42,785 bases of DNA, taken from positions 1 through 42,785 of the forward strand of contig NZ_JALKFX010000078.1 of the NCBI RefSeq assembly GCF_023243045.1, in the 5' to 3' direction. Shown piece after piece: positions 1 through 42,785 of this stretch (the first letter of the stretch is position 1; each line of letters opens with the position of its first letter). Source of the DNA: Frankia sp. AgB32 (GTDB lineage Bacteria > Actinomycetota > Actinomycetes > Frankiales > Frankiaceae). The notes beneath the pieces were generated by a model, which saw only the letters and a list, made by a program, of their open reading frames with translations, was not told the origin of the DNA and made no database searches. Made by a program: the position numbers and the translations under genes.

Positions 1-2
1 GG

Positions 3-2597
3 CGGGGGGGGGGGCGGGGGCCGCGCCTCCCCCCGCCCCCCCCCCCGGCCGCGCGGCGGCCGGCGCCCTGGGGTGGGCCCCCCGCCCCCCCCGGTTCCGC
101 GCCGACGGCCGGCGGTCCTCGGCCTGGGCCGCGGCCCGGTCCGCGGCCGTCCGCGCCCGGCAACAACCCGTACACGTCGCCGTCTGCCGGTCCGCGTTCG
201 CCGGCCGGTAACTCGGGACCGCCCTCGGCTTCGCCGGCGCGTCCCGGTGGGCCGCGTCCCGGCCCCCGGCCGGGCGCCCCGCGTCCCGGTGGCGCTGGCG
301 GCCCCGGTGGCCCCCGGCCCTCGCCGGGCTCGGTTCCGCCGCGTTCCGGTCAGCGTCCGGGTCAGGGCGGCGGAATGCCGCCGCGGCCCGGCGGCAGTGG
401 CGGCCCGCGTCCCAACGCGAACATGTTCCAGCCCCGCCCGGCCGGCGGCGGCGGCAGCGGTGGCGCTCCCGGTCGTCCGGGTGGCGGCGGCGCGCCGGGC
501 CGTCCCGGTGGCGGCGGTGGCGGTCCCCGTCCCGGCGGTTTCGCCGGCCGTGGTGGCGCTCCCGGTCGTCCGGGTGGCGGCGGCGCCGGCGCAGGTGCGC
601 CGGGTCGTCCCGGTGGCGGCGGTGGCGGTCGGCCGGCCGCGGGTGGCCGCGGTCGCGGCGGCACGACAGCCGGTGCGTTCGGCCCCGGTGGCCGCGGACG
701 TCCTGGGCGCCAGCGCAAGTCCAAGCGCGCGAAGCGGCAGGAGTGGGAGAGCGGGCTCGAGGCGCCGCGGATGGGCGCGATGGTCCCCCGTGGCAACGGG
801 CAGGCCATTCGTCTTCCGCGCGGAGCGTCGTTGGCGGACTTCGCCGACAAGATCGACGCGAACCCGGGTGCGCTGGTCCAGGTCGTGTTCACCCAGCTCG
901 GCGAGATGGTGACCGCGACCCAGTCCTGCACCGACGAGACGCTGCAGCTCCTCGGCGTGACGCTGGGCTACGAGGTGCAGATCGTCAGCCCCGAGGACGA
1001 GGACAAGGAGCTGCTGGAGAGCTTCGACCTGTCCTTCGGCGGCGAGTACGACGACGACGTCGAGCTGACCATCCGGCCGCCGGTCGTGACCGTCATGGGT
1101 CACGTCGACCACGGTAAGACGAAGCTCCTCGACGCCATCCGCTTCACCGACGTGGTCGCCGGCGAGGCCGGCGGCATCACCCAGCACATCGGCGCGTACC
1201 AGGTGCGCTCCATGGTCGACGGCAACGAGCGGCCGATCACCTTCATCGACACCCCGGGTCACGAGACCTTCACCGCGATGCGTGCGCGTGGTGCCCAGGT
1301 CACCGACATCGTGGTGCTGGTGGTCGCGGCGGACGACGGTGTGAAGCCGCAGACGATCGAGGCGCTCAACCACGCCCAGGCGGCCGGCGTGCCGGTGGTC
1401 GTGGCCGTCAACAAGGTCGACAAGGAGGGCGCCGACCCGGCCAAGGTCCGCGGTCAGCTCACCGAGTACGGCCTGGTGGCGGAGGAGTACGGCGGCGACA
1501 CGATGTTCGTCGACGTCTCCGCGCGCAACAAGACCAACATCGACGGCCTGCTCGAGGCCATCATCCTGACCGCCGACGCCTCGCTGGACCTGCGGGCGGC
1601 GACGGGCACGGAGGCCCAGGGCGTCGCGATCGAAGGTCGACTCGACCGCGGTCGCGGTCCGGTGGCGACCGTGCTGGTCCAGCGCGGCACGCTGCGGGTC
1701 GGTGACTCGGTGGTCGCCGGCGAGGCCTTCGGTCGCGTCCGCGCCATGCTCGACGAGCACGGTGGCCAGGTCACCGAGGCCGGGCCCGCCCGGCCGGTGC
1801 AGGTGCTCGGCTTCACCAGCGTCCCCGATGCCGGGGACAACTTCCTGGTGGTGCCCGAGGACCGGGTCGCCCGCCAGATCGCCGAGCGTCGCCAGGCCCG
1901 GGAGCGCAACGCGGAACTCGCGCTCAGCCGTGGCCGACCGACGCTGGAGACGATCCTGGAGCGGATGAAGGAGGGCGAGAAGACCCAGCTCAACCTCATC
2001 CTCAAGGGCGACGTCTCCGGTTCCGTCGAGGCTCTCGAGGACGCCCTGCTCAAGATCGATGTCGGCGACGAAGTCGGTCTGCGGATCATCGACCGTGGGG
2101 TCGGCGCGATCACCGAGACCAACGTCATGCTGGCGTCGGCGTCGGACGCGGTGATCATCGGCTTCAACGTCAGGCCTCAGGGCAAGGCGACGGAGCTGGC
2201 TGACCGCGAAGGCGTGGAGGTCCGCTACTACTCGGTGATCTACCAGGCCCTCGAGGACATCGAGAACGCCCTCAAGGGCATGCTCAAGCCGGTCTACGAG
2301 GAGGCCCAGCTCGGCACCGCCGAGGTGCGAGAGGTCTTCCGCGTGCCCCGGATCGGCAACGTCGCGGGTGCGCTGGTCCGCAGCGGCATCATGCGCCGCA
2401 ACGTCAAGGCGCGCCTTATCCGCGACGGCGTGGTCGTGGCGGACAACCTCACGGTCGAGTCGCTCAAGCGGTTCAAGGATGACGCGACCGAGGTCCGCGA
2501 AGGCTACGAGTGCGGTATCGGTCTCGGGTCGTTCAACGACATCAAGGTGGACGACGTGATCGAGGCGTTCGAGCAGCGGGAGGTTCCCCGCGTCTGA
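3..2597 (+). CDS. infB: Translation initiation factor IF-2 (5'-partial)
   Basis: IF-2 is the GTPase that brings initiator fMet-tRNA to the 30S subunit and promotes 50S joining. The reading frame is open from the left window edge, so the true start lies outside; an internal ATG at 375 is not the start because the same frame upstream encodes typical actinobacterial IF2 Pro/Gly/Arg-rich linker, including NNPYTSP near base 162. The linker continues to about base 700 with repeated APGRPGGGG units. The G domain follows: GHVDHGKT at 1098-1121, DTPGHETF from 1248, NKVD from 1410. The beta-barrel and C-terminal tRNA-binding domains run to a normal end at EQREVPRV. It heads the operon continued by ylxP and rbfA. 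The first ~100 bases are long G and C runs, so the extreme N-terminal frame is uncertain. Confidence 0.97.
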
Positions 2598-2676
2598 GGC
2601 ACATCGCTGATCGGTGCCGGCCGGATCCGACTCCGGCCGGCACCGCCCGGCCCGTGCCTCGCAGCGGGACACGATC

Positions 2677-3003
2677 ATGTGGATCGGGACCCTCAGCCTG
2701 GATCTCCTTCTCGGGGATGTGCATTCGCTGAAGGAGAAGCGGTCGGTGGTGCGGCCGATCATCGCCGAGCTGCGTCGCCGCTTCGCGGTCAGCGTCGCCG
2801 AGACCGGAGCGCTCGAGCTGCACCGGCGCGCCGAGGTCGGCATGGCGGTCGTCGCCGCCGACCGCGCGCACTGCGTGGAGGTCCTGCGTTCCTGCGAGCA
2901 GCTCGTGGCGCAGCGGCCCGAGGTGGAGATCCTCTCCGCACGCGAGCGACTCCTCGCCGAGGACGACGCCGACCCGCAGCTGGCGGCCGATATTCCAGAC
3001 TGA
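2677..3003 (+). CDS. ylxP: YlxP/DUF503 family protein
   Basis: This is a 108-residue DUF503 protein starting MWIGTLSLDLLLGD and carrying the family motif HSLKEKRSVVRPI, with an alpha/beta ferredoxin-like layout. DUF503 proteins sit between infB and rbfA in many Gram-positive genomes and are thought to help ribosome maturation; the biochemical role is not settled. I chose ATG 2677 because the family begins with the MWxG strand; an in-frame ATG at 2614 would add 21 residues of poor similarity. It lies 79 bases after infB and 135 before rbfA, so probably co-transcribed. Confidence 0.9.
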   Translation: MWIGTLSLDLLLGDVHSLKEKRSVVRPIIAELRRRFAVSVAETGALELHRRAEVGMAVVAADRAHCVEVLRSCEQLVAQRPEVEILSARERLLAEDDADPQLAADIPD

Positions 3004-3138
3004 TTCAACAGCCCTGTCGCGCCGCACGGCGCTCTGCGCGGCGCGGGACAGTGATGCGCGTCACGGCGCCGGCGGTCCCGTCACGGCTGGTCTGAGCGAA
3101 GGGTCCCCGGCAGGGGATACGGATCTAGGAGGTGGACG

Positions 3139-3684
3139 GTGGCTGATCCGGCCCGGGCACGGCGGCTGGCCGTGCGGATTCGTGAGATCGTTGCGTCGTC
3201 GCTGGAGCGCGGCGTGAAGGATCCTCGGCTGGGCATGGTCACGGTCACGGACGTGCGGGTGACGCCGGACCTGGTCGACGCGACGGTCTTCTACACCGTC
3301 TACGGCGACGAGGACGCGCGGGTCGCCTCCGCGCAGGCGCTCGAATCGGCGCGTGGCCTGCTGCGCAGCCAGGTTGGCCGTGCCACGGGGGTGAAGAACA
3401 CCCCGACGTTGACCTTCGTGCACGACCGACTTCCCGACGACGCGAAGCACATGGAAGACCTGATCAGCGTTGCCCGGGAACGGGACGCGCGGCTCGCCGA
3501 GACCCGCCGCGACGCCCGCCCGGCCGGTGACGACGATCCATACCGGCATCCGCGGGTCGTCGAGGACGACGACGAGGACGATTTTGGTGACCCATCCGTC
3601 GTCGATGACTCTGACTTCGCTGACGGTGTGGAGCTGGATCCGGCCTCGCCGGAAGGCGCGCCCACGTTCGGGCATCGGGAGTGA
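3139..3684 (+). CDS. rbfA: 30S ribosome-binding factor RbfA
   Basis: RbfA binds free 30S subunits and assists late 16S rRNA maturation. The 181-residue product begins MADPARARRLAVRIREIV, then shows the KH-like RbfA core (KDPRLGMVTVTDVRVTPDL; hinge near HDRLPDDAKHMEDL). After about residue 120 there is an acidic, disordered tail rich in Asp/Glu, as in other actinobacterial RbfA proteins. The GTG start is supported by a strong Shine-Dalgarno sequence, AGGAGGT, at 3127-3133. It is followed by the nrnA-like gene in the standard operon order. Confidence 0.95.
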   Translation: MADPARARRLAVRIREIVASSLERGVKDPRLGMVTVTDVRVTPDLVDATVFYTVYGDEDARVASAQALESARGLLRSQVGRATGVKNTPTLTFVHDRLPDDAKHMEDLISVARERDARLAETRRDARPAGDDDPYRHPRVVEDDDEDDFGDPSVVDDSDFADGVELDPASPEGAPTFGHRE

Positions 3685-3751
3685 CACGGCGCTGACGGGG
3701 ACGGAGCCGCCCGCGAGCCGGGCGGCGGCGTACACGGCGAGGGGATGGGCG

Positions 3752-4372
3752 ATGACCGAGGTGAGCGATGCCGGGACGGTTGTCGGTCAGCCGTCGACCC
3801 GGGGCGTTGGGCCGGCGCCGGACCAGGTGCCCACCTCGGCGCTGGGGGAACTGGTGGCGGCGCTCGTCGACGCCGTCGCCACCGGTGGGGAGATCCTGCT
3901 CGTCGCGCATGTCGGCTGTCTCAAGCTGCTCGGCGTGGTGATCGACCGGGCCCGGCTGGAGCCCGAACACGACCTGGTCTGGACCTGGTGTGGTGCGCAG
4001 GACCTGCGCAGGGCAGGCGTCGCCCTGGACGAGATCCAGGGGTTCATCGACACCCTGCGGATGGTGTCGGAGGTGGAGGTCGCGCTGATCTGCAAGCAGG
4101 AGGGTGGCGCCTGGAAGGTCTCCAGACGCTCCCTCGGCGGCATCGACGTGGGCGCGCTGTGCACCGAGGTCGGTGGCGGCGGCCATCGCCTCGCCGCCGG
4201 GTTCGCGTCGACCGCGGAGCTCGGGGCGGTCATGGACGCGGTGCGCTCGGCGCTCGCGCGGGCGCCACGGTTGCCCGGCCCGGCGCCCCTGGGCCTCGCC
4301 GGCCTGGACGCGGCCGCCGGAGCCGAACCGGGTCGCACCCCGACGGTGGGCCGGCTGCTGGGGGTGCGGTGA
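3752..4372 (+). CDS. NrnA/DHH-family phosphoesterase lacking its catalytic core
   Basis: Position in the operon and both ends identify this as the actinobacterial NrnA-like oligoribonuclease/pAp phosphatase. Intact homologues are about 320-350 residues; this ORF is about 206. The N-terminus reaches GGEILLVAHV (about residue 54), where intact proteins continue NPDGDALGS, but here it jumps directly to GCLKLLGVVIDRARLEP, which normally lies just before the DHHA1 domain. The DHHA1 glycine motif GGGGHRLAAGF is retained. The lost part holds the DHH motif and nearly all metal ligands, so the product should not be a nuclease. The frame is kept across the junction (near 3913), so it could still be translated; it overlaps truB by four bases. 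Start ATG 3752 is chosen by homology. Confidence 0.8.
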   Translation: MTEVSDAGTVVGQPSTRGVGPAPDQVPTSALGELVAALVDAVATGGEILLVAHVGCLKLLGVVIDRARLEPEHDLVWTWCGAQDLRRAGVALDEIQGFIDTLRMVSEVEVALICKQEGGAWKVSRRSLGGIDVGALCTEVGGGGHRLAAGFASTAELGAVMDAVRSALARAPRLPGPAPLGLAGLDAAAGAEPGRTPTVGRLLGVR

Positions 4373-5289
4373 GCCCGCGTTCCCGCGCGGCCGCCGGTCC
4401 GCAGGTCGACGGGCTGGTCGTCGTCGACAAGCCGGCCGGGTGCACGTCGCACGACGTGGTCGCGCGGGCCCGGCGCATCCTCGGGCAACGTCGGGTCGGA
4501 CACGCCGGCACCCTCGACCCGATGGCCACCGGTGTCCTGCTGCTCGGCGCCGGGCGCGGGACCCGGCTGCTCGGCCACCTCGCCCTCACGGACAAGGTGT
4601 ATGACGCGACGATCCGCCTCGGCCGGACGACGACGACCGATGACGCGCAGGGCGAGCCGGTCGAGGACCGGCCGGTCGACGTCGACCCGGATCGTCTCGC
4701 CCGGGCGATGACCGTCCTGACCGGGGTGATCGACCAGGTGCCGTCGAGCGTGAGCGCCGTGAAGGTGGACGGGGTGCGCGCCTACGCCCGGGTGCGCGCC
4801 GGCGAAGAGGTCACGCTCGCCGCCCGGCGGGTCACGGTGCACCGCTTCGACCTGCTGGCCCGCCGGGCCGCCGGCGCCGCGTCCGATCCGGCGGGAACCG
4901 ACCTGGACGTGACGGTCCGCTGCTCCAGCGGTACCTACATTCGGGCGCTGGCCCGTGATCTCGGCGCGGCGCTGGGCTGCGGGGGGCATCTGACCGCGTT
5001 GCGGCGCACGGTCGTGGGACCGTTCGGGCTGGACCAGGCGGTGAGCCTCGACACGTTCGGTGAGCTGGGCCGCGCGGCGGTGACACCGCTGGCGGAGGCG
5101 GTCGCGGCCGGTTTCGCCCGCCGCGACGTGGCCGCCCCGGCGGCGGTCGACGTGTCCCATGGTCGCCGGTTGGCCCCGGTGGGACAACCGGGTACCTACG
5201 GCGTGTTCGGCCCGGACGGGGCGGTGCTGGCGCTCGTGGAGGAGACGGCGGACGCGGTCCGCTCGCTGGTCGTGTTCGCCCCGGCCTGA
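4369..5289 (+). CDS. truB: tRNA pseudouridine(55) synthase TruB
   Basis: TruB isomerises U55 to pseudouridine in the T-loop of tRNAs. The 306-residue product has the TruB signature near the N-terminus (VDKPAGCTSHDVV) and the catalytic loop GHAGTLDPMATGVL, with the nucleophilic Asp at about residue 50. Later family motifs include SAVKVDGVRAYARVRAGE and CSSGTYIRALARDLG. The GTG start overlaps the TGA of the preceding nrnA-like gene, which implies translational coupling. The N-terminal extension before DGLVVVDKP is about a dozen residues, normal for actinobacteria. Confidence 0.96.
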   Translation: MSPRSRAAAGPQVDGLVVVDKPAGCTSHDVVARARRILGQRRVGHAGTLDPMATGVLLLGAGRGTRLLGHLALTDKVYDATIRLGRTTTTDDAQGEPVEDRPVDVDPDRLARAMTVLTGVIDQVPSSVSAVKVDGVRAYARVRAGEEVTLAARRVTVHRFDLLARRAAGAASDPAGTDLDVTVRCSSGTYIRALARDLGAALGCGGHLTALRRTVVGPFGLDQAVSLDTFGELGRAAVTPLAEAVAAGFARRDVAAPAAVDVSHGRRLAPVGQPGTYGVFGPDGAVLALVEETADAVRSLVVFAPA

Positions 5290-5355
5290 CCGGCGGCCCG
5301 CCGACGGTGGGTGCCGGCCGGACCGCGCCGAGCGAGAATGTCCTAGGCTTCCCCC

Positions 5356-6285
5356 GTGCAAACGTGGCGAGGCGCGGAGAACACGCCAGCCGACTGGGAC
5401 GGCGGGGTCGTCACGATCGGCTTTTTCGACGGGGTGCACCTGGGGCATCGACAGATCATCGGTCGGGCGGTGCGGCGCGCGCACGATCGCGGCGAGCGTG
5501 CCGGCGTCCTCACCTTCGACCCGCATCCGGGCGAGGTGCTGCGCCCCGGCAGTCATCCCGCGTTGTTGACGACGCTTCGCCACAAGGCCGAGCTGCTGGC
5601 GGCGATCGGCGTGGACGCGCTGTGCGTGCAGCCGTTCACGCTGGATTTCAGCCGGGTCACGGCGGCGGACTTCGTCCGGGACGTCCTGGTCGAGCGGCTG
5701 CGGGCGAGTGTCGTGGTGGTGGGGGAGAACTTCAGCTACGGCCACCGGGCGGCCGGCACGCTGGCCACCCTGACGGCCGACGGCGCCCGGGCCGGGTTCG
5801 AGGTCGACGGGGTGCGCCTGGTCCGCTCGGGCGAGGAGGTGCTGTCCTCGACGGGGATCCGCAGGCTGGTCGCCGATGGCGAGGTGGAGGCGGCTGCGGC
5901 GGCGCTGGGGCGCCCGCACCGGGTCGAGGGCGTCGTCGTGCACGGCGAGGCGCGCGGCCGGACGATCGGTTACCCGACGGCCAACATCGAGGTGACGCCC
6001 TGGGCGGCGGTGCCGGCGGACGGCGTCTATGCCGGGTTCGCCTGCCTGGCCGACCGGCGGCAGCCGGCCGCCATCTCGATCGGTACGAATCCGACCTTCG
6101 CCGGGCGGGAGCGGCGGGTCGAGGCGTTTCTGCTGGACTTCGACGGGGACCTCTACGGCCAGTACCTCGCCTACGAGTTCACCCACCGGTTGCGCCCGAC
6201 GTTGCGGTTCGACTCGGTGGACGACCTGGTCACCCAGATGGCCGCCGACGTCGAGACGACCCGGGCGGTCACGCTGCCCGTGTGA
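5356..6285 (+). CDS. ribF: Bifunctional riboflavin kinase/FAD synthetase
   Basis: RibF phosphorylates riboflavin to FMN and adenylates FMN to FAD. The 309-residue protein has the N-terminal nucleotidyltransferase domain (TIGFFDGVHLGH, about residues 20-31; TFDPHPGEVL) and the C-terminal kinase domain (GRTIGYPTANI). The GTG start lies seven bases after TAGGCT (5344-5349), which fits a -10 hexamer and suggests a leaderless transcript; no Shine-Dalgarno sequence is evident. It sits 66 bases after truB and before rpsO in the standard order. Confidence 0.96.
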   Translation: MQTWRGAENTPADWDGGVVTIGFFDGVHLGHRQIIGRAVRRAHDRGERAGVLTFDPHPGEVLRPGSHPALLTTLRHKAELLAAIGVDALCVQPFTLDFSRVTAADFVRDVLVERLRASVVVVGENFSYGHRAAGTLATLTADGARAGFEVDGVRLVRSGEEVLSSTGIRRLVADGEVEAAAAALGRPHRVEGVVVHGEARGRTIGYPTANIEVTPWAAVPADGVYAGFACLADRRQPAAISIGTNPTFAGRERRVEAFLLDFDGDLYGQYLAYEFTHRLRPTLRFDSVDDLVTQMAADVETTRAVTLPV

Positions 6286-6515
6286 CCGCGCCCGGGTGTC
6301 CCCCCGCCCGGCCGGGAAATCCCTGCGCGGGCGGCGACCCGCGGGTCCGTCGACGGCCGGTGGCTGGCCGGTTCCCCTCGGATTGATAGGCTTCGGGATC
6401 AGGCGGGTGCGGCGTGACCGGATCAGGCGGCGAACTGGCCGTCGACCGGCTGTCGGTCCGGGTGTTGAAGACCCCGGGCGCGCGCCGTCCCGAAACAGAA
6501 ATGGAGAGGTGCAGC

Positions 6516-6785
6516 GTGCCGCTCGCGAGCGACGTCAAGCAGAAGATCATGTCCGATTACGCCACCGTCGAGCGGGACACCGGCTCGCCGGAGGTCCAGG
6601 TCGCGATGCTGACCAGGCGGATCAGCGACCTCACCGAGCACCTCAAGGTGCACAAGCACGATCACCACAGCCGTCGCGGCCTGCTGCTGCTCGTGGGTCG
6701 CCGCCGCCGGCTGCTGAACTACCTGTCGAAGACGGATATCAACCGATACCGGGCGCTGATCGAGCGCCTCGGACTTCGGCGATAG
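6516..6785 (+). CDS. rpsO: 30S ribosomal protein S15
   Basis: S15 binds the central domain of 16S rRNA early in 30S assembly. The 89-residue product has the full S15 pattern: [32 protein letters not shown] and [16 protein letters not shown]. The GTG at 6516 is preceded by GGAGAGG (6503-6509). Upstream in-frame codons from 6414 are not part of S15. A strong hairpin follows the stop codon, before pnp, where rpsO-pnp read-through and processing are usually controlled. Confidence 0.97.
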
Positions 6786-6790
6786 CGCGG

Positions 6791-6823
6791 AGAGGGAGCG
6801 GCCCCGCCGGGGACGCTCCCTCT
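6791..6823 (+). terminator. rpsO-pnp intergenic hairpin
   Basis: A 10-bp perfect stem AGAGGGAGCG / CGCTCCCTCT with an inner CCCC/GGGG pairing begins five bases after the rpsO stop codon. There is no U tract, as is usual in actinobacteria. By analogy with other bacteria it could be an attenuating terminator or an RNase III processing site in the rpsO-pnp transcript; the sequence cannot tell which. Confidence 0.65.
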
Positions 6824-6856
6824 GACGCATCGGGGGTAGAACTCCGAATGCGTCGT

Positions 6857-6883
6857 CCCGCCGGCGGGTTCGCCGTCGGCGGG
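6857..6883 (+). other. Second hairpin in the rpsO-pnp intergenic region
   Basis: CCCGCCG (6857-6863) pairs perfectly with CGGCGGG (6877-6883) around a 13-base loop. With the hairpin at 6791 it makes a structured leader upstream of pnp. The remaining ~190 bases to the pnp start contain no gene I can support. Confidence 0.4.
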
Positions 6884-7074
6884 TGGAGGACCTGACCGGG
6901 TCCGTGGTGGCGAGAGCCGCCGGTCCTCGGTCGTGGTTGCCGGGAGCGGGCCTGACCCGTGGTCCCGGGGGCTTCGACTGAGCACCGGCATCGGCACCCT
7001 CGAGGACGCGGACCCGGCCGGAGAACAAGATCGGCTGCGTGGACCCGGCCGACAAAGAGGATGGAGTGGTTCGA

Positions 7075-9264
7075 GTGGACGACTCGACACATGCGGCCGA
7101 GGCAGTCATTGCGACTCCGGCTGGCAACCGCACGGTGCGGTTCGAGACCGGTCGGCTGGCCAAGCAGGCCGCCGGCTCGGTCGTCGCCTACCTGGGCGAC
7201 ACAATGGTGCTTTCGGCCACGACGGTCAGCAAGCAGCCCAAGGAACAGCTCGACTTCTTCCCGCTGACGGTGGACGTCGAGGAGCGGATGTACGCCGCCG
7301 GGCGCATCCCCGGCTCGTTCTTCCGCCGCGAGGGGCGGCCCAGCGAGGACGCGATCCTCACGTGCAGGCTCATCGACCGGCCGCTGCGCCCCTCGTTCGC
7401 GAAGGGCCTGCGCAACGAGATCCAGGTCGTCGCCACCGTGCTGGCGCTCGACCCGGACACGCTCTACGACGTCGTCGCGATCAACGCGGCGAGCGCGTCG
7501 ACGACCCTGTCCGGTCTGCCGTTCACCGGCCCGATCGGCGCGACCCGCGTCGGGTACGTCGACGGCGAGTGGATCGCCTTCCCGACGCACACGGAGCTGG
7601 CCCGGGCGACCTTCGACATGGTCGTCGCCGGCCGCGTCGTGGACGGTGGCGATGTCGCGATCATGATGGTCGAGGCGGAGGCCACCCCGGGCACGGTGGA
7701 GCTGATCGCGGGCGGCGCGCCGGCGCCGACCGAGGAGGTCGTCGCGGCCGGTCTGGAGGCGGCCAAGCCCGCCATCCGTGAGCTGTGCCGGGCGCAGAGC
7801 GAGCTCGCCGCGCTCGCCGGCAAGGCCACGCGGGAGTTCCCGGTCTTCATCGACCACCAGGACGACGTGCTCGACGCGCTGTCCGCGGCGGTCGGCGACG
7901 AGCTGTCCGCCGCGCTGCGCATCGCCGGCAAGGCCGAGCGGGAGACCGAGCTCGACCGGGTTCGTCAGCTCGCGGTCGAGAAGGTCGCCGCCCAGTTCGA
8001 GGGGCGGGAGAAGGAGATCGCCCCCGCCTACCGGGCGCTGACCAAGAAGCTCGTCCGCTCCCGGATCGTCACCGAGGGAGTGCGGATCGACGGCCGGTCG
8101 ACGGCCGAGATCCGCGCGCTGTCCGCCGAGGTGGACTACATCCCGCGGGTACACGGCTCGGCGCTGTTCGAGCGGGGCGAGACCCAGATCCTCGGCGTGA
8201 CCACGCTGGCGATGCTGCGCATGGAGCAGACGGTCGACACGCTCAACCCTGACCGCACCAAGCGCTACATGCACAACTACAACTTCCCGCCGTACTCCAC
8301 CGGTGAGACGGGCCGGGTCGGTTCGCCGAAGCGCCGCGAGATCGGCCACGGCGCGCTCGCCGAGCGGGCGCTGCTGCCGGTGCTGCCCAGCCGCGAGGAG
8401 TTCCCCTACGCGATCCGCCAGGTCTCCGAGGCGCTGAGCTCCAACGGCTCGACGTCGATGGGCTCGGTCTGCGCGAGCACGCTGTCGCTGCTCAACGCCG
8501 GTGTGCCGCTGAAGGCACCGGTCGCCGGCATCGCGATGGGGCTCATCCACGCCGACGACGCCTACGTGACGCTGACCGACATCCTCGGTGCCGAGGATGC
8601 CTACGGCGACATGGACTTCAAGGTCGCCGGCACCCGGGACTTCGTCACCGCGCTGCAGCTCGACACCAAGCTCGACGGCATCCCCGCGTCGGTGCTGGCC
8701 GCCGCGCTGCAGCAGGCCCGCGGCGCCCGGCTGACGATCCTCGACGTGATGGCCGAGGCCATCGGCAGCCCGGACGAGATGTCCGCGAACGCCCCGCGGG
8801 TCATCTCGGTGAAGATCCCGGTAGACAAGATCGGCGAGGTCATCGGGCCCAAGGGCAAGATGATCAACCAGATCCAGGCCGACAGCGGCGCCGAGATCAC
8901 CGTCGAGGACGACGGCACGATCTACATCGGCGCGGCAGACGGCCCTGCGGCCGAGCTCGCCCGGTCGGCGATCAACGCGATCGCCAACCCGCAGATGCCC
9001 GAGGTCGGCGAGCGCTACCTCGGCACGATCGTGAAGATCACGAACTTCGGCGCGTTCGTGTCGCTCACCCCCGGCCGCGATGGTCTGCTGCACGTCTCCA
9101 AGCTCAAGCAGCTCTCGGGCGGCAAGCGGGTGGAGAAGGTCGAGGACGTTCTCACCGTGGGCCAGAAGCTCCAGGTCGAGATCACCGAGATCGACAGCCG
9201 CGGCAAGATCAGCCTGTCGCCGAGTGCCGAGGCCGCGGACGCGGACGCGGCGGCAGCGTCCTGA
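7075..9264 (+). CDS. pnp: Polyribonucleotide nucleotidyltransferase (PNPase)
   Basis: PNPase is a phosphorolytic 3'-5' exoribonuclease and, in actinobacteria, also a 3' polynucleotide synthase. The protein has two RNase PH cores joined by a helical domain. The first contains [20 protein letters not shown] and [14 protein letters not shown], the second contains [18 protein letters not shown] and [22 protein letters not shown] domain ([12 protein letters not shown], near residue 585) and an S1 domain (about residues 645-714) follow. The start is uncertain: GTG 7075 aligns best with homologues that begin shortly before THxAEAV, but in-frame GTG codons at 7039 and 7066 are possible, and AGAGG at 7056-7060 would serve 7066. 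The Ala/Asp-rich tail is ordinary. Confidence 0.96.
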
Positions 9265-9274
9265 TCGCCGCGCC

Positions 9275-11414
<2,140 letters not shown>

Positions 11415-11530
11415 TCGACGGCCGTGGCGGCAGTGCTCCGCCGGCGGCGCGGGGCGTCGGCGTGACGCGGCACAGTCGCCGATCCGACGGTGCCGACAGC
11501 GACGGATTGCCGAAAGATAGGTTTCCGGGT

Positions 11531-13360
11531 GTGGTCGGACACGTTGACCGTCGGCTGCCGGCGGGTACCCGCAGCGTCTACGGTATTGATCTTGGTACGA
11601 CGTTCAGCTGCCTGGCACGGGTCTCGGACGCGGGGGAGCCCCAGATCGTGCCGCTGGCCGGTGACGCGCTGACGTTGCCGAGCGTCGTCCTGTTCGTCGG
11701 CGCCGACGACTTCGTCACCGGGCAGCCCGCCCGCGAGCTCGCCCGGGCTCGCCCGGACGACGTCTGCTCGCTGGTCAAGCGGCGGATGGGCGACGGCGAC
11801 TGGCGGTTCATCACCCAGGGCGCCGCGTGGTCCGCGCCCGCCGTCAGCGGCCTGATCCTCAAGGCGCTGATCTCCGACGCGGCGCTGGCCACCGGCGAAC
11901 CGGTCCAGGACGCCGTCATCACCGTTCCCGCGTACTTCGGCGACGAGGAACGGCGGGCGACGGTGCTGGCCGGCGAGTACGCGGGGCTGACCGTCGTCGA
12001 CGTCATCAACGAGCCGACCGCCGCAGCGCTGTCCTACGGCTTCGCCCGGTTCGAGATCGGTGGGCGACGCACGCTGGGTGGCCCCGGCAGGGTCGCCGAG
12101 GAGGTCGCCCTCGTCTACGACCTGGGCGGCGGCACGTTCGACGTCACGGTCGTGGAGCTGGCCGACCGCCGGGTGTCCGTCGTCGCCATCGACGGTGATC
12201 ACCAGCTCGGCGGCGCCGACTGGGACGAGAAGGTCGTGCTCCTGCTCGGGGACCGCTTCCTGGCCGAGCACCCGGACGCCCCCGATCCGCTGGACTCCGG
12301 CGGCAGCGCGCAGGCGTTGCTGCTCGCCGCCGAACGGGCCCGCCGCGAGCTGACGGATACCGAGGCCACGACCGTCGTCATCGACCATGCGGGCCTGCGG
12401 ACCGAGGTGCGGCTGACCCGGGACGAGCTGGAAGGGATCACCGCGGGGCTGCTCGACCGGACGGTGGCGCTGACCCGGGCGGCGCGCGACGTCGCGATCG
12501 CCCGCGGGGTGCGCGGCATCGACCGGATCCTGCTGGTCGGCGGCGCGTCGCGGATGCCCGCCGTCGCGCGCCGCCTCGCCGCCGAGTTCGACGTGCCCGT
12601 CGAGCTGTCCGACCCGGACCTCGCCGTCGCCCGCGGCGCCGCGATCTACGGCGAGAAGAAGGCCCTGGAACGCCTGGTCCTCGCGGATCTGGTGACCCGC
12701 GGCCAGCTCGTCGACGGCGCCAGGGTGGACGCCGCGGCCCCGGCCGATCTGGACGCCGCCTGCGGGCGGCTCGCCGCCGCCCTCGGCCTGCCGGCCAGCC
12801 GGGTTCGCCGCACCGTGGAGGTGCAGGTCGTCAACGTCGTCTCGCGTGGGTTCGGCGTGCTGGCGCTGAACCGGTTCGCGGAGCAGGGCGCGATCTTCCT
12901 CGTGCACCGCAACGACCGGCTGCCGGTCGCCGTCCGCCGGTCGTTCGGGACGGTGCGTGACGATCAGGACACGGTCACCGTCTACATCGTCGAGCAGGCC
13001 GGTGGGGTGGAATCCGCCCAGGTCGAGGACAACAAGGTGATAGCCGAGGCGGAGATCACGGGGATTCCGCCGGGCTATCCGGCCGGCTCGCAGATCCACA
13101 TTCTGTTCCAGATGGGCTTCGACGGCATTCTCGAGGTGACCGCCACCCACGAGGGCCTCGCCGACCGTCCGCTGACGGTCCGGGTGGAGACCTCGGCGGC
13201 GCTCAGTCAGGCCGACGTGGCGCGGGAACGGGAGCAGGTGGCGCGGGCTCGGCGGGAGCGCGGCGGTGTGCCCGGTGCCGGCGGCCCGACCGGCCCAGGC
13301 GGGCGGCCCGGGTCGGGCGGAACGCCCGGATCCGGCCTCGGGCCGGGTGGCTGGGTCTAG
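11531..13360 (+). CDS. Hsp70-family chaperone (non-DnaK paralogue)
   Basis: The ATPase domain is clear: phosphate-1 loop YGIDLGTTFSCLARV (from about residue 17), connecting region DAVITVPAYFGDEERRAT, phosphate-2 loop VYDLGGGTFDVTVVEL (near 196) and adenosine loop RILLVGGASRMPAVARRL (near 335). The substrate-binding part from about residue 430 is beta-rich but diverged from DnaK, and the tail is Pro/Gly-rich (GAGGPTGPGGRPGSGG) without a DnaK-like EEVD or lid. Length is about 609 residues from GTG 11531; GTG 11462 in the same frame would add 23. It is not in a grpE-dnaJ operon; the partner gene downstream begins 11 bases after its stop, suggesting a dedicated chaperone pair. Substrates are unknown. 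Confidence 0.9.
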   Translation: MVGHVDRRLPAGTRSVYGIDLGTTFSCLARVSDAGEPQIVPLAGDALTLPSVVLFVGADDFVTGQPARELARARPDDVCSLVKRRMGDGDWRFITQGAAWSAPAVSGLILKALISDAALATGEPVQDAVITVPAYFGDEERRATVLAGEYAGLTVVDVINEPTAAALSYGFARFEIGGRRTLGGPGRVAEEVALVYDLGGGTFDVTVVELADRRVSVVAIDGDHQLGGADWDEKVVLLLGDRFLAEHPDAPDPLDSGGSAQALLLAAERARRELTDTEATTVVIDHAGLRTEVRLTRDELEGITAGLLDRTVALTRAARDVAIARGVRGIDRILLVGGASRMPAVARRLAAEFDVPVELSDPDLAVARGAAIYGEKKALERLVLADLVTRGQLVDGARVDAAAPADLDAACGRLAAALGLPASRVRRTVEVQVVNVVSRGFGVLALNRFAEQGAIFLVHRNDRLPVAVRRSFGTVRDDQDTVTVYIVEQAGGVESAQVEDNKVIAEAEITGIPPGYPAGSQIHILFQMGFDGILEVTATHEGLADRPLTVRVETSAALSQADVAREREQVARARRERGGVPGAGGPTGPGGRPGSGGTPGSGLGPGGWV

Positions 13361-13371
13361 GCGGGGCCGGG

Positions 13372-14253
13372 ATGCACGCCTTCGACCCGGACGACTACCG
13401 CCGGCGGGTGCTGGCCTCGGTGCACCGCCGCGGCGGTGCCGAGCACAGCGACCCGTTCGAGATCTACGGCATTCCGCTTGAAGCGGTCGACACCCTTGAC
13501 GACGCGGCCGTCCGTGACCGGATCGCGGAGGTCTGGGCGTTCTGGCAACGCGGCCGGGACCATCCCCGCTACCGCGGTGTGATCCTCGGGCTGCTCGAAC
13601 GGCACGCGGAGCTGTCCGCGGCGCTGGCCGACCGCACCGCTCGCCTCGCCCTGCGGGATCGGGTCGCCGCCGCCCGCGCGGAGCGCGACGACGAACGGTT
13701 CGCCGAACTGGACACCGCCGCCCGCCGGCTGGTCGCCCGCTTCGGCGGACTGCCCGAGGACCGGATCGCGAGCCTGCGGACCTGGGCGGCCACGCAGGGC
13801 ATCGACGAGGCGGACTTCGCCCGGCGCATCCGCCGCCACCGCGTCCTGCCCGCGCGGCCCGCCGGCGCGCGGCCCGAGGCGCCGCGTGCGGCGCCGATCT
13901 CCCCGGCGGTGCTCCGCCAGATTCGGGCCGACCTCGACGAGCTGGGCCGGATCACCGGCGCCGCCCCGCCGCGCAGCCTGTTCGAGCTGCTCGGCGTGCC
14001 GCCGGCAGCCCCGCGGGAGCGCGTCCGGGAGGTACGCGAGGCCGCGCTCGCCCGCAACCGCGCCCGGCGGCCGGACCGTCGCCGCGCCCTGCTCGACGAT
14101 CTCCTCGCGGCGGTCGGCGCGCTGCTGGTCGACGGCGATCCGGAGGCGTACCTCGACGCGCTGGCCGCCGCGGCGACCGAGCGGGGGGCGGGCCCGGGGG
14201 GCCGGGGGGGGGGGGGGGGGGGCCCCGGCCCACCCCGACCACCGTCGGTGTGA
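13372..14253 (+). CDS. Hsp70-linked protein with two degenerate J-like segments
   Basis: I do not recognise a named family for the whole 293-residue protein. Two segments look like J domains. The first (about residues 22-95) has DPFEIYGIPLEA, a helix, then HPR at 64-66 and a helix LLERHAELSAALADR. The second (about 201-268) has SLFELLGVPPAAPRERV, a helix, RPD at 233-235 and DDLLAAVGALL. Neither keeps the HPD tripeptide that stimulates Hsp70 ATPase. An Arg/Glu-rich helical linker lies between. Placement 11 bases after an Hsp70 gene suggests an unusual co-chaperone; this is inference. The C-terminal Gly-rich tail is encoded by a 19-G run (14204-14222), so the last ~20 residues and the stop are uncertain. 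Confidence 0.65.
   Translation: MHAFDPDDYRRRVLASVHRRGGAEHSDPFEIYGIPLEAVDTLDDAAVRDRIAEVWAFWQRGRDHPRYRGVILGLLERHAELSAALADRTARLALRDRVAAARAERDDERFAELDTAARRLVARFGGLPEDRIASLRTWAATQGIDEADFARRIRRHRVLPARPAGARPEAPRAAPISPAVLRQIRADLDELGRITGAAPPRSLFELLGVPPAAPRERVREVREAALARNRARRPDRRRALLDDLLAAVGALLVDGDPEAYLDALAAAATERGAGPGGRGGGGGGPGPPRPPSV
14204..14222 (+). repeat. 19-base G homopolymer
   Basis: Nineteen consecutive G bases lie near the 3' end of the Hsp70-linked gene, within a wider tract of G runs starting at 14182. Such a run is prone to polymerase slippage and to sequencing error; a change of one base would shift the last codons of the gene into another frame. Confidence 0.9.
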
Positions 14254-14411
14254 GCTTCATCACATAAAGATCATCATGTGGATAAGGGTGTCGACGCAGC
14301 GGTGGGTAACGGGGTGTCGCCCTGTGGATGTCCTGTGGGAAAGGTCTGGTCCTGCGCTGCGGGTGGAAGTCAAGACGTTGCGGTGGGTATCTGAGGCGGT
14401 ATCACTGATGC

Positions 14412-14861
14412 ATGGCGCTGCTGCACCTCTCCGTCGACCGGTCCTCCCTCGCCGACCCGTCCCCGTCCTCCGCCGCCGAGGTGGCTCTGCCCGGGGCGTC
14501 GCCGTCCGCACCTGGGGCGGGGGGTGTTCGCCCGGGTCCCGCCGGTGGGCGCGGCGGTGCGCGCCGTCCGGCGCGGGGCCGCTCGGGTCGGGTCGCGCTG
14601 GTGACCGCCGGGGGCCGGGGCGCGCAGGTCGCCGGCGCGGCGGGTGCGGTGGGGTTGCCGCCGAGTGTGGCGCGGGTGGCGGCGCGGACGCGGTTGTCCG
14701 CGGAGCTGCTCGCCGCGATCCTCGAGGTCGATGGGCGTAGCCGGGCGAGCCTGGAGGACATGGAACGCGCCGATGCGCTCGCGGAACGGCTGCTGGTGCG
14801 CCGCGGACAGCGCCTGGCGGGCGCGGGTCGCGGCGCGGGGCAGCAGCGGGCGTCGGCTTAG
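14412..14861 (+). CDS. Hypothetical protein with helical C-terminus
   Basis: I do not recognise this 149-residue product. The first ~55 residues are Ser/Pro/Gly/Arg-rich and probably disordered. The rest (LPPSVARVAARTRLSAELLAAI and DMERADALAERLLVRRGQRL) reads as amphipathic helices, unlike the random composition of shadow frames. It ends about 19 bases before the PPOX-type gene on the same strand, so the two may be co-transcribed. The upstream gap (14254-14411) contains a short AT-rich stretch near 14260-14285, unusual for this sequence and a possible promoter. Start ATG is tentative. Confidence 0.5.
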   Translation: MALLHLSVDRSSLADPSPSSAAEVALPGASPSAPGAGGVRPGPAGGRGGARRPARGRSGRVALVTAGGRGAQVAGAAGAVGLPPSVARVAARTRLSAELLAAILEVDGRSRASLEDMERADALAERLLVRRGQRLAGAGRGAGQQRASA

Positions 14862-14880
14862 GGTGGCGGGTGTGGCGGTG

Positions 14881-15297
14881 ATGACGCGGGAGCAGTGGCG
14901 GGAGTTCGTCTCGGTGGGTACGCGTACGGGCAAGCTGGCGACCGTCCGCGCGGATGGGCGTGCGCATGTGGCACCGGTCTGGTTTGTTCTCGACGGTGAG
15001 GACGTGGTGTTCAACACCGGTGCGCAGACGGTGAAGGGGCGGGCGTTGCGGCGCACGGGGACGGCGTCGATGTGCGTGGATGACGAGCGCCCGCCGTTCT
15101 CGTTCGTCACCCTCGGCGGTCCGGTGCGGGTGTCGGAGGATCTGGCGCAGGTGCGGCTGTGGGCGACGCGGATCGCCGCCCGCTACATGGGTGCCGAGCA
15201 GGCGCAGCGTTACGGGTTGCGTAACGGGGTGCCCGGGGAGCTGCTGGTGCGGTTGACGCCGACGTCGGTGGTCGCGGTGCGCGACGTCGCGGACTAG
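14881..15297 (+). CDS. PPOX-class (F420-type) split-barrel oxidoreductase
   Basis: The 138-residue product has the pyridoxamine-phosphate-oxidase-like flavin-binding fold: KLATVRADGRAHVAPVWFVLDG followed by DVVFNTGAQTVKGRALRRTG and the conserved C-terminal VRLTPTSVVAV. In actinobacteria small proteins of this type often use F420H2 to reduce diverse substrates; the substrate here cannot be told. In-frame GTG codons at 14872 and 14878 are alternative starts. There is no signal peptide. Confidence 0.85.
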   Translation: MTREQWREFVSVGTRTGKLATVRADGRAHVAPVWFVLDGEDVVFNTGAQTVKGRALRRTGTASMCVDDERPPFSFVTLGGPVRVSEDLAQVRLWATRIAARYMGAEQAQRYGLRNGVPGELLVRLTPTSVVAVRDVAD

Positions 15298-15341
15298 CGG
15301 CGGTCGGTGCGGGGCCGGTTCCCGGGGGCGCGGTCGGGTCC

Positions 15342-16286
15342 TCAGGTGGCGCGGGCGGGGGATGCGTCGTGTGGGGTGCCGATGAGTAGCAGGATCTCGT
15401 GGACCCGGGCGGAGAGCAGCCGGGAGGGTCGCAGGTCGAGGATGGCGACGATCTCGTCGAGGACGCCGCCGGCGGCGGCGGGGTCCTCGGTGACGAGGGT
15501 CGCGGCCAGCGCGCCGAGTGCCCAGCCGCGGTCGAGGGTGGCGGGGGCGGTGAGGGCGACGGCGCGGGCGGCGGCGGAGCGGGCGCCGGGTACGCGCAGG
15601 CGGGTCATGGCGTCGGCGACGACGACGGCTTCGCGGCTGTCGTCGAAGGGGGGCCAGCCGGGGTTGCGCAGCGCGCGGACGTCGGGGCGTTCGTGCAGGC
15701 GGAGCAGGGCGTCGTCGAGGCTGGGTTCGTCGCCGGCGGCGGCGGCGATGGTGACCTGCAGGGCGGCGGCCCAGCCGTCGAGGTAGGGCTGGCGGGTGGC
15801 GGCGGCGCGGGCGGCGGCGACGGCGGCGTGGCCGAGTCGGCCCTGGGCGTAGGCGATGAGCGCGTCGAGGCTGTGGGCGGTGCCGGTGAGCAGGCGGTCG
15901 TCGAGGTGGTCGGCGCACTGGGCGGTGAGGGTGGCGAAGCGCCGGGCGCTGGTGTCGTCGCCGGTGTCGGTGGCCAGGAACCCGAGGTAGAAGGACAGGT
16001 AGCCGGCAACGCGGGTCAGTTCGCGGTGCACGGCGGGGGTCAGGCGGCGGCCGAGGGCGGCCTGGACGCGGCGCCAGTCGCCGATGATGGGGCCGAGCAG
16101 GTCGCGGTGGGGTTGGTGGAGCAGGGTGGTGGAGTAGCGGTAGAGCCGTTCGTCGTATTCGGTGAGGGTGAGTGGGTCGGGGTCGGCGAAGGCGATCTCC
16201 CGGGAGATCATCGCGGCGGCGCGGCCGGCGGCGGACAGGCCGTGGCGGTCCGGTGTCGGTGTGGCCGGGAGCTCCTCGGCGTCCAT
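15342..16286 (-). CDS. TPR-like protein resembling the C-terminal half of XRE regulators
   Basis: The 314-residue protein is almost entirely alpha-helical with repeating Ala/Leu/Arg helices (GYLSFYLGFLATDTGDDTSARRF, HLDDRLLTGTAHSLDALIAYAQGRLGHA), like the TPR-type C-terminal domain of Streptomyces and Frankia XRE-type regulators. There is no N-terminal HTH, so it is either a stand-alone TPR protein or a regulator that lost its DNA-binding part. The N-terminus (DRHGLSAAGRAAAMISREIAFADPDPLTLTEYDERL) is not a signal peptide. It is convergent with the PPOX gene. No function can be assigned. Confidence 0.75.
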   Translation of the reverse strand: MDAEELPATPTPDRHGLSAAGRAAAMISREIAFADPDPLTLTEYDERLYRYSTTLLHQPHRDLLGPIIGDWRRVQAALGRRLTPAVHRELTRVAGYLSFYLGFLATDTGDDTSARRFATLTAQCADHLDDRLLTGTAHSLDALIAYAQGRLGHAAVAAARAAATRQPYLDGWAAALQVTIAAAAGDEPSLDDALLRLHERPDVRALRNPGWPPFDDSREAVVVADAMTRLRVPGARSAAARAVALTAPATLDRGWALGALAATLVTEDPAAAGGVLDEIVAILDLRPSRLLSARVHEILLLIGTPHDASPARAT

Positions 16287-16846
16287 CTCTCACGTCCCCC
16301 TCACGTTGCGGCCGGCGTCGTGCGGCATGCCGGCGCGCTGCGAGCCGCGCCCTGGCCGGTCGCTGACTGCCCGCCCCCAGGCCGTCACGTCGGGTCTGTC
16401 CGGCGTCCGTTGGCCGCCCGGCGGGCCGGGGGCCTGGCCGGCGGCGTTGGGCCGCGTCCCCGGGCGGGGTGGCGGTGGGCGCTGCCGGTGGGTGGCCGGA
16501 TGAGTCGACGACGTGACGCCGGGCACGTTACCGCGCCGGGCGGGGGGTGTGTACAGAGCTTCGGGGAACTCTGCCGGTCCGGGCCTGGTCCATCCGGGAC
16601 ATTTGCCTTCTTGTGGGGCGATGGGTCGGGGTGTTAGGCGTCGGGGTGGGGCGCGGGTGCGGGGGTGCTGAGCTGGGCAGAAGCGGTGGGGTGGCGGTGG
16701 GGTGGTGGTGTGCGGCGGGTCGGGGTGGGGTGTTGGCCGGATGGGCATAGGGCCGCGTGCGCGCCCCCGACCGGGTCACCCCGGTGGCGGTGGGCGGTTC
16801 TCGCGGGATGCCGGCGGGGTGATGGGTGATGGTCGGTGTGGGTGGG
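16287..16846. other. 560-base intergenic region
   Basis: This lies between the start of the TPR-like gene and the end of the aminopeptidase gene, both on the minus strand. I find no supportable gene: the open frames are Pro/Arg/Gly low-complexity readings typical of G/C-rich non-coding DNA. It should hold the promoter of the TPR-like gene. The segment around 16590-16620 is locally less GC-rich, but I cannot place a promoter with confidence. Confidence 0.5.
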
Positions 16847-17617
16847 TCAGGTGGTGGTGGTGAGGATGCGGGGGCCGTCGGCGGTGATGGCGACGGTGTG
16901 TTCGACGTGGGCGGCGCGGCTGCCGTCGGTGGTGTGCAGGGCCCAGCCGTCGGGGGCGGTGCGGTAGTCGTCGTGGCCGCCGGCGAGGAACATCGGTTCG
17001 AGGGCGAGGACGAGGCCTTCGCGCAGGCGCATGCCGCGTCCGGGGCGGCCGTCGTTGGGCACCGAGGGTGGTTCGTGCATGGCGCGGCCGATGCCGTGGC
17101 CGCCGAAGTCGCGGGGAATGCCGTAGCCGGCGGCGCGCCCGACGGTGCCGATGGCCGCGGCGATGTCGCCCAGGCGTGCGCCGGGGACCGCGGCGGCGAC
17201 GCCGGCGGCCAGGGCGCGGGTGGCGGTGTCGATGAGGCGGGTGTCGTCGGGGTGGGCGGTGCCGATGGTGAAGCTGATCGCGGAGTCGCCGACCCAGCCG
17301 TGCAGGGTCGCGCCGCAGTCGATGCTGACCAGGTCACCGTCGCGCAGCGCGGTGTCGTCGGGGATGCCGTGGACGATGGCGTCGTTGACCGACGCGCAGA
17401 TGACCGCCGGGTAGGGGGTGGGGGCGAAGCCGGGCTGGTAGTGCAGGAACGCTGGGGTGGCGCCGGCGTCACCGATGACGGTGCGGGCGAGTTCGTCGAG
17501 TTCGCGCAGGGTGACTCCGGCGGCGGCGGCGTCGCGGACGGTGCCGAGCGCGCGGGCGACGACGGCGCCGGCGGCGGCCATGGCGTCGATCGCGGTGGGC
17601 GTTTTCAGGTCGATCAT
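16847..17617 (-). CDS. map: Type I methionine aminopeptidase (accessory copy)
   Basis: The enzyme removes N-terminal Met from nascent proteins. The 256-residue protein has the pita-bread fold with the expected metal ligands: Asp in VSIDCGATLHGWVGDSAI (two Asp), His in GGHGIGRAMHEPP, Glu in LALEPMF and Glu in HVEHTVAIT. Bacteria usually carry one map next to secY/adk; this copy lies elsewhere and is divergent from an XRE regulator, so it is probably a regulated paralogue. Expression likely starts from the palindromic intergenic region. It has no N-terminal SH3 zinc-finger extension. Confidence 0.93.
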   Translation of the reverse strand: MIDLKTPTAIDAMAAAGAVVARALGTVRDAAAAGVTLRELDELARTVIGDAGATPAFLHYQPGFAPTPYPAVICASVNDAIVHGIPDDTALRDGDLVSIDCGATLHGWVGDSAISFTIGTAHPDDTRLIDTATRALAAGVAAAVPGARLGDIAAAIGTVGRAAGYGIPRDFGGHGIGRAMHEPPSVPNDGRPGRGMRLREGLVLALEPMFLAGGHDDYRTAPDGWALHTTDGSRAAHVEHTVAITADGPRILTTTT

Positions 17618-17663
17618 CCGGTTCGCCGTTCTTCTCTCGCGGGGTGGCGACTCACCACCTCGA

Positions 17664-17695
17664 CCCCTATAGAAATACCGGTATTACTATAGGGG
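17664..17695. promoter_or_regulatory. 32-bp near-perfect palindrome, probable operator
   Basis: CCCCTATAGAAATACC and GGTATTACTATAGGGG form an inverted repeat matching at 15 of 16 positions with no spacer. It ends one base before the ATG of the XRE gene and 46 bases before the map start. TACTAT at 17685-17690 is a plausible -10 for the XRE gene, placing transcription start at the ATG. The same repeat read on the other strand gives TTCTAT facing map. An XRE-family dimer bound here would block both promoters; that is inference. Confidence 0.75.
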
Positions 17696-17696
17696 C

Positions 17697-18065
17697 ATGG
17701 TGCGGACGCCGTTGACGAGGGCTCAGCGTGAGCAGGGTGTGCGGTGCGGTGCGGTGCTGCGTGCGGCGCGGGGCTCGCGCAGCATGGCCGAGGTCGCGGC
17801 CGCGGCGGGCCTGTCCGCGGAGACGCTGCGCAAGATCGAGACTGGTCGGATCGCGACGCCGGCGTTCCTCACCGTCGCCGCGCTCGCCGCGACCCTCGGG
17901 GTGTCGCTGGATCTGCTGGCCGCGTCCTGCGCCGATCCGGTGGCGGCGGGTGCCGTGCCGGCGACGTCCGCGGATCGGGGTGCGGTCGCGGATCGGGGTG
18001 CGGTCGCGGATCGGGGTGCGGTCGCGGATCGGGGTGCGGTGCAGTGGAGTTCGCTGCCCGTCTGA
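17697..18065 (+). CDS. XRE-family transcriptional regulator with ADRGAV repeats
   Basis: The 122-residue protein has a Cro/CI helix-turn-helix at about residues 20-75: LRAARGSRSMAEVAAAAGLSAETLRKIETGR followed by TPAFLTVAALAATLGVSLDLL. The C-terminus carries four ADRGAV repeats from an 18-bp tandem duplication. The ATG abuts a 32-bp palindrome and no Shine-Dalgarno sequence fits, so translation is probably leaderless. It likely represses itself and the divergent aminopeptidase gene. The same HTH–map pairing is, as far as I recall, seen in other actinobacteria. Confidence 0.85.
   Translation: MVRTPLTRAQREQGVRCGAVLRAARGSRSMAEVAAAAGLSAETLRKIETGRIATPAFLTVAALAATLGVSLDLLAASCADPVAAGAVPATSADRGAVADRGAVADRGAVADRGAVQWSSLPV
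17970..18041 (+). repeat. Four 18-bp tandem repeats in the XRE gene
   Basis: The unit GCGGATCGGGGTGCGGTC occurs four times head to tail (last base of the fourth differs). Because 18 is a multiple of three the frame is kept and ADRGAV is added per unit. The near identity implies recent expansion. Confidence 0.95.
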
Positions 18066-18186
18066 GTGACCGGCCCGCGGCGCGGGCATCCGGCCGTGGG
18101 GAGCGTCGGGGAAAACCTGTTGGCGGGCCGCGGCGGGTGCTGTTAGCGTGCCCGTAGCCGTGCAGGAGACCGAGGAGGTGGTGCCC

Positions 18187-18240
18187 GTGAACGCCGTAGC
18201 GACATGGGTGCTCCCCCACGCGGTCATGGTCGGGCGATAG
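18187..18240 (+). CDS. 17-codon leader ORF upstream of alpha/beta hydrolase
   Basis: GTG at 18187 (or 18181 in the same frame) follows a strong AGGAGG (18173-18178) at ideal spacing and encodes a 17-residue peptide ending HAVMVGR before TAG. The stop codon touches a long hairpin that ends at the hydrolase ATG. The arrangement looks like a translated leader controlling a downstream gene. The peptide has no run of one amino acid that would mark classical attenuation, so the signal, if any, is unknown. Confidence 0.45.
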   Translation: MNAVATWVLPHAVMVGR

Positions 18241-18286
18241 GTCGTCCGGGAGCGCCGTTCACGCGCACTCCCGAAAGGGCACGACC
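18240..18286 (+). promoter_or_regulatory. Leader hairpin abutting the hydrolase start codon
   Basis: GGTCGT (18240-18245) pairs with ACGACC (18281-18286), directly before ATG 18287. Inside, CGGGAG (18247-18252) pairs with CTCCCG (18268-18273), extended by CGC/GCG. The only purine-rich ribosome-binding candidate (AAAGGG, 18274-18279) lies within the structure. Ribosomes translating the leader ORF would cover the 5' strand of the outer stem. Confidence 0.5.
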
Positions 18287-19009
18287 ATGCGGTTCACGTC
18301 TGAACAGCGCCTCGATGACGGTGTCGTCGAACGCGAGTTCCTCCTCGGTGAGATCCCCGGCGTCCTGTGGACCCCGCCGTCCGCGCCGGCTCCCCTGATC
18401 CTCAGCGGTCACAATGGCGGGCTGCACAAGCGGGAACCACGTCTGGTCGCCCGGGCCCGACATCACGCGGGCACCTACGGCTTCGCGGTGGCGGCGATCG
18501 ACGCCCCCGGGCACGGTGACCGGCCCCGTTCTCCCGCCGACGAGCGGCACCGCGCGGGCCTGCGCCGAGCGCTGGCGGCCGGGGAACCGGTCGAGGACAT
18601 CGTCAACGCGTTCCTTCTCCCCCTGGTCGAGCGGGCCGTCCCGGAGTGGCAGGCCACCCTCGACGCTGTCGTGTCGCTGCCCGACATCGCCGGGCCGGTC
18701 GGGTACTCGGGGATGACCGCCGTCGGTATTCGCCTCACGGTGCTCGAGCCGCGGATCGCCGCTGCGGTGTTCTTCGGCCAGGGTTTCGTGCCCGGTCCCC
18801 TACGCGCACAGGCCGGCGACGTCGCCGTTCCACTGCTGTTCCTCCTGCAGTGGGACGACGCGGGAATGGCACGCCAGCCGATCCTCGACCTGTTCGATAC
18901 CTTCGGTTCCAGGGAGAAGACGCTGCACGCGAACCTGGGCGGGCACGCCGGCACGCCGTGGTTCGAGGTGGATGACTCGGCGCGGTTCTTCACCCGGCAT
19001 CTGAGGTAG
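18287..19009 (+). CDS. Alpha/beta hydrolase
   Basis: The 240-residue protein has an alpha/beta hydrolase fold: PLILSGHNGGLHKRE (oxyanion-hole strand), AAIDAPGHGDRP, nucleophile elbow GPVGYSGMTAVG (Ser in GYSGM), a DD pair in LLQWDDAGM as candidate acid, and the catalytic His in NLGGHAGTPW. It has no signal peptide. Related actinobacterial proteins are annotated as dienelactone-hydrolase-like or prolyl oligopeptidase-like; the substrate is unknown. The leader ORF and hairpin upstream suggest regulated translation, and a strong terminator-like hairpin follows. Confidence 0.85.
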   Translation: MRFTSEQRLDDGVVEREFLLGEIPGVLWTPPSAPAPLILSGHNGGLHKREPRLVARARHHAGTYGFAVAAIDAPGHGDRPRSPADERHRAGLRRALAAGEPVEDIVNAFLLPLVERAVPEWQATLDAVVSLPDIAGPVGYSGMTAVGIRLTVLEPRIAAAVFFGQGFVPGPLRAQAGDVAVPLLFLLQWDDAGMARQPILDLFDTFGSREKTLHANLGGHAGTPWFEVDDSARFFTRHLR

Positions 19010-19059
19010 AACCGGGTCGTCAGCCAGCCGCCGAAGGTAAGCGGCGCCGGCCAGCGCGT

Positions 19060-19100
19060 CGTGCCGGGGAGGACAGGCCCTGTCTGTCCTCCCCGGCACG
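19060..19100 (+). terminator. 17-bp perfect-stem hairpin after the alpha/beta hydrolase
   Basis: CGTGCCGGGGAGGACAG (19060-19076) pairs base for base with 19084-19100 around the loop GCCCTGT. It lies 50 bases after the hydrolase stop codon and has no U tract, as common in actinobacterial terminators. Confidence 0.8.
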
Positions 19101-19349
19101 CACGGATTGGCGACAGTCGTTGGCGTTGGACGATGTGCTGGCGCGCCGTCCATGATTGTTTTGGGTGGTGGAACACGCCGGTCCGCGGCTGAAGTCACGC
19201 AACGCAGCGGGCCGACCTGCCCGTTTCGTTCTCATGTCTGCGCTGTGGAAGGACCACCGTCATTCTTCTGGACGGTTCTACGTCCGATTCGTCCGTACAG
19301 AGCGACCATGAGGGCAGCCAAGCCCGATCGACCCAGGCGCTGAGAACCA

Positions 19350-19372
19350 CGTACGGTCCGCTTGACCGTACG
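19350..19372 (-). terminator. 9-bp perfect hairpin downstream of the kinase remnant
   Basis: CGTACGGTC (19350-19358) and GACCGTACG (19364-19372) form a perfect stem with loop CGCTT. It lies about 70 bases beyond the stop codon of the minus-strand kinase 3' fragment and probably ended that transcript. Confidence 0.55.
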
Positions 19373-19439
19373 GCCGCGATGCCGCCCACGTATCTACGCA
19401 CGTTCGTGGACAGCGCAACTAGCCGGTGCCGCTCGCCTG

Positions 19440-20309
19440 TCAGTTCGCTGCCGAATCGCCGGGCTTGGCGTTCGGCAGTTCAAAGGTGATGCTCTCACCC
19501 ATCAGATCATCGCTTGCTGCCGAAACCTCGCCGAAACCTATTGCCCGCACGCCTCGCAGCGGTCCACTGGTGAAGTGCACCGTGAGCATGGTCCTGTTCG
19601 GGTCGTTTCTGTGCCCGAGGGTCACGGAATAGTCCCCGGCCGCACCGTTCCACAGGTAGTGCAGCCCTGTGGTGGCAATGTCAAGGGTGTCGGGCTCCAC
19701 CGTGCCGGTCCGGTCCGGGTCGACGCCGAAGCTCCGGATACAGGTCCAGCCGCCGGCCATGAGCGCCGTCTGTGGGCGGCTGGTCGTCCCGGGGGGTCGC
19801 TGCGCGGCCGTGGCCCTGCCCAGTGTGAAACCGGTGGCGGTCAGGGCTACAGCGAGCAGAGGCGCCAGAATGCCGTCTCGGCGATACCAGGATCGGGTCG
19901 GGGAAGTGCCACGGCGCGGGCTGCTCGGGGTGGCAGTCGATGATCGCCGATCGGGGGGCGGACTTGCCATGGCGCGGATGTCGTCGTCAAGGTCACGGTG
20001 CAGGCGGACGCTCGTGGTCCATGCTGGCCCTCTGGCGCTTGTGGTGGCTCTGGCCAGATCCATTGCGAGTGTCCGGGCGTCCTGCTGACGGTCTCCAGGT
20101 TTTTTTGCCAACGCCTGCAGCACGACTTCGGCGATGGGTCCGGGAATGTCGATCATGGGTGGAGGTGGGGTGGTCAGATGTTGCTGGAACAGGCCGTTGA
20201 GGGGCTGGTGTGGGCGGAAAGGCGGCGATCCCGTGAGCATCTGGTAGAGCACCACGCCGAGCGCGTACACATCGGTGGCGGGGCTCAACCGGCCGCTTTC
20301 GATTGCTTA
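19440..20309 (-). pseudogene. Ser/Thr protein kinase, 3' fragment (kinase C-lobe, TM, extracellular domain)
   Basis: The reading frame opens in the middle of a Hanks-type kinase: AIESGRLSPATDVYALGVVLYQMLTGSPPF is subdomains VIII-IX, followed by the rest of the C-lobe (VVLQALAKKPGDRQQDARTLAMDLARA). A Ser/Pro/Arg linker, one membrane helix (GILAPLLAVALTATGFTLG) and an extracellular domain of about 120 residues with two Cys follow. There is no ATP-binding or catalytic loop. An in-frame stop (TAA, 20307-20309) and transposase sequence lie at its 5' edge. The 5' part of the same gene is at 22316-22035. The fragment could only be expressed from a TTG at 20288. Confidence 0.85.
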
Positions 20310-20800
20310 AGCGGCTGCGGTCCGGGTCGCGCAAGAACGCCACCTACACCGCCTTCCGCGAGGTCGGGCGGGTGATCCGCACCGTCCAGCTGCTGCGCTA
20401 CCTCTCGGACGCGCCGCTGCGGGCCCGGGTGACGGCGGCGACGAACAAGGTGGAGGCGTTCAACGGGTTCTGCGACTGGGTCCGGTTCGGCCAGCGGGGC
20501 ACGGTGGCGGCCAACGACCCGGTCGAGCAGGAGAAGGATGTGAAGTTCACCTCGCTGCTGGCCAACCTGGTGATCTTCCACAACACCCTGGACATCGCCG
20601 ACGTCGTGCGCGAGCTGCAGGCTGAGGGCTGGGTTACCGACCCCCTGGACCTGGCGCGGATATCCCCGTACTTGACTGAGCACATCAACCGGTTCGGCGC
20701 CTACTCCACCCACGAACTCGGCATCCAACCGGAGGCGTACGACGCTCACCTGGATGTCGACTTCAGTGTGCTGGAGGACGAGCAGGCCCCGGCGGCATGA
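20303..20800 (+). mobile_element. tnpA: Tn3-family transposase, C-terminal fragment
   Basis: The 165-residue reading matches the end of Tn3-type TnpA: NATYTAFREVGRVIRTVQLL, RVTAATNKVEAFNGF, NDPVEQEKDVKFTSLLANLV, LDIADVVRELQAEGW and FGAYSTHELGIQPEAYD. The conserved Glu of the DDE triad lies in the NKVEAFN segment. Everything upstream, about 800 residues, is missing; the 5' edge joins kinase sequence. It cannot be active. No terminal inverted repeat typical of Tn3 (GGGG...TAAG) is clear after the stop codon. Confidence 0.9.
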
Positions 20801-21169
20801 CCCGCATGGCCGACTGCTCGGCGGCCCGCACGACGCGGTCGCCGACTGCCGACTCCTGCTTGCGAAGCTCGACCAGATGACTGCTGCCGGGTCCGTGGCC
20901 CTCTGGTGATCGACCGTGCACCCGGGCGGACCCTGTTTCATAGGCGGTCGCTCATGAAACACCCGCCTGCCCGGCGGTCCACCTGCGGCGATCATGTTTC
21001 ATGAGTCGTTGCAAACGGCTAGACGTGAGCCTGCGCGGCATCGCCAAGCGGCTCGTCATCACCACCGGCACGAAAGAAGGGCCAGCACCCCTCGGCCGGC
21101 ACCGTCATCAAGCCGTTCCTCGCCCCGGGCGTGGCCAGCGTGCCGGCCTAGCGGACCGCAGGGACGTGC
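20801..21169. other. Degraded mobile-element sequence with TGTTTCAT boxes
   Basis: This stretch follows the transposase fragment and precedes the end of the minus-strand methyltransferase gene. TGTTTCAT occurs at 20934-20941 and 20995-21002 and inverted at 20954-20961; the last two share an 11-base TGTTTCATGAG inverted repeat. They resemble subsites of a resolution site, next to a recombinase-like remnant. No intact gene is visible. Confidence 0.5.
21001..21151 (+). pseudogene. Serine-recombinase-like C-terminal remnant, frameshifted
   Basis: One frame reads VSLRGIAKRLVITTG and the +1 frame continues ARKKGQHPSAGTVIKPFLAPG to a stop at 21149-21151. Together they resemble the C-terminal tail of actinobacterial recombinase/resolvase proteins (pattern IAKRLVITxG-KKGQHPSxxTV), with a frameshift near 21070. 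The catalytic N-terminal domain is absent. The assignment rests on a short match and is tentative. Confidence 0.4.
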
Positions 21170-22030
21170 TCAGTGCGCCGCGCGCACCGCCGAGACCAGT
21201 CCGCCGGTGCCCTCGTCCTGCTGCGGCGGGGTGAGCACCGGACGGCCGTAGGCCTCGGCGCGCTCACGCAGGGTGAAGGTCTCCGCCTCCCAGTCGAGGC
21301 CGTCCAGCCAGCCGACCGGGTCCTCCGGCATCTCCGAGACCCACATCGACGCTGCCGATCCCGGAGCGGCGTCCCCGCGGAAGCGTTCGACCACACCGCG
21401 CGGGCCCAGTGTCAGGCCCATCCTGCTGCCTGGAGCGGACAACGCGCCGACCCGTTCGAGCAGCGACTGCACCGCGTCCTCGGGCAAATAGATCAGCAGT
21501 CCCTCGGCGATCCACATCGTCGGCTGCGCCGGATCGTGCCCGGCGGCGGCCAGTGCGCCGGGCCAGTCCTCGCGCAGGTCGACCGGGACGGTGATCCGCT
21601 CGCAGCGCGGAACGGCCCGCTCCTGACGCAGCACCGAGGCCTTAAAGCCCAGCGGTTCGGCCGTGTCGACCTCGAACAGCCGGGTTCCCGCAGGCCAGTC
21701 CATCCGGAAGGCCCTACTATCCATCCCGGCTCCGAGCAGCACGACCTGCCGGACGCCGGACGCGACCGCCCGGTCCAGCAGGTCGTCCAGGAACTTCGTC
21801 CGGATGACGATCGAGAAGGCCACACCGAGCCAGCGGCGCCGCGCCGCCTCGTCCGCGCGCGGGGGCGGCGGCGTCCCGGGGCCTCTTCCGCCGGCCGTGG
21901 CGAAGGCCAGCGCCAGCGGGTCCCGGAACAGCGGCTGCTCGCGTGCCGTCTCCATCGCCCTCACCCGGGCCACGCCCACGGCTGTGGCCCACACCCCGGA
22001 CGGCTCGACCCGGCCCGCCGCATCAGTCAT
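21170..22030 (-). CDS. LCM-family SAM-dependent methyltransferase
   Basis: The 286-residue protein belongs to the leucine-carboxyl-methyltransferase-like group common in mycobacteria and Frankia (TIGR00027 type). Motifs: start GVARVRAMETARE with PLFRDPLALAFA, SAM-binding VVLLGAGMDSRAFRMDWP, acidic loop LFEVDTAEPLGFK, VPVDLREDWPGAL and MWIAEGLLIYLPED. These enzymes methylate small molecules or polyketide-type carboxylates; the substrate is not known. It is intact but lies within the gap between the two halves of a kinase gene, beside transposon remnants, so it was probably carried in with them. Confidence 0.9.
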   Translation of the reverse strand: MTDAAGRVEPSGVWATAVGVARVRAMETAREQPLFRDPLALAFATAGGRGPGTPPPPRADEAARRRWLGVAFSIVIRTKFLDDLLDRAVASGVRQVVLLGAGMDSRAFRMDWPAGTRLFEVDTAEPLGFKASVLRQERAVPRCERITVPVDLREDWPGALAAAGHDPAQPTMWIAEGLLIYLPEDAVQSLLERVGALSAPGSRMGLTLGPRGVVERFRGDAAPGSAASMWVSEMPEDPVGWLDGLDWEAETFTLRERAEAYGRPVLTPPQQDEGTGGLVSAVRAAH

Positions 22031-22034
22031 GCGT

Positions 22035-22316
22035 TCAGCCTAGGCCGCCGGGGAGAACACAGAGTCCTTCGGCCTCGACATAGTCGTAGGCGCGGACGAT
22101 GTGCGGATGGTCCAGGCCGGCGAGTGTCCGTGCTTCCGCGGCGAAGTCGAGTGATATTCCGTCAGCGCCCTCGGCACGCATCACCTTGACCGCCACCGGG
22201 CGGCCGAGGCGGCGGTGTTCACCGGAAAGTACGAGCCCGAATGTTCCGGTACCCAGCTCGGGCCCCAGGTCATACCCGGGGAGCGCGTTGGCCACCCGGT
22301 CCCGGACTACGATCAT
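22035..22316 (-). pseudogene. Ser/Thr protein kinase, 5' fragment (N-lobe)
   Basis: The frame begins MIVVRDRVANALPGYDLGPELGTGTFGLV, with the glycine loop GTGTFG, then VAVKVM (ATP-binding Lys) and FAAEARTLAGLDHPHIVRAYDYVEAEGLCVL, which is the N-lobe of a PknB-like kinase up to the hinge. It then leaves the family and stops at 22035. The catalytic loop (HRD) and DFG are absent; the C-lobe continues at 20309. About 110 kinase residues are lost between the halves. ATATTA at 22369-22374 reads TAATAT on this strand and is a likely -10. Confidence 0.85.
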
Positions 22317-22382
22317 CGTTGCCTGTGACGGAGGTAGTCCGTCCCCGCGAGCTCGGTCATGATCCCGAATATTAGTTGGCTT

Positions 22383-22898
22383 CTACGGCGTGTCTAGCGG
22401 CTGGCCGACAGTGATGCTGGGCGGTGACGGCGCGCCGTGGTGGCGGGCGACGGCGACGGTCGCGCGGCGGCTGGCGCGTTTGGGCATGATCAGCGTCGGC
22501 GCCGGTAGGCCGGGGCCGTCGAGCGGGATCATGCAGGCGGTTTCGGCGACGCCGGGGATGCCCAGTGCCCGCTGGGCGGCGGCGCTGGGGTGGGTCACGG
22601 GGATGGTGGCGAGGCGGGCCGGGGGGTGGGCGAGCAGCGGCCAGCCGTGATGGGCGGCGGCGGCGCGCAGGCCGGGGTCGTGCTGGCGGTGGGTGACGGT
22701 GGCCAGGGCGAGTACGGCGGTGGGGGCGACGGCGAGGACGCGCAGGGCGTCGTCGATGAGGGTGAGGATCTCCCCCGCGGTGGCGCCCCGGCGCGCGCCG
22801 ACGCCGATGACGAGATCGGCACCCGGATCGGCCGCCGGGGGCCGGTCGCCGGCGCGGTCGGGGTGCGCGGTGTCGCCCGGGTGATGCTCAGGCAGCAC
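22383..22898 (-). CDS. cobE: CobE / CbiG C-terminal domain protein
   Basis: The 171-residue product has the CbiG-C/CobE pattern: VIGVGARRGATAGEILTLIDDAL, an Ala-rich helix with LATVTHRQHDPGLRAAAAHHGWPLL, AQRALGIPGVAETACMI and a basic IMPKRASRRATVAVARH C-terminus. In the cobalamin pathway this domain acts around the precorrin-5/cobalt-precorrin-5A step or as a helper of unclear role. Its GTG start overlaps the end of cobB by 11 bases, so the two are coupled. The N-terminal ~30 residues are Pro/His-rich and may not be translated. Confidence 0.8.
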   Translation of the reverse strand: MLPEHHPGDTAHPDRAGDRPPAADPGADLVIGVGARRGATAGEILTLIDDALRVLAVAPTAVLALATVTHRQHDPGLRAAAAHHGWPLLAHPPARLATIPVTHPSAAAQRALGIPGVAETACMIPLDGPGLPAPTLIMPKRASRRATVAVARHHGAPSPPSITVGQPLDTP

Positions 22899-24486
22899 CG
22901 CGGTGCGCTCCCCCGGTGCGCGCGGGGGTGCCGCCTGCGGGTGAACGCGGGGCGGGACGCGGGGCGCCGCGGCGGGCGTCGTGGGCGGCGCGGAGCAGGC
23001 GCCGGGCGATGTCGGGCTGCCCGGCCCAGTGCAGGTGCAGGTAGGAGGCGTGGACGCGTAGGTGCACGAATCCCTCGGCGCGCCAGCACGATGCGGGTGC
23101 GCCCCCGCGGCGGGTGGGAATGTCGTCGGTGGCGGCGGGCAGCTGCCAGGCCGCCGGTGGGGCGCCGGGCGGGGCGGGCAGCAGGGTGGTGCGGTGGAAC
23201 TCGTGGGCGCCGAGAACGGTGCCGGCGGCGGCCAGGGGGCTGGTGGTCGCGGCGATCGCGGTGCGGTAGCCGAGGGTCAGGCGGGGGCCCATGACCGCGT
23301 CGATGGCCAGGACGCCGCACATGGGGGCGTCCTGCAGGGTGCGGGCGAGGTAGAGCAGGCCGGCGCATTCGGCGGACACGGGATGGCCGGCGGCGGCGAA
23401 CGCGGCGATCCGGGTGCGTAGCGGCGCGTTCGCGCTGAGCGCGCCGGCGTGTTCCTCGGGGAAACCACCGCCGATGATCAGCGCGTCGGTGCCGGCGGGC
23501 AGGGTTTCGTCGCGCAGCGGGTCGACGGTGAGGACCTCGGCGCCGGCGGCGGCGAGCAGTTCGACGTGTTCGGGGTAGCCGAAGGTGAACGCGGCGCCGC
23601 CCGCGACGGCGATCCGGGCGGGCCGCCCCTGCCCTGTGCCGGGCGGTGGCGGTGGGGCGGTGCTCGTCGTCGCCGTGACCGGGGCTGCGGTGGCGTCCAG
23701 GGTGGTGTGGGGGTTCCAGACGGTGGTGTGCAGCGGTGGCGCGGCGCGGGCCAGGCGGGTCAGGGCGTCGAGGTCGCAGGTGCCGGTGATGAGTTCGCCG
23801 AGGCGTTCGACGGCGTTGAGGGCGTCGCGGCGGCGTTCCGCGGCGGGTACGAGCCCGAGATGACGCGAGGGGGTGTGCACGCCGGGGTCGCGGGGGACGG
23901 CGCCGAACACGGGCATGTTGATGTCGGCGAGGGCGTCGGTGAGCAGCGCCCGGTGACGCGGCGTGCCGACCCGGTTGAGGATGACCCCGGCGAGGTGGAT
24001 CCGTGGGTCGAACGAACGGAACCCACTGACGAGCGCGGCGATGGACCGCGACGCGCCGGAGGCGTCGACGACGAGGACGACGGGGGCGTCGAGCAGGCGG
24101 GCGACGTGGGCGGTGGAGGCGTGGTCGGCGTCCTGGCCCGCCTCGGGGTGGGCGACACCGTCGAACAGGCCCATGACGCCTTCGACGATGGCGATGTCCG
24201 CGCCGCGGGCGCCGTGGGCGAACAGGGGGGCCAGCCGCCGGGGTCCGCAGAGCACGGCGTCGAGGTTGCGTCCGGGCCGGCCGGTGGCCAGCGCGTGGTA
24301 GCTGGGGTCGATGTAGTCGGGGCCGACCTTGTGGGGGCTCACCCGCAGGCCGCGGGCGCGTAGCGCGGCCATCAGCCCGGTGGCGACCGTCGTCTTCCCC
24401 GCGCCGCTGGTGGGCGCGGCCAGCACGAGACGGGGCAGATCCAGACGCTGCGGCGGGTCGGCGGGGCCGGTGGGGGGGTTCACCAT
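22888..24486 (-). CDS. cobB: Cobyrinate a,c-diamide synthase CobB/CbiA
   Basis: The enzyme amidates the a and c carboxylates of hydrogenobyrinate or cobyrinate with ATP and glutamine. The 532-residue protein has an N-terminal P-loop ATPase domain (LVLAAPTSGAGKTTVATGL, HKVGPDYIDPSYH, VEGVMGLFDG) and a C-terminal class I glutamine amidotransferase domain (IIGGGFPEEHAGAL, catalytic Cys in VSAECAGLLYLAR). The start overlaps cobO by seven bases, giving tight coupling. The last ~40 residues are Ala/Pro/Arg-rich. Cobalamin riboswitch control is likely for the whole operon. Confidence 0.95.
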   Translation of the reverse strand: MVNPPTGPADPPQRLDLPRLVLAAPTSGAGKTTVATGLMAALRARGLRVSPHKVGPDYIDPSYHALATGRPGRNLDAVLCGPRRLAPLFAHGARGADIAIVEGVMGLFDGVAHPEAGQDADHASTAHVARLLDAPVVLVVDASGASRSIAALVSGFRSFDPRIHLAGVILNRVGTPRHRALLTDALADINMPVFGAVPRDPGVHTPSRHLGLVPAAERRRDALNAVERLGELITGTCDLDALTRLARAAPPLHTTVWNPHTTLDATAAPVTATTSTAPPPPPGTGQGRPARIAVAGGAAFTFGYPEHVELLAAAGAEVLTVDPLRDETLPAGTDALIIGGGFPEEHAGALSANAPLRTRIAAFAAAGHPVSAECAGLLYLARTLQDAPMCGVLAIDAVMGPRLTLGYRTAIAATTSPLAAAGTVLGAHEFHRTTLLPAPPGAPPAAWQLPAATDDIPTRRGGAPASCWRAEGFVHLRVHASYLHLHWAGQPDIARRLLRAAHDARRGAPRPAPRSPAGGTPARTGGAHRGAA

Positions 24487-25088
24487 TCGATGCCTCGCTG
24501 GCCCTTCTGCCCGGCGTCCATGGGATGGCGGATCTTCGTCATCTCGGTGACGAGATCGGCGACCTCCAGCAGCGCCGGCGGGGCGCCGCGGCCGGTGATG
24601 ACGACATGCTGGCCGACGGGACGGGCGGTCAGGGTGGAGACGACCTCGTCGAGGTCGAGCCAGCCCCAGCGCAGCGGGTAGGTCATCTCGTCGAGGACGT
24701 AGAGCCGGTAGGTCTGCGCGGCCAGGTCGCGGCGGATCTGCGCCCAGCCTTCGGCGGCCGCGGCGGCGGGATCACCCTGGGGGTCGACGCGGCCCTGCAG
24801 CCAGCTCCACCCGGCGCCCATCCGATGCCAGGTGACGGTGCCGCCCTGGTCGGAGTCCCCGAGGACGGTCAGGGCCTGTTCCTCACCGATGCGCCATTTC
24901 GCGGACTTGACGAACTGGAAGACGCCGACGGGCCAGCCCTGGGCCCAGGCGCGCAGGGCCAGGCCGAACGCGGCGGTGGATTTTCCCTTGCCGTCGCCGG
25001 TGTGGACCATCAGTAGTGGCTGGTCGCGGCGCTGGCGGGTGGTGAGGCCGTCCTCGGGGACGGTGGTGGGCTGTCCCTGCGGTGTCAT
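24480..25088 (-). CDS. cobO: Cob(I)yrinic acid a,c-diamide adenosyltransferase CobO
   Basis: The enzyme adds the 5'-deoxyadenosyl ligand to reduced corrinoids. The 202-residue protein has the CobA/CobO P-loop variant VHTGDGKGKSTAAFGLALRA, then GVFQFVKSAKWRIGEE, YVLDEMTYPLRWGWLDLDEV and VVITGRGAPPALLEVADLVTEM, the last close to the C-terminus as in homologues. ATG 25088 has AAAGGTGA just upstream. It lies 22 bases after the chelatase and overlaps cobB. Confidence 0.96.
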   Translation of the reverse strand: MTPQGQPTTVPEDGLTTRQRRDQPLLMVHTGDGKGKSTAAFGLALRAWAQGWPVGVFQFVKSAKWRIGEEQALTVLGDSDQGGTVTWHRMGAGWSWLQGRVDPQGDPAAAAAEGWAQIRRDLAAQTYRLYVLDEMTYPLRWGWLDLDEVVSTLTARPVGQHVVITGRGAPPALLEVADLVTEMTKIRHPMDAGQKGQRGIEW

Positions 25089-25110
25089 CGCATGTCACCT
25101 TTCCCGCTGG

Positions 25111-27393
25111 TCACCAGGCTGGTCCGGGGCTCGGCGGTGGTCCGTGGCTGGACGGTGGCGGCCTGTGGCGGGGGGTCGCCGGCTGGGGGTGTAGCTGCCC
25201 GAGGGCGTCGAGGGGGATCGTGGGCGCGCCGAGGGCGCCGGCGAGGCGGGCGGCCAGGCCCAGGCGCAACGCGCCGGCTTCGCAGTCGACGACGACGCTG
25301 CTCAGCGCGCCGCTGCCGGGGCCGCGGCCGGCGCCGGTGCGGCGCAGGGCGTGGGCGACGGGCAGCGGGTCCTCGCCGGCGGTGGTGCGTCCGTCGGTGA
25401 CGACGACGAGCAGGGCGCGCCGGGTCGGGTCGCGGCGTCGTTCCGCGCGCAGGACGTCACCGGCGCGTCGCAGGCCGGCTGCCAGGGGGGTGCGTCCGCC
25501 GGTGGGCAGGGCGCGCAGCCGGTCGGCGCCGACCTCGACGCTGGCGGTGGGGGCGAGCGCGACCTGCGCGTCGGACCCGCGGAAGGTGATCATCCCGATG
25601 CGGTCGCGGCGCTGGTAGGCGTCGACGAGCAGGGCGAGGACGGCGGTGGTGACGGCGCTCATGCGGGTGTGGGCGGCCATGGAGCCGCTGGCGTCGACGA
25701 CGAAGAGCACGAGGTTGCCTTCGCGGCCGACGCGGCGGGGGCCGCGCCGGTCGGTGGGGTGCAGCAGCGGGCCGGGGCCGCGTCGGCCGCGGGTGTGCTG
25801 GTGGGGGGCGGCGGCGCGCAGGGTCGCGGGCAGGTGCAGGCCGGGGGCGTCGGTGCTGGTGGCGACGACCGCGCCGCGGCTGGTGCGGGCGGCGGAGCGC
25901 CGGCCGGGTGTCGGGGAGGCGCCGAGGCCGGCGACGGTGAGCGTCCGCGGCCGGAACAGGGCTCCCGGTGCGGCGGTGTGCTGTACCCCGCCGGTGTCGG
26001 GATGGTCGCCGGATGTGGTGTTGCCCGGGCGTGGCAGGACCAGGCGTGGGGGTGTGGCGGGTCCGGTGGTGCGGTGTCGGTCGGCGAGGTCGGTACCGGT
26101 GGGGCTGGTGGCGGTGGAGCCGGTCCCGTCGGTGTCGGGTGCCGTCGGGTCGGCGCCGCCCGCGGGTCCGGTGGGGTCCTCGGTGGCGGCGCCGTCGGGT
26201 GCCTGGCCCGGTCCGCTGTGCCCGTCGGGGCCGCCGCCCTCCCCCGGCCCGCCGCCCTCGCCCTCGCCGTCGCCGCCGTCGTCGGGGTTGTCGGGGGGGC
26301 GCGGTCCGTCAGGGTCGGGGCCCTGCCCGTGCGGGCCGTGGCGGGCGTCGGTGCGCTGTGCGTCGAGGGCGTCGTCGAGGCCGGCGAGGGCGTCGTCGAG
26401 GATCGCGTCGAGGGCGGCGCCGTCGAGGTCGGGGGCGTCGAAGGGGCCGCGGCGGCGGCGGTGGGGCAGCGCGAGGTGCGCGCCGGTGCGGATGTCGGCG
26501 CCGAGCACGGTGTCGCGGCCCGACCAGGCGGCGTTCGCCATCGCGGTGCGCGCGAGCACGACGTCGGCGCGCATGCCGTCGACGTCGCAACGCGCGCACA
26601 CCGTGGCGATCGCGTCCAGCGCCGCGTCGCGCAGGGTGACCGCGGGCAGGTGGGTGGTGGCGGTGGCGACGCGGTCGGTGAGCTGGCGCTGGACGGGTGC
26701 CCAGAGGGCGGAGAACGCCGCCGGGTCGTTGTCGTGGGCGAGGCGGCGGCGCACGACCTGGGCGCGGGTCGCCGGGTCGCGGCTGGCGGCGACCTGCACG
26801 GTCAGGGCGAACCGGTCGAGCAGCTGCGGGCGCAGCTCGCCTTCTTCGGGGTTCATGGTGCCCACGAGCAGGAACCGGGCGGGGTGGCGCGCGGAGACGC
26901 CGTCGCGTTCGACGTGGGCGACGCCGGTCGCGGCGGCATCGAGCAGGAGGTCGACGAGATGGTCACCGAGGAGGTTGATCTCGTCGACGTAGAGGATGCC
27001 GCGGTGGGCGGCGGCGAGCAGGCCGGGGCGCAGGACGCTGACGCCGTCGGCGAGGGCCCGGTCGAGGTCGAGGGAGCCGGTGATGCGGTCTTCCGATGCC
27101 CCGACGGGCAGTTCGACGAGGCGCACCGGCCGGCGTGTCCAGGGTGCGCCGTCCGGGTGGGGGCCGTCGGGGCAGTGCGGGTTCGGCGCGTGCGGCGCGC
27201 AGGCGAAGCGGCAGCCGTCGAGGACGTCGACGGGGGCGAGCAGGGCCGCGAGGCCGCGCACGGCGGTGGTTTTCGCCGTGCCTTTCTCGCCGCGGACGAG
27301 GACCCCACCGAGGGTGGGGTCGACGGCGTTGAGCAGCAGTGCGAGGCGCAGGTCGTCCATGCCGACGACGGCGGCGAGCGGGAAGCTCACCAT
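25111..27393 (-). CDS. Magnesium-chelatase-like ChlI/ChlD fusion (probable cobalt chelatase subunit)
   Basis: The 760-residue protein joins an AAA+ ATPase domain (GEKGTAKTTAVRG; Walker B GILYVDEINLL; GTMNPEEGELRPQLLDRFAL) to a long acidic Gly/Pro/Asp-rich linker and a C-terminal VWA domain with MIDAS motif VVDASGSMAAHTRMS and later VTDGRTT. Related actinobacterial proteins, including the mycobacterial one next to cobO and cobB, are thought to serve cobalt insertion with CobN. Context here (riboswitch, cobO, cobB) supports a cobalamin rather than chlorophyll role. I chose ATG 27393 because MVSFPLAAVVGMDDLRLALL is where homologues begin; upstream in-frame sequence overlaps the riboswitch. Confidence 0.9.
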   Translation of the reverse strand: MVSFPLAAVVGMDDLRLALLLNAVDPTLGGVLVRGEKGTAKTTAVRGLAALLAPVDVLDGCRFACAPHAPNPHCPDGPHPDGAPWTRRPVRLVELPVGASEDRITGSLDLDRALADGVSVLRPGLLAAAHRGILYVDEINLLGDHLVDLLLDAAATGVAHVERDGVSARHPARFLLVGTMNPEEGELRPQLLDRFALTVQVAASRDPATRAQVVRRRLAHDNDPAAFSALWAPVQRQLTDRVATATTHLPAVTLRDAALDAIATVCARCDVDGMRADVVLARTAMANAAWSGRDTVLGADIRTGAHLALPHRRRRGPFDAPDLDGAALDAILDDALAGLDDALDAQRTDARHGPHGQGPDPDGPRPPDNPDDGGDGEGEGGGPGEGGGPDGHSGPGQAPDGAATEDPTGPAGGADPTAPDTDGTGSTATSPTGTDLADRHRTTGPATPPRLVLPRPGNTTSGDHPDTGGVQHTAAPGALFRPRTLTVAGLGASPTPGRRSAARTSRGAVVATSTDAPGLHLPATLRAAAPHQHTRGRRGPGPLLHPTDRRGPRRVGREGNLVLFVVDASGSMAAHTRMSAVTTAVLALLVDAYQRRDRIGMITFRGSDAQVALAPTASVEVGADRLRALPTGGRTPLAAGLRRAGDVLRAERRRDPTRRALLVVVTDGRTTAGEDPLPVAHALRRTGAGRGPGSGALSSVVVDCEAGALRLGLAARLAGALGAPTIPLDALGQLHPQPATPRHRPPPSSHGPPPSPGPAW

Positions 27394-27440
27394 GGTCGGC
27401 CGGGTGTGGCTACCGGTGGTGGTGTGGGTGTTGGCGGCAT
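27387..27440 (-). CDS. 17-codon ORF overlapping the chelatase start
   Basis: ATG (complement, 27440) follows GGGAGG at a spacing of nine bases, the best ribosome-binding site in the leader. The 17-residue product (MPPTPTPPPVATPGRPW) ends with TGA inside the chelatase start (ATGGTGA). The chelatase start itself has no clear Shine-Dalgarno sequence, so its translation could depend on re-initiation after this ORF. Whether the peptide itself matters is unknown. Confidence 0.5.
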   Translation of the reverse strand: MPPTPTPPPVATPGRPW

Positions 27441-27482
27441 GGCGAACGTCCTCCCAGGGTCCTCGCCCGTGGTCATCTCCCC

Positions 27483-27730
27483 GCGACGGCCGGAGTATCC
27501 TGGCTTCCGGATCGACACGCCTGCGTCGGCCTTCCAACCGCCGCGGCGGCCGTGACCTGCCGTCCGACGGTGGGCGCGGGAGTGTCCCGCAGCCCGGTCG
27601 GACGGTCACCGGAGGGCCACGAGGCGGCCGGGTGCCGCTGTGTGTGGCCGTTCCGTGACGGTGCGCTTCCCGGTGACAGTGGCGGGACCGCGCCGGATTC
27701 ACACCGGCTTCCTCCGCAAGCTGTCGCGTG
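27483..27730 (-). ncRNA. Cobalamin riboswitch
   Basis: On the complement strand the 5' part reads GGAAGCCGGTGTGAATCCGG followed by CGCGGTCCCGCCACTGTCACC, the B12-box core of cobalamin riboswitches (AATCC...GCGGTCCCGCCACTGT). The 3' part has GGAAGCCAGGATACTCCGGCC (27501 region), matching the conserved AGCCAGGA-AC end. The intervening ~150 bases fold into GC-rich arms. Its 3' end lies about 45 bases before the GGGAGG ribosome-binding site of the leader ORF. It should turn down the cobalamin operon when adenosylcobalamin is present. The exact ends are approximate. Confidence 0.9.
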
Positions 27731-27773
27731 CGTCAGCATGTCACATCCGTCGAGGTTGAGGGGGCCGCCCGTG

Positions 27774-28835
27774 ATGACTGACCGGGGTCCCGGCGGTGGG
27801 GATGCGCCGGCGGGCCGGGTGGGCGGGTCGGTGGTGGACGTGGCGGCGGTGGCGGCCCGGTTGCGGGCGGACTGCGGGCGCTGCGCGGGCCTGTGCTGTG
27901 TGGCGCCGGGGTTCACCCGGTCGGCGGACTTCCCGGTCAGCAAACCGCCCGGGGTGGCGTGCGGGCATCTGACCGGCGGTTTCACCTGCGGGGTGCACGA
28001 CGAGCTGCGCCCGCGGGGTTTCCACGGCTGTGTGGTGTTCGACTGTCACGGCGCCGGCCAGCAGGTCACCGAGGTCACCTTCGCCGGAGGCGACTGGCGC
28101 GCCGACCCGGCGACGGCGACGCGGATGTTCGACGTGTTCGCGGTCATGCGGACCCTGCACGAGTCGCTGCGCCACCTCGCCGAGGCCCTCACCCTCCTCG
28201 ACGCCGCCGTCGACGCGTCCCCGGTCGCCGACGGGAAGCTGCTGGCCGCGTTGCGCGCCGAGTGGGCTGCGGCGTTGGCGTTCACCGAGGCCGACGCGGA
28301 CACGCTGCTCGCCGTCGACCTGTCCGCCCACCGCCGCGCCGTGCACACCGTCCTGTCCCGTGCCAGCGCCCGGCTGCGCGCCCACCCGCCGGGCCTGCCC
28401 GCCGCCGGTGGCGACGGGGGCCGCGGGGCGGCCGGTGGTCGCGGCCCGGGGCCCGGATCGGGCCGCGGGGGCCCTCGGGCGCGCGGCGGCGGGCCGGCGG
28501 GGCGCCCGGCGCCCGCGGGGGTGCTGGCGGCCGACCTGGTCGGTGCCCGGCTCGCCGGCGCGGACCTGCGCGGCGCGGACCTGGCCGGTCGGCTGCTGCT
28601 CGGCGCCGACCTGCGCCGCGCGGACCTGCGCGCCGCGGACCTGCGGGGGGCGGACCTGCGCGGCGCCGAGCTGGGTGGCGCGGACCTGCGCGGGGCGCTG
28701 TTCGTCACCCAGCCGCAGCTGGACTCCGCCCGCGGCGACACCGCCACGATCCTCCCGGCGGCCCTCGTCCGCCCGGCGCACTGGCCCGCCCAGGTGCCGC
28801 CGTCGACCGGCAGACGCCGAGCCCGGCGCCGCTAG
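27774..28835 (+). CDS. Pentapeptide-repeat protein with Cys-rich N-terminal domain
   Basis: The 353-residue protein has an N-terminal Cys cluster (CGRCAGLCC, then GVACGH, FTCGVHDE, GFHGCVVFDC: eight or more Cys in about 90 residues), resembling metal- or Fe-S-binding YkgJ-like domains. A helical middle (residues ~120-215) and a Gly/Arg/Pro linker lead to about a dozen A(D/E)LRGA pentapeptides between residues 258 and 310, a right-handed beta-helix. Pentapeptide proteins can mimic DNA, but the role here is unknown. It is divergent from the cobalamin riboswitch. ATG 27738 and GTG 27771 are alternative in-frame starts. Confidence 0.85.
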   Translation: MTDRGPGGGDAPAGRVGGSVVDVAAVAARLRADCGRCAGLCCVAPGFTRSADFPVSKPPGVACGHLTGGFTCGVHDELRPRGFHGCVVFDCHGAGQQVTEVTFAGGDWRADPATATRMFDVFAVMRTLHESLRHLAEALTLLDAAVDASPVADGKLLAALRAEWAAALAFTEADADTLLAVDLSAHRRAVHTVLSRASARLRAHPPGLPAAGGDGGRGAAGGRGPGPGSGRGGPRARGGGPAGRPAPAGVLAADLVGARLAGADLRGADLAGRLLLGADLRRADLRAADLRGADLRGAELGGADLRGALFVTQPQLDSARGDTATILPAALVRPAHWPAQVPPSTGRRRARRR

Positions 28836-28841
28836 CCGTCA

Positions 28842-28865
28842 GTGTCGGTGTCGGTGTCGGTGTCG
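28842..28865 (+). repeat. (GTGTCG)4 microsatellite
   Basis: Four perfect GTGTCG hexamers follow the pentapeptide gene stop codon, before the methyltransferase remnant. No function is evident. Confidence 0.9.
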
Positions 28866-28902
28866 CATCCTCGTGGCTGGCGGGGTTCGGTGCGCCGCGC
28901 GG

Positions 28903-29145
28903 TCAGGGTTGTGGTTTGCGCCGGACGGAGATGTGTCCCGGGCTGGTCGCGGTGAACGGCTCCCCGGACCAGCCCGCCCACCGCTCGGTCAGCTCCAGGC
29001 CGGCGAGGCGGCCGATCAGGTCCAGCTCGCTCGGCCAGGCGTGGCGCGGGTCGACCGGATAGCTGCCGGACGCCGTCCGGGCCGAGGGTGAGATGGCGGC
29101 TGCGGACACGTGGGAGGATCGGGTCGTGGAAGGACACACTCCGCC
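28903..29145 (-). pseudogene. Class I SAM methyltransferase, 3' fragment with frameshift
   Basis: The end of the frame reads RHAWPSELDLIGRLAGLELTERWAGW then GEPFTATSPGHISV, the C-terminus of a common class I methyltransferase. The preceding residues of the family (SFHDPILPRVRSRHLTLGPDGVRQL) are found in a different frame just upstream, so a frameshift lies near 29070. The SAM-binding domain is absent: an amino acid permease gene ends at 29161. The piece is a decayed remnant. Confidence 0.75.
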
Positions 29146-29160
29146 GCGTCACCTCCGCGT

Positions 29161-30432
29161 TCAGGTCCGCCGGTGGGCGGTGATGAGGCGGCGCACGCCG
29201 TGGAGGGCGCCACCCGCGGCGAGGACGGCGGCTCCGGTGAGCACCGCGGTCGGGGGCAGGGCGAAGGCGAGGATCAGGCAGCCGGCGAGGCCGGCCGCGG
29301 GCACGGCGCGTGGCGGGCGGCCTTCGCTCGGGGCGAGGGTCCAGGCGCTGGCGTTGGCGATCGCGTAGTAGGCCAGCACCCCGAACGAGGAGAAACCGAT
29401 CGCCGCCCGCACGTCCACGGTCGCGGCCAGGACGGCGACGACCGCGCCGACGAGGAGTTCGGCGCGGTGCGGCACCGCGAACCGCGGGTGGACCGCGGCG
29501 AGGGCGTGGGGCAGGTGGTGGTCGCGGGCCATCGCCAGGGTGGTGCGCGACACCCCGAGGATCAGGGCGAGCAGGGACCCGAGGGCGGCGATGGCGGCAC
29601 CGGCGCGTACGACCGGTGTCAGCCAGGCGGCGCCCGCGGCGCGCACCGTGTCGGACAGCGCCGCGGTGGCCTCGCCGAGCCGGGCGGGGCCCAGGACGCT
29701 CAGGGCGGCGACGGCGACGGCGGTGTAGACGATCAGGGTGATCGTGAGGGCGGTGGGGATGGCGCGGGGGATGATGCGGGCCGGGTCGCGGACCTCCTCG
29801 CCGAGGGTGGCGATGCGGGCGTAGCCGGCGAACGCGAAGAACAGCAGTCCGGCGGCCCGCAGCACTCCGCCCGGGGTGGCGTCGGCGCCGATGTCGAGGC
29901 GGCCGGGGTGGGCGGCGGTCGAGGTGAGGGCGGCGACGACGACCGCGGCGAGCACCACCAGCACGATCGTGATGATCAGCCGGGTGAGCCACGCGGACTT
30001 CTGCACACCGGCGTAGTTCACCGCGGTCAGCGCCATCACTGCCGCCGCCGCCACCGTGTGGGCGTGGGCGGGCCAGGTGTAGGTGCCGACGGTGAGTGCC
30101 ATCGCGGCGCAGGAGGCGGTCTTGCCGACGACGAACGCCCAGCCGGCGAGGTAGCCCCAGAAGTCTCCGAGGCGTTCGCGGCCGTAGACGTAGGTGCCGC
30201 CGGAGGCCGGGTAGCGGGCCGCGAGGCGTGCCGACGAGGTCGCGTTGCAGTAGGCGACCGCGGCGGCGAGCACCAGGGCGGGTAGCAGTCCGGACCCGGC
30301 GGCGCGCGCCGCCGGGCCCAGCGCGGCGAAGATCCCCGCGCCGATCATCGCGCCGAGACCGATCATGACCGCGTCGGTCATGCCGAGGCGGCGGCGCAGG
30401 TGCTGCGGCGCCCCGGTTGATGGTTCGTCCAC
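29161..30432 (-). CDS. APC-family amino acid permease
   Basis: The 423-residue protein has about 12 hydrophobic segments and the APC signature near the N-terminus: DAVMIGLGAMIGAGIFAALGPAA (unwound TM1 with GAGIF) and SARLAARYPASGGTYVYGRERLG. Later FFAFAGYARIATLGEEVRDPARIIPRAI is the conserved TM6 and cytoplasmic loop. It should move amino acids or polyamines in exchange or with protons; specificity cannot be told. The start is GTG or equivalent at 30432. It is not evidently in an operon. Confidence 0.92.
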   Translation of the reverse strand: MDEPSTGAPQHLRRRLGMTDAVMIGLGAMIGAGIFAALGPAARAAGSGLLPALVLAAAVAYCNATSSARLAARYPASGGTYVYGRERLGDFWGYLAGWAFVVGKTASCAAMALTVGTYTWPAHAHTVAAAAVMALTAVNYAGVQKSAWLTRLIITIVLVVLAAVVVAALTSTAAHPGRLDIGADATPGGVLRAAGLLFFAFAGYARIATLGEEVRDPARIIPRAIPTALTITLIVYTAVAVAALSVLGPARLGEATAALSDTVRAAGAAWLTPVVRAGAAIAALGSLLALILGVSRTTLAMARDHHLPHALAAVHPRFAVPHRAELLVGAVVAVLAATVDVRAAIGFSSFGVLAYYAIANASAWTLAPSEGRPPRAVPAAGLAGCLILAFALPPTAVLTGAAVLAAGGALHGVRRLITAHRRT

Positions 30433-30543
30433 GGCCGCTCCCCCGCCGATCCCGACATGCGTCGCGTTCGCGAATATCGGCTGACAGTAGCGGCTACGCG
30501 GCGCGGCGCCGTCGGATCCGTTCCGGTTGTGCCCGGGGAACGG

Positions 30544-31620
30544 TCAGGGGGCGGCGGGGTGGTGGTGGGCGGGGCTGGTGTGGATGGTCGCGGCGGACAG
30601 GCGGCGCAGGTGGCGCAGCAGGTGGGCTTCGGCGGCGTGGGCGACGTCGTGGGCGTCGCGCACCGTCAACGACGCGTCGACGGTGACGTCGGCTTCGGCG
30701 CGCAGGGTGTGGCCGATCCAACGCAGGCGCAGGTCGCGGACGGACTGGATGCCGTCGGTGTGCAGCAGGGTGCTGGTGGCCTCGGCGTGCAGTGCCGGGT
30801 CGACGGCGTCCATGAGGCGGGCGGCGACGACGCGGGTGGCGGAGCGCAGGACCCCGAGGATCACGACGGTGATCGCCAGGCCGAGGGCGGGGTCGGCCCA
30901 GTCCTGGCCCAGGGCGACACCGGCGGCGCCGAGCAGGACCGCGAGGCTGGTGAACCCGTCGGTGCGGGCGTGCAGGCCGTCGGCGACGAGGGCGGCGGAG
31001 CCGATGCGGCGGCCGACACTGATGCGGTGGCGGGCGACGATCTCGTTGCCGGCGAAACCGAGCAGGCCGGCGGCGGCGACGGCGGGGAGATGGTCGAGGT
31101 GGCGGGGGTGCAGCAGCCGGTCGATCGCGGTCCAGGCGGCGAACCCACCCGAGAAGGTGATCATGGCGAGGACGGTCAGGCCGGCGAGGTCCTCGGCGCG
31201 GCCGTAGCCGTAGGTGAACCGGGGGGTGGGTGGGCGCCGCGCGAGGGTGAAGGCGAGGAGCAGCGGGACGGCGGTGAACGCGTCGGCGACGTTGTGCAGG
31301 GTGTCCCCGAGCAGCGCCACCGATCCGGACAGGACGACCACGATCGCCTGCGCGGCGGCGGTGACGCCGAGGGCGGCGAGGCTGATCAGCAGGGCGCGGC
31401 GCCCGGCGGCGTCGGCTTCGAGGGCGTCGTCGATCTGCTCGGCGCTGTCGTGGCTGTGTCCCCCGGCCAGTTCGGACAGCGCGTGGCGCAGCCGCCCGGC
31501 GGATCGCCCGTGCCGGTGGGTGTGACCCTGCCGGTGGGTGTGACTGTGCCCGTGGGTGTGACTGTGCCCGTCGTGAGCGGGGCTGTGGCGGTGGATGGGG
31601 CGGTCGTGGTCGTGCTCCAT
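30544..31620 (-). CDS. Cation diffusion facilitator (zinc-type CDF) with His-rich N-terminus
   Basis: The 358-residue protein exports divalent cations, usually Zn2+, by proton antiport. A His-rich N-terminus (HDGHSHTHGHSHTHRQGHTHRHG) comes from an 18-bp tandem repeat and probably binds metal. TM helices follow with the CDF site in SVALLGDTLHNVADAF (TM2, D and H) and VADGLHARTDGFTSLAVL (TM5). The C-terminal cytoplasmic domain (SVRDLRLRWIGHTLRAEADVTVD) is typical. ATG 31620 is preceded by TATCGT six bases upstream, suggesting a leaderless message; longer in-frame starts run into the intergenic region and lack support. Confidence 0.92.
   Translation of the reverse strand: MEHDHDRPIHRHSPAHDGHSHTHGHSHTHRQGHTHRHGRSAGRLRHALSELAGGHSHDSAEQIDDALEADAAGRRALLISLAALGVTAAAQAIVVVLSGSVALLGDTLHNVADAFTAVPLLLAFTLARRPPTPRFTYGYGRAEDLAGLTVLAMITFSGGFAAWTAIDRLLHPRHLDHLPAVAAAGLLGFAGNEIVARHRISVGRRIGSAALVADGLHARTDGFTSLAVLLGAAGVALGQDWADPALGLAITVVILGVLRSATRVVAARLMDAVDPALHAEATSTLLHTDGIQSVRDLRLRWIGHTLRAEADVTVDASLTVRDAHDVAHAAEAHLLRHLRRLSAATIHTSPAHHHPAAP
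31513..31566 (-). repeat. Three 18-bp tandem repeats coding the His-rich region of the CDF gene
   Basis: Units beginning CCGGTGGGTGTGACCCTG, with few differences, repeat three times in frame and encode H-x-H-x-H patterns. Copy number may vary between strains and tune metal binding. Confidence 0.85.
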
Positions 31621-31693
31621 GGGGCGACGATAGGGCAAAACGATCAATGCGGCGGGGTGGCATCTGCCAGCTCGTCGCACCTGCTCACCCGGT

Positions 31694-31725
31694 GCGGCAC
31701 GGTTGTCTCGCGGCACGGTTGTCTC
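31694..31725. repeat. Perfect 16-bp tandem duplication beside the response regulator gene
   Basis: GCGGCACGGTTGTCTC occurs twice back to back, three bases outside the 3' end of the response regulator gene. It lies in the ~100-base gap between that gene and the CDF start, so it could affect the CDF upstream region. Confidence 0.85.
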
Positions 31726-31728
31726 GCG

Positions 31729-32466
31729 TCACAGTTCTCCGGCGTCGTGGACGAGCAGGGCGATCTGGGTGCGGTTGGTCAGGGTGAGGCGGGTCAGGAC
31801 GCGGGTGATGTGCGCTTTGACGGTGGCCACCGACAGGTGCAGGTCGGCGGCGATCTCGGCGTTGGTGCGGCCGCGGCCGATACCCAGGGCGACGTCACGT
31901 TCGCGGGGGGTGAGCTGGGCGAGGGCCGCGCGGGCCCGGGCGTGGACGGCGGCGTCGGCGGTGGTGCGTTCCAACAGCCGCCGGGTGACGGCGGGGGCGA
32001 GGATCGGTTCGCCGGCCGCGACCCGCAGGACCGCCTCGACGATGCGCGCCGGTGGGGCGTCCTTGAGCAGGAACCCGCCGGCGCCGGCGCGCAGCGCGGC
32101 GAGCACGTGGTCGTCGGTGTCGAAGGTGGTCAGCACGACGACGTCGGGCGGGTGGGGGCGGGCGCGCAGCCGGCGGGTGGCCGTCAGCCCGTCCATGACC
32201 GGCATCCGCAGGTCCATGAGGACGACGTCGGGATGGTGGGCGTCGACGGCGCCCAGGGCCTGCGCGCCGTCACCGGCGTGCCCGACGACGGCGATGCCGG
32301 CGGCGCCGTCGAGCATCATCACCAGCCCGGCGCGCACGAGCGGGTCGTCGTCGACGATGAGCACCCGGACGATGAGCACCCGGGCGCCGGCGGCACCCGG
32401 TCCGCCCGGGGCTGGTGCGCCCGGCGTGGCGGGCTGGGCGCTCGGTTGCTCGGCGGGCAGGCTCAT
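31729..32466 (-). CDS. NarL/LuxR-type response regulator
   Basis: The 245-residue protein has a receiver domain (VLIVDDDPLVRAGLVMML; phosphoacceptor Asp in DVVLMDLRMPVMDG; Lys in GGFLLKDAPP) and a C-terminal LuxR HTH (LTPRERDVALGIGRGRTNAEIAADLHLSVATVKAHI, split here as one continuous helix set). An N-terminal Ala/Pro/Gly stretch of about 25 residues precedes the receiver. The first beta strand is duplicated (VLIVRVLIVDDD) by a 15-bp tandem repeat. The start overlaps the histidine kinase stop by four bases, so the pair is translationally coupled. Confidence 0.93.
   Translation of the reverse strand: MSLPAEQPSAQPATPGAPAPGGPGAAGARVLIVRVLIVDDDPLVRAGLVMMLDGAAGIAVVGHAGDGAQALGAVDAHHPDVVLMDLRMPVMDGLTATRRLRARPHPPDVVVLTTFDTDDHVLAALRAGAGGFLLKDAPPARIVEAVLRVAAGEPILAPAVTRRLLERTTADAAVHARARAALAQLTPRERDVALGIGRGRTNAEIAADLHLSVATVKAHITRVLTRLTLTNRTQIALLVHDAGEL
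32354..32383 (-). repeat. Perfect 15-bp duplication in the response regulator gene
   Basis: ACGATGAGCACCCGG occurs twice in tandem. It adds one extra copy of the RVLIV beta strand immediately before the acidic DDD triad of the receiver domain. Confidence 0.95.
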
Positions 32467-33647
32467 CGTGCCCACGGCAGGGCGGCGTGCAGGCGGAACT
32501 CGCCGTCGACGTGCTGGTGGTCGAGGTGGCCGCCGGCGAGGCGGACGCGTTCGGTCAGGCCGACCAGGCCCATGCCGCTGCCCGGGGAGGTGGCCGGGGT
32601 CGGGCTCGTCGGGGTCGGGTTGACCACGTCGATGAGCAGGTCGGCGCCGGGAGCGCCGGTCACGGTGAGGCGCACCGGTGCGCCGGTGGCGTGACGGTGG
32701 GCGTTGGTGAGGGCTTCCTGCACGACGCGGTAGGCGGCGCGGCCCACCGGGGCGGGCGGTGGGCCCTCGGGCAGCGCGGTGGCGTGGGTGACGGTGGTGC
32801 CGGCGGCGCGGGTGCGGGCCAGCAGGGCGGGCAGGTCCGCGAGGGTGGGCAGCGGCTGGTTGTCGTCGCCTGTGTCGTCCTCGCGCAGGACGGCGATGAC
32901 GGCGCGGAGTTCCTCCAGTGCCTCGTGGACCGTCTCGCGGATCACCCCGGCGGCGCGGGCGAGCTGTTGCGGTGGGGCGTCGGGGCGGTACTCGACGGCG
33001 CCGGCGTGGGTGGCGAGCAGGGACAGCCGGTGGGCGAGGACGTCGTGCATCTCCCGGGCCAGGCGGGTGCGTTCGCCGGCGCGGGCCTCGGCGACGCGCC
33101 GGCCCTGTTCGGCCTCGGCGCGCTGGGCGCGTTCCACCAGGGAGGCGAGCAGTGCCTGGCGGGCGCGGATGAGCGCACCCCAGCCGAGCAGCGCTGCGTG
33201 CGCGGCGATGACGACGACGAGCCACCACACCAGCGGCAGCCCGCCGACGGGTCGCAGCAGACCGCGGGCGGTGTGCGCGGCGATCCCGGCGGCGGCGACG
33301 GCGAGCGCGACCGGCAGGCGCCGGCGGGCGGAGACGTGCAGCAGGGCGAGGGTCGCCGGTGGTGTCGCCGCCGGGGAGACGACGGCGAGCGCGGCGAGCG
33401 CGAGGGCGGTGGGGACGGGGTGGCGGGCCAGGCCGGCCAGTCCCAGCCAGCTGGCGACACCGAGGGCAACGTCGACGGTGAGCCAGCCGCTGCCGGGATG
33501 GGACAGGACCTGCCCCCACACGGTGGCGCCGACGAGCGGTGCGAGCGCGGCGAGGGTCACCACGGTGACGCCGCGCCAGGCGTGGTCGGCGCGGTCGGGG
33601 TGGAACCCGGCGTGGCCGGGAGGCTGGTCGCACAGGGTGGGTCGCAT
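32463..33647 (-). CDS. NarL-partner sensor histidine kinase (HisKA_3)
   Basis: The 394-residue protein has five or six hydrophobic helices in the first ~170 residues, a short coiled stretch (RARQALLASLVERAQRAEAEQ), then the HisKA_3 dimerisation helix with phospho-His in RLAREMHDVLAHRLSLLA. The HATPase domain has the N box (YRVVQEALTNAHRHA) and G box (GSGMGLVGLTERV). It phosphorylates the adjacent response regulator. The signal is unknown; there is no extracellular sensor domain of size. ATG 33647 is preferred over upstream in-frame codons. Confidence 0.92.
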   Translation of the reverse strand: MRPTLCDQPPGHAGFHPDRADHAWRGVTVVTLAALAPLVGATVWGQVLSHPGSGWLTVDVALGVASWLGLAGLARHPVPTALALAALAVVSPAATPPATLALLHVSARRRLPVALAVAAAGIAAHTARGLLRPVGGLPLVWWLVVVIAAHAALLGWGALIRARQALLASLVERAQRAEAEQGRRVAEARAGERTRLAREMHDVLAHRLSLLATHAGAVEYRPDAPPQQLARAAGVIRETVHEALEELRAVIAVLREDDTGDDNQPLPTLADLPALLARTRAAGTTVTHATALPEGPPPAPVGRAAYRVVQEALTNAHRHATGAPVRLTVTGAPGADLLIDVVNPTPTSPTPATSPGSGMGLVGLTERVRLAGGHLDHQHVDGEFRLHAALPWAR

Positions 33648-33800
33648 GCGCCGAAGGCTAAGGTCGTCGGGCGCTGGGCGAACAGCGACCAAAGTCGACG
33701 GCGCCGCGTCCCATGTCCACTGGATCTCGATGGCATCCCCCTGGGGGGTGGTGGCAGGACCGGTAGCAGCCTGTCGAGGGGGCTAGGGGATCATCCGGGT

Positions 33801-34478
33801 ATGCAGTCGCTGGCGTTGCTCGACCTGGACGGCACGCTCGTCGACCGCAGGGCGGCGTTCCAGGTGTGGGCCAGGGAGTTCGTCGCCGCCCATGGACTCG
33901 ATGACGCGGCGCTTGAGTGTTTGCTCATGGCCGATGCGCACCGTTCGGGGCCGATGGGCGCCTTCTTCGTGACCGTATGCGCGACGTTCGACCTGTCCAT
34001 GCGGCCCGACCAGGTGTGGGAGCAGTACCGCCGCCGCATGCCCGAGCTGGCGTCGTGCCATCCCGAGGATCTCGACGCGCTGCGGCGGCTGCGTCGGGCC
34101 GGATGGCGGATCGGGATCGTCACCAACGGGATGGCTGACATCCAGCTCGGGAAGATCCGAAACACCGGGTTGGACAGGCTGGTCGACGCGTGGTGCATCT
34201 CGGACGACGTGGGTGTCCGCAAACCTGACCCGGAGATCTTCCGGCTCGTCGCCGAACGCTGCGGGCGTGGTACCGAGCGCGGCGGATGGATGGTCGGCGA
34301 TGATCCGGTCCTTGATGTCGGCGGTGGCCACGCCGCCGGGCTGCGCACGATATGGCTGCGGCCGAGACGCCGTGACTCGTGGCCGTCTGTCGGCCCCGCG
34401 CCTGACGTCAGGGTCGACTCGGTTGCCGAAGCCGTCGACGTGCTCCTCGGATCGAAGCGATCCGCACGCAACGCGTGA
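33801..34478 (+). CDS. HAD-superfamily hydrolase
   Basis: The 225-residue protein has the HAD motifs: motif I LLDLDGTLVDRR at the very N-terminus (nucleophile and acid Asp), motif II IGIVTNGMAD, Lys of motif III in GVRKPDPEIF, and motif IV WMVGDDPVLDVGGGHAAG. The helical cap between residues ~20 and 85 makes it subfamily IA, like phosphoglycolate phosphatases or haloacid dehalogenases. The substrate is unknown. It is convergent with the TIR/WD40 gene and divergent from the sensor kinase. Confidence 0.88.
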   Translation: MQSLALLDLDGTLVDRRAAFQVWAREFVAAHGLDDAALECLLMADAHRSGPMGAFFVTVCATFDLSMRPDQVWEQYRRRMPELASCHPEDLDALRRLRRAGWRIGIVTNGMADIQLGKIRNTGLDRLVDAWCISDDVGVRKPDPEIFRLVAERCGRGTERGGWMVGDDPVLDVGGGHAAGLRTIWLRPRRRDSWPSVGPAPDVRVDSVAEAVDVLLGSKRSARNA

Positions 34479-34549
34479 ATTTCCCGGGGGCGTGGCCGCA
34501 GAGGAGCGTCGGTCACCCAACCGGGTCCTTAGGCCTCGCCGTGTCGAGC

Positions 34550-36220
34550 TCAGAGGGGGAACAGGTCCCACAGGGCGGTGACGCCGTCGGCGCCGGCGAC
34601 GGCGAGCAGTCGGCTGTCGGGGGCGAACCCGACGTCGCCGGCGCCGCCGCGGCCGGTGGGCAGGTGGATCGGCGGGCCGGGGTGGGCCGGGTCGGTGACG
34701 GTGCGCACGGTGACGGTGCGGTCGGCGCCGGCGGCGGCGAGAAGCTGGCCGTCGGGGCTGAACGTGACGGCGTGGATGGCGCGGCGGTGGTCGCCGAGGG
34801 TGCTCAGGCCGGTGGGGTGGGTGGGGTCGGTGACGGTGTGGACGCGCACGGCGCGGTCCTTGCCGGCGACGGCGAGCAGGTCGCCGTCGGGGTGGAACGC
34901 GAGGGTGTGCACGGGGCCGCGGGCGGTGGTGAGGGTGGCGGTGGCCGCGGGCCGGGTCGGTTCCGCGAGATCCCACAGGATGACGGTGTGATCCTCGCTG
35001 CCGGTGGCGAGCAGGGTGCCGTCCGGGCTGAACGTCACCGCGCGGACCGGTCCGCGGTGTCCGGCGAGGATCGCGGCGCGCCGCGGCCCGGCGGGGTCGG
35101 CGAGGTCCCACAGCAGCACCGCGCGGTCGTCGCCGGCGGTGGCCAGCAGGGTGCCGCCGGGGCTGAACCCGAGGTCGTGCAGGTAGCCGCGGTGGCCGGT
35201 GAGGGTCGCCAGTGGTGTCGGGGTGGGCTGGTCGGCGCCGGCGCGCCACAGCAGCGTGGTGCCGGCGTCGCCGGCGGCGGCGAGGACCTGGCCGTCGGGG
35301 CTGAACCGCACCGCGCGGACCCATTCCTGGTTCAGGCGCCGGCCGTAGGCGACGGTCGCGCCGAGGTGGGGCGGGTCGGGGAACGGCAGGTCCCACAGGT
35401 ACACGGTGGTGTCGGTGCCGGCGACGGCGAGCAGCGGCGCGTTCGGGCTGAACGTGACGGACAGGGCCCGGCCCCGCTCCTGGGCGAGCGCGGCCAGGCG
35501 GGTGGCGCGGCCCAGCGTCCGGGTTCCGGCCGTCATCCCGGTCGCGGTGGTGGGGGGTGTGCGCACGGTGGTGCGGGCGGGCGGGGCGCTCGCCGACGCG
35601 GTGGTGGGAGCCGGTGGGGTGGTGAGGGCCGGTGGGAACGGGGGGCTGGTCAGGGTCGCGGCGGGGCGGGGGGCGACGGTGGTGATCTGGCGCAGCAGCC
35701 AGTCACGGGCGACGGTGGCGTCCAGGCCGTGCAGGTCGAAGGCGAGCAGCGCCGCGTAGGGCGCGGGCCGCGGGCAGTCCTCGACGCGGACCAGCAGGAT
35801 CCGTCCGCGCCCGGGCGTCGCCGTGCCGGCGGCGCCCGGCCCGGGCAGGGCGTTGGCGGTCGTCGCGGCGGCCTGTGCGTGGTAGGCGGCCGACCACAGG
35901 ATGAGCAGGTCCCCGCCGAGACCGAGATGCCGGGCGAGGTCCACGTCGGCTCCGCTCGGACGCGGCTGCGCGCCACCCGGTCGCCCCGGTGGTCCGGGCG
36001 GAACGTGGGAGTGGGGTGTCACCCGGTAGCCGGTGTCGGTCAGATGCCAGCACAGCCACCGGGCCCACGCCGCGTCCGCGTCGACATGGGAGACGACGAC
36101 ATCCCAGGACAGTCCCGGTGCCACGGGTTGCTCGTCGTCGGTACTGGCGGCCGGTGGGTCGACGGGTCGCGCTGGTCGCGTCGCGTGGCCCTCGCCGCTG
36201 GCCTGCTCGCCCCTCGTCAC
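34550..36220 (-). CDS. TIR-like domain fused to a seven-bladed WD40 propeller
   Basis: The 556-residue protein starts with a disordered ~37 residues, then a TIR-like domain (about 38-180): LSWDVVVSHVDADAAWARWLCWHL, GDLLILWSAAYH, ILLVRVEDCPRP and FDLHGLDATVARDWLL. The stretch where active TIR NADases have the catalytic Glu (here SAAYHAQAAATTANA) has none, so it may be a non-catalytic adaptor. A Pro/Thr/Ala linker leads to seven WD40 repeats (VTFSPNAPLLAVAGTD ... LWDL; the seventh ends at LWDLFPL). Related Frankia and Streptomyces TIR-WD40 proteins are known but of unclear function. Neighbours are an HTH-like protein and an integrase. Confidence 0.85.
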   Translation of the reverse strand: MTRGEQASGEGHATRPARPVDPPAASTDDEQPVAPGLSWDVVVSHVDADAAWARWLCWHLTDTGYRVTPHSHVPPGPPGRPGGAQPRPSGADVDLARHLGLGGDLLILWSAAYHAQAAATTANALPGPGAAGTATPGRGRILLVRVEDCPRPAPYAALLAFDLHGLDATVARDWLLRQITTVAPRPAATLTSPPFPPALTTPPAPTTASASAPPARTTVRTPPTTATGMTAGTRTLGRATRLAALAQERGRALSVTFSPNAPLLAVAGTDTTVYLWDLPFPDPPHLGATVAYGRRLNQEWVRAVRFSPDGQVLAAAGDAGTTLLWRAGADQPTPTPLATLTGHRGYLHDLGFSPGGTLLATAGDDRAVLLWDLADPAGPRRAAILAGHRGPVRAVTFSPDGTLLATGSEDHTVILWDLAEPTRPAATATLTTARGPVHTLAFHPDGDLLAVAGKDRAVRVHTVTDPTHPTGLSTLGDHRRAIHAVTFSPDGQLLAAAGADRTVTVRTVTDPAHPGPPIHLPTGRGGAGDVGFAPDSRLLAVAGADGVTALWDLFPL

Positions 36221-36366
36221 ACCGGCAGCCTGCCACGACGGCGTCGGCAGGGCGTCCCGGACCGGTCGGCGGGGCGGCGCGGGTCGGACTGGTAGGACAT
36301 GGCTGTGCGGTCGCGGCGGTGCTGGCGGGCCCGCTGGTCATGGTCCGGGGTGGCCCGCGGTGGCGG

Positions 36367-37200
36367 TCATGGACGGGCCGGCGCAGGCGCTGTGGGGGTC
36401 CGTTCGTGGTCGTGGTGGGTGCTGGGTTGTGCGTGGTCGGTGCTGGACGAGGGGTCGCCGTGGTGGGCGGTGGGGGTCGACGTGCGATCGGCGCCGGCGA
36501 GTATCCGCTGGTGGGTGCCGCGGTGGTCGAGGATGAGGGCGCGCAGGTGTCGCGCGGCGCGCAGGGGCAGGGGGCGTAGGGCCTTCTCCAGGGCTTCGAT
36601 CTGCTGGTCGCAGGTGGTGATCGCGTGGATCTGGTCGATGGTGCGCCGGTCCGGGGGCACGGCGCGGAGCAGGGGCAGTGCCTGCAGGCAGGGATTGAAC
36701 AGGCTGTGGCGGTCGAGCAGCGGGGCAAGCCGAGCGTGGATGTACCCGATGTCGGCGTCGGTGAGGTCCCCGGTCGTGGCGTGCTCACCGAGCAGGCGCA
36801 TCGAGTCCTCGACATTGCGGCGGACATAGTCCGCGAAGGGCAGGTCGAGGGACGCGTCGCCGCGGTACCAGCAGTCCGTCGCGTTCGGAAAAGCACGTCG
36901 GTAGAGCGCCGCGCAGGTGTGTATCCGGCCGGGCTGTTCGGTGTCGGGAAAGGCTAGGCGTATCTCGGTCTCAAGGTAGCTCCAACGGTCCGCGGCTGGC
37001 CCTGAGCCGTACCGGAAGAAACGTCCGATCTTAGCCGCCAGATTTCGTTGTTCTTCTCTTGTGCCGCGCGGGATCAGAGTGCGAGCGAGTCGGCCGAGTG
37101 ACACTCCGTGCAGCCTGTACTGAGCGTAACGATGCAGAAGAAGATTCTGGACGTCGGGGTTTTTGTGGCGGTCGGGTTCGCCCTGCGGTGCGCCCGGCAT
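36367..37200 (-). CDS. Hypothetical protein with HTH-like N-terminus
   Basis: I do not recognise a named family. The first ~80 residues (LHRYAQYRLHGVSLGRLARTLIPRG, then RNLAAKIGRFFRYGSGPAADRW) look like a diverged XRE-type helix-turn-helix. The middle (~80-230) is helical with conserved-looking YVRRNVEDSMRLLGEH and LPLRAARHLRALILDHRG; the last ~45 residues are disordered His/Thr/Pro-rich. The start has GGAGAG upstream, and a 15-bp palindrome lies ~50 bases before it. It is on the same strand as the TIR/WD40 gene, 146 bases upstream of it, so both may form one unit. Confidence 0.65.
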   Translation of the reverse strand: MPGAPQGEPDRHKNPDVQNLLLHRYAQYRLHGVSLGRLARTLIPRGTREEQRNLAAKIGRFFRYGSGPAADRWSYLETEIRLAFPDTEQPGRIHTCAALYRRAFPNATDCWYRGDASLDLPFADYVRRNVEDSMRLLGEHATTGDLTDADIGYIHARLAPLLDRHSLFNPCLQALPLLRAVPPDRRTIDQIHAITTCDQQIEALEKALRPLPLRAARHLRALILDHRGTHQRILAGADRTSTPTAHHGDPSSSTDHAQPSTHHDHERTPTAPAPARP

Positions 37201-37250
37201 GACTGGTCACTCTCCGTGAATATGTGGGTGCGATTTCCCTGGCGTGGTTG

Positions 37251-37265
37251 TGGCACCTGGTGCCA
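37251..37265. promoter_or_regulatory. 15-bp perfect palindrome upstream of the HTH-like gene
   Basis: TGGCACC-T-GGTGCCA is a perfect inverted repeat with a one-base centre, 50 bases upstream of the minus-strand start at 37200. AATATG (37219-37224; CATATT on the gene strand) is a possible -10, placing the palindrome near -35. It could be the operator of the HTH-like protein. Confidence 0.5.
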
Positions 37266-37472
37266 TTCGGAGGTCGGGGCGGGAGTATGGACTGGCCGTG
37301 CGCCCGCCGTGATGCACACATTCTGGTGATGCTTTGCGTGGCTCGGCGAGGGCCTCCCCCGGCCGGTCAATGCGGGACTTTGCCATGCATTCATTCGCCG
37401 GCTAGGAAGGGTCCGGATCGACTAGGCAGGCAGCAAGGGCGAAAGCAGGGATCCTGCTGGTGAGGAGCCGAG
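37266..37472. other. Intergenic stretch without a supported gene
   Basis: No open frame in this stretch on either strand resembles a protein, and I see no tRNA or attachment-site-like sequence beside the integrase. It lies upstream of the small ORF at 37473. Confidence 0.4.
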
Positions 37473-37874
37473 ATGACACGCCGACGACCGTCCCGCCGTC
37501 GCTGTTCGCGCGCGCACACCCGCGGGCCGCGCCGGGCGCGGCCCGACCGGCGTCGCCGCCGGCCGGCTCCGGCGCGCGGCGCCCCTGGACGCGCCCGGCG
37601 GGTGGCCCGCCCACGTCACCGGCCCGGTCCGCGCGGTCCGCGCGGGATCGGCGCGGGTGCCCGGGTGGTGCGCCGGGGCTCAGCCGAATCCGGGCGGTGC
37701 GGGTGCGGGGTGGCGGGCGGGTCGCGTTGGAGCCCGGTGGTGCTCTCCACGGTGGCCGGTGCGAGCGCGGTCGGGCTCGTCGGCGGCGGGATGGCCGACC
37801 CGGGCGCGCTCGCGGTCCAGATCTGGGGTGCGGTCGTGGCGGTACTGCTCGATCGCTGGTGGTGGCGGCGGTGA
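37473..37874 (+). CDS. Possible small membrane protein
   Basis: This 133-residue frame starts at ATG with GAGGAG about seven bases upstream. The N-terminal ~90 residues are Arg/Pro/Gly-rich and could be a chance reading. The C-terminus has two hydrophobic stretches (WSPVVLSTVAGASAVGLVGGG and AVQIWGAVVAVLLDRWWW), which would make a hairpin-like membrane anchor. It is convergent with the integrase. I recognise no family; real coding status is uncertain. Confidence 0.3.
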   Translation: MTRRRPSRRRCSRAHTRGPRRARPDRRRRRPAPARGAPGRARRVARPRHRPGPRGPRGIGAGARVVRRGSAESGRCGCGVAGGSRWSPVVLSTVAGASAVGLVGGGMADPGALAVQIWGAVVAVLLDRWWWRR

Positions 37875-37927
37875 CGGGGCGGCGGCCGTCGCCGGGGGCG
37901 GCGCACCGCCCGGGCACGCCCCGGTGG

Positions 37928-38956
37928 TCACAGTCCGACGTGGGCGGAGGGGTTGTCGCGGTCGAAGAGCCGTCCGGCGCGGACGTAGCTGTCCAGGGAC
38001 GCGGCGGAACGCCAGCGGCCCTGGCGCATGATCGACCGGTCGGGGACGCCGGCGCGGGCGGCGGCGGTCGCGAACCCGGAGCGCAGGGAGTGGCCGGCGA
38101 AGTCGGCGGGGTCCAGGCCCGCGGCGGCGGCGCGGCGTTGGACGATGCGGGCGACCGAGGCGGGATGCAGCCGGGTGGCGCCGAGGTGGCCGTGGCGGCT
38201 GATACCGCGAAACGCCGGGCCGTCGACGAGCGCGGCGTGCGCGGCCCAGGCCTGCCAGGCGCGTACCGGGCAGGTGGCGCGGTGCGCGCCGTAGGTCAGG
38301 CCGACCAGGGCGCCGGCGCCGTCCTGGTCGGTTTTGGAACGGCGGATTGTGAGGATCAGGCCGTCGGCGGTGACCTCGATGTCGGTGACGTCGAGGCCGA
38401 CGAGTTCGGCGCGGCGCAGGCAGCCGGCGAAGCCGACGAGGAGCAGTGCCCGGTCGCGCAGGTCGGCGCCGGTGTCGTCGCGTAGGGGGGTGACGACGCG
38501 GGTGAGCAGGGTGGTGTCGAGGGCGGCCTTGCGGTCCGGGGGGCCGCCGTGGGTGCGGCGCACCCCGCTCCACACGGCGGCGACCTCGGGGGCGGTGGCG
38601 GGGTTGGGATGGCCGGCGAGCTGGTGGGCGACGGAGATCGCGGCGAGACGGCGGCGGATCGTGGTCGGTTTGTAGCCGGCGTCGGCGAGGGCGGCGAGGT
38701 AGCCGGCGACGGTGGCGGGGCTGGCGGGCAGTGCGGCGGGCCGGGCCGGTTGGCGCTGGCACCAGCCGCGGAACTGGCGCAGGTCGCTGTCGTAGGCGCG
38801 CCAGGTGGCCGCGGACCGGGACGCGCGGGCGTAGTCGTCGACGCGGCCGGCGAGGGCGACGCCGAGGGTGTCCGGTGCCTGCCCGTCGGCGGGTATCGCG
38901 GCGATGACCGTGCCGACCAGCGGCGTGGCCGGTTCGGGGGCGGGTTCGATGCTCAC
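37928..38956 (-). CDS. Tyrosine site-specific recombinase (integrase)
   Basis: The 342-residue protein has an N-terminal SAM-like core-binding domain (TWRAYDSDLRQFRGWC, VAGYLAALADAGYKPTTIRRRLAAIS) and a catalytic domain with the expected residues: Arg in GFAGCLRRAELVGL, Lys in LTIRRSKTDQDG, His-x-x-Arg in FAGHSLRSGFAT, Trp in QGRWRSAASLDSY and the nucleophile Tyr in SYVRAG. GTG 38956 is chosen; homologues start near there, and longer in-frame sequence upstream is Arg/Pro low complexity. It resembles stand-alone actinobacterial integrases rather than XerC/D. No attachment site was found. It may have moved the adjacent TIR/WD40 region. Confidence 0.9.
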   Translation of the reverse strand: MSIEPAPEPATPLVGTVIAAIPADGQAPDTLGVALAGRVDDYARASRSAATWRAYDSDLRQFRGWCQRQPARPAALPASPATVAGYLAALADAGYKPTTIRRRLAAISVAHQLAGHPNPATAPEVAAVWSGVRRTHGGPPDRKAALDTTLLTRVVTPLRDDTGADLRDRALLLVGFAGCLRRAELVGLDVTDIEVTADGLILTIRRSKTDQDGAGALVGLTYGAHRATCPVRAWQAWAAHAALVDGPAFRGISRHGHLGATRLHPASVARIVQRRAAAAGLDPADFAGHSLRSGFATAAARAGVPDRSIMRQGRWRSAASLDSYVRAGRLFDRDNPSAHVGL

Positions 38957-39114
38957 CGTGGCGGCGCGGCGGGCGGAGCGGGCGGGATCATCGCCGTCCA
39001 CGATATGCCGGTTGGTGTCTCGGGTTGGCGGACCTGACCGAGGCCGGGTTGGGCGAGCGTGCCGACGTGCGCCCCGCCCCGCCCCGGCCGGGCGGGGCGA
39101 TGCGGGGCGGGCGC

Positions 39115-39852
39115 TCAGCCGGTGTGGAGGGTCATGGCGTGGCGGGCAGCGAGGGCGGGCAGGTCGGGGACGCCGAACTCGGTGACGAACGTGTCGAACA
39201 GGTCGACTTTCGCCGCGCCGAAGCGGCGGAGCTGGTCGCGGTAGGCGGCGACGGTCAGGAAACTGCCCGGGCGGCTTTTGGAGTGGAACTTGTCGGCGTA
39301 CATGACCAGGCGTTCCTCGACGGTCTGCGCGAGGTAGTCCGCCGGGGGCAGCGGCAGGCCGCCGGTTTCGATCTCCTCGCGGGTCAGGCCGACGCCGGTG
39401 TGACACGACGCAAAGCGGCACACCGCGGCGGGTAGGCGCTCGGCGGCGAGCAGGTCGTGGCCCAGCACGCCGTGGCGCAGGTACTGGGTGTGGTCGAGCT
39501 GGCCGTCGGTGTCGTAGAGCGGGTAGACGCCGATGTCGTGCAGCAGCGCGCCGGTGCGTACCAGGGCGCGGTCGGCGCCGGGTGCGGCGCCGGCGGCGAG
39601 CAGGCTGGCGGCGATGTCCCAGACGATGCGGCAGTGGCGGTGCACGCTGGTGAACGCGGCGGTGCTCGGCGCGTGGCGGCGGTGCAGCCGTTCCTCGAGG
39701 TCTTCGGCGTCGAGGTCTTCGGCGTCGAGGTCCCCGGTGTCGGTGTCCCCGGTGTCGGTGTCCGGGCCGCGGCCGGCGGTGTCGCTGGTGCTGGGGGCGG
39801 CGGTGGGGGCGGCGGGACCGGGTCGGGCCGTCCGGTGGCCGGTTGTCGTCAT
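39115..39852 (-). CDS. HD-domain phosphohydrolase
   Basis: The 245-residue protein has an HD domain at about residues 68-190 with metal ligands HRHCRIVWDIA (His), ALLHDIGVYPL (His-Asp), YLRHGVLGHDLL and the later Asp in VMYADKFHSKS. Such proteins hydrolyse nucleotides or phosphodiesters. The N-terminus is disordered and acidic, DTDTGDTDTGDLDAEDLDAEDLEE, from 15-bp tandem repeats. ATG 39852 overlaps the stop codon of the methyltransferase gene (ATGA), so the two are coupled. Confidence 0.88.
   Translation of the reverse strand: MTTTGHRTARPGPAAPTAAPSTSDTAGRGPDTDTGDTDTGDLDAEDLDAEDLEERLHRRHAPSTAAFTSVHRHCRIVWDIAASLLAAGAAPGADRALVRTGALLHDIGVYPLYDTDGQLDHTQYLRHGVLGHDLLAAERLPAAVCRFASCHTGVGLTREEIETGGLPLPPADYLAQTVEERLVMYADKFHSKSRPGSFLTVAAYRDQLRRFGAAKVDLFDTFVTEFGVPDLPALAARHAMTLHTG
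39700..39759 (-). repeat. 15-bp tandem repeats in the HD-domain gene
   Basis: GTCTTCGGCGTCGAG occurs twice (39700-39729) and GTCCCCGGTGTCGGT twice (39730-39759), all in frame. They code the acidic N-terminal repeats LDAED and GDTDT. Confidence 0.9.
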
Positions 39853-40787
39853 GGGGCCGACCGTAGCGGAGTGTCCCGGTCCGCGGCGGCGGGTTTGACC
39901 GCCCGCAGGGTGTAGGTCAGGGGTGGGCGGGGGGCGCCGTCGGGGGCGCGGTAGAGCCCGCCTTCGCCGCGGCGCAGGTTCGCGGAGCGGGCGAACAGGG
40001 TGACGGGACGTTCGTGGACGAACTGGATGCGCAGTCCCGTGCCGGCGACCGCGGTGATGACTTCCCCGAGGGTGTGGTCACGTTGCACGGTGACGTTGTC
40101 GCTGGTGGGGGCGTGCGGGTCGGCGTAGGAGCCGGTGGTGTGCCAGCGCCGCGGCACACCGGCGAAGTAGTCGCCGACAATGCGCTGGCCGTCGTCCTCG
40201 TCGAGGATCTGGGTGATCGGGTGGAACTCGGCGAGGTAGAGCGCCCCGCCGGGGGCCAGCAGCGCCGCGGCGGCCGCCGCCCAGCGGGTGAGGTCGGCGA
40301 GCCACACCAACGCCCCGAAACCGGTGTAGACGATGTCGAAGCCGCCGCGGCCCAGGACGTCGGGGGCGTCGTAGACGTCGGCGACGACGAAGCGGGCGGG
40401 CAGGGCGACGTCGGCGGCGAGCGCGCGGGCGGCGTCGATCGCCGCGGCGGAGAAGTCCAGGCCGGTGACGGCGGCGCCGCGGGCGGCCCAGGACAGCGTG
40501 TCGACGCCGATGTGGCACTGCAGGTGGGCGAGGCGGCGGCCGGTGACGTCGCCGACCTCGACGGGTTCGAACGGCCGCAGGCTGTCGAGGGACACCCGGA
40601 ACCCGTCGACGTCGTACAGGTCGCTGGCCAGGTGCAGCGGGACGCGTTCGTCCCAGAACGCCTGGTTGAGCGCGGCGGCCTGGGTGAGGCTGCCGTCGAA
40701 CGGTGTTCCCTGCGCCGGCGCCGGGGCGGCGCCGGGCGGGTGGGGCCGCTCGGGCGGCGGCGGGGTGTCGTGGGTGTGCTCGGCCAT
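39849..40787 (-). CDS. Class I SAM-dependent methyltransferase
   Basis: The 312-residue protein has a Rossmann-type methyltransferase domain from about residue 75: RRLAHLQCHIGVDTLSWAARGAAVTGLDFS (motif I with GVDTLSW variant), FVVADVYDAP, DIVYTGFGALVWLADL and LLAPGGALYLAEFHP. The N-terminal ~30 residues are disordered and Pro/His-rich; FDGSLTQAAALNQAFWDERVPLHLASDLYDVDGF is the usual family lead-in. The substrate is unknown. It is coupled to the HD gene by a four-base overlap and lies 71 bases downstream of the DsbA-like gene on the same strand, so three genes may be one operon. Confidence 0.9.
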   Translation of the reverse strand: MAEHTHDTPPPPERPHPPGAAPAPAQGTPFDGSLTQAAALNQAFWDERVPLHLASDLYDVDGFRVSLDSLRPFEPVEVGDVTGRRLAHLQCHIGVDTLSWAARGAAVTGLDFSAAAIDAARALAADVALPARFVVADVYDAPDVLGRGGFDIVYTGFGALVWLADLTRWAAAAAALLAPGGALYLAEFHPITQILDEDDGQRIVGDYFAGVPRRWHTTGSYADPHAPTSDNVTVQRDHTLGEVITAVAGTGLRIQFVHERPVTLFARSANLRRGEGGLYRAPDGAPRPPLTYTLRAVKPAAADRDTPLRSAP

Positions 40788-40858
40788 GACGCGGCGGGTG
40801 TCCCTCCCGGCGTGCCCGGCCCCGGGCCCCGGGGCGGGGGCGGGGCGGGGTGCGGTGG

Positions 40859-41515
40859 CTAGACGTGCTGGCGGGCCCGGGGGCGGCGCGCCCATGCCCT
40901 GTCCAGGGTGCGGGTGAACAGCTCGGCGGAGCGGGCGCCGCCGACGGCGATGGTGCGGTCGACGACGACGAACGGCACGCCGGTGACGCGCAGGTCGTGG
41001 GCGGCGCGCTCGTCGGCGAACACCCGCTCGGCGTAGGCGTCGGTGGCCAGGACCCGGCGTACCTCGCCCGCCGGCAGGCCGACGGCGGTGAACACCTCGA
41101 CGGCGACGTCCGGGGCGAACACGTCGCGGGCCTGCCCGAAGTGGGCCTGGTGCAGGGCGCGGACGGCGTCGGCCTGCACGCCGGCGTCGCCGGCGAGGTG
41201 CAGCAGCCGGTGCAGGTCGAAGGTGTTGCCGTTGTGCCGGTCGCTGCGGTAACCCAGGCCTTCGGCGCGGGCGGCGTCGGCGACGCGGTGTTCGCGTTCG
41301 CACAGCTGCGCGCGGGGGGTGTCGGGGAACTTGCGGGCCAGTGCGTCGAGCAGCGCCTCGGAGCCGCCGCGGGGCAGGGTCGGGTTCAGCTCGTAGGAGT
41401 GGAAGCGCACGATCACCTCGTCGCGGTGCGCGAACGCGGCGAGCGCCCGGTCGAACCGGGCCCGTCCGACGTAGCACCACGGGCAGACGACGTCACTCCA
41501 GATGTCCACACGCAC
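40859..41515 (-). CDS. DsbA/FrnE-like thiol oxidoreductase
   Basis: The 218-residue protein begins MRVDIWSDVVCPWCYVGRARF with a CPWC thioredoxin-type redox pair and no signal peptide, so it is cytoplasmic. The inserted helical domain and the return to the thioredoxin fold at GVPFVVVDRTIAVGGAR (cis-Pro) are typical of the FrnE/2-hydroxychromene-2-carboxylate-isomerase-like group. FrnE was named in polyketide gene clusters but homologues have diverse roles. GTG 41515 is the start. Confidence 0.92.
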   Translation of the reverse strand: MRVDIWSDVVCPWCYVGRARFDRALAAFAHRDEVIVRFHSYELNPTLPRGGSEALLDALARKFPDTPRAQLCEREHRVADAARAEGLGYRSDRHNGNTFDLHRLLHLAGDAGVQADAVRALHQAHFGQARDVFAPDVAVEVFTAVGLPAGEVRRVLATDAYAERVFADERAAHDLRVTGVPFVVVDRTIAVGGARSAELFTRTLDRAWARRPRARQHV

Positions 41516-41851
41516 GGCGGACCACCATCCTCTTCGTCACCGCAATCCGGTCGCGGCTGCCTGGCCCGGGCGAAGGGCACGTGGCGGGCACGGTGGCCCT
41601 TCGGCGTCGCCACCGCACCGAGTGAACACCACCGTTGCCACGGTGACGGGCGGCGGCGAAGGTGACGATCAGCGCACACCGCGGCGGCCGAGCTCGGCAC
41701 GGGGGTGTTTCACGGCGACGAGCGGCACGGGAGGCGGTTGTGAGGCACCCACGCCGCGCCGCGTGGTGGGTGCCCGCCGGTCGACCACAGGTGGTCCCCC
41801 GCGGTGTCGGCGCCCGGGTCGGGTGCGGGCGGTGACCGGCGGTTCGGGGCG
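41516..41851. other. 336-base intergenic region
   Basis: It lies between the DsbA-like gene start and the tatA end. No supportable gene; the open frames are low-complexity. It should contain the promoter of the DsbA-like operon and the end of tatA. A short GACCAC-AG-GTGGTC inverted repeat near 41780-41800 is too small to interpret. Confidence 0.45.
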
Positions 41852-42187
41852 TCAGGCGGAGTTCGCCGGCTGCTCGTGAGCGGCCGCGGGTGGCACCGTG
41901 GTGGTCGGCACCGTGGTGGTCGGCACGGGGGTGGTCGGCACGGGGGTGGTCGTGGGGGCTGCGGCGGGGATGGGCGCGGCCGCGACCGGCTGGGCGGGGG
42001 TCACCGGGGTCGGCGCCGGCGGCGCGGGGGCGCTCACGTCGTCCTCGCGCAGCCCCTTCACCTCGGACTTGAAGATCCGTAGGGAGCGGCCGAAGGACCG
42101 GGCCGCGTCGGGCAGCCGCTTCGCGCCGAACAGCACGACGACCACCGCGAGGATGATGAGTAGCTCTGGCGCGCCGATGTCACCCAC
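41852..42187 (-). CDS. tatA: Sec-independent translocase subunit TatA
   Basis: TatA forms the pore-like oligomer of the twin-arginine translocase. The 111-residue protein begins [43 protein letters not shown], with the single membrane helix, the FGxKxLP hinge and the amphipathic helix all conserved (E8 and the FG pair present). The C-terminal ~55 residues are Pro/Thr/Ala-rich, with [10 protein letters not shown] repeats from a 15-bp tandem repeat. No tatC is nearby, so this is a stand-alone copy. TatB is less likely given the short helix and FGAKRLP motif. Confidence 0.9.
41892..41951 (-). repeat. Four 15-bp tandem repeats in tatA
   Basis: GGCACCGTGGTGGTC occurs twice followed by two copies of GGCACGGGGGTGGTC, all in frame, coding the TTxVP repeats of the disordered tail. 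Confidence 0.95.
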
Positions 42188-42383
42188 GTCAACCGTCCTT
42201 CGCCCAGGGTCGGACCTGCCGCCGGCCTCCCTGGCATCGTACGACCGGCCCGCGTCGGCCCGGGGGTGCTCCCGGGGTTCTGTGGACGCCGGTGAGCGGC
42301 TGCCCGCGTCCTGTGGACACGGCGGTCCGACGGCGGGCGGGTGGCGGTCACGGATCGTGGCGGGTGACCCTCGATCCGGGTCT

Positions 42384-42408
42384 GGTTTGGTTCTCTCCCG
42401 GTGGGTAC
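42384..42408 (+). promoter_or_regulatory. Stress-sigma-like (SigB/SigF type) promoter
   Basis: GGTTT (42384-42388) and GGGTAC (42403-42408) are separated by 14 bases, matching the GGTTT-N14-16-GGGTA pattern of actinobacterial SigB/SigF-type promoters. It lies about 70 bases upstream of the GlsB/YmgE-type gene, a family often stress-induced. The match is by eye only. Confidence 0.5.
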
Positions 42409-42477
42409 ATCGTGATCTGTCCCGCCGTCGATCACCGGCACGACCCCGCCGCTGATCTTGTCCTGTCGGAGGCTGTC

Positions 42478-42759
42478 ATGCTTTGGACGATCGTTTCCTG
42501 GGCGGTTCTCGGTCTGATCGCGGGTGCGGTCGCCCGCCTGCTGGTGCCGGGGCCGGACCCGATGAGCATTCCCGCGACGATCATGCTCGGTGTCGTCGGT
42601 TCGTTCGTCGGGGGTTTCCTCGGTTTCGTGCTGTTCGGCAAGGACTTCGGGGACGGGGCGCTGCAGCCGTCCGGGATCATCGGGTCGATTCTCGGGGGCA
42701 TCGTCGTGCTGCTGATCTGGCGGGCGGTGGGTGGGCGCCGTCACGCGCTGCGTCGCTAG
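42478..42759 (+). CDS. GlsB/YeaQ/YmgE-family membrane protein
   Basis: The 93-residue protein has three hydrophobic segments: MLWTIVSWAVLGLIAGAVARLLVPG, IPATIMLGVVGSFVGGFLGFVLFG and GIIGSILGGIVVLLIWRAV. The pattern GLIAGAVARL...P...LGVVGSFVGG is that of the transglycosylase-associated GlsB/YmgE family, small stress-linked membrane proteins of unclear function. ATG 42478 is preceded by CGGAGG at good spacing. The remaining 26 bases of the window hold nothing. Confidence 0.9.
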   Translation: MLWTIVSWAVLGLIAGAVARLLVPGPDPMSIPATIMLGVVGSFVGGFLGFVLFGKDFGDGALQPSGIIGSILGGIVVLLIWRAVGGRRHALRR

Positions 42760-42785
42760 GGCGGCGCTGTGCCCGCGCCCCCCGG

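Follow-up and report, generated by a model that had tools for sequence, protein, structure and literature searches.

Introduction

The removal of the N-terminal methionine is generally regarded as a housekeeping step that is not regulated. The locus described here raises the question of why a bacterium would place the gene for a spare methionine aminopeptidase (MetAP) divergently beside a regulator gene, and whether that regulator controls it. The locus lies in a 42,785-nt stretch of DNA from Frankia sp. AgB32 (contig NZ_JALKFX010000078.1), the whole of which is called the window below. From comparison with related loci, we propose that it works as a switch in which a self-regulating repressor is dedicated to a second MetAP, a reading that we consider likely.

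The second methionine aminopeptidase

The gene map (16847-17617, minus strand) is predicted to encode a true second type I MetAP of 256 aa. Its product passes the TIGR00500 model with 246.7 bits against a cut-off of 171.35. The residues D100, D111, H174, E207 and E239, which we take to be the five metal ligands of type I MetAP, are all present, and these positions are kept in 133, 133, 132, 132 and 132 of 133 aligned MetAPs, respectively. The original prediction had called this enzyme an extra MetAP, and a housekeeping copy was indeed found elsewhere in the same high-GC genome (6.68 Mb, G000). It is the one other full-length match, shares 50% identity and lies at G000:C212 among ribosomal protein genes, secY, adk and infA, as read from their translations. 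The stretch from a conserved Tyr to a conserved Cys, presumably near the substrate pocket, has 15 residues in 121/121 MetAPs linked to an XRE gene and 11 in the own housekeeping copy.

Mycobacterium tuberculosis, also an actinomycete, has a pair of type I MetAPs as well, namely MapA (MetAP1a) and MapB (MetAP1c), and the passages on these enzymes mention no regulator (PMC3154147). MapB carries an N-terminal extension, whereas the window copy does not. Membership of the window MetAP in the MetAP1c group was rejected, as the extension of about 40 residues is missing; residue 5 aligns with residue 48 of 1y1n_A, with only 4 residues ahead.

The XRE regulator

The map start lies 79 bp from the start of the regulator gene, on the opposite strand. 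The regulator gene (17697-18065, plus strand) encodes an XRE-family protein of 122 aa with a Met-Val-Arg start and a tail of short tandem repeats. The protein passes HTH_3 (PF01381) with 38.2 bits (cut-off 23) and PF13560 with 37.2 bits (cut-off 27). Its predicted model is composed of a single HTH domain and a low-confidence tail, without a ligand domain. The nearest solved relative is the Rhodococcus sp. protein 2ofy, recorded as a putative XRE regulator and orthologous to the window protein (residues 1-79, E 3.2e-38), and the structural match yields a Z of 14.4 and an rmsd of 2.4 over 79 aligned residues. The 2ofy records give no function, and the structure has been used as a control in dynamics simulations (PMC9861041).

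After the 2ofy and ClgR chains, the best structural matches include C.BclI, C.AhdI and C.Esp1396I. Similar to XRE, C.AhdI and C.Esp1396I have a small single-domain XRE fold, and these controller proteins exert self-control at adjoining operators. However, controller genes sit with restriction-modification genes, whereas the sole partner of the XRE gene is a MetAP gene. We did not assign XRE to the restriction-modification C proteins, map being the sole gene common to 40 loci. A type II toxin-antitoxin system with an XRE antitoxin was also rejected, the highest-scoring antitoxin model, TIGR03070, giving 19 bits against a cut-off of 71.65 and a divergent MetAP as the partner. In the tail of the XRE gene, at 17966-18040, an 18-bp unit (translated ADRGAV) is repeated in tandem about four times; it is absent from the relatives compared.

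The palindrome and its putative operator units

A 32-bp palindrome, CCCCTATAGAAATACC/GGTATTACTATAGGGG, occupies 17664-17695, with 15 of 16 arm positions paired. Both the pairing and the end one base 5' of the XRE ATG (at 17697) agree with the original prediction, whose range of 17664-17699 is corrected here to 17664-17695. The palindrome is real and not a product of chance: no other 16+16 palindrome without a spacer and with one mismatch or none occurs in the window, and 200 copies simulated under a first-order Markov model contained 2 in total, about 0.01 expected per window.

The -10-like hexamer TACTAT (17685-17690, plus strand) stands 12 nt upstream of the XRE ATG, which is the geometry of a leaderless transcript. 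On the other side, TTCTAT (17669-17674, minus strand) faces map as a probable weak -10. The single mismatch of the palindrome is the second base of this map-facing hexamer, so the map-side -10 is predicted to be weaker than the XRE-side -10 in the window. A mirror element facing map had been proposed; the hexamer is there, but it is weak, and no TANNNT stands 13 nt before the map start. An RNA hairpin or terminator was set aside, as the palindrome ends one base before the leaderless start and thus lies upstream of the XRE transcript.

The palindrome had been read as one 32-bp operator. This single-operator reading was rejected because relatives carry separate exact GGTAT-N4-ATACC units and their outer arms vary: the outer CCCCTATAG arms are not conserved, and the part common to relatives is ATACCGGTATTACTAT. 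Judged by these relatives, the 32 bp are two adjoining 14-bp putative operators of the form GGTAT-N4-ATACC, one over the -10 region of each gene, which abut at a common centre ATACC/GGTAT. The map-side unit is CCTATAGAAATACC (17666-17679) and the XRE-side unit is GGTATTACTATAGG (17680-17693). In both, the inner half is perfect and the outer half degenerate; the form of the unit is recognised from a more distant family (f4), where it occurs in exact copies.

Conservation of the gene pair

The comparison started from 152 XRE loci, comprising 47 of 49 examined in relatives, 80 named loci and 25 from a draw over the phylum. Of 589 relatives, the best 80 supplied the named loci, which are mostly Streptomyces and lean to close relatives. 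Eleven loci were dropped, ten of them as repeat genomes (L190, L192, L195, L199, L201, L206, L209, L211, L125 and L154); the other, L213, is a divergent XRE-like protein without the Met-Val-Arg start, an operator or map. The resulting pool contains 141 loci with 135 distinct proteins, in which other repeats may remain; L181 and L212 look like one genome and were both kept.

A divergent map with a mapped start was found in 121 of the 141 pooled loci, and in 118 the two genes lie within 200 bp; the gap is just 32-33 bp in 28 pooled loci. Among the named loci (the best 80 of 589), 72 have a divergent map. The original prediction would have fallen if the palindrome had not been conserved upstream of orthologous XRE-map pairs, and this test came out in its favour. 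XRE matches at E <=0.001 occur in 56 of 97 relative genomes, many of them weak and not orthologues, and among 396 genomes drawn evenly across the phylum, 23 (the own genome included) had a strong XRE match, all of the same class. No third conserved gene was found in 40 loci beyond map and opposite-frame ORFs over map, any other gene occurring in at most 4 of the 40. A search of the plasmid collection for a plasmid-borne module gave no match at E 1e-12.

In the home family of 35 genomes, 24 have both an orthologous XRE and the second MetAP, 6 have neither, 1 has XRE only and 4 have the MetAP only (Fisher p 8e-4 for co-occurrence, with kinship ignored). XRE stands alone in G010. The MetAP stands alone in G001, at a contig edge, in G023, without a map start, in G029, masked upstream, and in G031, beside an XRE remnant. 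In the last of these (L108, G031:C116:9000-15500), residues 49-77 of XRE are left next to the second MetAP with a degenerate half-site, a natural regulator loss. In G010 (L036:6700-7700), XRE is kept with a degenerate site about 70 nt upstream, in a genome with one MetAP. Two XRE-map pairs each, all divergent, occur in the same-genus genomes G003 (L039/L060), G012 (L041/L059), G009 (L038/L071) and G002 (L040/L079).

Putative operators and promoters in relatives

At least two exact half-sites (GGTAT/ATACC) are present in the 100 bp before XRE in 112/141 loci, against 24/2,820 mononucleotide shuffles. The inner half-sites abut as ATACCGGTAT in 87 of the 141 loci and with one mismatch in 22 more, so that the inner core is conserved in 109/141. 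Separate exact palindromes were found in 9/141 loci, and no operator class fits 23/141. In family f4, each intergenic region holds one or two exact GGTAT-N4-ATACC copies. The XRE-side unit is also supported by position, as 89 of the 141 loci have GGTAT or GGTAC beginning 17-18 nt upstream of the XRE start. The operator expected to be common to both promoters of a self-controlled divergent pair is thus seen in sequence conservation.

A TANNNT hexamer begins at -13 (85 loci) or -12 (54 loci) of the XRE start, in 139/141 loci altogether. Since the -10 hexamer keeps this fixed distance of 12-13 nt from the start codon, there is strong sequence evidence that a leaderless XRE mRNA is a conserved design, which bears out the leaderless start of the original prediction. 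On the map side, TANNNT stands 13 nt before the start in 48 of 121 linked maps, again the leaderless geometry, and the window map is not among them. At the XRE promoters of L076, L113, L146, L167, L181/L212 and L183 the site is gone, and self-control is therefore not universal.

Probable action on map and size of the regulon

In five genomes (G017, G024, G034, G090 and G073), map is not linked to XRE, and a site at 2 mismatches is found upstream of the unlinked map in 5/5. The upstream regions of XRE in these genomes hold part of the operator sequence. Because the operator stays upstream of map in the five unlinked genomes, XRE most likely acts on map in trans. In L146, L167 and L183, where the genes are 0.7-2 kb apart, the site is kept on the map side and lost on the XRE side.

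Altogether 21 MetAP loci were inspected, of which 5 have a site at 2 mismatches, 12 have none (the housekeeping locus L083 among them) and 4 are unreadable (L092 and L107 at contig edges, L097 masked and L106 without a map start). Six MetAP loci whose genomes lack an orthologous XRE (L096, L100, L101, L102, L104 and L105) bear no site. Half-sites were seen by eye at the MetAP loci L095, L099 and L108. The half-site of L095 does not fit, as its genome is without an orthologous XRE.

A wider regulon was sought in 1, 20 and 10 genomes with three queries. When as many as 3 mismatches were allowed, ATACCGGTATTACTAT matched the AgB32 genome at two places in the palindrome (0 and 1 mismatch) and at three elsewhere (3 mismatches each), against 1 in the reversed control; this is how the search for the palindrome elsewhere in the genome, suggested with the original prediction, turned out. 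In 20 genomes, 12/12 matches of a 15-mer with up to one mismatch fell at the promoter of XRE or of map; at two mismatches, 3 did so and 5 lay elsewhere, against 10 in the reversed control, and 5/20 genomes had no match at 2 mismatches. In 10 genomes, the exact 14-mer unit was located 12 times at the pair and 6 times away from it, and the reversed control likewise gave 6. As other sites are at chance level in the genomes tested, the regulon there seems to be dedicated and to comprise two genes, XRE and map. The same two-mismatch 15-mer lies off XRE and map in two related genomes, at G090:C1:2862143-2862157 and G073:C133:11534-11548, by chance or as a second target.

Proposed mechanism and alternatives

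Four points come from sequence comparison, namely the conserved pair, the putative operators on the -10 regions, their presence upstream of unlinked map genes and the lack of an excess of sites elsewhere. We propose that XRE dimers occupy the two adjoining 14-bp operators GGTAT-N4-ATACC, so that each bound unit would cover the -10 of one divergent promoter. XRE would then lower its own leaderless mRNA and the map mRNA. Upon inactivation or depletion of XRE, the cell would make more XRE and would gain the second MetAP on top of the housekeeping enzyme. The original prediction had one regulator set the level of both genes. The common site and the narrow regulon are upheld by conservation; we infer that XRE binds the sites, that it represses rather than activates, as the position of the operators over the -10 regions suggests, and that relief raises MetAP.

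Restriction-modification controller proteins are activators or dual regulators, and XRE could be one as well instead of a plain repressor. C.BclI, C.AhdI and C.Esp1396I are among its best structural matches, C.Esp1396I was crystallised as a tetramer on a 35-bp operator (record titles), and two adjoining units invite differing occupancy states. However, a protein bound to either unit would sit on a -10 region and should keep RNA polymerase out, and no conserved site was seen at an activator position, which makes activation unlikely in our view. The -10 hexamers matter for another reading too, as the sites overlap them and part of the conservation must be promoter conservation; the conserved sequence could then be a set of strong back-to-back promoters under the control of another factor. 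We regard this as highly improbable, because the GGTAT half-sites reach beyond the -10s, the operator units are exact palindromes in f4, and the six MetAP loci named above, from genomes without an orthologous XRE, lack a site.

A different purpose for the enzyme would be that of a target-swap or resistance copy, induced by a natural MetAP inhibitor. The second MetAP does form a distinct subgroup by its Tyr-Cys stretch (15 residues in the linked copies vs 11 in the housekeeping one), and it is widespread in antibiotic producers. Yet the 40 loci share no third gene and thus give no support for a biosynthetic or resistance setting, with no conserved biosynthetic or transport neighbour; the module has no plasmid match, and XRE is a single-domain protein without a ligand domain. 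We therefore give this possibility a rather small chance.

The N-terminus of XRE as a possible sensor

A further idea would add a signal to the repressor switch. XRE might report trimming capacity, in that MetAP trims its Met-Val-Arg arm and the trimming state sets the operator affinity. A shortfall in trimming would then switch on the second MetAP through the state of this arm, which we put forward as a tentative suggestion. Val2 and Arg3 are invariant in 141/141 loci (135 distinct proteins), with all four Val codons used, and belong to the 19 invariant positions of 75 in XRE. Promoter geometry does not force Val in XRE, since position 2 is variable in the MetAP encoded alongside (V 100, I 18, M 1, L 1, T 1). 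In the predicted model the arm lies ahead of the first helix; in an alignment it matches the lambda repressor arm, with a common PLT following, at weak profile support (probability 31.6). The arm of lambda repressor touches DNA. The modelled chain B of 2ofy comprises residues 5-84, so that residues 1-4, the tip of the arm, fall outside; chain A, however, is two residues longer. Met-Val is often a poor MetAP substrate (PMC11255114, citing two papers).

The invariance of Val2 and Arg3 is explained just as well if the arm simply touches DNA or protein, and Met-Val-Arg is kept in G010, which has only one MetAP. For these two reasons the sensor reading is held to be doubtful. We know of no bacterium that senses N-terminal methionine excision. 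If the idea were true, the N-terminus of XRE would close a feedback loop on a protein-maturation step. A precedent for the sensor idea alone is anti-TRAP of Bacillus subtilis, which has a Met-Val start and whose N-terminal formyl state alters its assembly; it differs in that it is not DNA-binding, the formylation was seen in overexpression, and it is not a MetAP feedback loop (PMC11255114).

Relation to known systems

One partial precedent for a regulated second MetAP was found, yflG of B. subtilis, which is little expressed and about two-fold higher in a yvoA mutant (PMC1266368). As proposed for the window, a second MetAP is lowered there by a transcription factor. Unlike XRE, YvoA belongs to the GntR family, regulates N-acetylglucosamine genes, is no dedicated partner encoded divergently and comes from another phylum (PMC1266368). 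No description of the XRE-map pair was found in the open-access literature searched. As far as searched, the parts are ordinary, and the dedicated pairing and its breadth are undescribed.

The pair is kept in Streptomyces, in Streptosporangiales-type genera, in Frankiaceae and in the more distant family, which argues that the dose or kind of MetAP matters for fitness, and suggests that many soil bacteria hold a spare MetAP under dedicated control. The orphan solved structure 2ofy gains a probable operator and target. The map promoter offers a ready handle on which condition calls for the second MetAP.

Other features of the locus

Next to map on the same strand, the gene at 15342-16286 shows an NsdA-family likeness below the cut-off (47.3 of 75 bits), and a relative of it adjoins the XRE-map pair in L043, a locus of the same genus. 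At 19061-19099, just past a gene ending at 19009, two perfect 16-bp arms flank a 7-bp loop; this inverted repeat is a possible terminator.
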